In this document: piece by piece, positions 1 to 64,000 of the stretch | Numbering within the stretch: the stretch's first letter is position 1 | How the letters are laid out: every line of letters starts with the position of its first letter | Assembly: GCA_039704465.1 (NCBI GenBank) | Contig: JASFAU010000006.1 | Coordinates: 124,001-188,000 of the forward strand | Length of the DNA stretch: 64,000 bases | Direction of reading: 5' to 3' | Source of the DNA: Plasmodiophora brassicae | Lineage: Eukaryota > Endomyxa > Phytomyxea > Plasmodiophorida > Plasmodiophoridae | Position numbers and translations under genes: made by a program | Notes under the pieces: generated by a model | Databases searched by the model: none | What the model was told of the DNA's origin: nothing | The model's input: only the letters and a program-made list of their open reading frames with translations

Positions 1-3000
1 ACGCGACTGGGTGTACAGGAGAAGGTAGAACTCGGCGACATCGGGGAACTCGCCGCACGGGTACCGGAACGCCAAGCGTCCCGGGCCGCCTTCCTCGCTG
101 ACGAACTCGAACGCCACCCGGTCGTTCGTGCACCGCACCTACACACACACGTATACCATTCGTAACGCGAATCACGTGGCACAAGCCCACGATGGCGCAC
201 CTTGGCGATCGCCGGCGGTGCCCGATCTGGGAATTTCGTCTCGGACGTCACCGTTCTGCCCAGCAGGTGATCGGAAGACAGTTTGGACGCCCTGGCGAGC
301 GACAGGGTGCCCTTCAGGATCTCATTGTTGAAGTGATGGAACCGGAACGTCTCGTCCACCTGGCCAGGCAACGTGTCGGCCTCCCCAATGCCCTGGTCAT
401 CACTGGTGGTGCACGTACCGTGAACGGGACCGCCGCCGCCAACAGCTTCAGCGACATGATGTGGTTATGGGTCGTGTGCGTTTCGATGCTGACGTCTGCG
501 GCCACCGGCCCGCTTCGTTTCGCCATTCGAGGCCGTGCGTTCTGTACGACAATCGGCGTCAGACACTCGCACATGAGGCGCGAGAGCGATTTGCCCGATC
601 CGACATCGTCCTCGTCGGGCGCCGGCGCCTCTTTGTGCCTGTCGGGGGTCGGCGTCGGGCGGCACCCGCTGTGGAACGACTGCCAGCAGAACCAGATGAT
701 CGTCGATTCCGCCGGGCTCAACTCGAACACGGCACTGATCGCATCGCGCTGCTCAGCCGGGGGATCGATCGACACCACACCCGGCCCGACGCCTGCTTAC
801 TCTCTGCTGGCGTCGTTGGCGTCCCTGCTGATCTGGTCAAAGTCGACGGCAGAGGGCCTGGCGACGACGTCGGCGTCCGCCAGGAACGCGCGCCGGCAGT
901 ACCGAACGGCGCCCGGGTCGCGAACCACTCGCAGGCCACCGTTATCGCCTTCAGTCGCGTCCTGTGCAACGTCCCCGTCAGCCATTCCTGCTGCCGCATG
1001 GCGCCCCCGAGCACCGTTGCCCCGACGTTGGCGATTCGCAGGCGGAACGCGCACGTCTGCTGGTACGGGTTCGTGAACTGGGCGCGGAACACGACCGGCT
1101 CGCCGAGGCGCGAGCGCACCTGGCGCGTCTGGTGGTGCATCAGGCGCCGGACGCCGTCCAGCTTGACCTGCTCGCGGAACCCGTCCAGGACGGCCAGCCC
1201 CTGCTCCTTCTTCGCCAGCGCGCTCGCCGACAGGGCCCCGGGCCGCACCTGCCCACCGCCCAACGGTCAAACCGCGGGCGAAACGTTCGTCGTCGGCGCT
1301 CGACGACGCATACGATCGGCTTCAGGTGGCGCAGCTTGTCGCGCTGGTCGACCCGACGGGCGTGATGGTCGGCCAACGCGTCGGCAATCTATCGGTGCGT
1401 TAGCGCCGCTGATGCTGGGCACACGCGCCCGAACCTTGGTGTGCGGCGGGTGCCTGGGCTCCCATCCGAATCCCGCCAGGCGATCGGCCAGGACGGCGTG
1501 CTTCTCCACGAGGCGACGGGGGCGCACCGACCTGGCCGCGTTGATGCTGGCCGTCAGCACGACGACACCTGCGGGCAGCCGTTCGCGTCGTGGTGAACAA
1601 ACCATGGGCGGGCGCTTCAGTGTGGACCGACCTGTGCAATCCGCTGGGTCGGGTAGGGCCCCGCCACGAGCCGGGTGGGCGCTGACGATGTGCGACTGGA
1701 GGTACGTGGGATCCGGGTCGGACGAGATGCCAAAGTGGCGGACGGTGACGCCGATTCGCCCGCGAACCTTGTTGCCGTCGTCGTCGTCGTTCTCGTTCTC
1801 CACCGGGAGCGTCGCACGAAGCTCGATGGAAGGCTGGCGCTGACGCAGCGTCGACCGGAGCGGGAGGCGGGCGGACCCGATCAGCAGGTGGGCATCCGCG
1901 TCCCAGACCTCGATCACGGTCGTCCTGTCGGCCAAGTGCATCACGAACCGGTCGTGGTCGTCCGGGTCGATCGCGATCGAATGCGTCAGGTTCAGCGCCG
2001 CCCGGAACGGTTGCCGTTTCAGGACCGTGTCGCCATCTGGACCGCGATGTCGCCCACCGTCAGCGACAGTGATGTCCAGCAGCAGAGCAGGACGCACCCG
2101 AATCCAACGTCAGGACGCCCGACCGGAACGACTGGTCGCCGAACACGTGGAACGCGACCACGATCGCCCGGACAGGAACGACGCCGACGCCTTCGAACCA
2201 CTCGATGCAGACCTGCACAGTGCATCGCTTCATCAGCCACCGTCCGGACGTCGGCAGGGAGGTCTCTGATTCGACCAGACCTGGAACCGGGCCGCCCTCT
2301 GCGGGTCCGTTCGCTCCAGCGCCAGGTCGACGTTGTAGCTGGCCATCGGCCCTGTGGGAACGCGCGTTGGGCACGACGTATCTGGAACGAAGGGCAGGTC
2401 GGGCGGGTCACCTTCGATCGTGACCGCGGTAGGTGCACTGGCGGCCACCTGGAGCGGCGTGGGATCGTGTCGGGGCGGTTGCCGCGCCGGGCTCATGGAC
2501 GCCTGCCTTGGCTGCGGGGGCGCCATCGACTTCCTCGGGTTTCCATCGTCATCATCGTCGGCGTCCTGGAAGCGCTGATCGCGTCCCATGAGCGGCATCA
2601 GCAAGCGGGACGCGGTCCTGTCGGTGACGGTGCGAATCGTCGGCAGGCGCTCGTGGATCCGCCCCGGATCCGTCACGCGAACGTCGACACAGATTGGCGA
2701 GTCCTCGTCGACGTCGACGGTCATGGCGAGCAGAGGCGACCGCCCCGGCGACGACAGCAACGTCATGGCGATGCGTGTGGAATCGCATGGCATCTCGGGG
2801 CAGTACAACGGTCGGGCGGTCCACCCGAGGCACAATGTCGCCCGTTCCGGCGCGGCCGATCGTGGCCCGTCGGTGGCCTTGTCCAGCACCCATTCGACGT
2901 CGACCTGCATCTCGATCACGAGCACGACCAGCGGGTCGTCCAGCTGGGCGTCCACCTAACGAACGCACGTCAGGCAGGTCCCCACCGATGGACGGAACAA

Positions 3001-4084
3001 CGCCCGGAGCGAAACCTTGATCGTGACCGTCCCGTCGAACACGAGGTGGAACGCGTCGTGGTCGTCGGTGCGCTCCAGGGGCAGCACGACGGGAGCGCCG
3101 ACGAAGCACCGGCCGTTGTGCACGCCGATGTGGAGGCGCCTCTGGACAATGTCGCCGCCCTGGCGCCCGAGCAGATCGTCCAGCTTGCGGACGAGGCGCG
3201 CCTCGACGTCCCTGGGGACGGCGACGCGCGGCTCGCCGACCTCCAGGACCGACCGGGGCGGCGGCGTCAGGGCCAGCGCGACGCCCCGCTGCGGCAGGCC
3301 CGCGATGATCGAATCCGTCGTGATCAGCTCGTTCTCCCGGATCAGCGTCGACAGCGCCTCCGACAGCGCCGACGCGTCCAGCAGGTCGTACGTCAGGCGG
3401 GTCGTCCCCGACGGCTTCATCAGCGACTTCCAGTCGCTGCCCGGCTCGACGGCCAGCAGAGCACGGGCGGTCCCCTGTGGCACCCCGATTCAGCAAACGT
3501 CGCCGTCGCCGTCGCCGTCGCCAACGTACCTGGAAGAGCGGTCTCGTGAACGACGACGACTTGGACGGTTTGGACGCGATCGTCGGCATCGACGCCGCGG
3601 TTCGGGAGAAGACGTTCATGGTGGCCCATCCGATGGCGACGCGCTCCTTGACGACGCCGTCGACGTCGTCCATGACGAGGACGACGGGTTCGGCGACGGC
3701 CAGAGCGGTGGCATCGCAGACGCGCGTCCGAAAGTAGATCGGGGCGCTCAGGGTGACGTCGCCGCCGGTCGTCTCGATCGGGACGGGCGGCGTCGTGACG
3801 GTGCGCCCGAAGAACCTCAGCGTGCCCTCGTGGAACAGCGACACGCGGACGCAGAGCTGAAGGCGACAGGCGGACCCGAACCGTTCGTGGACGACCCTGG
3901 GGACGACGACGCCCTCGAGGCGGTCGATGCGCAGACAGAGGACGGCGGTCGGCGTGTCCTCCTGCGGGAACGTCGCCGCTGTTGTCGGCAGCAGGTCGTG
4001 GGCCCGGGCGAACGCCAGCCATCGTCGCAGGTGCCGCACGGTCTCCAGCGAGATCTCGTTCTCGGCGCACGAGCTAACCGTCAT
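1..4084 (-). CDS. NPHP4: Nephrocystin-4 (NPHP4) orthologue, 3'-truncated by window edge
   Basis: Ciliary transition-zone scaffold. Eleven exons read from 4084 leftward: 4084-3530, 3474-3016, 2955-2281, 2212-2098, 2036-1435, 1388-1314, 1248-1027, 961-801, 734-419, 359-201 and 138 to the edge. Ten introns of 46-68 nt keep one frame over about 1,159 codons. Family landmarks appear in the right order: an N-terminal block with RFFGRTV and IYFRTRV, PLFQGTARALL across intron 1, RRLHIGVHNGRCFVG, then VIEVWDADAHLLIGSA, a coiled KKEQGLAVLDGFREQ region, ETFRFHH and VRCTNDRVAFEF. Human NPHP4 is 1,426 residues, so roughly the last 200-250 codons lie beyond position 1. The start is the first ATG ahead of the conserved N-terminal block. 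Implies the organism builds a cilium or flagellum. Assignment rests on recalled family sequence, not on a search. Confidence 0.9.
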
Positions 4085-4128
4085 CGCTCGACGACCTTGT
4101 CGTCACTGGGCAGCGGTTGCGCCCGGTA

Positions 4129-4155
4129 CTGCTGCTGCTGCTGCTGCTGCTGCTG
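4129..4155. repeat. (CTG)9 trinucleotide run
   Basis: Nine perfect CTG units (CAG on the minus strand) sit in the 83-bp gap between the nephrocystin-4 start codon (4084) and the stop of the ankyrin gene (4168). It is noncoding in both gene models and would lie in the 5' leader of the former or the 3' UTR of the latter. Confidence 0.9.
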
Positions 4156-4167
4156 ACCGTCCCATCG

Positions 4168-5751
4168 TCATGCAACCCTCTTCATTTCGCGGCTGTCCAG
4201 CAGACTGATGACGATGTCCAGCCGGCCGGACGCTTCCGCCATCTGCAGGGGCGTCCGATGGTCTGCATCGGACGCGGTGACGTTGACGCCGGTGACGCCC
4301 ACGAGCCGCTCGACGATGCGGGCGCGTCCCCTGGAGACGGCCAGGTGCAGGGGCGTCCTCTGCGCCCTGTCGCCAGCGTTGGCGTCGATCGCGGGCGCGC
4401 CCAGCAGCATGTCGACCATGTCGGCCCGGCCAACGAGGACGGCCAGGTGCAGCGGCGTGTACTGGTGCCCGTCGCGAGCGTTGACATCGATGCCGGGCGC
4501 GGCCAGCAGCAACGCGACGAGGTCGGCCCGCCCGTCAGCGACGGCCAGGTGCAGGGCGGTGTCCTGATTCGCCGTCGTGCGGCGGTTCACGTCGACGCCC
4601 GGGGCGGCCGCCAGCAGCAACGCGACCAGATCGGCGCGTCCCTGATGCTGGGCCACCTGCAGCGCCGTCTGCTGGTCCTTCCCCACTGCATTGACGTCGA
4701 TCCCGGGGGCCCTGACAAGCACGTCGACGACGTCTGCGCGTCCGGCATCGACGGCCAGGCGAAGCGGCGTCATCTGGGAGGCGTCGCGACCGTTGACGTC
4801 GATGCCGACGGCCGCGACGAACACCTCGACGACGTCGGTGTGCCCGTTGAGTACGGCCAGGTGCAGCGGCGTACGCAGGGAGGTGGCGTCGCGGGCGTTA
4901 ACGTCCACGTTAGACGCCTTCAGCAGCAGCTCGACAACGCCCGCGTTGCCCTGCGACGCCGCCAAGTGCAACGCTGTCCTGTTGAAGGCGTCGCGAGCGA
5001 CGACGTCGATGCCGGGGACGTGGATCACCAGCAGCTCGACGATGGACTCCTCGCCCTGGCTGGCGGCCCAGTGAAGCAGGTTGTGGCCCCGGTCGCGATC
5101 CCAGACGGCGCTGTTCACGAACGTGGCGTTGCCGGCGCCGACGACCAGGCCGCGGGTCTGTTTGACGATCGACGCCTGTGCACCGGTGCGCTGGACGTGC
5201 CCGACCCGTACGAGGCCCGCGACGAACCGCAGGAGGTGCCTGGACAGCATGCGGTGCATTGCAGGGAGGTCGTCGCGCCAACCGCACGACGACGACGACG
5301 ACGCGATCGCGACGATCAGTAGGCGCATGTCCAGGTAGTCGGCGGCGGCCAGCAGGCGGCCACGCGTCTGCGGGTCGGTGGCATGGAGGCGGTCGCGAGC
5401 CCACCGGGCGGCCGTGTCGACCTGCAGCCGGGTCTGCCCCGTTAGGCGCTGACCCCCCATACGGTGCGGAATACGTACGTCATGCGCGTCGGTGTTGTTG
5501 ACGAACTCGGCAATCATCAGCACGTCGGCACCCGTGTTCATGGCGGGCAGGGTGAACACGTCGTCGTCGTCGTCGCACCACTCGTCGCGGTCGCCGATCA
5601 AGCTGCCGAACAACCCGCTGTGGGCGACGGCGGCCGGCGTGCTGACCACGTGGCCGTCGCCGCCGTCGTGCGAACGAAGCGTGATCGCCTGGAGCAGGCC
5701 GCTGAGGGCAACCGCCAGGATCAGCGTCCGGTACGTGGACCTGCCGTGCAT
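4168..5751 (-). CDS. Secreted Skp1/BTB-like plus ankyrin-repeat protein
   Basis: A 527-residue single-exon protein. I chose the ATG at 5751 because it begins a typical signal peptide (basic start, then LILAVALSGLLQAIT); the open frame extends 45 codons upstream without such a feature. Residues about 60-160 resemble the C-terminal half of Skp1/BTB folds, with a negative-charge patch followed by LLAAADYLDM, the family's most recognisable turn. From about residue 225 there are nine or ten ankyrin repeats of the form NxRTALHLAASQGNAGVVELLL, many carrying the GIDVNARD spacer. No transmembrane segment follows, so export is predicted. In pathogens, a secreted Skp1/ankyrin protein could redirect host SCF ubiquitin ligases; that is inference. 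The Skp1-like call is weaker than the ankyrin and signal-peptide calls. Confidence 0.8.
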   Translation of the reverse strand: MHGRSTYRTLILAVALSGLLQAITLRSHDGGDGHVVSTPAAVAHSGLFGSLIGDRDEWCDDDDDVFTLPAMNTGADVLMIAEFVNNTDAHDVRIPHRMGGQRLTGQTRLQVDTAARWARDRLHATDPQTRGRLLAAADYLDMRLLIVAIASSSSSCGWRDDLPAMHRMLSRHLLRFVAGLVRVGHVQRTGAQASIVKQTRGLVVGAGNATFVNSAVWDRDRGHNLLHWAASQGEESIVELLVIHVPGIDVVARDAFNRTALHLAASQGNAGVVELLLKASNVDVNARDATSLRTPLHLAVLNGHTDVVEVFVAAVGIDVNGRDASQMTPLRLAVDAGRADVVDVLVRAPGIDVNAVGKDQQTALQVAQHQGRADLVALLLAAAPGVDVNRRTTANQDTALHLAVADGRADLVALLLAAPGIDVNARDGHQYTPLHLAVLVGRADMVDMLLGAPAIDANAGDRAQRTPLHLAVSRGRARIVERLVGVTGVNVTASDADHRTPLQMAEASGRLDIVISLLDSREMKRVA

Positions 5752-6199
5752 GATGACGGACGGTTTGGGTTTGGGCCCACCCGGACGATGTCGAAAACAG
5801 GAACGACCGGCAAGCCGACGGATCCGCGGCGCCCCCCACCTCCCCGTAGGACACGCCCCGGATGGGCAGACGTGCCCCTGCGGCAATCAACCTTTCGACA
5901 TAACATCGCACGACGTCTGGAAGTCCACCGTTTTTGGAGGGCACGGCATCATCCTTCCCTGGCGGGTCGCGGCCTGCACCGCCGGTGACGATGCAGTGCG
6001 CGACTGTCGCGCACTGCCACAGCGGGTCGCTGCGGCAGTGTCACGGTAGGTAGTCGCTACGTATGACTGTAGCAGGTAGAGGTTGCACCAGTGCGTATGT
6101 GTCTGCAGTCTGCACGGAACTGGCACTGCGGACTGCGATCCCCTGTCAGGGCTGGCTGTCGACGGCCGCTCTCTGCATTGGGGATCGCTGGCCTCGCAC
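5752..6199. other. Divergent intergenic region
   Basis: The 448 bp between the start codons of the ankyrin gene and the acyltransferase gene. It must hold both promoters. I see no RNA gene, repeat or convincing ORF; the open frames are GC-rich shadows. Confidence 0.6.
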
Positions 6200-7514
6200 A
6201 TGCCGTTCATGGGCCTGCGATGGGCGCCGCTGGCCGTCCCGATGGAGCGGCGCCTGCAGACGCTGGCCGTCCTTGTCACGATGCTGCCGTTCCTCGTGTT
6301 CCCGGTGCTGACGGTCGTCTGCCTGCGGTCGTGGCCCGTGGTCGCACCGCTGTTCACCCTGTACTGCGTCTACATTGCTCTGTTCCAGACGTACCAGTTC
6401 CGCGGCAGTATTCGACAGGACTGGGTGCGCCAGTCCCGGTTCTGGGTCTACTTTGCGTCGTTCTTCCCCGTGCGCCTCGTGAAGACCGCTGACCTGCCTC
6501 CTGACCGCCCGTACATATTCGGTACGGTCCTGCTCCACCTCGAACTGCGCCTTCTAACGAAGGCGCCCCTCGCAGGCATCCACCCACATGGCATCATTGG
6601 CGTCAGCGCGTTCGCCAATTTCGGTCAGCTGCTAACGCGCAACGCCGGGTCGCGTTTGCCATCCTCGTGACGGACGTGTCTTGCAGGAACGGAAGGGACC
6701 GGTTTCTCGAAACAGTTTCCAGGCATCGTTCCGCACCTGCTGACGATATCGTTCAATTTTCGCATGCCCTTTATGGGCTTGCTGCTTGGAGCGCATGGCG
6801 TATGCGATGCTAGCCGGCGGACGTGCAGGAACATTCTGCGACGTGGCGCTGGCCAGTCCATTGCGATTGTCGTTGGGGGCGCGAAAGAAGCGCTCGACGC
6901 GCGGCCAGGGACATGCATGCTGACGCTGGCAAACCGCAAAGGGTACTTACGTCGTCCTGCTGCCTGATGAATGTGGTGTCATCGTACGTGTAGGTTCATC
7001 AAAATGGCGATTGAACACGGCGCCTGCCTTGTTCCTGTGTTCTCGTTTGGGGAGACCGACATCTACGACCAGGTCGACAACCCAAGAGGGTCGCGACTTC
7101 GCGAGTGGCAGGATTCACTGTTGCGCGTATTTGGGTTCTCCATGCCGCTTATCAAAGGCAGGGACCCCGATGTCATATGGGCGCGCCTTCGCTGTCTCAT
7201 GAACGACGCTGGTGCTCAGGGAGAGGTGTGTTCAACTACGACTTTGGCATTCTGCCCAGGCGGCACCCTATCTGGACCGTGATCGGTGCTCCGATTGAGG
7301 TGAAGAAGGTGGGCGCAGTCCTGTCGGGCGCCCGATCATTCTGCCAAAACATTTGACTCCTTCGTGTGCTTCACAGGTAGCGGTGGAAAGCATTGATTCC
7401 GTCACGATCGATGCGGTCCATGAACAGTATGTAAAGAGCCTGCAAGAACTGTATGATCAGTTCAAGGAGCGGTATGCGGCATCCCCGGACGCAGACATGA
7501 GGTTGATGCAATAA
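6200..7514 (+). CDS. DGAT2: DGAT2-family acyltransferase (diacylglycerol O-acyltransferase type)
   Basis: ER enzyme transferring a fatty acyl group from acyl-CoA to diacylglycerol or a related acceptor. Six exons (6200-6521, 6576-6623, 6687-6942, 6994-7157, 7220-7308, 7377-7514) encode 338 residues, normal for the family. An N-terminal hydrophobic hairpin (about residues 18-60) precedes the split catalytic motif [11 protein letters not shown] (HPHG, reconstructed over intron 1), [31 protein letters not shown] and [13 protein letters not shown], then VPVFSFGE and [13 protein letters not shown]. Intron 4 (7158-7219) begins with GC, not GT; every other intron is GT-AG. Substrate could be monoacylglycerol or wax alcohol, since these subfamilies share all motifs. 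Confidence 0.9.
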
Positions 7515-7643
7515 GGTCGTCTGCACCGATGGACGGAAAGGACCCATTATCTATTCAGCGCCTGGGTCGTTGGGCCACGCTCTGTCACGAAGTGCATATT
7601 TAGCCGAACTCGCTGGGTTTATGAAGCGATTAGGTTGAATCAA

Positions 7644-10435
7644 TCAATAGTATGGTGGGGCCGATGGAGCGGACGGATCCGGCGGTGGCGGTGCAAACGG
7701 GTTGCTCGCCGGCGACGTTGGAGGGCTCTCGAACGGGTTCCTGGGCAGTGACGGGCCAGCTTGGTACGGGGCCTGGTACGACGGCGGTAGGAACGCGTGT
7801 TGTTGCATGACAGGCTGTACTGGAGGTTGCATCGGCGCCTGCTGATACACCTGCTGACTCGGCGGCATTTGATACGCTTGCTGATTCGGTGGCACTTGAT
7901 AAGCTTGCTGATTCGGCGGCACTTGATAAGCGTGCTGACTCGGCGGCACCTGATGTGCCTGCTGACGGCTAGGCGAAGGCAGGCCGACTGGCGTAGGAGG
8001 TCCTTGCGAGTTCAGTGTCGTCGCCTGGGCGAAATGCTTGGACAGGTCGTCCAGAAGAAGCCGGGCTTCGTGGTCACGTGCGGTAGCATACCCGAGGACG
8101 TTCTCCTTCAGAGGTGTCAGGTAGTCTTTCAGCAGGTCGGTGTAGAAGGACAGGCCCTCCGTCAGGTTCTTTTCCAGTTTCTCGAACGTTGCGACAGCGT
8201 CGTTGATGCGTTGTAGACACCGCTGGCGCTCGTCCAGCTGGGTGGACTTGGTACGACTGGCAACGAATGCCTGGTTCGCTTCCACAAGCGTGTCGAACAG
8301 CCCGCTCTGCTTGGCGAGATTCTCGTCGATCTGCTGCCTGTTGCTCTCGAACGCGTTCTTCTCATCTCGGAGGACCTCGTCGACGCCCACCTCGTTCTTC
8401 TTCGCCATGATGCTTGAGGTCGGATCGTGCGCACCAACGGCTTCCATAAACTGCTCCAGGAGGCGTTCCCGTTTGCGAAGCAGCGAAGACAGATCACGAA
8501 GGACGGCTCGAACGCGTTCCGATGCCTCCGTCTTTTCAGACGCGTCCAGAACAGGCAGACTCGCTTCAATATCAGGCAGTGGCTTCGATATCATCGCAAG
8601 CGACTCCCGGGACTGATCCAGTTTGGTAGAAACTTTCAGGTCGGCTTCCTTTGCCTGGCTCAGGTATTTCGACACGGTGCCCAGGTCCCGGTAGTAAGTC
8701 GACGTGATGTCCTTCGAAGGCGTTCGTTCCCATTTGGCTCCGTATGTGGACCGGAACTTGTCCTCGTTCGCCTGTTCCTGCTTCAGAAGTGACGATATTT
8801 CCTGTGTAGCAGACAGATCAGCAACCGTCTCGCGACGTGCTAGGCTACAGCCCCCCTTACGTTGTACATTTCCCAGGAGCTGGCCGCCGACTTCACCACC
8901 TGGGCGTGCAACTGATCAAGACCGGCGAGCCCGCCCTTCGCCTGGATATTCTCAATCCGCGTGGTGATTTCCGCCGGCATAGCATTGTCAGCGTCAAGTG
9001 CATCAAGGGCGGCTGGAAGGTTCATCTGTGCCAGGGATTCCCGCGCGAGTTCGCTGGACTCCGAGCACGTTTCCGAAATCTTGGCGATTTCGTCGCCCAT
9101 TTCAGTCTTGAATCTCTGGATAGCCACCTGCACTTCAACGGGGACGAGGCGGTCGAAAACCTTGGGCAGTTTGGCCTTCGGCATCGCGAACGGCACCGGC
9201 TTGACAACCAATTTCGACTGGATGGCAGGCAGCTCGACAGCCGACGGCACTGGATAATGATAAATCGTATCATTGTCTCTGACGGCCGACTTCAGCCTGA
9301 GCTCAATGGCATCCTGCAGCTTCTGCACAGCATTCACAATCGGGTTAACGCTGGCACATCGAGTGTGGACGCATCCAGAAGGTACCTTGCGTGACGCGCG
9401 GACGGAATCCGCTTTCGGTTCGACGTTCAGGCACGACTGGAGAACCGCCTTTGCGTTCTGCAGCCGGGCAACGACGACTCCATACGCTGCGTCCGCCTCG
9501 TCCTTTTGCGATTGCCAGTAGTTGGCGGCCGCCTCGAAGCAAAGCAGCTGATAGGTCAGGAAGCGCTCATCGATGAAGTCGGACTTTGCAATCCACGACA
9601 CCAGCTGGGGATCCCCTTTCAGAATGGTTCGTGCGGACGCGTACGTCTCGGAGACGCCCATCGCAAGAACAGCAAGCACGGCGGGAGCCATTGGCTTCAT
9701 GACCGCGTTCTCAAACGAGCACGATGCCGCCTGCGCCAGCATACACGTCGACAGGTAGTTCAACGACGACGACGACAGGTCGACGACGTCGTACCCAGGT
9801 ACGTGCACCGACATGGCCGTGGCCATGTGCTGGAAAATGCCGGCGGCCTTCATGAAGCACTTGGCGGCCGCCTGGACGCCGTTCGCCGAATCCCTCTCGT
9901 ACGACAGCGCCTGGTACGTCTGAATTGCCGCCAGGTTGAACGTGACGGCCGACAGTTCGAACTGCAGTGTGTAGTCCACTGCGAACTTCTGCGGACGGTA
10001 CGCGTCGCTCCAGAGCCATTGAATCTGCCCAAGGGGACATGTCAATCGTGCGCACCCACTCCCCGTGTTCGAGACGTACCATGACGGTCTTCACTGGTTT
10101 CCTCTTGAACAGGCCGCCGGTGGCATGCGCTCCGAACGGGAATCGATCGCCGAGGCCGACCAGGAACGCCAGATATTCCTCGTGGCTATGCGACAGACGA
10201 TCGTAGTCGAGCTGGCCGCGCTGGCATCCCAGTCGAACTTGATCCCGGAATTGCCTTAAATCATCTGCGTCGGTCTAAGCGGGCAGGTTCATGCAGGCGT
10301 GGCACGGGGCCGGTGCTCACCTAGCGCCGGTTCGAGCTGATGGAACTCGGAATCGGTGAAGTGCTGCGACACGTACGCGCGCAGTGGCGCAACAACGTCC
10401 GTCTCCTGCGTCTGCTTCAGCTGCACGTTCTGCAT
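7644..10435 (-). CDS. ALIX/PDCD6IP-like BRO1-domain ESCRT adaptor
   Basis: ESCRT-associated adaptor for membrane scission. Exons 10435-10321, 10264-10080, 10024-8861 and 8801-7644. The first exon begins MQNVQLKQT and is followed by a BRO1 domain (about residues 1-360), with FPFG, a tetratricopeptide-like helical core and DNDTIYHYPVP. Next come LPKVFDRLVPVEVQ and the LNLPAALDALD segment, a V-domain coiled coil (KWERTPS through LLKDYL), and a Pro-rich tail. The tail carries about five YQVPPNQQA-type repeats and ends PSAPPYY, as in animal and fungal relatives. Introns of 56, 55 and 59 nt are certain. A fourth, 9323-9385 (63 nt, GTACCT...TGCAG), is in frame and its removal restores the family spacing, so it is probably real. 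Confidence 0.9.
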
Positions 10436-11220
10436 CGGGCCGGGGACGACGGTACAGAGCAGCCGCCACCCGCGGCTGCCGTCACCCAACAAAAGATCTG
10501 GCGCCGGCAAACAGCCGAACACGGGAAATCTATTTCCGATATCTCCAGTCACGCAACAAGTGCCGGGAACGGAGAACCCGCGACCGTTCTGTGTGAGCGC
10601 CGGCTCTGGCATGCGAATGTCCCCGGCCAATGTCGCCGGCCAAGTCGTCCAATCTCTTGCGAGGGATGTGGATCTGCATATTATAGAGCAGGTCGTCGTT
10701 TCGGGATGCCAGCTGGTGCAGGACGCCGAACAGGACCTTAGGAATGAACGCGAATTCTTACGATTACTGGGTGCTGAACGGCAGGGCCTTCTTGGCGTCG
10801 GGATCTGAAAATGGGTTGCCGAACGTGGACATGAGGTATATCACCGTCAACATGACACGGTCAGGACCCTGCCGCTGTACATTGCTGGAGGATGACCAGG
10901 GGGTCGAACGCTACGAGGTTAACCGGACGTGGTCGGGGAGCCCCGAGAAATCACTGCCCTGGCCTGTCACGTGCCGACGTCAGCAACGACGTCACCGCTG
11001 GTGACAAATGAGCACCATCGGGTGCGCACTGCCTCGACTCTGTGTTCACTGCCCCACTCGCATTCGTCGCGACGCCACTCTGCCGTGTCATCACAAGGCA
11101 TGCCCCCAGCTGTACACGCACTGCTGTGCTTCAAGGGATAGACTTTAGAATGAAAACAGCACTGGCATGGCGCGCAAACGACGACCGATGCAACGCTGGC
11201 TAGCAGTACGATAGCATCGA
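10436..11220. other. Intergenic region with weak minus-strand coding hints
   Basis: 785 bp between the ALIX start and the end of the NDUFS7 gene. On the minus strand, two short protein-like stretches occur, one near 10830-10760 (FGNPFSDPDAKK) and one near 10740-10630 (LLYNMQIHIPRKRLDDL). They lie in different frames separated by about 35 bp ending AAG. I could not join them into a recognisable gene. They may be ALIX 5' leader or a small unrecognised gene. Confidence 0.3.
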
Positions 11221-12000
11221 TCATTTGCGCCACCAGTTCAGCAAGTTCTGGCTCGCATCTGGCAACTAAATTCACGACGGGGAGGCGCATTGTGAACGCC
11301 CACCCACTTACCGATCTTCTTCTGGAGTTGCAGAAGGCCATAGAGAAGCGCCTCGGCCGTCGGAGGGCAGCCAGGGACGTACACGTCAACGGGAACGATA
11401 CGATCGCATCCACGCACAACAGAGTCTGCCCGGTCAGTCAGAACCCAACGGAACCAGACAGGGTACGACGGCCTCAGCCCAACATGAGTAGTGGTAGTAC
11501 CCGCCTCCGTTCGCACAGGATCCCATCGAAATGACCCAGCGCGGTTCCGGCATCTGTTCGTAGACTTTCCGGAGCGCCGGCGCCATCTTGTTCGTCAGGG
11601 TGCCCGCGACAATCATTATGTCGGACTGGCGAGGGCTGGGACGCGGGATCACGCCGAACCGGTCGGCATCGTACCGGGACGCGTACATGTGCATCATCTC
11701 GACGGCGCAGCACGCCAGGCCGAACGACATGGGCCAGATCGAGCTGCGCCGCGCCCAGTTGACGAGCTTGTCGACAGTCGTCAGCACGTGCTCCACGCCG
11801 CCGCTCGGCTGCTTCATCCCGGGGACGATGAACTCGCCCAGCGTCCTCGGCGGATGGCCCGCCCCCGCGCGAGGCACATCCTCGCCGAGGCTGCCGCCGC
11901 CCTCTTTCCCTTGATCGGCCAGTGCCGGGCTCGCCCGGAACAGGCGCGCACACGCCGGCCGCCGCACCGACAAACAGCCACGCGCCACGAACGACGACAT
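11221..12000 (-). CDS. NDUFS7: Complex I PSST subunit (NDUFS7/NuoB), nuclear encoded
   Basis: Subunit carrying iron-sulfur cluster N2, which hands electrons to ubiquinone in mitochondrial complex I. Three exons (12000-11484, 11425-11312, 11258-11221) encode 222 residues. Residues 1-50 are rich in Arg, Ala and Ser, a plausible mitochondrial presequence. The core shows [19 protein letters not shown] with the tandem cysteines, [20 protein letters not shown], and [29 protein letters not shown] (rejoined across intron 1; two more cluster cysteines in GSCA and PGCPPT). The end [14 protein letters not shown] fits the family's short basic tail and is recovered only by splicing the 53-nt second intron. 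Confidence 0.95.
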
Positions 12001-12365
12001 CGCGACACTACGACCGATCGGATTCCGTACTGGAAACTCGGTCCACCTTTTTCAAACGCCGGTCTGTGCCGCGCCGACCCCGTCCACCGGGAACAACGCC
12101 CCAAAAATTCCAGGCACCATTCGAACCTGTGCCTGCCTATTACGTACATAGGCAGCTTGCAGCCGCCCAGGTTTGTGTAACGGACAGCTATGGCGGGCGC
12201 TAGCTGTCCGTTACATCGGGTCTAGTCGCCTGAACTCGCTACAGTAGTGCGTCGTGGTCAACCAATGGGGGCAATTGTACCATCATTGCAGGGGTCGGGC
12301 GGGCGCCGGTTGACCCCAGGGTGGTTCTGCGAGACTCTGCGCCGCCGCAGTCGTTGCCCGCGCTG
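12001..12365. other. Divergent promoter region NDUFS7/AKR-like gene
   Basis: 365 bp between two start codons on opposite strands. It contains a perfect 14-bp inverted repeat at 12177-12214, listed separately. No other feature was seen. Confidence 0.6.
12177..12214. promoter_or_regulatory. Perfect 14-bp inverted repeat (possible operator or hairpin)
   Basis: Arms GTAACGGACAGCTA (12177-12190) and TAGCTGTCCGTTAC (12201-12214) are exact reverse complements around a 10-bp loop. It lies between two divergent genes, about 177 bp upstream of the NDUFS7 start codon and 152 bp upstream of the other gene. It could bind a dimeric regulator or form a hairpin in a leader RNA. Confidence 0.5.
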
Positions 12366-13357
12366 ATGGCGCCGCAATGCGCACCAATGGGCAGACGGGT
12401 CGTCCGCGCCGCCTGGCAGCGGCATGGGCTGCAGTGCCGGCGGCTGTTCGGCGCGGCTACCGTTGCCGGCGAGTCGCTGACGTCGCGCAAGCTCGGCAAC
12501 CGCACGGCCGGGTGCATCGGCATGGACATACCAGGTCAGGGTTGCCCGTCGTCTGTCTGCGTGCGGCCCGTTGTCTGATGCCCGAACCTCGACAAGGTGT
12601 CCTGCATACGGAGCGTGATGCCAGCGCCGCCGTCAACATCGTGAGAAAGGCGTTCGACCACGGCGTGACGCTGTTCGATGTATGTGACGACAACGGGTCG
12701 CTGCTCCCCGCCGAACTGTTCCGGAAGGCGACCGACGCAGAAGGCACACCGTCGGGACTGATCGTGTCCGCTCATATCGGCGTCGCCAACGACGCCGTTG
12801 ATCATTCGCCGGACGCCCTGCGGCACCAGCTCGACACGTTGCTGAAGACGCTGGGCACCCAGTCCATCCCGTTGCTGTCGCTGGCTGGAGTCGACCCAAA
12901 CCAGCCATGGGAAGCCAGCCTGGGCCTTATGAAGGAGTTTCGGGAGCAAGGCCTCTGCGACATGGTCGGTGTCAGCGACGTCCACGATACGGCGCACATC
13001 ACAACGGCGCTGGACAAGGCGGGCATCGTTGCTGTCCGACATCGCATGAGCGTCGTGAATCGCCACGTGCAGTCGAGCGGCATCCTGGACCTGTGCGACC
13101 AGAAATCGTTAGCCGTGCTAGCGTATCGACCGTTCGGGCCACCCGACAACATCGCGAAGCTCGCCCATCATCCGACCCTGCGGCAGCTCGCCGACAAGCA
13201 CGACACGACGCCACTGCAAATCTGCCTATCCTGGCTGCTGTTAACGCCTTGCATCATACCGTTGTCCCCGCTGCCATCCGTCCGGCTGGACGGCGCCGAC
13301 GTCGACCTGGACCTCGCCGACCTTGAGTTGTTCCAGAAGATGCAAACCGAGGCGTGA
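12366..13357 (+). CDS. Aldo-keto reductase-fold protein, probable pseudoenzyme
   Basis: Two exons (12366-12534, 12597-13357; 62-nt intron) give 309 residues. The fold is recognised from RKLGNRTAGCIGMDIPG at the N-terminus, AAVNIVRKAFDHGVTLFDV, EFREQGLCDMVGVSDV, the VVNRHVQSSGILDLC strand and LAYRPFG near the NADPH site. The usual Asp-Tyr-Lys-His catalytic tetrad is not intact. The Asp of LFD remains, but the position of the Tyr is Asn (DDNG), the usual TK turn reads SAH, and the LHWP strand reads LLSLAG. NADPH-dependent reduction is therefore unlikely as normally catalysed. The first 40 residues are Arg/Ala rich and may target the mitochondrion. The residue alignment is mine, by eye. Confidence 0.7.
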
Positions 13358-13418
13358 CCGCACATCACTACAGGGTGCGCTCAACGTCAGCAGTGCAGGG
13401 CGTGCGATCTGGCCAGCG

Positions 13419-14984
13419 TTAATTGGGCCTGTCCGGTTTATGGTAAGCGGTCTTCGCGTGAAGTTGCCAGTAGGCGACGCCGAGCAGGCAGATGCCACCG
13501 ACGACCACGATCGAATAGTTTAAGTTGTCTGGGGTGGCGGGTGACGCTTGCGGCAAGAAGCAAATGACGGTGGTCGCCATCAGCCACAGAGCGGCGAGCA
13601 CGCAGCAGGGAAGGGCCCAGCGGCCCAGGGAGAACCCGCCCTGCTGAAACCGGTTCGCGCTGAAGGTGTACAAACGCAGCATGATCGGGAACGCGTACGC
13701 CAACTGGAACCCGACATTCGATATGCTGGTGATGGCCATGAATGCGACCGTCGACCCCACAACGAGAAGTTGCAGGGTGCAGACGCACAACGACACGAAC
13801 CAGACTGCCATGAGGGGAACATTCGTCACCGGGTTCACCTTCGCCAGCATCGACGGTAGCGCCTGATCCCGTGCCATAGCGAACGCTATGCGAGACGAGC
13901 ACGTTATCGCGGATGTCCCACCGAAGAACAGGTTCGCCGCAAGCAGCAAGGCCAGTACGAAACCGCCAGTACTGCCCAGCGTTAATGTGAACACGTAGAC
14001 GGCAGCGTTCGGCGTCGCCAGCGCCGCGTCGATGCTGTCAGTCGAGTACAGCAAGCCGACGAGGTAAGCGAGGCCAACAACGCCCGTGCTCAGGCAGGTC
14101 GCAACGATGCCTCTGGGCGCCGTGACAGACGCGTCCAGCGTCTCCTCGGCCAGGTGTGTTCCCGAATCGTATCCACTGAACCCGAACACCGACATCAGAA
14201 TGCCGATGACGCCGGCGTACCAGATACTGTTGAACCCGGTGCCGTCGTGCGTCGCACCGAACACGAACTCGGCCGACTGCTTCGACGGGCCTCGCGACGA
14301 GATCGCAACGATGATGCCAATCGTGGACGTCATCTGGAAGACGGTCGCGAAGTTGTGCAACAGGGACTGCTTAGGCAGATGCAACGACGAGATGGCGCCC
14401 CAGACCAAGCCCGTGCCGATGGCGATCACTGCTTGAACGTTCGTCGACAGCGACGTGTTCGAGTAGACGTGATACGCGGCAGCGATGACGTTGGCGAAAC
14501 CGAACGCGTACGAGGCGGCGCAAGCGGTGTTGCCCAGAAAGATCATCCAGGACGTGGCATAGGTCCAGAACGGGGCGTACTCGGGTGGTGCTAACTGTCC
14601 CGCCCATTGGTAGACGCCGCCGGCCTGTGGGAACACGCTGCAAATCTCAGCTAGGCACAGGCCCGTGATTGTCGACAGGGTGGCGCCGACAAGCCACCCC
14701 CAGACGATGACGGCGGGGCCGCCGTTCCGCAGGCCGAACGAGTACAGAATCGAGACGCTCGACAGGACGTTCATCGACGTGAACGCGAACGAGAAGTTGG
14801 AGAACAGGTTGATGGTTCGCAGCAGTTCCGGGGCGTGCGTCGGGCTCAGCATCTCCAGGATGACCGTGCTGGCGCTGGGTCGCCGGCTCCCGTCGTCGGC
14901 CGGCGACACCGACCGGGACGGGTCGGGTCGTGCGGCCGCCGCCACCACCGGCGACAGCCGCGTCGACCGATCCGACCCGTCCAT
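13419..14984 (-). CDS. APC-superfamily amino-acid/GABA permease
   Basis: Single-exon 521-residue transporter, a normal length. A disordered N-terminus of about 55 residues precedes twelve predicted helices. The family signature block is clear: NLFSNFSFAFTSMNVLSS in helix 1, LRNGGPAVIVWGWLVG in helix 2, AEICSVFPQAGGVYQWAG after helix 2, and the fungal-GABA-permease-like FGFSGYDSGTHLAEE in helix 6. SRIAFAMARDQALP follows helix 8. It most resembles the Uga4/Bat1 choline-GABA-amino-acid group. Plasma or vacuolar membrane is likely; the substrate cannot be read from sequence. The 90 nt to the AKR-like stop mean the genes are convergent and share a terminator zone. Confidence 0.9.
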   Translation of the reverse strand: MDGSDRSTRLSPVVAAAARPDPSRSVSPADDGSRRPSASTVILEMLSPTHAPELLRTINLFSNFSFAFTSMNVLSSVSILYSFGLRNGGPAVIVWGWLVGATLSTITGLCLAEICSVFPQAGGVYQWAGQLAPPEYAPFWTYATSWMIFLGNTACAASYAFGFANVIAAAYHVYSNTSLSTNVQAVIAIGTGLVWGAISSLHLPKQSLLHNFATVFQMTSTIGIIVAISSRGPSKQSAEFVFGATHDGTGFNSIWYAGVIGILMSVFGFSGYDSGTHLAEETLDASVTAPRGIVATCLSTGVVGLAYLVGLLYSTDSIDAALATPNAAVYVFTLTLGSTGGFVLALLLAANLFFGGTSAITCSSRIAFAMARDQALPSMLAKVNPVTNVPLMAVWFVSLCVCTLQLLVVGSTVAFMAITSISNVGFQLAYAFPIMLRLYTFSANRFQQGGFSLGRWALPCCVLAALWLMATTVICFLPQASPATPDNLNYSIVVVGGICLLGVAYWQLHAKTAYHKPDRPN

Positions 14985-15471
14985 CGGGGTCGGCGACGAC
15001 GGCGCGGCCGTCGATCGCCTGCGGGTCGACGTTGCTTACCGGTATCCGAGGAGCGCAGACCAGCCGGCCAGCAGCATCACCCAGGAGGCCCCCAACGACC
15101 TCGACCGGCCACCAACAGCGTCCAGCCGACCCCCACAAAAACCGAATGCGCTCGGCCGGCCGGCCGCAGACAGTCGACGCAGGCCGCAGACAGAGGCAGT
15201 CAGGCAGCGGGTGAGCGGACATGCAGTGCGTGGCAGCGACTGCGCAGTTCAGCGCCTCGGCCAGAGCACTCCTTATGACTTATGCCACGCGGCGAGGTGC
15301 GACCATTGTTGGGCGACCTTTCTGCAGCTCTGCAGGTGCCAGCATGGGACCTGGAACGGCAGACCATTGCGAGTATACGTTTGTGCACGGGGCCGCCAGA
15401 ACCCGGGAGTCATGATAGGCGAGGCACGCGCCTGACCAGTCTTTGTGCATGGCGGTCACCGAGGTCGCGCG
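14985..15471. other. Intergenic region
   Basis: 487 bp between divergent start codons of the permease and the glycosyltransferase-like gene. The open frames here are GC-rich and unlike proteins; I see no RNA gene or repeat. Confidence 0.6.
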
Positions 15472-16524
15472 ATGATCAGGCCGCCGATGGTATCGTGGCG
15501 GATACGCCCTGTCCTATTCGCTCCGATCGTGTTCGCCCTCGTCGTCGTCGTGCCCACGTTGCTGATTAGGCGAAGTCTGGACGGCCTCCAGGGCCGCACC
15601 GCGGATCGTCTCGTGTCCGATCGTATCCGGATTGCGCTGATCGTCGCGGCCAAATCGAAACCCAACGAGGAAATCGCCAACACGTCTGTCGTCTCCATCT
15701 TCATGCCGTCGTTCGCACGCAGCGTCGCTGACGACCCCGCCGAGAGGTTCCAGTACGACCTCTACTTCGGGTACGACGTCGGTGACCCTCTGTACGACGA
15801 TGCTGGCAACCTGGACGACCTGAGACGCATCGTGTTGGGCATGGCTGCTGCCAGCCGCATCACTATGAGATTACAGACGTTCGCCTACGACGGCGTGACA
15901 GTAAGGATCACATTCCACTGGGTGGGTGACGCTTCCGGCGGCTGACTCCACGCCAGGGCAAACCGGTGCACGTGTGGAATCGGTTGGCGCGCAGCGCGTT
16001 CGACGACGGGTGCCAATATTTCTACCAGCTGAATGACGATATCGTGTTCCGGACGGCCGGGTGGGCCCCGATGTTCGTCCAGGTGCTGAGCACCAATCCG
16101 GTCTACAAGAACCTGGGCGTCGTCGGCCCAACCGATTCGAACCTGCCGGGCGTCCTGACGCAGGCCTTCGTCAGTCGCGTCCACTTCCACGTGTTCCACA
16201 CGCTGTACCCGAACCTGTTCGTCAACTGGTACTCGGACAACTGGATTACGGACGTGTACTCCCCCGACCACCTCTTCATCCTGCCTGGTACGTCCACCGC
16301 CGAGCGCACCGTTGTTCCTGACCGTGCGACGTCGTGCAGACGTCCAGATCGAGAACGTGAACGTGGGCGGGTCGCGTTACACGGAGGACCGGGGCTCCAA
16401 GGCATACCTCGGGCTGCTCGTGCTGGCCGGCAGGCACGATATCGACGAGTTCCTGCTGACCCATCAGCGGGACCGCGACGTGGCCGGTGACCCCATCGCC
16501 AAACGCGACGCATACCATCGTTAG
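15472..16524 (+). CDS. Type II membrane glycosyltransferase-like protein
   Basis: Three exons (15472-15900, 15957-16287, 16340-16524) encode 314 residues. A short basic cytosolic tail and one hydrophobic anchor (about residues 12-32) suggest a Golgi type II topology. The lumenal region has a nucleotide-sugar-type strand DRIRIALIVAAKS, then VWNRLARSAFDDGCQYFYQLNDDI with a DD pair like a metal-binding DxD. It continues GVVGPTDSNLPGVLTQAFV, FVNWYSDNWITDVYSP and a C-terminal YTEDRGSK. This N-D-D ... NWY.DNWI arrangement occurs in an uncharacterised protist and algal family usually described as glycosyltransferase-like. Substrate unknown. Confidence 0.6.
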
Positions 16525-16712
16525 GTAGTGGAATGTATACACGATACGTTCACCAGAATCAATCAGGCAGGCCGGTATTCCGCATGTGACGCATGCTGCT
16601 GCTGCAGCTCTGCGGCGGAAATCCGCTGCGCCGCATCTCTTGCCTGCTCGATGTGCAGGGACGGGTCACCGATCCAGCCGACCAATCGCGCAGCATTGAC
16701 TCAACGTCCTCA

Positions 16713-17045
16713 ATGTCCGACCCGTTGAGCCGCAGACGCGACCCGCGCAGACAGAAAGACGCCCAGCAGCAGGCACAGGCCGCAATGCACAACAGCAACG
16801 TCGTTTGCGGAGCGCTGCCGTACGGGCAGTCCATGCCGGCGAACGGCATGAACAAGCGCAAGCTGGACGGCGGTGTCGGCGACGTGTCCGGCAAGGCGCA
16901 CATCGGCGACGACGACGCCGCGGCCAGGCCGCAGGTCGCCGTCAAGCGCCAGAACGCCCAGGACACGAACAACCTCGCCTGCTACACGCAGGCCATCGAG
17001 CAATGTCTCATGGCTGACTTCTCGTTCGACGACGTTGACGACTGA
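16713..17045 (+). CDS. Small acidic-tailed hypothetical protein
   Basis: A 110-residue ORF starting MSDPLSRRRDPRRQKDA and ending in an acidic patch, DFSFDDVDD. It is low in hydrophobic residues and has no signal peptide or membrane segment, so it is probably a disordered nuclear or cytosolic protein. An in-frame ATG at 16593 exists, but the added stretch looks like translated leader. The minus strand is also open here, so coding strand is uncertain. I do not recognise it. Confidence 0.45.
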   Translation: MSDPLSRRRDPRRQKDAQQQAQAAMHNSNVVCGALPYGQSMPANGMNKRKLDGGVGDVSGKAHIGDDDAAARPQVAVKRQNAQDTNNLACYTQAIEQCLMADFSFDDVDD

Positions 17046-17101
17046 TATAAAACTTTGTACAATTGAGTCAGAGAAGCCATCTTCGTCATCGAATCATTCG
17101 T

Positions 17102-18864
17102 TTATGCAGTGGAAGCGGAACACGTTATCAGTGGTTCGGCATCGGTGCCTGAGGGTACGCGACGCTGCAGGCCTGCACTGGGAACTGGCCTGAGCGCCGG
17201 CTTCTCGGGCGGCGGTGCCACCTCGTGGTAGGCGGGCGCGGGTGCCTCGGGCAGCAGGCGGAGCGCCGCCAGCGGGATCAGCGCGCACAGGTTACAGATC
17301 TGAACACATGGTGCACGTGGTCGGACTCTCGCTGTGTGCGAGTGCAACAAACAGGGCCGGATACTGACCAGGACGAGGATCCACATGCGATCGTACGTGG
17401 CCGACGTGACGCCTAGGGCGTATGTCAGGACGCCGCCCATCTCCTCGCTGACGATACGGCTCAGGTTCCAGATCGCCATGATGCCGCTGTACGACGATCC
17501 TTCCACACTGAGCAGCAACATCACTCGTCAATGTCGTCGTCTGGTGGCGCAGGCGAACGCACCCGTCGGGGGCGATTCTCGCCGCCAGTATGACGATTGG
17601 CATCAGCATGAGCTCCTTGCAAACGGCCGTGGCCAGGGTGTCGACGAGGACGAAGAGCTGGTCGGGCACGCGCAGGGCCAGGTTCCATCGCTGGACGACC
17701 ACGATGGTGGACAGGCCCAGCATCGCACTCACCGCGATCGTCGTCGCCAGCAGCTGCCGGATGGGTACCTGGCGCAACGACGCCCGGAACAGGACGGCCA
17801 TGGCCAGGTGGGCGCAGTGCTTGACGACGTCCAGGTTGCCGAAGAACCCAAAGTCGAAACCCAGTCGGTTCCGCATCCAATACAGGAACGCTGTGGCAAC
17901 GTTAGGCCGAAATCGTTCGACGAAGCGGCCCGCGCCTACTGTCTGGAATCGTCGGCATGCCGTTCAGGATGACAACGAAGAACGTCAGGTGGAGGACGTC
18001 GCGCTGGCGCCAGAAGTGGGCCAGGTGACGCAACCTGGTGGCGAACGAATCAACCTGACCGTGCACTAGTTTCGCCTCGAACAGGAACGGGACCATGGCC
18101 AGGCCGGCGACCGCGCAGGACCCGACAGCGGTGAAGACGACCTCGACCGCATCGCTCGTCAGGTGCTTCAGCGCCAGGCCGCCCAGGCCGCTCCCGACGA
18201 TCATACCGATCGCCCTCCAGATCCAGCACGTCGACTGCAATGTGCCAACCTCCTACGTCGGCGAACAGCTTAGCAAGGGCGCGCCATCGAATGAGCACGC
18301 GCTGACATGGTTGGTTTCGAGTTTGGCGTTGACGATGACGATGCTGTTGATGGCAACTTCACCCAGGACGGTCATGGCTGTTGCTGGGCGAGCCGACGTC
18401 AATTAGGCAGTGATACGTGCTGAGAGCGGACGTCGAACCTAGCGTCAGCAGCAGGATGATCACCGCGATGGGCGTCAGGCGGCTGGCAGCGTAGGCGAGG
18501 AGCAGATTGACGATCAGGCTGCCGACCATGGCAACAGCGATGTACGGTCGGCGACGCTCCTGGTAGATCGGGAACGAATCGGTCCAGAACCCCAAGACGG
18601 GCTGTACTCCCGGCTCAGTACTGCTCCTGCGCGCTGATCGCACAGACCACCGACCTTGATGAACCATGGGATGCTGACGATGCCGAGCAGGTAGGCCATG
18701 GATGATGGCTCGACATGGTACCTGGTCATGAGCAGCTGCCGGGCGGGCAGCATTGGCAACGATGTGATCAGGCCCATGATCAGGTACAGCAAGAGCATAG
18801 CGGTCGGCACGATGCGAGGTCGCTGGCGGCCGGCATCGAGACGAGGACGCGTGCCCGAAGACAT
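17102..18864 (-). CDS. Folate-biopterin transporter (BT1/FBT family)
   Basis: Major-facilitator-type pteridine transporter. Seven exons (18864-18655, 18601-18439, 18377-18307, 18252-17940, 17890-17563, 17507-17369, 17299-17102) encode 473 residues with about twelve helices. Diagnostic pieces are SIPWFIKPVLGFWTDSFPI followed by YQERRRPYI (rejoined over intron 1), LAMTVLGEVAINSIVIV, STCWIWRAIGMIVGSGLGG, TFLYWMRNRLGFDFGFFG, and LMLMPIVILAARIAPDGVEG followed by SSYSGIMAIWN. The frame closes only with the seven-exon model. The family imports folate or biopterin in trypanosomatids, apicomplexans and plants; some members carry other substrates. Confidence 0.88.
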
Positions 18865-18939
18865 GGCGCGCGTCCCTAGGTAGTCGTGGTAAACCGGCTA
18901 CTTGTTGACTCATTCAGCGAACGGGAGCGGCAGGCCAGT

Positions 18940-19879
18940 TTACTCGGACGACGTGACCGATGCAACAATGGGTTTGAACACGCGAATGAATTCGTCCACG
19001 CCGATAGCGAGCTTGACGTCGGGCTCACCGCCACCCAGCCAGAAGAAGTCGACCGTGTCGACGATACGCCGGTCCAATACGAACGGGATCTCCATGTGAG
19101 CGAATCCCAACGGCGACCTATGTAGGCAATCCAACCATCAATGTGGGAGGAGCGCTTGCAGCAGACAGCGCCACGTACACTGCATTGTGGATGAATCCAG
19201 AGAGTCGAAAGCTGTCGTCCTCTGGTGCCACACGGAAATTGTACCGCTTCTTGGCGGGCATAGGCGGGGCGGCTGTCGATCGCAGGTGCTCGATCAGCTT
19301 GTCGTTGTCGAACCGTCTCTCGTATTGCTGGGTCGCACTCGAGGTCAGTTGCCGCCCCCCCGCTGGATGCGATGCGCGTTCTCTTACAAAGATGACCAGG
19401 TAGTAGGGCGACATTGACGGGTCGGTGCCATCCAGAGGCGCCTTCTTGTTTACCATGACCATCGACTTGCACAGACACGACACTGACGGCGCCTTCAGGA
19501 ACTTCTTTCGCTTCTCCAGAGACCATTCGTAGTAATCGCCTGGCGTGCGAACCAACCGGCACCGCCTAACCCCGAGGCGTGCGATCGCTTCCCGCTGACG
19601 CTCCATGATGGGCGAATCCTGCCCCAGCAGGTCACGTATCATATCTAATGGCACATACATGAGACACAGCATGGGCGGACGCGCACATTGCATACCGGGC
19701 AGAGGCTGCGGCTGGTCCACCAACGGATTGCAGGACGCGTCGTCGGCAGGCGCCTGCTTCGCGTCGTCAGGGTGCAATGCCGGCAAGCGGCCCGACATGG
19801 CCCGCAGCCGCCTGTCGATGTCGTCGTGGACGGCAAACAGGCGCGCAACGATCTGGGACGACGCCTGGTCCTTCGTCAT
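18940..19879 (-). CDS. YbaK/ProX-type tRNA-editing domain protein
   Basis: Two exons (19879-19179, 19117-18940; 61-nt intron) encode 292 residues. The C-terminal domain carries the YbaK/aminoacyl-tRNA deacylase signature: a variable Arg-rich start, FRVAPEDDSFRLSGFIHNAVSP (rejoined at the intron), IPFVLDRRIVD and FFWLGGGEPDVKLAIGVDEF. These domains hydrolyse mischarged Cys- or Ala-tRNAPro. The first 100 residues, containing DDIDRRLRAMSGRLPALHPDD, are longer than in bacterial proteins and match eukaryotic stand-alone versions that bind tRNA or an aaRS complex. The first ATG of the frame was taken as start. Confidence 0.8.
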
Positions 19880-20223
19880 GCTGGTTCGTTGCTGTTGTCG
19901 ACGTGTCGGGCGCGCTCCGTGGCGGACCTGTCGCGCGCGCGCCCCGAATCATACAGTGCCCGCCCGGCGACGCTGTCACAGCTGCTGTTGACTGCGCACG
20001 GGGCACTCTCCCCTGTACAGCGCGTTTGAATGCACAGGCACAGACACACGCCTGGGTAAACAATTCGTGTGCTTCTTGGCGGTGATCGGCATGCGTCGGC
20101 GCAGCGGGTGACGTCGTCGGCTGCGGGTTGAGTCACGTCCGTGACTCCCACTTCGTCTATCAGATATTCGGGAAGGGAAACGTTCGCAAACGCGGCCAGA
20201 TCCCCAGTTGATCGCTAATCGAT
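19880..20223. other. Divergent intergenic region
   Basis: 344 bp between the YbaK-type gene and the small secreted protein gene. No convincing coding or RNA feature was seen. Confidence 0.6.
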
Positions 20224-20529
20224 ATGTCGTTTAAGGTTGCTATTCTACTGGTTCTGCTTGTCCTGGCCGTGTCGATGGGCATGGCCGCCCGACAGGAGAA
20301 GCGCGGGGTGCTGTCGCGTCCCGACAAGCGCCTGGAGCGTCCTGGGTCGTCCATGGGCCACCAGCAGACCGTGTCGCCGAAACAACTGGCGGCCAGCAAG
20401 CGCGCCAAGGCTCGCCATCAGAAGGAGATGGAGGAGAAGAAGCAAGCCATGCGGGGCCGTGCCAGGAAGTCGTTCGAGGACAAGAAGGCCCAGCGAAACG
20501 ACGACACTTCAACGTCGAATTCGAACTAA
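20224..20529 (+). CDS. Small secreted basic protein, candidate effector
   Basis: 101 residues, single exon. Residues 1-22 (MSFKVAILLVLLVLAVSMGM) are a strong signal peptide with an AARQ cleavage site. The mature 80 residues are highly charged: KRLERPGSSMGH, then a long Lys/Arg/Glu helix (KRAKARHQKEMEEKKQAMRG) and a Ser/Thr/Asn tail. It has no cysteines or RxLR motif. The helix could bind nucleic acid or a partner coiled coil. Recognised only as a secreted small protein of unknown function. Confidence 0.7.
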   Translation: MSFKVAILLVLLVLAVSMGMAARQEKRGVLSRPDKRLERPGSSMGHQQTVSPKQLAASKRAKARHQKEMEEKKQAMRGRARKSFEDKKAQRNDDTSTSNSN

Positions 20530-20615
20530 TATACGTACAGGGCACACCCGTCTCTCGTACATCGTGCGCGTCATCAACAGTCGAACACTGTTTTACTGCA
20601 CAGTCATCGTTATGA

Positions 20616-22046
20616 TCAACGACGACGACGGAACGCGTCCAGGGCAGAACGCATGCGTATGGCATTCTGGGCGCGTGAGCGGACGTCCATCGCTTGGGCC
20701 TGGAATGCCTGTGCCTGGGCCAACGTATCCAGGTCCGACGCCTGCGACCTGGTGCCTGCCCAGGCCTGGAACGCGTCCAGCAATTGCGTGATATCGTTCA
20801 TCACGTCCTCGTACTGCCTGAAGGGACGATCCAGCGGCGTCTCGTCCATTGTCGACTGCATCGTCGCACGTAGCGCCGTTAGCTCCTGCACAACGACTGC
20901 CGCTTGTGACCGGATCTCGTCCCAAACAACCGGCGGACGCTGTTCGTGAACCTCTGGTTGCGGTTGGGGTTCTGGTCTAGGGCGAATGAAATGATGCAGG
21001 GTCGCCACATTGGACGACATGGACGGGACAAGGTGGTCCTTCATCAACGACACCGCCAGCAGCAGCATCAGCTTCGGATCGTTCCGCACGCGAGCCCGAC
21101 GAATATCCCCAGACCGGAAGCCAGGCATGACCATGACCGGGTTGGCGCCTGCGTCAGGACTGAAGACCTCCAAATTGCCGTCCATTGTGGCACGCATGCT
21201 CAGGCCCAACGGGTTTCCGACGATGAGCTCCCGGCCATCAAAGGCCTCGACACGAATGATGTCGGCACTGGACCAGCGACCATCGTCGTCGTCGTTGTCG
21301 TCGTCGACTGATCGAGCGAGGCGCTTGCGAACGCGTATCTCGTACCCACCAGCGACGGGGACCTCTTCCAATCGGTAGACGATCTTGCCGGCCCCGTTCA
21401 GGAAGTAACCAGCACCGGTAGCCAAATCGTGAACCAGCAGGTACGGGGCCTTGGACGGCGCCCCGATAGGGCGTACCGCGACCAGCGGTATGACTGGCAT
21501 GAGCCCGTCGTTGTAGAACACGGCGGATGCCTCGACGTCGCCCTCGATGGTGTTATTCAGGGCACGGTCGAACGCGGTGATGTCGTTCGTGAAGTGGAAC
21601 GACGGTGAAACGCCCGGCGCGACAACCATGACCAGATACGAGTAATCGTCAGGCAAGGCGATGGTCCTTGTCGAATAGGAGTGACCGTGATGGCGCATCG
21701 TCAACCTCGTGGTCCTCGTCGAAATGAGGTACGACCAGTGCGCTGGGCGACTCGGGTCGATACTGCAGTGGGGGATATCATCAGGTCCAGTAAAGGAGCG
21801 CATCGTGGCCATGCCCAGGTCGATGGGTTGCCAGCCGCGCCCGCTCATCCAGGAGCAGTGCCGCACGTGGATCGGGCCGCCGAGGCCCGGCGCGTCCAGG
21901 ACGTCGACATCGATGCGACGCGTCACGACGCCGTCCGGAATCGGGTCGAACATGATCATCAGCGTGCCGTCGTCGAACACGTCATAGTGCACGCCTGCGG
22001 ATGCAACAGCCCGGACGATGGCTGCGATCAGCACTGGGGCCCACAT
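20616..22046 (-). CDS. Secreted protein of unknown function, 476 residues
   Basis: Single exon. The ATG at 22046 starts a signal peptide (MWAPVLIAAIVRAVASAGVH); the frame is open 15 codons further. The mature protein is rich in beta-like strands: DVFDDGTLMIMFDPIPDG, then a middle region with repeated aromatic/hydrophobic strands and an acidic insertion (VDDDNDDDDG). A Pro-rich linker, PRPEPQPQPEVHEQ, precedes a C-terminal helical segment of about 100 residues. No transmembrane helix beyond the signal peptide. I recognise no domain family. Strand and frame are supported by length and codon use. Confidence 0.7.
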   Translation of the reverse strand: MWAPVLIAAIVRAVASAGVHYDVFDDGTLMIMFDPIPDGVVTRRIDVDVLDAPGLGGPIHVRHCSWMSGRGWQPIDLGMATMRSFTGPDDIPHCSIDPSRPAHWSYLISTRTTRLTMRHHGHSYSTRTIALPDDYSYLVMVVAPGVSPSFHFTNDITAFDRALNNTIEGDVEASAVFYNDGLMPVIPLVAVRPIGAPSKAPYLLVHDLATGAGYFLNGAGKIVYRLEEVPVAGGYEIRVRKRLARSVDDDNDDDDGRWSSADIIRVEAFDGRELIVGNPLGLSMRATMDGNLEVFSPDAGANPVMVMPGFRSGDIRRARVRNDPKLMLLLAVSLMKDHLVPSMSSNVATLHHFIRPRPEPQPQPEVHEQRPPVVWDEIRSQAAVVVQELTALRATMQSTMDETPLDRPFRQYEDVMNDITQLLDAFQAWAGTRSQASDLDTLAQAQAFQAQAMDVRSRAQNAIRMRSALDAFRRRR

Positions 22047-22445
22047 GCAGGCAGACGGATCGATGCACGTGCGTCGTGCCGCGTGTTGCAATTATCACGT
22101 CACTGACGCGGCCGTGGCCTATAATTAGTTTCCCGCCTGCCGCCGCATGACAGAGCGCTAAAAAACTGCGAACCTGTTCCGGGCTTCTATCTGTGGGCTT
22201 TTTTGACTTGGCACAAGCTCTTAGGCAGAGGCAACGCATCCGTAATGTCGATCTCATGTGCAGCGCCCTGCGGGACGGTCGATGCGATCCGACCTGCCGC
22301 TGCTGATGTACACTGGCAGTCGTCAACCGTAGGAGCGGTGAGTCACGCGATCGCTAGCATCAGCAGGGGATTATGACGTCATTCGGGTCGGTGCGAGGTG
22401 CTCAATTAGAATTGTAAAACGGGTGCATATCTGACGTACGGGCAC
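22047..22445. other. Divergent intergenic region
   Basis: 399 bp between the secreted protein gene and the MscS gene. It includes an AT-richer stretch (22118-22210) compatible with promoters. No RNA gene was seen. Confidence 0.55.
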
Positions 22446-24632
22446 ATGCCGCTGGCCGACCTGCCCTACATCGGCCTGAACACTGTCGATACGGCGGGCG
22501 GCGCCATCGCCTCGGGCGTGCCGTCGCACGCGCCGTCGCCGCATCACCAGGTCTACAGTAGCGATCTGGACGCCGACTCGGACGACGAGGAAGACCAGGC
22601 CACCCCAGAACGACGTACGTCCTCCGTGTTCTGAGCCGTCGTACCGCCCGAGGTGACACTGGTGCTTTCAGGTCGGCAGACGTTGCGTCGCATCCAGCAG
22701 GCGGATCGGTTGCGACGGATCTCCAGCCGAGGGTACACGTACCGAGCGTTGCGATGGATTCGACGACGCCTGCTACTGATAATCATCATGCTGGCATCGA
22801 GTGCAATTGTCCTTCTGCATCTGACGTTACGCCCGATCTGGTTATCGAAGCGGATGCCCCGATTCGGTGGCCTGCATCGATGGGAAGCGTTTGCTATTCC
22901 CGGCCTGGTCATGTTCGCGTTGTTAACGTGCGGGCTGCTGGCCCGTTGCATTCTGTGCCTGCTCGATCTGGTTCGCGCACGACCGCGCTGGTTCATGAGG
23001 ATCCTTCGCGACAGCTTCCACGAGTACTTGGCCGCCATCATCTTCTTCATCACGGTGGACACCGTCATCTGCAATTGGTGGCTAGATCGTATCGACGCGG
23101 GCGCAGCACCAACGATCGCGTACGTGAAGAGTTTCGTGACGGCATGCTACTGGATCCTGCTGCTCTGGGTCTGCAAGACCATCGTCGTCAAGATCGTGGA
23201 GAGGCACGTCACCAGCAGACAGTTCAGGGACAACGTCGACGACATGACGTACTGCGACCTCATCGTGGACCACCTGTGCTGCGTCCACGACATGAGCAGG
23301 GATGCGTTCCTTTCCGGTTACAGGGAGTACCGCCGTCAGGTCTTCATGGACAGGGTTGCCTGCGTTCGGGACCTGAACTGTTCCGTCCGCCTGCAGCCCA
23401 TCAACCATGGCATCTGGAGGTTCCCATCCGGTGAAGAGCGCATCGAGCTATCGTCCCAGAAAGAGGTACCGTCCCGCCGCCCCTGTACGTTGTTGCGGCC
23501 GTGTGGATGACCAGCGCTGGAACAGTTCCGGAAGGCGGGCGAAGCCATCTACTCGTACATCATGCGGCACTCATCGAACCCGACGCTGACCTTGGACTAC
23601 TGGCACACGTTGTTCCCCGTCAGAGACACCCGCTGTGCTGTACGACGCATACTCTGACACGGTTGACGTAGGCAAATACGCTGGATCTGGCCGAGCGGGC
23701 GTTCTACGTGTTGTTCGGGTTCGGCGATAAGCAGACGCGCCTGACGAGGACGGATTTCGCCGACGCCGTCGTCCGATTCGGCAAGAAGCGCATGGAGCTG
23801 AAAGGGCACCTGTTCGGCATGCAGAACCTGTTCGCCCTGGTGAACACGACAACGACCGTCATCGTCGTCCTCTGCATCGTCATCTTCTTCATCAGCTTCG
23901 TGTTCAACATCGAGCTCAAGGAGATCATCATCGGCATGTCGTCCGTCATGCTGTCGATCGCGTTCGCCACCAGGTAAATGCCCCGCTCGCATCCTGTCGC
24001 CGCCGAGCGCTCACACCCCGTGCACCAACAACAGCAAATCGATGCAGCGCGCCTTCGAGTCGGCCCTGTTCATCCTGGCGTCGCGCCCCTTCCAGATCAA
24101 CGATGTCGTCGAGGTGAACGGCGAGATCTATCGCGTGCACCAGATCGGGTTCCTGGAGACGCGATTCAAGGACCTGACCAATCGTGTGACCCGCCTGTCG
24201 AACTTGGTGCTGTCCGACGCCAAGATCGTTAATCTCGGGTTCGGCGACCACAAGGCGATCGTCCGGATCGACCTGCATGTGGCAATCAACACGCCGGCCG
24301 AGGTGATCGAAGCGTTCCGCGCATCGCTGTCGACGTACGCGACCATGAACTCGGCGTCGTGGCAGCAGATCACGCTGATATGCCTGAACATTCAACAGTG
24401 CAACAGCCTCCAGCTGCTGTTGAAAGCGGACACGCGGTTCACGTGGACGCAGACGCGGCAGATCAACGCGGCCCGGTCGGCGCTGTGCACGTTCGTGGCC
24501 GACCAGATCGCCATCCTCGGCATCAGGCACGAACAGCCCGTGCAGCCCATCCGCGTCGACGACACGCAGCAGCTCCTGTCCGCGCCGCTCGGATCCGCCA
24601 TGCGCCACCGCATATCACTATCGCAGTCGTGA
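22446..24632 (+). CDS. MscS-like mechanosensitive ion channel
   Basis: Five exons (22446-22614, 22672-23465, 23526-23618, 23672-23973, 24035-24632) encode 651 residues. A 65-residue acidic N-terminus precedes about four helices (first cluster near residues 90-180). A soluble segment follows with a degenerate EF-hand (FGDKQTRLTRTDFADAV). Two more helices then lead to the pore helix GMSSVMLSIAFATSKSMQRA, followed by the MscS beta domain RPFQINDVVEVNGEIYRVHQIGFLETRF. EF-hand-plus-MscS architecture is known from fungi, oomycetes and plants (MSL). It should relieve hypo-osmotic stress at the plasma or ER membrane. The EF loop lacks several acidic ligands, so calcium control is doubtful. Confidence 0.88.
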
Positions 24633-24776
24633 TGGGAGACAGCCGTCTCCGACTCCACGCGTTACACATTTCATATTGAACATCAGCCAATACATACGGC
24701 AAGCACCCTTTTTTAAAACTGGCAGCCAACGTTTCTGGCCGAATGCCGTGACTGGGGCTGCATGCCGCAACGTTCG

Positions 24777-27696
24777 ATGGCGTCCAGCGTCGTCGTTGCC
24801 ATTGTGGCCGAGACCGGTGAGCGTCCCGATCCCTCACTGGGGGCTGCCTTCGTGATTGCTGAGTGGAGCGGGCGACAGGTCGGCGGTTCACGGTCAGCGT
24901 GCCTGCGGGCGAATCCATGTTTGCCCCCTTAGCGCTGGCAACCGATATCGCGACGCACGACCAGATCGTGCTGTCAGATGATGGCGAGCTGGTGACCGGG
25001 ACGATGATTCGTTCGCCGTGCTATGTGTATTCGCGCCTGATGCTGACGCTGGGCAAGGGCAGTGGCGCGGTTACAGCGTCGTCCGTATCCCGACGCGCTG
25101 TGACGACAAGGATTCACGTCGACCTAGATGCCATACGGAACACATGTCCGCTCCTTGCCTCTAGAAAGTAATCTGAGCAGACGTGTGACAAACCTTGGCA
25201 GTGCGGTCGACGGACGATGCGCTTGACCAGTTTCGGCACGGCTATCGCGCTCTGCGCCACCTGTTGTTCTGCTTCAGAAGGCAGATTCGCGCCATCCATG
25301 TCGCCGTACGAAATCTAAGGCGACAGGTCGAGCTATATGTGAAGTCGGTTAACGACTTCTCGGACGATTTCCGAAAGTTGAACGACGCCGTATGTGCCCG
25401 CAGCGCAGCCGTTCCTGGGCTTACTTAACGATGCTCATCGCAGGTCCTTGCGTTCAACAAGGCGTTTGAGGGGACCATCGCGCGTCTGTCCCAGATCGAA
25501 CTTCATCCGTCGGTCACGTCGGGACGTAGCGTTCACACGCTTCTCGACTGCGTTTCGGAAGGCCACATCCGGAAAACGTTGGCACAGTTCAACCGCGACG
25601 TTGCCGGCACAGCAAACTTTGTTGCTCAAATGGAAGAGTCTGTGCGAACTGTCGAGCGTGATTGCGACGAAGTGGGACACTTTGGCGTTTATCGGAACGC
25701 AAATGTCTTTTGATGTCCAAGAATTGTAGGAAGCGTCAAAGCTTACGACCCGGACCGTGGTCGACCGTTTCCCGTACACCGTCATCAAGCAGCTGATCGC
25801 AATGTGCTCCACGTTTCGACGACTTCTCTCGGGTAGAGAGCAACCCGAAGTTGCACCCGATGAGCTTGTGAGCGATGATGGTACGTGCTTGACGATCCGC
25901 CCATATTCGACTGGAACGATGAAGCGTGGTGGAAGATGTCGAAGTATTGCGATTATCGCCGGACCGCCTGGAGCATCTGCGAGAGTATGTCCTGTCGGAT
26001 GCCTGTTTCAGGTTATCCAGTTGACCGTTCTATGTTCCTTCGCTGTGTGATGACGCCTGCACGCAGCGATGGCGCGCTTGACCAGGCGCAATCAGAAATG
26101 CTGCAGATGGTGTACGACCGGCTATCGGCCGTGTCCGACCTGGAAACCAGAATACGGCAATGTTCCAGGTGTGCGTCCTGCCATGTGCTGTTCATGTCGC
26201 GCAGCCTGACAGATACGTCAGCCGCCTGACTGCGTACCAAGAGATCGTCAAGCAGAAAGAAGCGCAGCTGGCATCCATTCTGGCGGTCGAACAAATTCCT
26301 GAAGCGTACACAGCTGCCCTTGTTGAAGTAATTCGTCGTCGACGGTACGTTGCGAGCGTCGCAGATCAGGTATCCCTGCCATGGTGGCTTTTCGTGCGGG
26401 GTCTGATCACTCATCCCGCAGTTGGCATCCGTTGAACTGAGCGTCCAGGAACAGCGCCTCGAAGAAATCAAGAAGCGTTCCCGGTTTGCCAGTCGATATG
26501 GGCGATTCCTCCCCAGAGATGCGGTTCCCGGCTTATCGGAGCGGCCGCCGCATTACACCGTCAACCTATCCAAGTATATCGCGTCGGTCCAGGTTTGCCA
26601 GTTGCCCGTCACTGATGTGATGTGATACTAGGTTCGACGAGTCACTTCCAAAGATCGACACGCTAACGGAGGCTACGTTACCTAACGTGACCCTTCCAGA
26701 GTCCTTCTTTCAGTTCCTGAAAGAGACGTTGGAAGACGAAGTAATTCGGCCTGGACCTTAGCCACTGCGTGGCTGAATACGTGCCGCAGGATATCCTTGA
26801 TCGTTTGCCTGGGACGTTTCGCGACCGACTGACAAGGAACGACTCTAGTGATTCGCTGTCGGGCAGCGATGTACGCCAACATGCGATCATGTCCAGTAAC
26901 CGTGTGCTGACACCTTGTATCAGCTGGACCAAATTTCCAGTGTGGACGAGAGCGACGAGTCGGAAACAGGTTCCATCGTCGCGCATAAGGCTGTGAGGGC
27001 AGGTACGGCTGGAGTCTCGCCCGTTCGTGCCTGACTGTTTTGACGATCGTTCGCAGTCGTGGAGGCCGTTGTATCTGAAACCGAACTTTCGCGCGTTCGG
27101 CTCGCAGAGTCCAGTGATGCCGCAGTGGAGTCTCTTAGCGCTCTGCAAGGTATTCCGGCCTGCTTCAATGCCGATTGCCGGCCTGATATCGACCACAGAG
27201 GCGCTCTCCGGGTCTCACTACATTCTGGCCAAACAAGAGGTCGGGAGAACACGACCAAACGGATCGTCAGTAATACTGAAGCCATGCATAGTGTGAGATA
27301 GGCAGCCTTGCAGAGAAGCTCACCGACCTCGAGCAGCGTCATGAAAGCCTGACTGTCAGCGTCTGTCGTATCCGTCGGAACGGTGTGCTTATTTGCCACA
27401 CGCAGATGACGGCCGCGTTGATGTTTCGGGAGAACAAGGAGTTATCCGACGCCGTGTCTCGGCCGCATATTGCCCTAGCAGACTTCAGGGTCGGCGACTG
27501 CGTTGCGTTTTCGGCACGAACAGGCCAGTTGCTCAATATCAACTCGCCGAACTACGTCGTCGCCAATCGCGCCAGCTTTCCGGCGACGGGCGACCACCTG
27601 TGTTTCGGGCACATCGCCTCGGTCGAGGCAGGCGCCGGTGACACCCGCCTGGTCAAACTGCACGAGACGAGCCCGCTGTCCCCCAGAACCGATTGA
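24777..27696 (+). CDS. ATG11/FIP200 (RB1CC1)-type autophagy scaffold, 16 exons
   Basis: Scaffold of the ATG1/ULK kinase complex. Exons start 24777, 24879, 25202, 25444, 25730, 25936, 26067, 26222, 26422, 26632, 26790, 26924, 27057, 27199, 27316 and 27406. All junctions keep frame and give 694 residues. An N-terminal ubiquitin-like domain (MASSVVVAIVAETGRRF ... DQIVLSDDGELV) leads to the ATG17-like region with RLSQIELHPSV and LLDCVSEGHIRKTLAQFNR. Then come AYTAALVEVIRRRRYV with RSRFASRYGRFLPRD, a short coiled coil, and a C-terminal claw domain (ALADFRVGDCVAFSART ... FGHIASVEA). This is shorter than human FIP200 (about 1,594) because the coiled coil is reduced. The junction at 27240-27315 is the least certain. 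A second in-frame ATG lies at 24762. Confidence 0.82.
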
Positions 27697-27841
27697 GCCA
27701 CTGTATGTGGCCGCCGCCCATGATGACAGATGATGGCACGTGATGAACGTATCACTCCGAGTAAATATAAGCACGCACACGTTTCATGTGGGGACGGTTC
27801 GCCATTGTATTCACAGACAGGTTCAGCGGTCGCTGTGCGAC

Positions 27842-28997
27842 CTACGCAGCGATCTTCTCGTCGCGCATGTCCGACTGCAGGAACGTCGGTTCGGTGTCGA
27901 TGTCGCCCTGCTTGTACTTGTCGGCCAGGTGGTGGTTGAACGACCCGTGCATGCACTAACGCCAAGAGTGTCAGCGCGCCCGGCCCCCACGGCCCACGCA
28001 CGACCGCCGGTTACCTCGTCGGCGCGGACGTGCAGAATGATGTCGCGCAGGCGAGCGGTCTCTGGCAGACGGTAGTAACGTTGCGCGAACGACGGGGCGA
28101 TCTCGTTCTCGAACTTGCCGGCATCGACCGCCTCCAGGTACGCCGTGTACGCCAGCTGGGCCTCCTCCTCAACTATATGGGCAGGTCGTCCGTGAGCGAT
28201 CCAGGCCGCCAATAGCGTGAACAGGCGGCGCGCGTACGATAGCCGACGAGGCGGTGCGCGGCACGGCCCGACACGGCGTAGAGCGCCGAGTAGCAGACCA
28301 GGTAGCCGAACTGTGCCGTGAGGACGAGGAAACGCTCGATGCGGGTCGGCTGCGTGACGTACATCCAGATCAGCAGGTGCATGCGTTCGTTCTCCGCCTC
28401 TTCCTGCAGCGGGTTGATCCAGCCGCGGTCGCGTTTCATGCCGCGCAGGCTGCGAAGGTGGCGATGGAACGCGCCGACGATCCCAGGAACGGCGGCGACG
28501 GCTAACAGCGAACCATACCGACATCAGCGTCGTCGTCCGAAGCGAGGCAAGCGCTGCGTGGACCGACTTTCCAGGACGACGGCGTGGTGCCCGTACCGTT
28601 CGCGGAAGAACATGTGGGTGAACCGGCGCAGGACCCGCATGATGCCCAATGCGACGCGGTCGACGAAATCCTTCGGCGGGTAATGGAGCTGTGTGCCCAG
28701 CTTTTCCAGCTCGCTGGTCGTCACCGGCGCCGGCTGCCCGTAATCCTTGTCGCCGAACAGTAACGGCCTGTGCCTGTTGTAGGCCTTGGCAATCAGGCCT
28801 TCGGCCTCGACGGGGACCCCTACGGCGGGCGCTGTCAGAAACGATGCCTTTGGTATGTGGCCTCACAGTATCGTACACTCGTAGGCGCGACGCGTCGTAC
28901 TCGTACTGGCCGATAAGGCACGCCAGGCCACTGGCTGCATCCTGGTGGCCAGCGGCGCCGCGAAGCGGCAAGACATTCGGCGAGCAAGGATGTTCAT
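27842..28997 (-). CDS. AOX: Mitochondrial alternative oxidase
   Basis: Di-iron ubiquinol oxidase that reduces oxygen without pumping protons, bypassing complexes III and IV. Five exons (28997-28907, 28831-28568, 28501-28238, 28172-28015, 27955-27842) give 296 residues. The N-terminus MNILARRMSCRFAAPL is a mitochondrial presequence. Conserved motifs carry the iron ligands: HHAVVLETVAAVPG, LQEEAENERMHLL, VGYLEEEAQLAY and RADECMHGSFNHHLADKY (Glu and His ligands kept). The usual RADEAxHRxVNH appears as ADECMHGSFNH, so the residue between E and H differs but the ligands do not. The regulatory plant N-terminal Cys is not seen. Confidence 0.95.
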
Positions 28998-29586
28998 GCT
29001 CGGGCTGGCGCTAGTAGTAGAATATGCCCGGTACGAACAGCGGACACAGGAGTGACGGGCAGTTGGGCGGGTCGGTCACCAAGTCTCGACTGCCCAGTCA
29101 CAAGTCAGTGCCCACTCTGGAACAGACAGCCAGTAATCTGGGCCGTACACGGCGTACTCCGCGTGATCCAGGACCGCGCATCCGCAGCCATTGCCCACAC
29201 AGCCTGGCCACGGGTCCAGAACTTTCCGGCCATAACTGCTCCAGAACCGTCGCACCACTTTCATCACAGATATCGTGGTCGAGGCATCCTCGGCAGTGGG
29301 CACTGTATAACCGCAAACCAGTACAATTGTGGTAGTCTGCAGCCGATGGCCTGTAGTCGGGCCAGCGATCCCGACCTGCCAGGTGTTCGCCTGCTGCAGA
29401 ACGGGAACCAGCGAGCGACCCCCCCTTGGGTGGCTTTGCAGCCCCGTGACAGTCGCCGTGACGCACATTTCAGGTGCTGACAGTTCGCAGATCGCAGTTC
29501 TCCGGCGCGTGGTGCCCCGTCCCACTGCCGCACCTTCAGTTCGCCGGCCGGATCGCGTTCCCTTCACCCGGACGGGGTTGCAAGCA
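28998..29586. other. Divergent intergenic region AOX/membrane protein
   Basis: 589 bp. The plus strand is open from 29329 in frame with the downstream gene and the minus strand is open throughout, but neither reads like protein. Promoters for both genes must lie here. Confidence 0.5.
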
Positions 29587-30507
29587 ATGACCTCCCTGCG
29601 CAGCGCGGCATTGTTATGGGCCGCTCTGCTGACGGTATGTGCGGCGACAAAGGAAGCGGGTTCACTCCAAGGTGGCACCTCGTCGCCCTCGAACGCTGGG
29701 TGCGTGACGTGCGGCACTGCGACACCCGCAAGGCACCGCCTCCCGCCTGTCCTGAATCGGGGGCGGACCTCGCACGGCAATGCAGATGGGGCGGTGACGT
29801 ACAGGACATTGCTAGCGAGCCGCTTGTACGCGGTCGCTGGCGAGACTATCCCGTTGGCGAAGGTGTACCTCGAGTCGACTTGGTGGGCGGCGTTCAACAA
29901 TGGTGTACTGCAGTCGCCAGTGGCGGCGCTGCTGCTGCTGCTGGTTGCCAATGCCTACCTGTCGACGTATGTGGCGCGTGAGTTCGTGTTCACTGCGATG
30001 CTGGGGACGACCGCGCGTGCTCCGTACCAGGTGGCGAGAACGGCATCCCAGTCGATACTGGCAGGCTTCGCGGCCTCACTGACAGCGCAGCTGGTCGTCT
30101 GGGCTGCTGTTATTCCGCATCTGATGCAGAACGGCCGGTGTCGGTACATGCCCATTATCCACGATGTTGCCAGCATCGTAGGCGCTCTTCTCGGTGGCAT
30201 CGCCTCGTCCTTTGTTGCCGGTACTGACCTGGAGACGGGTGCGACCTGTGCAGTGGTATATGCGCTGCTGATGCTGCTCGTTCGCGAAATGTGGGAGAAG
30301 GATCTCAGAGAGGGCCACTCGAACCATGTTGTCGCGTATGCCGGCCCCGCCCTTGCGGGAACGGTTGCTCTTCTGGCATCGACGTCGAACGTCGAACGTT
30401 CCTTCAGGGCGTGCGCAGAGGTTTTCCTCCTGAACATGTTCGGTGCCGGACCCTTCAGCGCGGCCGTCCAGAACGTCGTGCCTGTCCCGGTTCCCGAGAT
30501 CCTCTGA
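29587..30507 (+). CDS. Multipass membrane protein of unknown function
   Basis: Single exon, 306 residues. The start at 29587 gives a signal peptide or anchor (MTSLRSAALLWAALLTVCAA); the open frame extends 86 codons upstream without protein character. After a Gly/Ser-rich lumenal stretch there are about five helices: SPVAALLLLLVANAYLSTYV, AGFAASLTAQLVVWAAV, ASIVGALLGGIASSFVAG, CAVVYALLMLLV and YAGPALAGTVALLAS. The loop YVAREFVFTAMLGTTARAPY repeats weakly later. A trimeric cation channel fold is conceivable, but I cannot assign a family. Confidence 0.65.
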   Translation: MTSLRSAALLWAALLTVCAATKEAGSLQGGTSSPSNAGCVTCGTATPARHRLPPVLNRGRTSHGNADGAVTYRTLLASRLYAVAGETIPLAKVYLESTWWAAFNNGVLQSPVAALLLLLVANAYLSTYVAREFVFTAMLGTTARAPYQVARTASQSILAGFAASLTAQLVVWAAVIPHLMQNGRCRYMPIIHDVASIVGALLGGIASSFVAGTDLETGATCAVVYALLMLLVREMWEKDLREGHSNHVVAYAGPALAGTVALLASTSNVERSFRACAEVFLLNMFGAGPFSAAVQNVVPVPVPEIL

Positions 30508-30593
30508 AGCTGATTACAACCACGTCCACCTACACACTAACACAACAACGATCGCAGGATTTGGCGCCTCATCCCTCATGCCGTTTTAATACG

Positions 30594-31711
30594 TTACGTG
30601 TTATCCAACATAGGCACAGATAGGCCTCCATCGACTCTCAGGCACTGCCCAGTGATGAACGCCGCATCGGGACCCAGTAGGAATCGTACGACCCCAGCAA
30701 CGTCGTCGCACGTTCCGAACCGCTTCAGGCACGTGCTACGCCGGACTAACTCGCGAACACTGTCGGGTAGGCCTGAGGTTCCAACAGTCAACTGCATGGT
30801 ACCGACCATCGGGAATCGTAGCTGTTGGCGACACACGTTCTGTCATCGGCGTTTCAATGTAGCCGGGCGCAACCATGTTAACGCGGATGCCCTTGCGGCC
30901 GAACTCTTTCGCCATCGATCGAGTCAGCCCTGTGCCAGGTTGATGAAACAATGCGACCCGATTCCGATTGTCACCGCGTCGCACCTAACAGACCAGCTGG
31001 AACGAATATTACGGTCAGACTGGGAAAGGAAGACCGGCACATGACGCAACCAACCTTTGGCGGCAGAATACGCGATCTGACCAGCCTGGCCGTCCTCACC
31101 TTTGCAATCAGCATTTAGCGACCACCCGGCCCCTTCGTCGTAATCGCACGTACCGACGACGCTTCCGACGTGGACGATCGCGCCTCTGCGTTGCCGGATC
31201 ATACCCCGGATGACGGCTTTCGACATGCACCAGGCCGACGTGAGGTTGACGTTGAGCGCATCATTGAACTGGCTCACGGTTTGCGTCGCCATCAGTCCAT
31301 CCGACGTGGCTCCGACGTTGTTCACCTGCGTCGGGTACCGTCCGCAGTCAGCGTCAACGGCGTCCTACGAGGCCGCCCTGCGCCGCCTGACCAGTAGCGT
31401 CGGCACGCCCAGGCGCTCGACGACCTTCCCGACGCATTCCTGAATCGACTCCATCGACCCAATGTCGCATCGGAACCCTTGGTGCGTATTCCCATCCACG
31501 TCTGTGGTCAGTTCAGCGCCGCACGTCCCCGTCGGGATCGCGATCAGACATGCGCCTAACCCGGTAATGTCGCCGCCGCAGCCTCAGCGTCCGGCAGAGA
31601 CCGCGACAGGACCGCCAGCGAGGACCCGGACCGCGCCAGCGAACGTGCAATGGCCAGGCCAATGCCGCGCGCACCGCCCGTTACAATCGCGACCTGGCCC
31701 GACAGCGTCAT
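30594..31711 (-). CDS. CBR4-like 3-oxoacyl-[ACP] reductase (SDR family), contains a 12-nt microexon
   Basis: Short-chain dehydrogenase of mitochondrial fatty-acid synthesis, using NADPH. Seven exons: 31711-31561, 31501-31392, 31325-31154, 31099-31055, 30996-30985 (12 nt), 30929-30837, 30772-30594; 253 residues. The Rossmann motif VTGGARGIGLAIARSLA, LLVNNVGATSDG, the catalytic Ser (VHVGSVVG), Tyr and Lys (IAYSAAKAG) and VNMVAPGYIETPMT are all present, plus GQCLRVDGG at the end. The microexon supplies AGLLG in SAAKAGLLGLTRSMAKEFG, which restores the family sequence exactly. An in-frame ATG at 31804 would add 31 residues that could be a mitochondrial presequence. Closest recalled relative is human CBR4. 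Confidence 0.88.
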
Positions 31712-31828
31712 CGTGCCGGATGTGCGTCGGACCCGCGGCGGTACCGACAAGGTCTGCCGAGGCGAGGCGTCGCTGGGACCGCTGACCGCATACTGACCAT
31801 CCATGCCTGGGACAATAGTCTAGCGTTA

Positions 31829-33399
31829 TTATTGTACGTCCATGGCGTTCTTGTCCTCGACGATGGACCAGAGTTTCCAGGTGCGATCGAACGAGGCGGT
31901 GTAGAGGTGGCGGGCGTCAGCAGAGACGGCGACGGCCGTCAGTTTGTCCTCGTGGCCTTGGAGGGAGGTGATTGCGGAGAAGTCGCGTCCAGACCAGAGG
32001 CGGGCCGTCGAGTCGTACCCGGCGGTGACGAGGAAGCGATCGTGCGGCGCGAACTTCACGTCGCTGACCATGTTCACGTGGCCGGGCAGCGTGTAGACCG
32101 ACGTCTTCTTCCGCAAATCCCAGATCCTCGCCGTGTTGTCACCGGATCCAGTGGCCACCAGGTAGCCGTTATGCGCGAAATCCACACAGAGCACCTGCAC
32201 CAGGCGCGGTGTCAATGAGAAACACCTCTAGAGGAGGTTGTCGCGAGATACACGAACCTGCTTGATGTGCCCAACGAGATCGATGACGGCACGACCCGTG
32301 CGAAGATCCCAAACGCGCCCGTTGCCGCCGAGGTCGCCGGTGCCAACAAGTGACCCGTCTGGGTGCACCCCCAAACCGTACAGGGCAGTGGAGTTCCCAT
32401 CCTGCGACACCACACACGATTTCGTTTCCAGGTCCCACATGCGGAACGTCAGGTCGAAACTGTACGAGCGACAGCGTGAGCACCAGCAGACACAGCAATG
32501 CACTTGTGTACCTGGTCGATATCAGCGTGCGACCGTCCGGATGAAACGCTAGCCTGCTGATGCGGTCCGAGTGCCCAGACAGCACTACCGCCGGTGACGT
32601 TGCCGTTCCATCGTACAGGTTGATCTGACGCTCGACACCGCCCGTCGCGATTGATAGGTCATTGGCAGAATAGTCGCCAGGACGTAACTTGATGTCGGAT
32701 AGTCTGTCTTTCGCGCCGGTTAGGTGCCGAACAGGCTTGCCGCTCGAGTCCCAGATCGTGGCCGCGCCCGACCACGACGACGTGGCGACGAGCCCGTTAT
32801 GGACCGACAGGGAAGACAATGGGCGTGTGTCGCCGACAAACGACCCCGTACAATGGAAGGTCTTCAGCGTCCTCAACCTGGCAACATAGTCATGCTACGA
32901 CGAAACGCCTCACGGTTAGCCTGTCGCGATACAATGCACCGGTGCGCTGACCGACCGAGGATTCCCTGAACGCGCGTGCGCGTTCCAGTCGGGACCTGGC
33001 GCGCTCTATGGAGAACTGTGCGATCCTCTGGCGCGCATCGAGCAACTTCCGACCGCCATCAGTGTGATAGACGGTGCCGGGTGCCCGTTTCGTCACTCGT
33101 GCCGCCTCCTCGATCTGTTTCTGCGTTTCCATGATCCGGTGCCATTGTCGCGCCAGCTCAGGCGTACTGGTCAGCATGAGCGCACCCTGCGCCTTGAGAC
33201 GGTCGCGACGCTGCGCCGGGTCCTCCCCGAACAGAATCGCAGGGACGCCACACGCGCGCAGGCGCCGCTTGACAACATCGTCGTTCGTCGGCACGTTCAA
33301 CGTGCGGGTTAGCCGGGTCCGCTCGATCAATCGCTTGTCCTCGTCCTCGCGGGCCTGCATGGCCAGCATGGCCTCGAACGGAACGACATCGCCGCTCAT
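31829..33399 (-). CDS. PRPF4: U4/U6 snRNP protein PRP4 (PRPF4)
   Basis: Component of the U4/U6.U5 tri-snRNP of the spliceosome. Four exons (33399-32933, 32877-32512, 32459-32258, 32195-31829) encode about 466 residues. An N-terminal splicing-factor motif (VKRRLRACGVPAILFGEDPA, then QRRDRL) leads through a basic helix to LLRTLKTFHCTGSFVGDTRP, restored across intron 1. Seven WD repeats follow, with YTLPGHVNMVSDVKF and SFDRTWKLWSIVE in the last two. Both the SFM motif and the WD propeller are needed to distinguish PRP4 from other WD proteins, and both are present. The short 5' start was chosen at MSGDVVPF, ahead of the helix-SFM region. Confidence 0.92.
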
Positions 33400-33618
33400 T
33401 GCCGGCCGACGTCGCGGACTGCGTGATCGACCCTGCTCTGCAGTTCGCACTGGCGCGTGGACGTCGACAGTCACGGCGTCATTGTTGCATTCGAGGCCGT
33501 CAGCCACAATGTATACATGTGGTGTGCAGCGCGCAGCAACAACAAGTCGGTCCGGCGTGGCCTCGTTTGGTTCCTGTAGTGAACGTGGAGCGGAGTGGAG
33601 CGGCACAGGCGACCAGCG

Positions 33619-34118
33619 ATGTCCTCGTTGATCTCGTACGATAGCGAGAATCGCATTCGGATATTGGACCCGGCCCTGTTCGCGCAGCTCGAAGGGATTG
33701 TCAACGAGTCGTCGAGCTTCACGAGCAGTACGCCTCGTCGTGCTTGTATCGCGCTTGGATACGCGGAGCTTATGGTTTGACTCAGAAATCGGCTCATTCA
33801 AAAGTGCGGTTGCCGCCCTTGTCGATGTTCTGCAGAAGCAAGCGAAGCTAATCGAGCATCATAAGCTGCTGGTAAGCTTAGCACCCGTTCCCAGCCGGTC
33901 TGTTTGTCCTGTACGATGACGGTCCTCCATAGGCGATCGGCCTTCGTAACAAGGTCGAAAGCGAGACGGACGCTCGAGTGAAGAAGGAGCGCGACCTGCA
34001 GTCGTTGCTGTCGCACCGGAAAGCCGAACTCGAACGGTACACCACCCATCAGCAATCCCTGGAGAAGGTGGAGCAGAACCAGAGAAACCTGGTTGACAAG
34101 CTGTCCAAACCGCAATAA
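33619..34118 (+). CDS. IFT20: Intraflagellar transport protein 20
   Basis: IFT-B subunit linking Golgi-derived vesicles to the cilium. Three exons (33619-33727, 33786-33871, 33933-34118) make 126 residues; human IFT20 is 132. The pattern is right along the whole length: ENRIRILDPALFAQ, NESSSFTSKIGSFKS over intron 1, LVDVLQKQAKLIEHHKLLAI and then GLRNKVE over intron 2, AELERYTTHQQSLEKVEQNQ and LVDKLSKPQ at the end. The protein is a coiled coil throughout. It lies head to head with PRP4 (220 bp between the start codons). Confidence 0.9.
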
Positions 34119-34411
34119 ACTGTACGCCGATAGCGAATGCGAAGGCAGGGCGACCCCGGCCATCGGCGTGTGCTTGTGGCCCGATCCGCGTGCGCTAATA
34201 TCGTCCACAAACACGTCGCGACCCGGACCGGACGCAACGTGTGATTCGGGAGAGGTTGGAGCAAAAATTGCGCCACGCGTTTTCGGACATTCCCACGGAC
34301 ACCGTGGCGCGGTTGGCAATCCGTGCGGTTCATTTCAGAAAGCGTTGGCCAAGCCAGTTGGGCAGAGAACGGACGACGCGACGGCATAGTATCGCAGGTA
34401 GTAGTGCAATC
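34119..34411. other. Intergenic region before eIF4A
   Basis: 293 bp between the IFT20 stop and the eIF4A start. The frames here are open but unlike protein. It should hold the eIF4A promoter. Confidence 0.55.
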
Positions 34412-35717
34412 ATGGATCCGCAGACCGAGAACGGTGCCGAGGCGGCGCAGACGCAGGTCAAGGCTGACGTGTCTGGGCTCGATGACCAGCTGACGGAGGA
34501 CATGATCACGTCCAACTGGGAGGAGGCCGTCGCCTCGTTCGACGACATGGGCCTGCGGGACGACCTCCTGCGAGGGATTTACGCCTACGGTTTCGAGAAG
34601 CCCAGTGCAATCCAGCAGCGCGGTATCGTCCCTATCGTCAAGGTATGCGTGGGGCATGGCATCAGGCGCTGCCCGAACGGTCCAATGATATTCTTCGCCA
34701 CAGGGCTACGACACCATCGCGCAGGCGCAGTCGGGTACGGGAAAGACGGCCACGTTCTCGATCTCGATCCTGCAGCGGATCGACATGGACGTCAAGGAGA
34801 CGCAGGCGCTGCTGCTGGCCCCGACCCGTGAACTGGCTCAGCAGATCCAGAAGGTGCTCGATGCGCTGGGTGATTACATGCGCGTCACGTCGCACGCCTG
34901 CGTCGGCGGCACTGCTGTTCGTGACGACATCCGAATCCTTCGCGACGGTGTCCAGATCGTCGTCGGCACGCCCGGCCGTGTCTTTGACATGATCAACCGT
35001 GGCGCGCTGTCGCTGGCCAAGGTCAAGTCGTTCGTCCTGGATGAGGCCGATGAGATGCTTTCCCGTGGTTTCAAGGACCAGATCTACGACGTGTTCCAGC
35101 ACCTGCCGCCCAAGGTCCAGGTCTGCCTGTTCTCGGCCACGATGCCCGAGGATATTCTGCAGATCACGACCCGGTTCATGCGGGACCCCGTCCGCATCCT
35201 CGTCAAGCGCGACGAGCTGACACTCGAGGGTATCAAGCAGTTCTACGTCGCCGTCGAGAAGGAGGACTGGAAGCTGGACACGCTGTGCGACCTGTACGAG
35301 ACGCTGACGATCACGCAGGCCATCATCTACTGCAACACGCGCCGCAAGGTCGACTGGCTGACCGACAAGATGGGCCAGCGCGACTTCACCGTGTCGGCCA
35401 TGCACGGCGACATGACCCAGCAGGAGCGCGAGATGATCCTGAAGGAGTTCCGGTCCGGGTCGTCCCGTGTCCTGATCACGACGGACCTGCTGGCCCGTGG
35501 TATCGACGTGCAGCAGGTGTCCCTGGTTATTAACTATGACCTGCCGTCGAACCGTGAGAACTACATCCACCGTATCGGGCGTTCGGGTCGTTTCGGGCGT
35601 AAGGGTGTCGCCATTAACTTTGTCACCACCGAGGACGTGCGCACGCTTCGCGATATCGAGCAGTTCTACCAAACGCAGGTTGAGGAGATGCCGATGAACG
35701 TGGCCGACCTGATCTGA
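34412..35717 (+). CDS. EIF4A: Translation initiation factor eIF4A (DEAD-box helicase)
   Basis: ATP-dependent RNA helicase that unwinds mRNA leaders within eIF4F. Two exons (34412-34642, 34704-35717; 61-nt intron) encode 414 residues. Motifs in order: F and Q motif [13 protein letters not shown], motif [12 protein letters not shown], Ia [13 protein letters not shown] and [80 protein letters not shown]. The end is [20 protein letters not shown], typical for eIF4A. The intron interrupts between the Q motif and motif I. Strong codon bias suggests high expression. Confidence 0.97.
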
Positions 35718-36324
35718 TTCGACCCCGCAACGGCCACTGGATCAATGGCCCCATCAGACACGTCTGGATACCAGCGATTCATCAAATATACTCTGTATGC
35801 CAACCAACATTCGCCACCGGCATTGCTGTGCGATCCTCCGTTCTGCTGACAGCCATATTCCTCGAATTTCACACCATCGTGTCAGTTCTTGCAGAAATTC
35901 CACCAGGTATCATTTGGAAATAGGTGGGCGCAAGAGGATGTTACTAGTGATGGCGGGCGCGAAGACACTCCTAGCGTGGCCTTACTGGCAAAATCTTCGT
36001 TGAGGCTATGTTGTCGTGTAAGTCGCTGACGCTGGAGAGACGACGACGGTCATGTTGACAGTCAGTATCGATTACGAACAGCCATACAACGTCCCAACGT
36101 CGCCATTACTGCAATGTACGCGACGTGTGAATGCACGTGCCGTTTATCGTAACCAGTGCGGGGCGGCGTCATCACCATCTGGTGCGCGTTACCCTTCCGC
36201 AGCTGGGCGCTGCGCTGCTTCTATTTTTGGGGATCGGGGAGCCCGCGTTGGGGCCTTGCGAGGCGGCCGTCGTGCTACCTACTGGCCATCTGCGGGCGGT
36301 CAACGGGGCACACTTATCCGCACC
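35718..36324. other. Intergenic region
   Basis: 607 bp between eIF4A and the receptor-channel gene. It is AT-richer in its first 350 bp than the flanking genes. Plus-strand frames continue open into the next gene but lack protein character. No RNA gene or repeat seen. Confidence 0.6.
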
Positions 36325-38485
36325 ATGGCGATGGCCGGCATCCTGGCCGTGCTGCTGGTCGGCGTCGGCACCGCCCAGGCAACGGAGGAGTGGGCGCGCG
36401 TCCGCAATCCGTTCCAGTCGCCCAGTGCGGCGCCGTATGCCACGTTGAAGATTGCCGTCAAACTGTCCCCGTATGCGCCCCGGATCGTCGTCACCCTCCA
36501 CGCCCGCTAAGTTGTGCCTTACGCCAGGCCGTTTGTCATGCAGGGCGATGAGGCGGGCGCGTTCACGGGGTATGAGGCTCTGGGGAGGGGGCGGGTGTTT
36601 GTGGGTTGCTGATAGCGTTACCCCGCCCAGGTTCACGATCGATATCTGGGAGCGGATGAAGTTGTCCGACTACAATGAGTACCGCGTCTATGCGACCGAC
36701 CAGGAGGTCCTTGCCGCCGTTTCCAGCGGCGTCGCCGACATTGGCATGGCGGCCATCTCTATCACGGTCCGCTCCCGGGCGCGTCAACGCTGGTGGAGAC
36801 ACTAACCCGACTGATGATGTCGCCGCAGAAGGAGCGCGAGGAGATGGGGGTTGACTTCAGCCATAGCTTCTTCGAAAGCGGCTTCCAGGTTAGATTGTTC
36901 AATGCACCGTATGGATCGTGTCGTGACGTACGATGTGTGCCAGGTCCTGACTCACAGCGACATGAGCGCTGTGACAGCCGTTGCCAAAGCACTTGGGTCG
37001 GCCATGACGTTGCTGAACGTGTTCATCCTGCTGGTCATCCTTGAACTGGTTCTATGTGTGGCGTGCGTGATATGGATTGTGGAAGTTGTCCTCTGCCCGG
37101 ACGTCTCCAAGACATTCGTCCGAAGGAGACCTGTCAAGGGGATCCTTGACGCATTCAGGTACAGATGACAACGTCGTCAATTGGTCACCCCTCCCCCTTC
37201 CCCCGCGTGCTGATCGATCCTACATAGGTGGGTTCTGCTGTCGCTGATTCGCCGCGGCCCGTCTCGACCGAATCACTGGGTCACGCGAGTCATTGCCGTG
37301 ATGCTAAACGTCCTCTCCCTGCTCGTCGTCGCGTCACTCACTGCCTACCTGACAGCACTCGGTACGGGTTGTTCATCATAATCGCAAGGCAGGTTCATTT
37401 GACGATTGCTGTCGCATGAATAGCCATGCGGGTATCAGCAGCCTCGACAATACAGGGTATCGATGATCTCCATACGCGGTCGGTTGGCACCACGAAGGGC
37501 TCGACGGCCGAGGTGTTCCTGCGAAAGCAGGTCCGTTTGCTGGACTGGTGTGGCCGACGACACGTCGTACTGATGCCTGCCACAGACTGTGTACTCGAGA
37601 ATCGTACGGTACGATAACACGGCGGCCATGTTTGCTGGCTTCAGCAGAAGGGATCTCGACGCCATCGTTTACGATTGTAATCTCCACATGCGCGCTTTGG
37701 AGTTGTCGCTGATGCCCTGCTTAGATCCGATTCTCCAGTATCACGTCATGAATGGGCAGTATTCCGACCGAGCATTGATCGTTGGGCCCATCATCAGGCC
37801 TCAGTCGTACGGGTTTGGTAAAGGCTTCGGAACCCGCCGATCTCTGCCGAACGTTGTTCTAACTGGCTAGTGGCTGGCGCGTTTCAGCCACAAGGGAAGC
37901 GGCTGGATGGGACCGTGGTAAGCTGTTGGCGCTCCGCGAGCGAATCAACCGGGCCATTCTTCTTATTCGCGACGACGACTCGTACCACTACCTGCACCAG
38001 ACGTACTTCTCCAACATCGACCGATCCGTTGTTCGCGAATCGGTGGCGACCTGGCGCACCATCGCCTGGTTCATCGGCCTCTCTGTCGTTGTCCCAGTGT
38101 CGTTATTTGCGGTCTATCACATGCAGAAGAAGGTACCGCTTACGTTAGGCGATCACTGCGCAAACCTCAGTTCATGATTGCAAAGTACAAACGGAAACGC
38201 GTCCGGGATACCTGGTTTGACGACGAGCTCGAGAACCGGCTGAGCCAGGCGAACCTGCCTGTCGATGTTCTTCTGCGAGTCGAGCAGCAGCGAGCGCTGC
38301 TGTTGCTGGCTGAGGCCGTACGCGGCGAGACGAACAAGGAACGGGTCTCCACCATGCAGTACCTATCGGAGAACAAGTTTCGTGCATCGTTGCGACAGCA
38401 ACAGCGTCGCGTTCTCGACATCCTCGACAACCGTAACCCCTACCAGCGACCCGCCTGCGACGTGCCGCCAACACCCTGTCCATAA
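36325..38485 (+). CDS. Ionotropic glutamate receptor-like channel, minimal form
   Basis: Ligand-gated cation channel. Ten exons (starts 36325, 36528, 36631, 36829, 36944, 37228, 37424, 37586, 37888, 38186) give 536 residues in one frame. A signal peptide (about 24 residues) leads directly to the ligand-binding lobe S1: LKIAVKLPFVMQGD, FTGFTIDIWERM, DIGMAAISITKERE and VDFSHSFFESGF. Then M1, a pore segment (RWVLLSLI), M3 with VASLTAYLTALA in place of the animal SYTANLAA gate, lobe S2 (GIDDLHTRSVGTTKGSTAEV, DLDAIVYDC) and M4 near residues 420-440. A cytosolic charged tail follows. The amino-terminal domain of animal and plant receptors is absent. A ligand cannot be predicted; the Arg of animal binding sites was not located with confidence. 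Confidence 0.82.
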
Positions 38486-38731
38486 ACAATAATAGTTCCA
38501 ACGATGTCCAACCGTCGTCGGCAGGTTGCTCCTGGAGAGTACGATGGTCAGTAGATATGTCGGTAGGTAAGGTAGCATCGCCATGGCTCTTAACGTTAGA
38601 CGAGAATGCAAACCCATCGCTCCTGTGGGGCACTTATGGTTATCGATCGGGTCTGATTATGTGCGTATGTCTGTGAGCGTACCCAATGACCTTAAGTAGC
38701 GCCTTAGAGTACCTAGAGTGGCCGGTGCGAC
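38486..38731. other. Intergenic region
   Basis: 246 bp, AT-richer, between the receptor-channel and the RGS-globin gene. Both genes run the same way, so it should hold the RGS-globin promoter. Nothing else seen. Confidence 0.5.
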
Positions 38732-39972
38732 ATGGATGCGGGCAGCATGGATGGCGATCTGCTGTCACTGTTCCTGCAGTCCAAGGCATGTGAGGCCATG
38801 CTGCTTCGTACGGCCGCCAGCGACTACTCCCTGGAACGCATCTACTTCTACCGCCATCTCTGCCTGTACCTGTCCGATACCGACCCGTACGTCCACGCCC
38901 TTCCCCGTACTGTCTCTGGCCTCAATGGTTTACACTGCCACGTAGAGAGTCGTGTCGCGAGCAGGAGAACCGCATGCTACGGCTGTTCGTCGAGGACGAC
39001 GCCGAGCATGAGGTCAACATCAGCGAGGAGCTTCGGGAGGAACTGATCGAGGATCCCTCGCAACGCGACCTGTGGGTCTGCGCCCACTGCGAGGTGTCCC
39101 ACATGATCTGCAGAGGCGAGTTCCTGGAACTGTCCATGGCGGTCACCGACCTGGTCAAGACGACCTGGCTGGAAGCGATCGCGTACACGGGACCCAACGG
39201 CGAAACAATGCAGACGATCTTCTACACGCGCCTGTTTAGCGAGATGCCCGAGGCGCGCAACCTGTTCACCTCGGGCGACATGTCCAAGCAGGAAGTCATG
39301 TTCGGGCACATCATGACCGACGCGGTCACGATCCTGACCAACTTCGAGGCCCTGGTCAAGAAGATGGCCTGGCTCGGCGAACGGCACCGCCACCTGGGCA
39401 TTGGCCACGACCATTTCGCAACGCTCGGCAGGTGCCTTGTGGACACTGTCGAAGAGGTCATCGGCCCGGTACCACGGCAGAGGCATGTCGTTTCGACGGC
39501 CGACTGATCACGACGCACAGGAGCGTTTCAACGCGGAGACGCGTTCCGCATGGGAGATGGTGTACGACCTCATGTCCACCATCATGCTGCTCGCGTAACG
39601 CTGGGCCACTCGTGCAGAGCGTTTCCGTACGCTGACAACGCTCTCAGGATCGACAAGAACAACATGGACATCCTCGGGATCACGTTGCGACATCGCGATG
39701 AATCGCGCGCAGAGAAGCCCGGGTCCAGGCGTCAGTCCAGGAAGAGGGGCAGCTGCTGTGCGACATCCACCGGGACGCCTGGCGACAACTATGTGGCAGA
39801 AGAGACGGGTTCCGACGAGCTCCGAGTCGACGTCGACGGCCAGCAACTGGCACTGCTACTCGTACCCCAACGTTTAGGACGGCGAAGGCGGCTGCTCCTG
39901 GCGGTCCTTGCTGCTCTCCTACTTGCCGTTGTTCTGATCGTTGTCGTCGTCGTCGTTGTCACACAACGTTAG
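38732..39972 (+). CDS. RGS-globin fusion with C-terminal transmembrane anchor
   Basis: Four exons: 38732-38906, 38948-39468, 39521-39594, 39648-39972; 364 residues. Residues about 8-130 fit an RGS domain: LSLFLQSKACEAMLLRTAAS with DYSLERIYFYRHL, then RMLRLFVEDDAEHEVNISEEL and IEDPSQRDLWVCAHCEV. Residues about 135-255 fit a globin: FYTRLFSEMPEARNLF with the CD-corner Phe, FGHIMTDAVTIL with a distal-type His, and LGERHRHLGIGHDHFATLG with the proximal His in the F helix. After intron 3 comes a basic linker and a strong membrane span (LLLAVLAALLLAVVLIVVVV). The soluble domains would face the cytosol. Intron 1's exact edges have an alternative. If intron 3 is retained, translation stops at 39597 and no anchor is made. 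Confidence 0.75.
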
Positions 39973-39999
39973 ATCCATGAGACACCGATAAATACGTAC

Positions 40000-41240
40000 T
40001 TAGGTCGTTGTTGAACATTGCGCTTGGGCGGGTCGCTGTTCGGGAGCGTTGCGTCCCTCGACGACGGTCGTGAACGGGACCCGATGGCGCATGTACCAGT
40101 CAGGGATGGCGGCATCGATCTGACGATGAATGTCGTCGTCGAGACCGGCCAGGAACGCGACCGCTTCATCGATCGTGTCGACGGATCGGTTCGGGCGGTT
40201 GCACAGACGGTCACGAAGCGGCGGGCAACCTTGTACGGCTTTGAACAGCAATTTGACGACGTGCAACGTGACCTGGGCTCTCGTGGCATCGTGTTTCCTG
40301 GCAAACTCCATGTACAACTTGGCCAGGGCAATGGAGGCTGTAAGCGACGTCGACGTGCCTGGACTGTAGAACAGGGCGGGGTTGGCCAGCAACCCCTCCG
40401 ACGCCATCACAGCATCGGCACCGGTCACGCGCAGGCACTCGTCGATATCCTCGAAGCGTCCAATGCCGCCGTTAGCGACAACCGGAATGTCAACGGATTC
40501 CTTGATCATCCGGATCGCGTCCCAGTCGCACGCACCAACGTTCTCGCCAACGTTCTCCTTGCGCCGCCCATGAACTGTCAGCATGGAGCATCCACTGCAC
40601 AACCATCTGTTCAAAGGCATGTCTCTGCACATCCGAACAGCACACACCTGCGTTGCAAGAGGCGCGCCAGTGAAACAGTTTCCTCGATCGTGTCAAGAAG
40701 GCGGATCTTGCACGTCACCGGAACGGACAGGTTCTCGGCCAGGATCCGTACCTAACAATAGCAGTCCGTCAGGCATAAAGCGTCGTCGCGATTTGCTGAT
40801 TGATGGTTCACCATGGCTTCAATGGTGTTCCGATCCTTGAGGAGGAATGCACCATAGTTGCCACGTTTGGCGATCTTCTGTGGGCATCCGAGGTTGATGT
40901 CGACGAAATCGCACTGGTCCTGGATAAACAACGACGCTTGCAGGAGTTCCTGCGGGTCGTGCGACGCGAACTGAACGCCAAGCGGACGATCTTCAGGGCA
41001 TGTCGTGAAATTCTTCGCCCTGTACGTCTTGCATCGCGCAAACGTCGCCGCATGCAACATGGGCGACACGCACAGCTGCGCACCCAGCGACCTGGTCATC
41101 ATCCGGAACGCCAGCTCACTGCCTTCCACCATCGGCGCACACACATATCGCGGCGACCCGATCCTCCGGAAGAACGCCCATGCCGCTGACGCGTTGGACA
41201 GATCCGGCCCCACCATGACGCCCGCTGGGCACGAAGCCAC
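40000..41240 (-). CDS. DUS1: tRNA-dihydrouridine synthase, DUS1 type
   Basis: FMN enzyme that reduces uridines 16/17 of cytosolic tRNAs. Three exons (41240-40812, 40751-40648, 40594-40000) encode 375 residues. The TIM barrel signature is intact: YVCAPMVEGSELAFRMMTRS, GAQLCVSPMLHA, PLGVQFASHDPQEL, DFVDINLGCPQKIAKRGNYG with the active-site Cys, LSVPVTCKIRLLDT, SGCSMLTVHGRRKEN rejoined over intron 2, and DIPVVANGGIGRFED. A C-terminal helical extension (ARAQVTLHVVKLLFKAV) matches DUS1. The start at 41240 follows the first ATG of the frame; an ATG at 41216 would also work. Confidence 0.92.
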
Positions 41241-41526
41241 GAAGACACGTCAAGTCGTTTCGCAGTCCGCCACGGAGTCCGCCCTCGGGCTCGTTGGGGA
41301 CACTGCTGGGACTTGGCTTCACGTCGTGACGGGATCCCTCGAAGTGCAGGCCAAGATTCCACATTGCAGTTTGGTACGCTCCTTCGGCTGACCGGGAGGG
41401 CCCATCACCAATCACCCTAAACGTTTCGGCATCGTCCTATGGTCTTTTGAATAAGGTGATGAGTTAATGGATGAAAATGCCGTCGCGTTTTAGCATTATC
41501 GCGCTTGCTGAAGTGCAATAGCGGAA
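41241..41526. other. Intergenic region
   Basis: 286 bp between the DUS1 start and the ankyrin stop, both minus-strand genes. AT-rich near 41420-41520. Nothing recognised. Confidence 0.5.
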
Positions 41527-42555
41527 TTAACGCCAGCGAGTCAGAGGGCGATTCAGTAGCTCCAACAGCCACCCGGCGTACCGTTTCATCCCGCGAGCGA
41601 TACCGGATAGGAAGTTCCCGCGACCACCCAAGAGGCGCTCGACACTACGCAGCTCGCGCTCCCTAGCCAAATCCAGAGCCGTCTTCCCGTCCTGGTCTTT
41701 GAGGGAGGTATCGATTCCGCGGACCCCCACCAGTATCTCAACGACAGCGATACGCGAGTTGGCCACGGCTCTGTGCAACGGCGTCTGCTGGGCGTCATCG
41801 ACCGCGGTCACGTTGATTCTTGGGTCCAGCACCAGCAACTCGACGAGGGTGTCACGGCCCAACGATGCCGCCCAGTGCAAAGGCGTCGCCAGGTGATGGT
41901 CCTTCGGGTTGACGTCGATCCCGGTGCTGTTCAGCAACACTTTGACAACGTCAACGTTGTTCCACGTCATGGACCAGTGCAGAGCCGTTGTCAAGTCTCG
42001 GTCGCGGGCATTGACGTCGGCATCGTGGCGCTTCGCCAGCATTTCAACGATCTCTGGCTGACGACTGGCGACTGCCGCATGCAATGGCGTCTTCCGGAAC
42101 GCGTCCGGTGCATTGACGTTGATGCCTGGTGCAGTGAGCAGCAAGCCGACGATTCCCTTGTGTCCTGCAAACGCGGCGAAATGCAATGCTGTTTTCCCGC
42201 TCTTGCCATGCTCGTTGACCTTGACACCTGGCAATCGAATCAGAGACTCGACGACCGATATCTGTCCCTGACGGGCCGCCCAGTGCAGAACGTTCCCTTC
42301 GTCATCCCATGGCATGTCATTCGGAAAAGTGGCATCGCCTCCGCCAGCGAGGACGTCGCGGATCGTCTTGACAATCGTCTTCTGCGTGTGCGTAGTCGCA
42401 ATCTGAGTGAGGCGGTCGATCACGGCCACGCTATCGACGTGGACGTCAGCACCAGCGTCGCGGAGCGGGCTAGCGTCGATAGGTCCAGTGAGAACGGCAA
42501 ACAGGGCCAACAGCGCCCAGACGGCGCGCAGACAAGTGGGGTTGCTGGTCGTCAT
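41527..42555 (-). CDS. Secreted ankyrin-repeat protein
   Basis: Single exon, 342 residues. A signal peptide (residues 1-28, ending PIDA/SPLRDAG) precedes seven ankyrin repeats beginning GNVLHWAARQGQISVVESLI, each with a TPLH or TALH turn and a GINVN-type spacer. The last repeat runs into a short amphipathic C-terminus (LLGGRGNFLSGIARG). It shares repeat style with the Skp1/ankyrin gene at 4168-5751 (same HWAA and GIDVN phrases), so the two belong to one family. Unlike that gene, I see no Skp1-like segment. Predicted to be exported; the target is unknown. Confidence 0.85.
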   Translation of the reverse strand: MTTSNPTCLRAVWALLALFAVLTGPIDASPLRDAGADVHVDSVAVIDRLTQIATTHTQKTIVKTIRDVLAGGGDATFPNDMPWDDEGNVLHWAARQGQISVVESLIRLPGVKVNEHGKSGKTALHFAAFAGHKGIVGLLLTAPGINVNAPDAFRKTPLHAAVASRQPEIVEMLAKRHDADVNARDRDLTTALHWSMTWNNVDVVKVLLNSTGIDVNPKDHHLATPLHWAASLGRDTLVELLVLDPRINVTAVDDAQQTPLHRAVANSRIAVVEILVGVRGIDTSLKDQDGKTALDLARERELRSVERLLGGRGNFLSGIARGMKRYAGWLLELLNRPLTRWR

Positions 42556-42750
42556 TTCGCGTCTTCCGTGGTTGTACGCAGCAGCTCAAATATACCAAAA
42601 TGACGTCGACATGTGCCTTGCCTGGACGACGACAGAAATAGCCCGGCCTGCCGCCAACGCACGTCTGCCACTGAGCCGCTCGCGTCAGTCTTCCCGCACT
42701 TCTGGAAGTCCGAACATTGACCTGGCTCATACAAGATGACCGTGTCGGGA

Positions 42751-42822
42751 TCCGAGATAGTATAGTGGCCAGTATTCGCCCCTGTCACGGGCGAGACCGG
42801 GGTTCGATTCCCCGTCTCGGAG
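42751..42822 (+). tRNA. tRNA-Asp (GTC)
   Basis: A 72-nt cloverleaf. Acceptor stem 42751-42757 (TCCGAGA) pairs with 42815-42821 (TCTCGGA). The anticodon stem CGCCC/GGGCG (42777-42781/42789-42793) closes the loop CTGTCAC; the anticodon is GTC at 42784-42786. The T arm GGTTCGATTCC serves as the pol III B box; the A box is TAGTATAGTGG. No intron and no encoded CCA. Confidence 0.97.
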
Positions 42823-42828
42823 CTATCC

Positions 42829-42834
42829 TTTTTT
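42829..42834 (+). terminator. Pol III T6 terminator of tRNA-Asp
   Basis: Six T residues seven bases after the tRNA 3' end, the usual RNA polymerase III stop. Confidence 0.85.
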
Positions 42835-43080
42835 GCCCTTCTTCGACTTGTCGCCGTCTCCACCGTCTTATGGCACTGCTCGGGCTGGCCGGATGGGTGT
42901 TCCGCTGGCATGAAACGCTGTGGGCTCTGTCTCCGCATTGGTCTGTGTTACCCACGTACGTAGCTTTCCGCGGCCAGTACAGACGTCACCATCACATGCA
43001 GATCAGGACAGAGGGGCAACCATGCCGCGTACGGTTCACTCTGCACGTTGTGTATTGCGCGGACAGTCGCAAGCGACGTC

Positions 43081-44097
43081 TCAGACAGTGAAGACCAGGT
43101 CCTGGTTGCGCTGCCCGTAACCAAAGTACCCGGCTTGTTCCGGCTGGCGCGATCCAAGCGACACGCGTGCCGAAAACCCTGCCAGTGCACACCTGCGTTA
43201 CAACTTAATGGTGGCGATGGACCATCGTTCGCCTACCGGGCCAAACGAGGTTGCGAAGGTGAACGGTGGCGCCACCTGATCCCTCCTGCGGGACGACGGT
43301 CCAGCAGCACCCGCGAGGCACGTCGCCCTGAATGGAATCCAGTGCCGCATCGGACGTGAACTGGAGCTTGGCACGAGCCTCAGCGAGCTGGTTCTCTGGA
43401 TCGGCCGGCTTTCGCATGTGCTCGTAGTTGCGAAGGTCGGACAGCTGACCGGGCGACTGAAGCCCAGCGAACGTCGGCGAAGGCGTTAAATCGTTTGCAG
43501 CGTTGCGGCTGTACGCCCCTCTGATGACAATGTGTGTGGCGTCGTCGATCGCTTGCACGGTCCACGATAGACGCTCCAGTTCGGTCATCTGACGAGGAGC
43601 GACTTCCGGCTCGGGTTCAGGTTCAGCTTCCTGACCTGCGGGTCAGGACTCCCTGGATGCCCGACGTGAATGGGGGCGTACCTCGCCTTCCGCGACGGGT
43701 TTCGTGGGTTTGAACTCGGCGAGAAGCGCCCCAGGATCGCCGATGAACTGCCCATGGTACTTGGACGCCTTCTCGATGGCCCAGGCGTCCAGCTTGGGCA
43801 GTTCGGCGAACGTCTTCCCGCCGTCCGCGCTGAAGTAGAACTTCTTGGCGATCTCCAGGCGCGTCGACAGGGAACGCGCCACCAGATAGTCTGCCTTCTG
43901 TCCGAAGATCTTGCCCTGGAGGCGCTGTTAGGCCAAGGCAGCCGCTGAGCTATGCCGGAGGCGCCTACCCAGAAGGCGAGGCTCCCGAACGGGTCGTCTA
44001 AGGACACGCGAGACAGAGAGGCGCGCGCTGCCAGCTTCTCTGCCGGCGTCAGGCATCGCCCGAGGCAGGTCTGCTCCAGCGGGTCGACCAGCGACAT
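43081..44097 (-). CDS. RSPH9: Radial spoke head protein 9
   Basis: Structural protein of the radial spoke head in motile 9+2 axonemes. Four exons (44097-43969, 43924-43682, 43630-43237, 43178-43081) encode 287 residues; human RSPH9 is 276. It starts MSLVDPLEQTCLGRCLTPAE. GSLAFWRLQGKIFGQKADYL is rejoined over intron 1. An acidic PEPEPE spacer follows intron 2, then ELERLSWTVQAIDDATHIVI with RGAYSRN, FAGLQSPGQLSDLRNYEHMR, DVPRGCCWTVV, LRNLVWPGF and the C-terminal AGYFGYGQRNQDLVFTV. The last exon and its short tail only appear when the 58-nt intron is removed. Implies a motile flagellum. Confidence 0.9.
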
Positions 44098-44188
44098 CGT
44101 TCGACTCTCCGGCGACTACCGCTCCAGGTACGATTTCCCAGGCGTACCCCAACGATCGCGCGTGTTTATCGTATACTGGTATCGCTGA

Positions 44189-44680
44189 TCACCCGAGGTA
44201 CCAGCCGCGCTCGCGATGCCATTCCTCGAGCGACGTTACCGGGTATTCTGGGAACCGGTTCGATGGTGGAACGTCGTCCGGGATACTGACGTGGCTGAGC
44301 TTGTAATCGGTCATGATGTGGCGCTGGTCTTCGGGGCGGACCGCCGGGAGCGGTGTATCAATACAGGAGGCGAACGGGTAGATCCATTCCGGCCACCGTT
44401 CGTCAGCGGCCCACAGGTACGACGCGCAGTGCTGGCAGAAGTGCCGCTTGTGGGAACTGGGGACGCCGTCGTACTCGGCCTGGTACACCCGGACATGCTC
44501 CTCGCCTTTCACGACCAGCGACGACGCCTGCGCGCGAATGTTACAGTTCATCGCCCCGGCGGTCTTCGTGTCCGCATGGCAGTGACAGATGCAGAACGGG
44601 TACGGCGCGCGCGACTCCATCCGGATCGAGACGCGTCCGCAGTGGCAGCTGCCTTCCAGCAGCATCGGACGACGCGTCAT
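44189..44680 (-). CDS. GFA/CENP-V zinc-fold protein
   Basis: 163 residues, single exon. The zinc fold of glutathione-dependent formaldehyde-activating enzyme is shown by three Cys pairs: GSCHCG, FCICHC and HFCQHCASYLW, which together bind two zincs. The rest (LVVKGEEHVRVYQAE, LSHVSIPDDVPP, TSLEEWHRERGW) fits the small domain. Start taken at MTRRPMLLEGSCHCG; an ATG at 44665 is also possible and closer to the bacterial length. Eukaryotic members are annotated variously as GFA or CENP-V; the glutathione activity is not proven for the family at large. Confidence 0.85.
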   Translation of the reverse strand: MTRRPMLLEGSCHCGRVSIRMESRAPYPFCICHCHADTKTAGAMNCNIRAQASSLVVKGEEHVRVYQAEYDGVPSSHKRHFCQHCASYLWAADERWPEWIYPFASCIDTPLPAVRPEDQRHIMTDYKLSHVSIPDDVPPSNRFPEYPVTSLEEWHRERGWYLG

Positions 44681-45009
44681 GCTGGCGCCCACACCCCACA
44701 ACTGAATGCGCGGAATCGGCAGGGGCCGGCGCGCAGTTGCTCCAGGGGGTCCCGTCGACAAACATCCGATCCCGCCCGCCTGTCCCGCCGCGAGCAGACA
44801 GCGAGTCTCCAGCGATGTGCGGGCAGATGCGGCGACGGCGTCAGCGCGGCACCGTTCGCGGCATTCCAGGATCGGCCGGAGCCATGTATGATCTGTGTTC
44901 GGGTGGTGCTGACGTGGCAGCCAGTACTCAGTCGTGTGTGCGGACTGCGCGCCTCGGTCACGGCGGGGAAGCGCGAGCGACACACTCCAGATCCCTGTCG
45001 CACTCCGCT
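44681..45009. other. Divergent promoter region
   Basis: 329 bp between the GFA/CENP-V gene and the DnaJ-thioredoxin gene. The minus frame is open upstream of GFA but does not look like protein. No repeats or RNA gene seen. Confidence 0.5.
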
Positions 45010-46861
45010 ATGCAGGCACGGCGCGTCGTTGTCGTCGGGCTTCTGGCTATCGCGTCGACCATCGCGGGGTGCACCGCCGAGGAGGACTACTATCGGACTC
45101 TGGTAGGACCGCCGCCTCTGCCTACGTAGCTGCGGGCCGGTGACGAACGTTCGCGGCGTTGTCAGGGGCTGAAACGTGATGCCGACGAGGCGCAGATGAA
45201 GAAAGCGTATCGGAAGCTGGCGATGAAATACCATCCGGATCGGAACCCGGACGACCCGAAAGCGAAGGAGGAGTTCGTCAAAGTCAGCCACGGTTCGGTG
45301 CTCTGCGATTGGCCTGGGAATCGGTCCGATTGACGTCGTTCCCCAAATCGTGTAGCGTACGAGGTTCTCAGCGACCCGAAGAAGAAGGAGATCTACGACC
45401 AGTTCGGTGAGGCTGGCCTGAAAGGAGGCGCTGGTGCGGGCGGTAGCGGACCCGGTGGGTTCGGTGGGTTCGGGCAAGGCGGCGGTGGCGCCGAGTTCCA
45501 CTTCACCGACCCGTCTGAAATCTTCCGAACGTTCGTACCAGGGCCCTAGTAGCTTGGTCTGCTGAACAACTGATGCTGTGATCTAGGTTCTTCGGTGGCG
45601 GAGGCCCTGGAGGTGGATCGTTCCAGTTCGGGACTGGTGGCGGCGGGTTCCACTTTGGGGCTGGTGGAGGTGGATTTCAGCAGTTTGGTGGCGCTGGCGG
45701 CGGCCATGCCCAAGACTTTTTCGAGTCGTCCGATTCAGGCGTTGTTCCTCTGAACGCCCGGAACTTCAACAGCCGTATTGACCCCGACAAGGATGTCGCC
45801 TTGATCATGTTCTACTCGCCGTCGTGCGGCCATTGCCAAAAGCTGAAGCCCACGTTCGCCAAAGTCGGCAAGTCCATCGACGGGGCCGCCATCGTCGGCG
45901 CTGTCAACTGCGCCAAGGATTCGGGGCTGTGCCAGAAGTTCAACGTCGACCGGTATCCGACGGTGGTGCTCCTGCCATACAAGATGCACGACCGCCCCGA
46001 GGTCCTCAGTGGCAAGCTCACCGCCAAGCACATGTACGGCAAGATTGCGGATGCGATCCCTTCGTTCGTCACGAAGCTTGGTCAAGAAAACTGGTTTTCT
46101 TTCCAAAGGTCGGTACCCTGTGTGCAATGTTATCTCGTTATGTCCTGCTAATCGCCCCGCTGTATAGGCAACTAGCGACTCGGCCTCGGCTGATCCTGTT
46201 AACGACCCAGAAGGATGTGTCGCCCGCGCTGCGATCTGTGTCTGCGGAATTCCACTCAACCGTGTCGGTCGGCCAGGCTCAGCTACACGATCCCTTGTTT
46301 GCGCATGAGTTCAAGGTCAAGCCGACCGATACAAAGTCGAAGCTGGTCTTCCAGTCGCAGACGGCCGATGGTGAAATCAAATCGGCGGTCTACAAAGGCG
46401 AGCCCAACGCGAGATCCATAAAGAAATTCGTCAAGGGCATGCTGAAGAAGTACCCGCCGGCGAAACCGTCCGCGTCGAAACCCAGCGGGGAAGGCGGCGT
46501 CCACAAGTTCGAATCCAAGTCGACATCATTAAGGAAAACCGGCCTGAACGTCATTTTCGTCGCGTCGCCCGACGTCATCAAGAGCCAGAAGGCGGTGCTC
46601 GACCAGGTCGCCCGGAAGTATCGTAAGGACGCCGTTCGCGTCCTGACCGGATCGCCGGGGAACGCCGAGTTCAGCAAGATTCGATCACCGGCCTGGCTGA
46701 TCTGGAATGTGAAGAAGGGTCGGGGAGCTCGACGAGACGCCGCCGGCAACGGCGCCGATGGCGTCATTGCCTGGGTTGATCGAGCACTGGGCGGCGATCT
46801 TCCGATGAAGGCAATGGACTCCATACTCGATGCCGAAAGCGAAGAAGAACGCGACCTATAG
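45010..46861 (+). CDS. ER-lumenal DnaJ-thioredoxin protein
   Basis: Five exons (45010-45102, 45166-45292, 45356-45530, 45587-46108, 46168-46861) give 536 residues. Order: signal peptide (about 20-24 residues), J domain with [28 protein letters not shown] (HPD intact) and [20 protein letters not shown], then a Gly/Phe linker. Next comes a thioredoxin domain with a PDI-type active site [17 protein letters not shown], then a second thioredoxin-like fold without a CxxC. The C-terminus is EEERDL. This is not a canonical KDEL, but acidic-Leu endings can sometimes serve retrieval. Likely helps fold or reduce secretory proteins. It resembles DNAJC16/DNAJC10-type proteins. Confidence 0.88.
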
Positions 46862-46947
46862 CAGCGGCTCTCAGTAAACTCGTCAACGTCGTCGGTCCAG
46901 CGTCCGCGTCTGTTTGTATTCGTTAGGCAGACGACTGACAGCCAGTA

Positions 46948-48780
46948 TCAGTTGACGGCAATGCTGTAGACTTCGTAGTCGTCGACGTCGAACGACGACA
47001 ACCCGATCAGGCTGGTGGGATCCGGGTCGCCTTTCCGGCCGCAATGGGTGCCCAGCCTCGATGAAGCGTGCCGAGGCCCGCCATCGCCGATCACCAGATC
47101 GCGGCTGAACGTCGGCCCGCTGTACACGAAGTCGGCCGGCCTTGGCTTCACGTTCGAACTGCACGGGAACATGTGCATCTCGACGCTTTCCGACAGCGAC
47201 GCGTTCGCGTTGACGTGGACGCTCGCGAGGAAATCCGGGTGCCTCAGCGTGCCGTCCTTCGTGGACGGTCGACCAGAGAAGCCGATCGCGATCCTGCCAT
47301 TCTCCGCTTTGACGATGACGACGCGGTACTTTCCTTGCCCGTCGCACGCCTTATGGTAGGCGTCCGCGACGAAATCATGCACCGACGCGGTGTACAGGTG
47401 CGTCCAGGTCACGGCCGCCTGCCGGGTCCCGAACGAGACGCGGGCAACACGATCGCTGGTCGACACCTGGACCGACACGGTTCGCACCGGGCTCTTCCCC
47501 TTGACGTGCTTGATGATGGCCCTGGAGACGCGCTTGACAACCGTGCTGATGACGGGATCCGGCGCGATTCTCGACAGGAACGTGTCCTGGAGGAGACGGC
47601 GCCGCCCGAAGCTCGCGGTTGCTACGACGCGTAACGGGACGGGCATGAGCGGGACGATCTCGTCGAGCACCAGATCGCCATCGAGGCGATGCCATTGCAG
47701 GGCATAGATGACGCGCTCGACGGCGCGTTGCGGCGGGTCGTGTAGCAGCGCCCATTGGCGCATGATGCCCCACACTCGTCGAATCGCGTCCACGTTGTCT
47801 TGGTGCCACAACGCCAGCCACAGGATGTAGGTCTCGTCCAACTCGGCGACGGCCCCGTTGGCGCTGACCGATGCAGGATCGGCGCCCGCGCTTGCGATGA
47901 ATCGGTCCAGTCGGTTCGCCTGGTTGCAATCACGATCGGGCAGGCCAGCACCCCGGGCGATGTCGTGATGCTGACGATGGAAGACCTGGCTTTCGACCAC
48001 AACGGACAGCCGCGCCGGCATCAGCTTGTAGACCTCGTCGACGATGACGTTGCCCTCGAGACGGTGCCATTGCAGGGCGTAGATGACGGTCTCGATAGCA
48101 CGCTGTGGCGCGTTGTGTAGCATGGCCCACTGGTGCACGATCTCCCAGGTTCGTGCAATCTCGGCGTCGTCGTCCTGGTGGTATCGCGCCAACCACAGGA
48201 TGTCGTACTCCTGCATGTCAGCAACGTTGTCGGAGTCCACCCAGGATGGATCATCGGCAAAGACGACGGCGCGGACGATCAGGTCGGGGCGGTCAAACCT
48301 GCAGCCCAGCAGGAAGAACGTGAATGAAGACGAAGCGTCGACGGCGAGGATAGCTTGCTTCTCGCACTGCCTGACGACATCGTCCATTCCAAGGTAGTCG
48401 GCGATACGAACCAGCGCCGGGATGTCGTCCTCGTTCACGCTCAGGCTGCCGTAGTAGATCAAGCCGTGGACCATGCGGAACGCATCCGGGTCCTGGTCCG
48501 ACAGGTCGAACACGTTGCACGTCCTGTCGAGGCAGTCGGTCGCCTTCTCGGCCCACGGGCCGCGAGACTTGGTCGCGAACAGCGGTACGTTCGCCTCCAG
48601 CACGCGGGCATGCGCCATGAACCGCTCGTGCCGCTCGCCGACCTCGACAACCACATCGACCGTGTCGTCGTCATTCAGGTGATACGACGACCAGGCGAAG
48701 TCGCCCTTCAGGTCGATCCGGAACTTGGCCTCGACGACGACGATCGCAACCGCACAGAGGAGCAACGGCGTCGCGCGCAT
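46948..48780 (-). CDS. Secreted BTB-BACK-BACK-TLD-like protein
   Basis: Single exon, 610 residues. A signal peptide (MRATPLLLCAVAIVVVEA) precedes a BTB/POZ domain (about residues 35-150: VDVVVEVGERHERFMAHARV, DAFRMVHGLIYYGSL, LVRIADYLGMDDVV). Two BACK-like helical units follow (about 170-270 and 300-410). They repeat each other closely: DILWLARYHQDD, QWAMLHNAPQRA and VIYALQWHRLEG are echoed by YILWLALWHQDN, QWALLHDPPQRA and VIYALQWHRLDG. The end (about 440-610) is TLD-like: WTHLYTASVHDF, KYRVVIVKAENGRIAIGFSG, and VDDYEVYSIAV. BTB and TLD proteins normally act in cytosol or nucleus as Cullin-3 adaptors or in oxidative stress, so a signal peptide is notable. Possibly a host-directed effector. 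Confidence 0.8.
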   Translation of the reverse strand: MRATPLLLCAVAIVVVEAKFRIDLKGDFAWSSYHLNDDDTVDVVVEVGERHERFMAHARVLEANVPLFATKSRGPWAEKATDCLDRTCNVFDLSDQDPDAFRMVHGLIYYGSLSVNEDDIPALVRIADYLGMDDVVRQCEKQAILAVDASSSFTFFLLGCRFDRPDLIVRAVVFADDPSWVDSDNVADMQEYDILWLARYHQDDDAEIARTWEIVHQWAMLHNAPQRAIETVIYALQWHRLEGNVIVDEVYKLMPARLSVVVESQVFHRQHHDIARGAGLPDRDCNQANRLDRFIASAGADPASVSANGAVAELDETYILWLALWHQDNVDAIRRVWGIMRQWALLHDPPQRAVERVIYALQWHRLDGDLVLDEIVPLMPVPLRVVATASFGRRRLLQDTFLSRIAPDPVISTVVKRVSRAIIKHVKGKSPVRTVSVQVSTSDRVARVSFGTRQAAVTWTHLYTASVHDFVADAYHKACDGQGKYRVVIVKAENGRIAIGFSGRPSTKDGTLRHPDFLASVHVNANASLSESVEMHMFPCSSNVKPRPADFVYSGPTFSRDLVIGDGGPRHASSRLGTHCGRKGDPDPTSLIGLSSFDVDDYEVYSIAVN

Positions 48781-49540
48781 GAGCGCACCCGGTCGTCAAA
48801 TAAGGAGGTCTCATCACAGCGCTGCAGTTATTTTGGCGCCCCTGGATCATCATCAGGTTGTTCGGCGTTCCCGCAACTGCGCCAGGCCACACGTTGCACT
48901 GCCCAAACGCTATATTGGGCGTCGGAGGGTCAGTCGCTAACGCCGTGACGCGGGGAAGTGGGAACCCCAATGTCCCAACCCCACCCACGGAGCGGAGATC
49001 GCTGAGTTGCCCCCGGGCGCCGACGCGCCATACAATCAACCGATGCAACCCGCGCTGCGAGGCTTCGGCTCATTCTTCAACACGTGAACGAATTCCGCAT
49101 CCAGCTCGTCCAGGGTACGTGACCGGTCAGCATCGAACCTGACCATGGCGGCCCTGCTCCTGTAACCTAGATAATTGGCGACACCGGCCTTCAAAGGAGC
49201 GCCTCAGTGAGAAGATGCCGTTGGAGAACATCCATAAAGCCGCCGAGGCGCACCTTCCGGACCCCGACCTGAATAAATTGAATAACCCAGACAAACACCG
49301 TCTTCGACGTCGGTACCAGTTAACCTGCAACCGCTAGATACCGCTCCAGGGGAACGCCCCAGAAGCAAACGCCGGCAGCATGTCGCGGAATGTGCAGTGC
49401 GGAGCCTCGTTCAGTCCCCTCACGGACTGCGAGCAACAGAGGCGGGGGCTCCCATCAGGGAGGTACGTCTGGCACACAGAACGGGGGGCCCGGAAAGCGG
49501 GACCTCTCGCACATCCCGCCACACTGTTCGTGGGTCGCTG
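48781..49540. other. Intergenic region with small ORFs
   Basis: 760 bp. Two very short frames look faintly protein-like: plus 49215-49337 (MPLENIHKAAEAHLPDPDLN...) and minus 49144-49034 (MVRFDADRSRTLDELDAEFV...). Neither is supported by introns, length or a family. The region must hold the divergent promoters of the BTB and SPIN90-like genes. Confidence 0.35.
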
Positions 49541-50671
49541 ATGACCGTTATGGATGCGTTCTCCGCCATGGCCGATCGTCTTCAACAGACGGCGGTGTCA
49601 TCGTCGAAAGAGGCGGCGATTCTGGGGAGGACGCTGGCGCGAATGCTGCAAGGTCCGTTGCGGTCGTGTCCCGCCTGATTGTGGCCCGTGCTGAACCGCG
49701 CTGCTAGACGAATCTATTGACGAGTCGGTGTGGGCGGCGTTCGCGAACGACGCCGGCATGATCGAGGCGGTTATTGTCGCGCTGGAGATGTGCACGGATG
49801 ATGACCCCGGCGACCTTCTGTGCTGTGTGACCATGTTGCTCAGCCTGTGCCCTGTGCAATCGCGGGCGACGTTGCTCACGCGGCCGGCGTTGCGCTCGTG
49901 CATCCTTCGTAATCTGCCTCTGAATGATGCCAACTCCTGCAATACGGAAAGGTGCCTCGCTCTTCTGCGAATGCTCTGCGGCAACGGATCTCCGGTTCGC
50001 ATACCCCTCGATGATGACCTGTCGATTGTGGGTCGGTGTCTGGATTTGATCCCGCTGCAGACGGACACGATGGCGATCGAGTCCGTTGCACCCGTCGTAA
50101 GTATCACAGCACAGCACGTACCGTATCATGGACTTGGAATGACATGACAACTGGAGGTGATGCTGCATGCCGGGATGCCCGGCGACATCGTCATACAGGC
50201 GATTTGCAATCATAAGGTGTCGGCACGCGTTAAGTTGTCTATCCGTACTAACTGGGGATTCAGGACTCGGGCGACTTTTCCCATGCGCTTCTTCGGTATT
50301 GGAACCGGGCGCCGACGCCGGAACTGGACCGCAGCTGCCTACAATTCGTCTGCGACGTCCTCAGAACGGGGCATGCCGCCATGTTCTACGTGAACGACGT
50401 CGCTGTCGTCGTGGATATCGTTCTTAGGCAGTTGACCGATGCGACGTTCAACTCGACGTTGCTGTACCTGCTCCTGGACTGCCTGTGGTACGTGCTGCAC
50501 AGCGAGCCGTACCTCGAGCGAAACCACAAACTCACCGAGACAACCGAGTTACTGCACAAGATGCGGTCGGAGGCCCAGACCGAAGGCGACAGTCGTGCCG
50601 CTCACCTTATTGGTGCCATTGGTGATCGCATTGCCGCGGTCGTTCGTGAATCAACTGCCGCAGCACCATAA
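49541..50671 (+). CDS. SPIN90/Dip1/Ldb17-family protein (Arp2/3 activator)
   Basis: Four exons (49541-49652, 49708-50096, 50157-50216, 50264-50671; introns 55, 60 and 47 nt) give 322 residues. The protein is an armadillo-like helical stack. The C-terminal block CDVLRTGHAAMFYVNDVAVV followed by VDIVLRQLTD matches the SPIN90/Dip1/Ldb17 leucine-rich domain, whose members activate Arp2/3 complex to start linear actin filaments without a mother filament. Upstream helices DESIDESVWAAFAND and LLCCVTMLLSLCPVQ fit. The SH3 module and Pro-rich region of animal SPIN90 are missing, as in fungal Dip1. Frame alternatives start at 49397. Confidence 0.7.
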
Positions 50672-50746
50672 ATCGTCTCATTCCTGTTAAGCGCCGTTGT
50701 TCCAGCTATCTGTGCCATAGCGGAACGTTTAAGACAAAGGCACGGC

Positions 50747-52003
50747 TCATATTACGGATCGATTGGGGCCCGAGATCAGGTTGGCCAGCTTAGCCTCGGG
50801 AATCGCCAATCCCGCTTGCAAGTACCGGATAGTGGTCATTGGATTATGATCACGCAGGCACAAGCTGGGTGCGATCCTGGCGCTTGTGTTCAAGTACAGG
50901 ACATTGTTCTCGCCCTGGTCCGTCAATACCCCCTCGCCAATGTCCACGAACTCGTCGGCGCGCTGCACGACCCGCAACTCGGTACCGTTGACAGCGCGCC
51001 AGACCACCTTCAGGTGCTCCCGGCACCATCCTGCGAACGATGCGTCGCCAACAGGAGGAGACCCGGCCACGACGACACCCTCGACATGGATGCCTCGCGA
51101 TGCCAGCTCAGCGGCCACCAGGATGGCGACCGAACCGGACAGCGATGTTCCCGTCACGTAGACCTTGGCACGGCATCTTCGGAGGTAGGCGACCAGCGAG
51201 GCGGATAGAACGTCGTGTGCGTCCCGCGCCCGGTGACGATCAACTCGCGTCTTGGACCACCATTCCTCGGAGCTCGTCGGCGTTAGGCGATGCAAGGCGA
51301 GGTCAGCGAAATCGGGAGGGCGGACGGCAACCACCACCCAGCTTTTGTCGTTGTGGACGAATAAAGTGGCTGATGGTGGGTCCTGAGCAGATGCAGGTCG
51401 ACCAGGAGCACTGGAGAGCACAGGGATCGTTACGCCAGAGAGCATACCGTGTAGAATGGCGTCTTGCAGGTCGGAACGGTGGCGACCTGCCAGAACGGCG
51501 AGCAGAAGGCAGGTCTGCATGATGCCAACGTTGGAAGGAACGGGGCGGTCGTCATCGCTGAAAAACGAATCGCCGACGGGGCCTAGCAGAAGATCATCTG
51601 GGAAGTATGCACCCCCGACACGATGCTCGATGCCGACATCCAGCTGGAATCGCCTGCGTCCGACGCTGGTGTACAGTTGGGCATTGGCGCGCGCGTTGTA
51701 CAAGATGTCGCACGCGTCGACGAACAGAGCAGAACACCAGGCATTGAACGGACACCGGATCCAAGGGCGATCCAACACGAATTCGACAAAGGCTCTAACG
51801 ATGGACCGTCCCGGCAGACGAAGCAGGACTGGCATTGTCGCAGACCATAATGTAGTGGCCAGCGACGATGTCAGCAACGCCCTCAGGATCAGCGACACGA
51901 CCGGGCGCAGAGTTCGGATAACGGCCTCGTTGACAGGCTGGACAGCATAATCTGTCACAAACGTCTCCAGCCCCCTGACGCTGTCTATTACAGCAGCATA
52001 CAT
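50747..52003 (-). CDS. Class 3 lipase-like alpha/beta hydrolase
   Basis: Single exon, 418 residues. An N-terminal hydrophobic or amphipathic region (about 1-70) may associate with membrane. The hydrolase core includes LFVHNDKSWVVVAVRPPDFA, the nucleophile elbow VYVTGTSLSGSVAILVAAEL (GTSLSG instead of GHSLGG, still GxSxG), GVVVAGSPPVGDASFAGWCR, and RADEFVDIGEG. A His lies in LCLRDHNPMTTIRYL. Together Ser, a candidate Asp and His form a plausible triad of a fungal-type triglyceride lipase. The substrate is unknown. Confidence 0.75.
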   Translation of the reverse strand: MYAAVIDSVRGLETFVTDYAVQPVNEAVIRTLRPVVSLILRALLTSSLATTLWSATMPVLLRLPGRSIVRAFVEFVLDRPWIRCPFNAWCSALFVDACDILYNARANAQLYTSVGRRRFQLDVGIEHRVGGAYFPDDLLLGPVGDSFFSDDDRPVPSNVGIMQTCLLLAVLAGRHRSDLQDAILHGMLSGVTIPVLSSAPGRPASAQDPPSATLFVHNDKSWVVVAVRPPDFADLALHRLTPTSSEEWWSKTRVDRHRARDAHDVLSASLVAYLRRCRAKVYVTGTSLSGSVAILVAAELASRGIHVEGVVVAGSPPVGDASFAGWCREHLKVVWRAVNGTELRVVQRADEFVDIGEGVLTDQGENNVLYLNTSARIAPSLCLRDHNPMTTIRYLQAGLAIPEAKLANLISGPNRSVI

Positions 52004-52311
52004 CCAGCTCGCCCGCCCCCCGAGCGCTCGCAGCTTGACGCCGCCTCAACCCGCTCTGGGACAGCCTGAACAAGTTCAGTGTCAGTGACCGTCAAGTACC
52101 GATTTATAGATAACCGGACCGCAGCGTCCATTCAGTTGTGGGTGCGTGTGCTTTCAAATGACGTGGCCATGTACCTGCAGGGCGCCGTGGGACAGGCGTC
52201 GACAAGAGGTACATAGGTAGGTGTACGTTACAAGTATACAACGTAGCGCGCTGCTGCAGATGAAGTCCGTGGCCGGACTGCGTCACAGTCGTCGCGCGGG
52301 GTCGTGTCACC
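52004..52311. other. Divergent promoter region lipase/SmD1
   Basis: 308 bp between start codons on opposite strands. Nothing else recognised. Confidence 0.5.
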
Positions 52312-52735
52312 ATGAAGCTCGTTCGGTCAGTGCCGCACGCCAGCGCGGACGTCGCCGCGCGATAGATCTGACCCGGCGCTCTGAACGTACAGGTTCCTAA
52401 TGAAGCTCGTTAGCGAAACGGTGACGATCGAACTGAAGAACGGGACGATCGTGCACGGCACTGTCGTCGGCGTCGACGTCGCCATGAACACGCACCTGAA
52501 GAACGTCAAGATGACGGTCAAGGATCGCAACCCGGTCCAGCTGGACAGTCTCAGCATCCGCGGCAACAACATCCGCCAGTACATCCTGCCGGACGCGCTC
52601 AACCTCGACGCCCTCCTCGTCGACGACACGCCGAAACGCGGCCCGGCCCGGGAGCGCTCCGCCGCCCGGGGACGCGGGCGCGGACGCGGACGCGGCCGGG
52701 GCGGCGCGCGCGCGCGTGGCGCTGCCCGGCGGTGA
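52312..52735 (+). CDS. SNRPD1: Small nuclear ribonucleoprotein SmD1
   Basis: Sm-ring subunit of spliceosomal snRNPs. A 14-nt first exon (52312-52325) encodes MKLVR with a split codon; the 67-nt intron ends at 52392; exon 2 runs 52393-52735. Joined, the start [20 protein letters not shown] equals the family start. Sm1 and Sm2 motifs follow ([35 protein letters not shown]), then a C-terminal [12 protein letters not shown] tail for arginine methylation and SMN binding. 118 residues, as in animals. Without the tiny exon the gene would appear to start late. Confidence 0.95.
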
Positions 52736-53042
52736 TACCCGTTCGACGGCGCGCTGCACGGAACGCCGCCACTGCAGTCTGTAAACGCCACCGTAACGCC
52801 CGTGCCGGGGGGAATGTTGTTCGTACTGTCATGCCGACGCGTCGTGTCGTCCACCCCCTGTGGGTGCAGTTCGACGCGGGCCCCGCTGCGCCAGGCTGTA
52901 ACGCCTGGTCTATTTTGGTGTGCGCGTCTGTGTGGGGACAGCAGCGAAACACGGGTCGCCCACACACACAATCCCCCAGCGACCCCGCCTCCCGCTGTGT
53001 AGCTGTTGGGTGCTGACAACGTGGAGAGGGCCGCGGGCGGCG
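52736..53042. other. Intergenic region
   Basis: 307 bp between the SmD1 stop and the next start, both on the plus strand. No feature recognised beyond GC-rich open frames. Confidence 0.5.
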
Positions 53043-54215
53043 ATGTGGCGGCGCGTGTGCAGGGTGGCGGCGACGGGCGGCCGTCGTCGATGTATGGCGA
53101 CGCTGTCGCCGGACGACCTGCACCTGATCGAGGCGGTGTCGCACGCGTCGACGGTGTCGTTGGAGGAGATCCGCGCCAAGCAGGGGTTCATTATCGATAG
53201 TAAGCGAGCAGGCACGGGCGCTCGACCTCCGTTCCTGGTGCTGATAGGCGGGGATCAGTGGATGGCGTCCTGTACCATGGGTCCCGGTTGCTGCCGGGCG
53301 CGTCCGAGTTTGTCGGATACCTGCAGGAGCAGAACAAGTCGTTCATGTTCCTGACGAACGCGAGCGAACGTGCGCCGAAGGAGTTGCAGGCGAAACTTCG
53401 CCGCATGGGCATCGACGTGTCGTCCGACCATTTCTACACGAGCGCGCTGGCCACCGCCGCCTTCATGAAGAAGTCGTCGCCGAACGGCGGGTCCGCCTAC
53501 GTGATTGGCGAGCCTGGCCTTATTTCGGCGCTCTACGATGCCGGCTTCACCATGAACGACCACGACCCGGAATGGGTCGTCGTTGGCGAGACCCGGTTGG
53601 GGGCCCCTCATTTCCTGCCTGTTGCGTTCACGCGGTGCTCATAGGCCCTTCGTTTGTTCAGGAACTACTCGTACGAGAAGATCGAGCACGCGTCGAACCT
53701 GGTCAGGAACGGCGCCCGTCTTCTGGGGACCAACTGTGACACGAAGGACCGCATGGGGTCCGGGTTCGTCCCGGGATGCGCGGCGCTCATCAGGCCGATC
53801 GAGATGGTCGCCGAAGTCCAGGCCTACTTCATCGGCAAACCGAACCCAATGGTGCGGAGCGTGCCGCCCCCGTGTGCCGCCTGGCTCGCTGCGTCGTGCT
53901 AATCCGTTCTGGGTCAGATCATGAGGACCGCGCACCAGCAGCTGGGCGTCAAGCGCTCCGAAACGATCGTCATTGGCGACCGCATGGATACCGACATCCT
54001 CGGTGGCCTCCAAGCCAACCTGACAACCTGCCTGGTTCTGACAGGCGTCACGAAGTGTGCCGACGTCAAGAAGTTCGCGTACCGGCCTGGTAGGGGCGCC
54101 ACTCATGGCTGTGTTCCAGGGGACGGCCCTTTTAACATCACCTTCAGACATCATACTTCCTACGGTTGGCAGTCTCGTGCCCGGCCTACAAGTCGACACG
54201 ACGCTGGCACACTAA
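53043..54215 (+). CDS. HAD-IIA phosphatase (phosphoglycolate/p-nitrophenyl phosphatase type)
   Basis: Five exons (53043-53199, 53259-53595, 53662-53851, 53918-54089, 54148-54215) encode 307 residues. Motif I FIIDMDGVLYHG, with the nucleophile Asp, is rebuilt across intron 1. Motif II FLTNAS, a C2 cap region (LVRNGARLLGTNCDT, GKPNPM) and motif IV IVIGDRMDTDILGG follow, then KKFAYRPDIILPTVGSLV at the end. This order is diagnostic of NagD-type class IIA HAD phosphatases. The first 25 residues (MWRRVCRVAATGGRRRC) could target the mitochondrion; an internal ATG at the MATLSPDD segment is the alternative start. A glycolate-salvage or general phosphatase role is inferred. Confidence 0.88.
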
Positions 54216-54254
54216 ACGCCTGGACATGCCGACTGTTATCATGCTAGGTGGAGT

Positions 54255-54986
54255 TTAGAATTCCAGGGCGCCCTCCATCGGGTACACGCGATCGCTGTCG
54301 AGCTCAATCTGGACGGGCTTGTAGTAGAAGATGTGCAGGTACTCCTCCATGGAGAACAGGCGCGGATGGTGGGCGTAGAAGGTCAGCAATTCCGATGTGG
54401 GCACACTGCCCGTCACCTCCCGCTTCTGCGAATCCAGGAACTCGGCGCACTTCGCCTTGTTCAAGCTGCTGAGCGCCTGCCCCAACTGAAGCAGGAGCTT
54501 GACCGTTTCGAACGCCGTCTGCTCCAGGTTGTCGGACGAGAAGTCGGCCTGTTCGGCCTTGGGCACGCGTTTCAGGCGCAGGTCCCAGATCGGGAACATG
54601 CGCTCGACGTCCTCGACGGAGGTCAGCACGCGCGTCAGCCCCAGAAACTTCCCGGACGTGTTGGCGGCCATCAACCCGCGCATGTACTCGACCAGGTGGC
54701 CCCAGACCCCTTCGATCAGGACAACGAAGGCCGCCTTGTTGACGACGAACGCAATCCCCGTCAGCTTCCCGTCGACCTTCGCCTTCACGTCGCCGCTGGC
54801 GTTGACGAACGCCGGCACGTCGTTGCTGGAGGCCAACTCGCCGACCAGGACGATGCGGGCCACCCGCGACTCGTTCTGCCTGCGAATGCCGTCCCGGACC
54901 AGATCCAGCAGGCTGCTCCTCTCCAGGGCGGCTCCCTGCTGTTCCTGCCCACCACCCTGGTTGGTCCTGTCGGCGCCCTCCTCCAT
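54255..54986 (-). CDS. TEX47: TEX47-like protein (BLUF-like fold)
   Basis: Single exon, 243 residues. I took the start at MEEGADRTNQGGG; the frame is open 58 codons upstream but Arg/Ser-rich and unlike the family. Landmarks: RVARIVLVGELASSNDVPA, a central hydrophobic strand GIAFVVNKAAFVVLIEGVWG, RLKRVPKAEQ, and the C-terminus ELLTFYAHHPRLFSMEEYLH followed by IFYYKPVQIELDSDRVYP. The last block matches animal TEX47, which is testis-enriched and has a flavin-like BLUF fold without proven light sensing. The presence of TEX47 beside other axonemal genes supports a flagellar role. Function is not known in any species. Confidence 0.75.
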   Translation of the reverse strand: MEEGADRTNQGGGQEQQGAALERSSLLDLVRDGIRRQNESRVARIVLVGELASSNDVPAFVNASGDVKAKVDGKLTGIAFVVNKAAFVVLIEGVWGHLVEYMRGLMAANTSGKFLGLTRVLTSVEDVERMFPIWDLRLKRVPKAEQADFSSDNLEQTAFETVKLLLQLGQALSSLNKAKCAEFLDSQKREVTGSVPTSELLTFYAHHPRLFSMEEYLHIFYYKPVQIELDSDRVYPMEGALEF

Positions 54987-55232
54987 GGCCACACACGCCT
55001 CGCTGTGACGATCGATCGTACTTCGTACTACGTCGCGCGCGTCTCTGCGTTCGTAGTGTGAACTCGAACGAAGCACACGCGCGACAATCTGGCTGCCTCG
55101 TTCCGGGGACCGGGCGTACCGACGAGGACGACGATTGATGGGATATGGCGCGTGCCGCATGCATGCCAGGGTCGTGCGTCATCTGACAACGCCAGTGCGA
55201 ACGTCTGCGTCTGAGAGCGACGACGCGCGCGA

Positions 55233-56195
55233 ATGTTCCACACGACGTACGCCGCGGTGAACAGCACGGCGCCGACGTTCGAGGATGTGTGCTTCACCGA
55301 CAGCCTGACCGAGCTGGAGTCGGCGCCCGTCCCGATGCTGGGCGGCCTCGTCGGCCACGACGTCACGCAGAACCCCACCGCCGACCTGGACATTGACCTG
55401 CTGACCAGCACGAGCGGCGGGTTCCAGGCCACCGACTGGGACGCCCTGGTCCAGTCGGAATCGATGATCCCGGTCCTGGCCAACCCGCTCGACATGACGG
55501 CGAAGCCGACCGCCACCCACATCTCGTTCCTGCAGGCCACTGCACCAACGATCCAGTTCGACACCGTCCCCGAGCCGATGTTCGCCCCCATGGACGACGT
55601 CGCACCGCCAACGCCGCCCGCCGCCCGCCCCCTCACGTCGAACGCGTCCGGCGGCGTCGTCAAGGCGCTACTCGTGTCGGAGGGGTACGCCAAGCCGAAG
55701 AACGCACACGCCGACGGCAACGCGGCGGGGCCTGCGTCGAGCGACAGGGACCACCAGGACCACATCGTGAATTCGTTGTCGGTGGCGCAGATGGTGGCGG
55801 TCGCCAGCGCCTACGACCACGTGTGTCGGGTCGAGGACCTCGACGCCGGCTGCGCCAACTGGCTGGCCGACACGCCCGAGGCCACCGACGTCGAGATCCG
55901 GGCCGTGCGCGCCCTGTTCAACCCGGAACGCTGGAACATCGCCAAGGACATCGTCATGCGCATCGTCCGGATCGTCGACGACCTACGGGCGGCGTCGGAC
56001 CCGTCGTCGCGAACGCTGCTGCTGAACAGGCACGCCATCTCGAAGCCGAGGAGACGCCTGTCCCCGAAGGCGGCCGCCATGATGGCCCTGCACCAGCAGC
56101 GACGCCCACCACAGGCGGCCATGCCGTCCAGGGGGATCGCCGCCGACGTGCACCCGTTCATCGACGACCCGCACGGCAACGCGAGACGGTTCTGA
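55233..56195 (+). CDS. Hypothetical protein, disordered N-terminus
   Basis: Single exon, 320 residues. The first 150 residues are low complexity, rich in Pro, Ala and Thr, and probably disordered. A helical section (about 175-265) contains SLSVAQMVAVASAYDHVCRV and EIRAVRALFNPERWNIAKDI, and ends with basic helices (KAAAMMALHQQRRPP). The tail has short linear-motif-like stretches. No signal peptide or membrane segment. I recognise no family; a nuclear regulatory role is a guess. Length and codon use support it as a gene. Confidence 0.6.
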   Translation: MFHTTYAAVNSTAPTFEDVCFTDSLTELESAPVPMLGGLVGHDVTQNPTADLDIDLLTSTSGGFQATDWDALVQSESMIPVLANPLDMTAKPTATHISFLQATAPTIQFDTVPEPMFAPMDDVAPPTPPAARPLTSNASGGVVKALLVSEGYAKPKNAHADGNAAGPASSDRDHQDHIVNSLSVAQMVAVASAYDHVCRVEDLDAGCANWLADTPEATDVEIRAVRALFNPERWNIAKDIVMRIVRIVDDLRAASDPSSRTLLLNRHAISKPRRRLSPKAAAMMALHQQRRPPQAAMPSRGIAADVHPFIDDPHGNARRF

Positions 56196-56303
56196 GCCAC
56201 GACTAGGACGCCCACAGGTAGATACACAGCCCCAGGGTACGCGGAGCAGGCCTCGTCGACCGCGGGTGACTATATCGTACGTGTGCGGCCGCCGCGACGA
56301 CGA

Positions 56304-57267
56304 CTAGGCGTCCGTCATGGCGACGTCGTCGTCGACCTGGACGACCTTCTTGAACGTCTCCTTGATTTCGGACAGGTACTCGGTGGATCCCTTCGGGAAC
56401 AGGTACTGTCGCCGCTCGAACGCGCGCTCGTTCGGCTTCTTGTAGTTGCGCAGGTCGCGGCCGCCATCGCGCGTCAGCACGAGGACGTCGACGTTCGACC
56501 CGGACCCGAGGTCGTTGAAGATGCCGCTCTCGATGGCCTTCTCGACGAGGCCGATCGCCTCCGCCTCCGTCATATCGTCCTTGTAGCCCGACTCGAACAT
56601 GGCCATGGCGGCCAGCGACCCTGACCCCATGGTCACGTACGGCAGCTTATCAGTGCTACCGTGCGGGTAGACGGTGTACAGGTAACTCCCGGTGCAGTCG
56701 ACACCACCGAGGACGAGCGCGGCGCTGACGTGGCCCTGGTACCGGAACAAGTGCTGCTTGAGACGCGTCAGCGCGGTCACGACGCGGACCTGCTTGCCCG
56801 TGTCCAGGCGATGTAACTCCAGCTGCGACGACACCATTCGCGTCACGTTCTCGGTGTCGGCGGCCGTACCGGCTCCACAGCAGAACTGTCGAGAGGCGAG
56901 GCGGCTCAGCAAACGGAAACGGGTACAGACGAGTGGGGCGGCCCTTACGATGTTGTCGGCGATGTAGTGGATCTTCTTGCAGTTCTTATCGCAAACAATG
57001 GGCCCTTCGGTGGCACGCGTGTCAGCCCCCAGGACGACGCCGCCCTTGAAGCAGACGCCGACGATCGTCGTTCCCGTCTTCTTCATTTTCGGCAGCGCCG
57101 GCCCCGACGCGGACGCCGCCAGCATGGCATTCCTGCACACACAGCACCGGGCACGATCAGCACCAGGACGACCAGCAACAGCCCGCCGGCATCACCGACC
57201 TGCCGCACAGGTCGAAATTGAACCCGCCGCGGTACTGCTCGAGCGCCTCAGACGCCGCCGTCGCCAT
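56304..57267 (-). CDS. PSMB7: 20S proteasome subunit beta-7 (beta-2 catalytic type)
   Basis: Trypsin-like active subunit of the proteasome. Three exons (57267-57200, 57132-56949, 56885-56304) encode 277 residues. Exon 1 starts [20 protein letters not shown]; the propeptide ends at MKKTG, so the mature Thr1 follows in [20 protein letters not shown]. Then [20 protein letters not shown] is rebuilt by removing the 63-nt intron. [20 protein letters not shown] is followed by [11 protein letters not shown], and [13 protein letters not shown] is family standard. The second intron (56886-56948) is in frame and stop-free, so the unspliced RNA reads through 21 extra codons; the real splice is clear from the CCGAGTAAD boundary. 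Confidence 0.95.
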
Positions 57268-57611
57268 CCCGAAATTGATTCTGGATGGGCCCCGGGGGGG
57301 AGTCCGCTTTTTCCCATCGTTTTTGCCGGTTCGCCTGCCCGGCCCGTCCGTTTTGCCCGCCGCACTGCCGCACTGCAGGTCTGCGACACGCCCGCCGACA
57401 GTGCGCGGGCAGCCAGCCCAGAGTCAGGCACTGCAGCAGTTCGCTGCAGTGCCAGTGCGCCCCGTGTCCGAAGGCGCGTTCAGGCGTGGCATACTGGACA
57501 GCAGAATTCTGGAACGTTCGGTACAGGTCAGCGAAATGACCAGCGGAGTGGGGGATCCAGAAACAGCCAGGCGCCCAGCGACGGCGTGAGGGCCCCACAG
57601 TCCAATCCGTG
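57268..57611. other. Divergent intergenic region
   Basis: 344 bp between PSMB7 and the secreted cytochrome-c-like gene. Contains a C/G homopolymer stretch (CCCCGGGGGGG near 57290). No gene found. Confidence 0.5.
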
Positions 57612-58161
57612 ATGCTGCTGCTGAGGGCATGTGCTGCTGTCCTGGTCCTAGTCGCTGGGGCGACCTGCGTGGAGAGCACGATGGTCACGTTCGTGAGTGA
57701 TGTGTGGCCGATCATATCGGCGCTCGTCAACGCCAGCGATCCGGCTACCGCCTACCTGAACATGGTCGGGGTGACCTCCCCGGATGCCCCGTCATTGAAG
57801 ATCGTCCAACCTGGCAACCATCAAGCAAGCTCCCTGTGGCAATGGGTTTCCTCAAAATCGTCCAAGGTGAATCCACCCTAGAGGGCAATTGCCGATTCGA
57901 ATAACCTCAACGTCGGACGTTTGTGGTTAGGACGGGCCGACTCCTGTCACAAGAGCGCAACAGTCGACTGTCGCGACGTGGATCGACTCAGGCGCCGTTT
58001 TCCAGGTCGACGGCGATGGGACCGCGTCAGTACCCGGGCCGAACGGTGGCGCGATCCGAGGAGGAAACACGGTCTCAGTGATCAATTCGACCTATATGTC
58101 GGTCGTCGGGACGGCCGCCGTCCTCGCTGCCTCTCTGGCCTACCTCAAGATCAAGCTGTGA
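57612..58161 (+). CDS. Secreted cytochrome-c-fold-like protein without heme motif
   Basis: Two exons (57612-57866, 57931-58161; 64-nt intron) encode 161 residues. A signal peptide (MLLLRACAAVLVLVAGATCV) is followed by FVSDVWPIISALVNA and LKIVQPGNHQASSLWQWVSS, then TRAQQSTVATWIDSGA. This order resembles the planctomycete-type cytochrome c domain (vQPGNPDaSlLwqkv ... Q...i..WIdaGA), but no CxxCH is present, so it cannot bind heme in the usual way. The C-terminus ends in a hydrophobic stretch (YMSVVGTAAVLAASLAYLKI) that could be a GPI signal or anchor. Candidate cell-surface protein; the cytochrome link is tentative. Confidence 0.65.
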
Positions 58162-58218
58162 TTCGTAACAAACGAACGGGGCATGCGCTTAAATATCGTT
58201 CTGCATATAAGGGGTCCA

Positions 58219-59170
58219 TCAGTACAGGCAGAGGCGGATGTTGCCTCCGCACGACAACAGGTTCGCGTGCAGGTACTTTGAGAATAGGCCCAAGAAGTCA
58301 TCACGGACGGCAGCAATGTCGAACAGGTTCATCTGCTTGGCATCCTGCACCAGCACACGCGTCAGGGGCCTGAATACAACGCAGTGGCGCCGGTACCGTA
58401 ACGTAACGTACCAGACCCATGTCGATAACGACATGCTCTAACGATGAGGCGCTCAACGCACCAGCATCAAACAGCCGCAGCAGACGATTGGGCGTACCGA
58501 CTGCAATGCGGACGTCAGCATTCAGGGCGGCGATCTGCTCGTCGACCTTGATGTGTTTCGCGAAGAGCTTCGCGATGGCCGCTTTCTTGTTTTGCAACGG
58601 TTTCAAAGCTCTTCAACAATGAGCGTCAGTGAACAGCAACAGACAGATTCCGTACTGGAACAACCTGACGAAATCAACAGCGCGCGTCGCCGCGTATGTC
58701 ACGACAAGAAGGACGGGAGCGCCCAGAGAGCCAGCGCACGGATGAACTGGGCCGAGGAGCTTCTTTCGCCAGTCTTTCTGGATGGCCTTTACAGCCAACG
58801 CAGAGTCGCTGATCGCACGGTCCTTGGGCAGAACATTGGGCGATATGAAGTCAGCAGCAGAGAGCGTGTCGAGAGAGCAGGCGGCGCTCGACAGCATGCC
58901 CTGCAGCGATTCTGCTTGGCGCTCGCAAGACTCAGTTTGCATGCCGTGCATTGGATTCCTTGTAAACCGCGCATGCCGTTTGCGCTTGGCTTCCTTGTTC
59001 ATCTTCTCAAGTCGAGCTCTCTTCCTCGCTGTCATTGTCCGCTTCTTCCCGTTATCCTCCCGATCATCATCGTCCACAGACGCGTCACTATCGTTTTCCG
59101 CTTCAATGGCCGCTTGTGTAGCCGCTTCATCGATGGGCTCGACAACCCATTGCGATTCTTCTTCGGCCAT
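58219..59170 (-). CDS. CMSS1: CMSS1/Cms1 ribosomal small-subunit homologue
   Basis: Nucleolar helicase-like protein of the small-subunit processome. Three exons (59170-58665, 58610-58412, 58344-58219; introns 54 and 67 nt) encode 276 residues. An acidic/basic N-terminus (DDDDREDNGKKR, KRARLEKMN) precedes a partial DEAD-like domain: GAPVLLVVTYAATRAVDFVR, KLFAKHIKV, ADVRIAVGTPNRLLRLFDAG and LEHVVIDMGL. No ATP-binding motif I is present, as in Cms1 from other eukaryotes. The exon-1/2 junction restores VDFVRALKPLQNKKAAIAKL. Confidence 0.85.
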
Positions 59171-59877
59171 ATTGTGTTACGCAGGCGCACAGAAGCTGGC
59201 GTCTGTCCCCGGTGCTCGCAATCTGGCCAAGGGCAAGGCCGTGACGGAGTCCGCGACGGACTTCCATTGATACAGTCTCGGCGTCTCGCATACCTCAGAC
59301 CTCAGACCTCAGTGGTTTTGTCGACGTTGTCGAGAAATGAACTCAATCGGGTTGTGCGTCTAGCATCGCAGCTACATCGTGGGTACGATGTTCACTGTGA
59401 CGATATAATTTGCCTGTGGTGGTGGTGGATGGGAGGTCGCAACGTAAGACCCTGTTAGCCACCTTCAGCATCAGAGGCGTTGAACGTTAACAGGCACCTG
59501 CTTTGCGATCTCCCATCCACGACGATACAAGCAATAATAGCATGGGTTAGTGTTCATCAGGACTCTGGAGTCGCGTCTACGGCGGGCGGATGTGGTCGCT
59601 GTAATCCGTATTGTATTGTATCCAACCAGCGGATTACGTGTCGCACCTGCTGTGACCGTGTACGGACATATCGCGGTGGTAGAGGTGGTTTGCGGGTCGT
59701 ATTTTGGGCGGATCGACATACAGCTTGTGTACCTTGCAACATTTTGTGCCGAACCGGGAATGCTGGAACGGGTTCCATTTCTCAAGGAATTGCAGTGGTT
59801 GTTCAGACAGCCGATGATCGGCCGGGTCGAGACTAGTCACCTTGAAATTTCGACACGCTTCGGTTAGCTGGCACGTT
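59171..59877. other. Region without a recognisable gene
   Basis: About 700 bp. Both strands are open (for example plus 59550-59867) but neither frame resembles a known protein. A short tandem repeat, ACCTCAG x3, lies at 59292-59312. Base composition is more AT-rich than in the upstream genes. Confidence 0.4.
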
Positions 59878-60867
59878 TCAACACCGCCGAGCTCTGGCAA
59901 TGTCGAGAATGACCTTGATCCGGTCAGCGCCAGTCAGCTCCTTCTTGCGGAGCTCCGATCGAGAAGGCGCGTCGATCGCGCCGCCTCGGCGCCTTGGCCG
60001 ATCTGGTAAATTAGCCGCCCGCGCTTCTCTATCGGGTTCGCGTGGATCTCCAACTGATGCAACATATGGTATATCGCTGCCGTCTTCTCCGGATTTGATC
60101 TGCGCGAAGCGCTCGACCATTCACGGCATCCAGAAGAGGTCTGCCGACGATGCGCTGCAGTTTCGCTGCAACATTAGGAGCGACGTTCGTCGCCAGCAGC
60201 TCGTTCAGTTGTTCAAGAGGGCCCAAGTTGGTGGCTGGATCCACGATGATCTTCGCTGCGATGTACTCGTCGCGCCTTTTTCCAGCACGAGCTGCAGCTT
60301 GGGACAGATTCTCGATGTGGATGGGGCGCCACTGCAGCATCAAATCAATGACTGCCCGCATTTCAGGGTCGAACTTGGCCAGCTCCAACTGGGTATCCGA
60401 ATCCTGCAGATACATGGCAGCATCCTTGGGATTCTTATGGCGTGCCGACTTCGCAAGCGGGCCCATTTCGGCCTGGCCCCAGACAGCGAAGCTGCACCCC
60501 GTTTTAATTTGTGCGTTCCCCAGACACCATCGCGCGCGCGCGATCACGAACGGTGACGCCGCAGACCCGTTGGACACGACTGTTGAGCGCAGCATAAGAC
60601 ATCGGCACCTTGCGATCGTTGAGCGACGCACGGAACAGGTACCCCGGCCCTCTTGATACCGGCTTTGCATAATGCAAGAAGATGATGACGAATCGGACAC
60701 AGATCTGGCAGGGAGTTGTTCGCCCGTATCATGCGGGTGTAGTATCTGCCGTCCTTGCCCTTAAAGCGTACACCTAGACCTCGACAATATTGGCGTTGTC
60801 GTTGTACTTCGTCAGCGACGGGTTGAAATGCGAGACCTTGATGTTGCAGAGCTTCGAAGCCATTCAT
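59878..60867 (-). pseudogene. Decayed tyrosine-recombinase-like element
   Basis: The minus strand carries several frames that only make sense in series. 60867-60640 includes VRFKGKDGRYYTRM and LPDLCPIRHHLLAL, as in Crypton-like tyrosine recombinases. 60630-60500 shows FRASLNDRKVPMS and GTHKLKRGAAS (an H-x-x-R-like box). 60500-60029 has RHKNPKDAAMYLQDSD with the Tyr-like end, and 60120-59878 a basic tail. Two single-base shifts (near the (CG)n run at 60533-60543 and near 60470) break the chain, so as read it is not a working gene. Confidence in the family is low. Confidence 0.35.
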
Positions 60868-61349
60868 TCAATGCATGAAATGGGCGCCAAGAGGCTGCCC
60901 GCTGCCTGAATTCCCATTGCGACATTCTCAGAGGCGTTCAGGTGGATCTGACTGCGGAACCTCTTCCAAGTGTACAATGCGTTGCAAAGTTAAGTGGTAC
61001 TTCTATAATTATAGGTTCTACGTCGCGTCAGTGTTGTATCACTCAAAATGGGAGATTTACCGCATCTCCCAGCTAACGGTGGCTCGATCTTGCAATCAAC
61101 CCCTGGTAACGGAGACCAGGCGTACACCTGTCATCTGGTCCTACCCATCCCCCAATGACTACGACAGCTAGTGGAAAGTTCGCGGAGAACATTAGGGGAC
61201 CTCCTTTCCATTCCCGCACTCCGCCACGGCCCGAGGTCGCAGCCGCCGTCCGCATTCACCGCACACGAGTTGCAGTTCGGTTGTTCCGAGTAACGTCCTT
61301 GAGGAGGCCGACATCACCGCAGTCGTCACGGCACTGGCCATTATCAACA
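60868..61349. other. Intergenic region
   Basis: 482 bp. AT-richer than most of the window; no coding signal on either strand was convincing. Confidence 0.4.
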
Positions 61350-61834
61350 TGGATCGCCCCACCGCTGAGCGCCCAGACTCGCCGGAGCAATCTGGCGCCG
61401 CACCAAAGGACAGCGCTCATGGGAATCAGAGCAAGAAAGTTCCCAACAGCCACATCTGGGCGATGTTGGCCGACGTATCTGACTGCGATTGTGAGCTTTG
61501 CTGCGAATGCGATGAACTGGGCGAAGAGGAACTGCTGTGTTGTGAGGGTTCGAGAATGGTTGAAGCCGGAGACGCCTCCCTTAGCAGTGCTTTCGACCAG
61601 CTGCTGGAAAGGAGCGGTACCTGTGCTGCGTTCAGGTTTCTGTGGGAGAGTTTCAATGGCTTTTGCTTTCCCGACAGTCCGCGTACCTATCAGTGGCTGA
61701 AACTGAGAGACGGGAAGGTGCTGGTCACGGATAACGGTTATGTAGGCAGTCAAGTTGGCACGCCCAGGATCTACTACTGTTCGAAGCACGACATATATGA
61801 TGTCCTTACTGTTCGTGCGTCTGAGGAATTCTAA
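61350..61834 (+). CDS. Cys-rich hypothetical protein
   Basis: 161 residues, single exon. A hydrophilic N-terminus (about 40 residues) precedes an acidic Cys-rich stretch (DCDCELCCECDELGEEELLC, eight or more Cys), then a globular-looking end with FRFLWESFNGFCF and YQWLKLRDGKVLVTDNGYVG. The Cys pattern does not match a zinc-finger family I know. The minus strand is also open for 225 codons; I favour the plus strand for its aromatic content and motif-like end, not from homology. Confidence 0.45.
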
Positions 61835-62541
61835 CGTCCTCCGCCGCTGGACCTGCATACCACTGTTCAGATCAGGTGATCCTTTCTGGTAAAAGTTTTG
61901 GAAACCGTTCGCGACTGTGCACAAAGGCTGCACGTCTTTGTACGAGTGGAATCTCTTGACCTCGGAATCGAATGAATGTCAGCAGTTTTTCCACGAACGT
62001 TCGTGAATAACTGTCCGTAGACATTAAAATAGGGGTCAACACTTGCGCTAGGGCCTAGTGTTAGAGTACGAGGAATATCAGCGGAAAAGGGACTGCGCTG
62101 CTTCGTCGGCAATACGACGAGCTTTCGGATGGAGGCCAGGATCAGTCGACATGTCCAAAATGAAATCGCGGAATTCACCGCGGTCCTGCTGACCTTGCAG
62201 AAGTTCGAAGGCGGTGCTGGACAATGAGACGGAAATAGGTCAGGACGGGATCCCCGTCCTGAATGACATCGTCGTATTGAACAATCGGACGCCTCTTCTC
62301 TCCCACTGGGCCTTCGTCAGGGCCTGTCAATGAGTACAGTTCCTAGCCACGAGCGGCAAAAGTAATCAAGTCGTCTGATGGGACGACGTCTGTCCAGTAT
62401 CGATGCCCAAGCATGAACTCCACAAGGCGCACGCGTCCTCCACGACACGCCTTGTCAAGCCAGAATACCCTCCACTCGTGCGAAGTTTTGCATCATGAAA
62501 GGTTCGGAAATCCTACTGGGAGGGGTGCTTTCAACAACAAG
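61835..62541. other. Remnant region with ankyrin-like traces
   Basis: No intact gene. On the minus strand, segments such as LDKACRGGRVRLVEFMLGHR (about 62460-62380) and DLITFAARG resemble single ankyrin-like helices, but a stop interrupts them. They may be fragments of a decayed repeat gene. Confidence 0.3.
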
Positions 62542-62757
62542 TCAACGCAATTCGGCGGCAAGATAAGCGTGTAGTTCCTCTAGGTCATGTAGTTCCTCTG
62601 GGTCATGTATTTCCTCTGGGTCATGTATTTCCTCTGGGTCATGTAATTCCTCTGGGTCATGTAGTTCCTCTGGGTCATGTAGTTCTTCTGGGTCATGTCG
62701 AAGGTCACGCAGTGGGCACATCTTCTGCGCGCCGGCAGTCCTGCATTGAACCCGCAT
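62542..62757 (-). CDS. Short ORF made of HDPEEL repeats
   Basis: 71 residues, minus strand. Most of it is a hexapeptide repeat, HDPEEL/HDPEEI, encoded by the 18-bp array. The first 20 residues and last 10 are not repetitive. It may be part of a longer decayed gene or an unrelated ORF; I do not claim a function. Confidence 0.3.
   Translation of the reverse strand: MRVQCRTAGAQKMCPLRDLRHDPEELHDPEELHDPEELHDPEEIHDPEEIHDPEELHDLEELHAYLAAELR
62571..62696. repeat. 18-bp tandem repeat, seven copies
   Basis: Seven units of GTAGTTCCTCTGGGTCAT (period 18) with one to two substitutions each. The period is a multiple of three, so the minus-strand frame is kept through the array and gives HDPEEL repeats. 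Confidence 0.9.
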
Positions 62758-62957
62758 TTACCAGGTACAGTACACTTATACGGCGGATATCAACGAGGAA
62801 GCCATGCACCATGTCCTCTTTCAATGCATACATGAATGGAAACGAATGAACCAGGGCCTCTGATCAACGTGAAACGCTTCCAATGCTGCCATCAGAATGT
62901 CGACGGAATCTGTCTCAACCGCTGAGCATAGTCTAGGTACCGTGAATCGGACGCGGT

Positions 62958-63278
62958 TCACTGATTGCGGTAAACCGAGACTTTGATGGGCCAGTCGTCA
63001 ACGGAACATATTGAAGGGACGGTGCCAGGGTCAATACTCGCATCGAAGCGTTGAATAGCACGAAGCGCCGGCTGGTGCCCAATCACGCACGACATGTACT
63101 TGGAGGAGATTAAGTTCTCAGCCGGGAACGCTCCGTTGCCGAATACGGGACAACTGAGCAGTGCGTCGATGGCTAGAGAGGCGCGTTCACTGGGCAAGTC
63201 GACAAAAAGGAGAAGTGCCCGAAGGCTGTCATAGCGAAAGCGATGCCAAAGTTTGGCGGACAGCGTCAACGTATCCAA
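62958..63278 (-). CDS. Ankyrin-like ORF remnant
   Basis: 106 residues, no good start context. LSAKLWHRFRYDSLRALLLF, SERASLAIDALLSCPVF and YMSCVIGHQPALRAIQRF are helix pairs spaced like degenerate ankyrin repeats. It is truncated at both ends relative to any ankyrin protein, so probably a fragment or a fast-evolving family member. Confidence 0.3.
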   Translation of the reverse strand: MDTLTLSAKLWHRFRYDSLRALLLFVDLPSERASLAIDALLSCPVFGNGAFPAENLISSKYMSCVIGHQPALRAIQRFDASIDPGTVPSICSVDDWPIKVSVYRNQ

Positions 63279-63563
63279 ATCGATTGGGCGATCATGACGA
63301 AAGGAGTGTATGTGGCTGGATACTTGGCTACGGGGACGCGGGCTGTTCCGACGTGAACCCGTTCCCCGCAGTCGACTTGTCAGATGCGTCCGTCTGGTTC
63401 ACCAGATCAGAATGCCTAAACGAACGGTGAGTCGTGCTGCGAACTGCTGACCATCCAGTCCTACTTTATCGCTGCAACTGCGGCATGCACGAGACGTTTC
63501 AGAATCCGGACTTCGCGTCTGGTCCTTCACAGAGCACGTTAGCATCGGACATAGATACGCACC

Positions 63564-64000
63564 TCATCCAACTAGAATACTGTACCCGGCAGGCGTGTCT
63601 GTGGAGTCATTGTTGACACCCTCGTCAATCCGGTCCACAAGGTAGGCGATCTTGGACTCGAGGATGACGCGAAGCGCCGCGCGTTCCTTTAGGTGTATCG
63701 CCAGCTTCTCGGCAACCATTGCGTTCTCCTCGCAGCGTTTCCGGAGCATGGCGTTCTCCGCCCTCAGCATCTCCACCAGCGGCGTCGACGCGTTCTCTTG
63801 CAGCCTCCTCACGTTCGTCGTCTTCTGGTCCAACGCGTTCTCTATCGCCCGATGCTCCTTATCGTATTTCTGTAATTCGACCTGCAACGACAGAATCTCC
63901 ACCGCGGCATCAGCAACGACGCCTTTGCAAGACGGGTACAACGTACCGCAGAGTCCCGATCGTTCAATCGATTCGTCAGCTGGATCATGATGTCGCGCTG
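63564..64000 (-). CDS. Coiled-coil protein, partial (5' end beyond window)
   Basis: The last exon or exons of a minus-strand gene running past position 64000. The frame at 63910-63564 is a near-continuous heptad coiled coil (VEILSLQVELQKYDKEHRAI, KTTNVRRLQENAS, ERAALRVILESKIAYLVDRI). Upstream at 63999-63950, RDIMIQLTNRLNDRDSA reads in another frame and is probably joined by an intron that starts GTACGT near 63950. The style (LQVELxKYDKEHRAIE) is common in centrosomal or flagellar coiled-coil proteins, but I cannot name it. Confidence 0.5.
   Translation of the reverse strand, partial: ARHHDPADESIERSGLCGTLYPSCKGVVADAAVEILSLQVELQKYDKEHRAIENALDQKTTNVRRLQENASTPLVEMLRAENAMLRKRCEENAMVAEKLAIHLKERAALRVILESKIAYLVDRIDEGVNNDSTDTPAGYSILVG

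Follow-up and report, generated by a model that had tools for sequence, protein, structure and literature searches.

Predicted fusions of an RGS-like domain, a globin and a C-terminal hydrophobic span in the clubroot parasite Plasmodiophora brassicae

The window analysed here is a 64,000-nucleotide stretch of the Plasmodiophora brassicae genome (C6:124001-188000, in an assembly of 25.3 Mb and 21 contigs), and on its plus strand, at 38732-39972, lies a gene that we predict to have four exons and to encode 358 amino acids (aa). Exon 1 (38732..38886) contains the start codon and the first half of an RGS-like domain (aa 1-51 plus two bases of the next codon), aligned with the paralogues described below, and exon 2 (38946..39468) encodes the second half of this domain together with a globin as far as its G-H region, all in a single open frame. 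Helix H of the globin is encoded by exon 3 (39521..39594), while exon 4 (39648..39972) supplies a linker, a basic stretch, a C-terminal hydrophobic span (aa 337-355) and the stop codon. The three introns, at 38887..38945 (59 bases), 39469..39520 (52 bases) and 39595..39647 (53 bases), all have GT..AG ends. In the predicted protein the RGS-like domain extends over approximately aa 10-116, the globin over approximately aa 117-250 and the linker over aa 251-332, and the hydrophobic span that follows stops three residues short of the C-terminus.

Downstream of this gene, and on the opposite strand, are a dihydrouridine synthase exon (40752-41249; Dus, E=7.9e-30) and an ankyrin-repeat protein (41527-42585; Ank_2, E=8.4e-66) with a hydrophobic N-terminus that resembles a signal peptide by eye. 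Upstream, frames on the plus strand at 36800-38485 contain several hydrophobic stretches and possibly belong to one multi-span membrane protein; the four frames scanned in this region had no Pfam match over the cut-off.

Two further genes share the layout of the window gene. These paralogues, which we call B1 and B2, are tandem fusion genes approximately 1.5 kb apart on another contig, C11 (region L012 4708-7453, minus strand), each with its own introns and with the RGS domain, globin and C-terminal span in the same order. The window protein is 47% and 45% identical to B1 and B2, respectively, over its whole length, with corresponding identities of 46% and 45% in the RGS part and 53% and 53% in the globin. 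The globin of B1 and B2 also contains a 66-base stretch with GT..AG ends, no stop codon and a length divisible by three, which could be either an intron or a readable insert; in our analysis it was taken as an intron.

The composition of the predicted gene, an RGS-like domain plus a globin plus one C-terminal hydrophobic span, is confirmed by these comparisons, and the recurrence of the same layout in two paralogues bears out the order of RGS domain, globin and membrane span within one gene that an earlier note on this DNA had proposed. That note had also raised the prospect of two separate genes, and it could be argued that the fusion is an artefact of a wrong gene model joining two adjacent genes, as our model is one of 108 possible stop-free splice-site combinations that were tried, was picked for keeping both domains whole, and has splice sites that are predicted. 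However, the exon 2 frame (38947-39468) runs for 174 aa without a stop and covers parts of both domains, so that the junction between RGS and globin has no splice site, and the same order is found in the two paralogues on the other contig. Separate genes are therefore unlikely, within the terms of a predicted model, and we consider a fusion created by the model itself to be extremely improbable.

At the sequence level, comparison of the tandem genes B1 and B2 shows purifying selection in the RGS domain and in the globin, with dN/dS of 0.24 and 0.23, respectively; in the linker the ratio is 0.46. When the window copy is compared with B1 and B2, the two domains have dS values of 1.02 to 1.24 and dN/dS ratios of 0.30 to 0.56, and the tail has ratios of 0.81 and 0.91. 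These ratios are rough because dS is near saturation.

The globin domain of the window protein matches PF00042 in Pfam with E=5e-14 over aa 144-246, and the same family is matched by B1 (E=2.6e-13) and B2 (E=5.4e-12). These are the only three globin matches in the genome at E<=1, and the exon-by-exon search, at the same threshold, found no truncated globin. The best matches of the domain are F-family globins of the 3/3 fold, not S-family sensor globins. Among solved structures, the globin profile matches Hell's Gate globin I (HGbI, 3s1i) best, with E=3e-16; other matches include 4g1b (E=1.4e-11), HGbRL (E=3.2e-11) and 1gvh (E=2.4e-9). The match of the window copy to Bac_globin (E=0.15) and those of B1 (E=0.0094) and B2 (E=0.11) to Clusterin were below the cut-off and were set aside.

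Two haem-pocket histidines had been picked out in the earlier note, one proximal and one of distal type within the motif FGHIM. The first of these stands: H199 occupies position F8, and both it and the Phe at CD1 (F159) are kept in all three copies. The second does not, as His173 of the FGHIM motif is not at E7. It lies 26 residues before H199, at a position taken by Gln in B1 and B2, whereas E7 is occupied by Gln167 and B10 by Tyr145, both of which are invariant in the three copies. The assignment of E7 draws on the alignment of the three-copy profile with HGbI and HGbRL, which is gapless from CD1 to F8; the E7-F8 spacing is 32 in both of these globins, and the residue 32 before H199 is Gln167. 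When E. coli Hmp is aligned by MAFFT, Lys166 instead falls at E7, owing to a later one-residue gap, and in an alignment with neuroglobin, counted by hand, the E7 His of the latter falls opposite Glu168. We prefer Gln167 over Lys166 because the HGbI and HGbRL alignments are gapless and have the common spacing of 32. His173 as E7 is ruled out by the Hmp alignment as well as by those with HGbI and HGbRL.

The company that this globin keeps is relevant to the main alternative to a gas-gated regulator, namely a scavenger carried to Galpha by the RGS domain. Here the globin would remove NO or peroxide, or buffer O2, with a separate protein as electron donor, and the RGS domain would do nothing but target it to active Galpha, its own activity being ungated. 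The nearest relatives do include flavohaemoglobins (4g1b, 1gvh), the Tyr B10/Gln E7 pair would suit such a role, and the best NCBIfam match of B1 is to an NO-inducible flavohaemoprotein, in the globin part only and far under the cut-off (60 against 432 bits). However, Tyr G5 and Glu H23, proximal-side residues that are important in flavohaemoglobin chemistry, are present in E. coli Hmp and replaced by Phe and Ile, respectively, in all three copies, and no FAD/NAD reductase domain was matched by Pfam in the three fusion proteins at E up to 10. The replacement of these residues and the lack of a reductase domain match favour a sensor over an NO dioxygenase, and we regard the scavenger as unlikely.

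Identification of the N-terminal part is less direct. The earlier note had read the first 130 or so residues as an RGS domain, and this reading is upheld through the paralogues, which exceed the Pfam cut-off of 23.9 bits for PF00615 (B1, 38.6 bits, E=1.6e-9; B2, 40.3 bits, E=4.8e-10), whereas the window copy taken alone falls under it (13.7 bits, E=0.084). Against an HMM built from 20 other stop-free RGS domains of the same genome, out of 83 genome matches, the window copy scores 23.4 bits, whereas among 5000 shuffled versions of its first 122 residues no score exceeds 5.3. None of the three intron-split fusion genes is among the matches of the genome-wide RGS search, and the closest RGS domain outside the fusion family is at C8:28907-29110, with 43% identity over 67 residues (E=1.5e-5).

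To judge the RGS domains as regulators we considered the positions E87, N88, N128, D163 and R167 (RGS4 numbering), which we take to be Galpha-contact residues of mammalian RGS proteins. All of the 20 other RGS domains, and all three fusions, have Glu at the E87 position and Asn at the N128 position. The R167 position is filled by Arg in 18 of these 20 domains and in both paralogues, but by Glu in the window copy, while at the N88 position the 20 domains have Asn (13), Ser (6) or Gly (1), B1 and B2 have Ser, and the window copy has Arg. All three fusions carry Gly at the D163 position, where every one of the 20 others has Asn, Asp or Glu, and Leu at the F168 position, which is Phe in all 20. 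Because of the Arg at the N88 position and the Glu at the R167 position, GAP activity of the window copy may be weak or lost. Judged by these positions, B1 and B2 resemble functional GAPs more closely than the window copy does.

The same substitutions raise the alternative that the RGS part, chiefly that of the window copy, binds Galpha as a scaffold and lacks GAP activity, making the fusion a Galpha-linked haem protein or a decoy. The altered N88 and R167 positions and the low Pfam score of the window copy speak for such a scaffold, as do the Gly and Leu at two more conserved RGS positions in all three proteins. On the other hand, the dN/dS of the RGS domain between B1 and B2, the retention of the E87 and N128 positions in all three copies and that of R167 in B1 and B2 speak against it, and we hold this alternative to be distinctly unlikely.

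Over aa 337-355, the C-terminal span of the window copy has a mean hydropathy of 3.73, whereas no separate segment exceeds 1.05. In B1 and B2 the C-terminal peaks are 3.44 and 3.25, with next highest segments of 1.36 and 1.86, the last of these lying in the globin. The fusion proteins thus follow the tail-anchored pattern of a single span at the extreme C-terminus, and insertion into a membrane is predicted. Between B1 and B2 the tail has a dN/dS of 2.82 over 25 codons (seven amino-acid differences, dS 0.05). Given this high ratio, and those in the comparisons with the window copy, the hydrophobic character of the tail has been kept while its sequence has not. Among 12 RGS open frames of small RGS genes, inspected by eye, we saw no C-terminal hydrophobic span and hence no candidate for a tail-anchored ancestor without a globin.

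A globin bound to a membrane by such a tail might also sense lipid, redox state or pH, and not gas. In the available text of PMC11203436, HGbI, which matches the fusion globin best among solved structures, is described as shifting its haem coordination upon lipid binding, so that a membrane lipid could be a ligand or modulator here as well. However, HGbI is soluble and cytoplasmic, with no known role for its lipid response according to the same text (PMC11203436), and we find sensing of this kind highly improbable.

The heterotrimeric G-protein set of this genome is large. By exon-by-exon search there are at least 83 RGS matches at E<=0.001 and 82 G-alpha matches, the latter including approximately 25 loci over the cut-off when grouped by eye, and so client proteins for the RGS domain are present in the same genome. 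There are also 10 adenylate/guanylate cyclase matches. At E<=0.001 the exon-by-exon search gave no match to NO synthase, for which reason NO would need a host or other source, and at E<=1 it gave no HNOB gas-sensor domain. The terms globin, RGS, G protein, haem and heme are absent from the main text of two P. brassicae genome papers. As a side observation, the primers PBTZS-3 and PBTZS-4 sit in a run of RGS genes (C1:1034037-1034715), to which they match exactly, facing each other and spanning 398 bases end to end; PBTZS-4 is inside the RGS match C1:1034037-1034360, and PBTZS-3 is approximately 0.35 kb beyond the end of that match. PBTZS-3 has a single exact match in the genome. Both are given as detection primers for P. 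brassicae in the available part of PMC8309272, and their match agrees with the rhizarian origin assumed in the earlier note. Primer TC1F had no match, perhaps because the assembly lacks rDNA, and PBTZS-2 was absent from the two loci inspected for it.

Searches for the fusion in other organisms were negative. A protein-database search with the whole window copy (7982 candidates scored) returned nothing at E<=0.001, one with the three-copy alignment (7989 scored) nothing at E<=0.01, and none of the six candidates from a search restricted to the globin part of B1 was significant. Absence from these results is weak evidence, as the search relies on shared five-residue words and its eukaryote coverage is uncertain. 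Pattern matching picked out 45 stretches in viral contigs and 25 in prokaryote genomes, and tblastn confirmed none in either set. In the open-licence literature, the titles and abstract starts among the matches listed for globin together with RGS terms or Plasmodiophora described no RGS-globin fusion, and neither did the matches listed for RGS, G proteins or receptors together with Plasmodiophora.

What can be read directly from the predicted genes is the domain order, its occurrence in three copies, a conserved haem pocket, the retention of two key RGS positions and a hydrophobic C-terminus. Control of RGS activity by haem ligation, which the earlier note had envisaged, is plausible. We propose that the fusion regulates heterotrimeric G proteins as a globin-coupled, tail-anchored protein, in which binding of O2 or NO to the haem is passed on to the RGS domain, and on this proposal our judgement is evenly balanced. 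The globin would bind haem via His199, Tyr145 and Gln167 would face the ligand from the distal side, and binding of O2, or of NO, would move the globin between states. In the alignments the last RGS helix appears to lead almost directly, within a few residues, into globin helix A. Along this path a shift in the globin might be relayed to the RGS domain, which would then alter either the rate of GTP hydrolysis by Galpha or its hold on Galpha, at the membrane. An AlphaFold prediction of exon 2 alone, with a mean pLDDT of 47.2, gives no support for continuity of the RGS and globin helices. The relay principle is that proposed for HGbRL, except that the RGS domain is placed ahead of the globin. 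The specific form of the proposal, a gas-gated RGS protein whose RGS domain is switched at the membrane when O2 or NO binds the haem of the same chain, in a three-member family of an intracellular plant parasite for which we found no other use of the globin fold, is put forward tentatively, as we rate it slightly below an even chance. HGbI, in which the Tyr B10/Gln E7 pair is the same, has a very high O2 affinity (available text of PMC4476040), and a fusion globin of similar affinity would be ill suited to sensing O2 at ordinary levels.

If the proposal of a gas-gated regulator is true, the fused globin would provide a direct and reversible route for gas, with sensing placed at the off-switch of the G protein. 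As the clubroot parasite lives within plant roots, has many RGS and G-alpha matches, and has no other globin that we could find, the RGS-globin family would be a good test case for the sensing of O2 or host NO by this organism. The small size of the soluble RGS-globin portion would allow both spectroscopy and GTPase assays.

Fusions of globins with output domains have been described before, one of them, HGbRL, with a GTPase-regulator domain. Like the globin-coupled sensors, the fusion proteins combine a globin and a signalling output domain in one frame, and do so in the two paralogues as well. Classical globin-coupled sensors have an N-terminal globin of the S-family sensor type, whereas the globin of the fusions follows the RGS domain and is of the F family. 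The flavohaemoglobin Hmp of E. coli resembles them in its globin, which belongs to the F family and has both Tyr B10 and His F8, but contains an FAD/NAD reductase domain in place of the RGS domain and tail. HGbI shares with them the pair Tyr29(B10)/Gln50(E7) and the gapless alignment from CD1 to F8, but is a single-domain protein.

Membrane-bound RGS proteins are represented by AtRGS1 of plants, which has seven transmembrane spans. A seven-transmembrane RGS protein of Naegleria likewise places an RGS domain in a membrane protein of a non-animal eukaryote, but has seven spans and no globin in the available account (PMC9283941), as compared with the one C-terminal span of the fusions. Responses to O2 and NO have been linked to mammalian RGS4 and RGS5, the degradation of which depends on both gases. 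This operates through oxidation of an N-terminal Cys and the N-degron pathway, however, with no fused haem domain in the accessible part of that report (PMC8157222). The globin-coupled adenylate cyclase HemAC-Lm of Leishmania major is, like the role we propose for the fusion, a eukaryotic haem protein that acts in a second-messenger pathway and responds to O2, but as described in the available text it is soluble and its output is a cyclase rather than a regulator of Galpha (PMC4534343).

The closest precedent is HGbRL of Methylacidiphilum infernorum (PDB 3wfw, 3wfx), a bacterial fusion of a globin and a Roadblock/LC7 domain (PMC4476040). Its globin is of the same group, with Tyr B10 and Gln E7, and is likewise fused to a domain of the GTPase-regulator type, MglB, a relative of the Roadblock/LC7 domain, being the GAP of the GTPase MglA (PMC4476040). 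In the parts of that paper available, ligand binding shifts helix E and the CE loop of HGbRL, relay of this shift to the Roadblock/LC7 domain is proposed by its authors, and the protein is put forward as a globin-coupled sensor (PMC4476040). HGbRL differs from the fusions in that the globin comes first and the Roadblock/LC7 domain second, in that the related MglA is Ras-like and not a heterotrimeric G protein, and in that neither an RGS domain nor a membrane span is described for it in the same text (PMC4476040).
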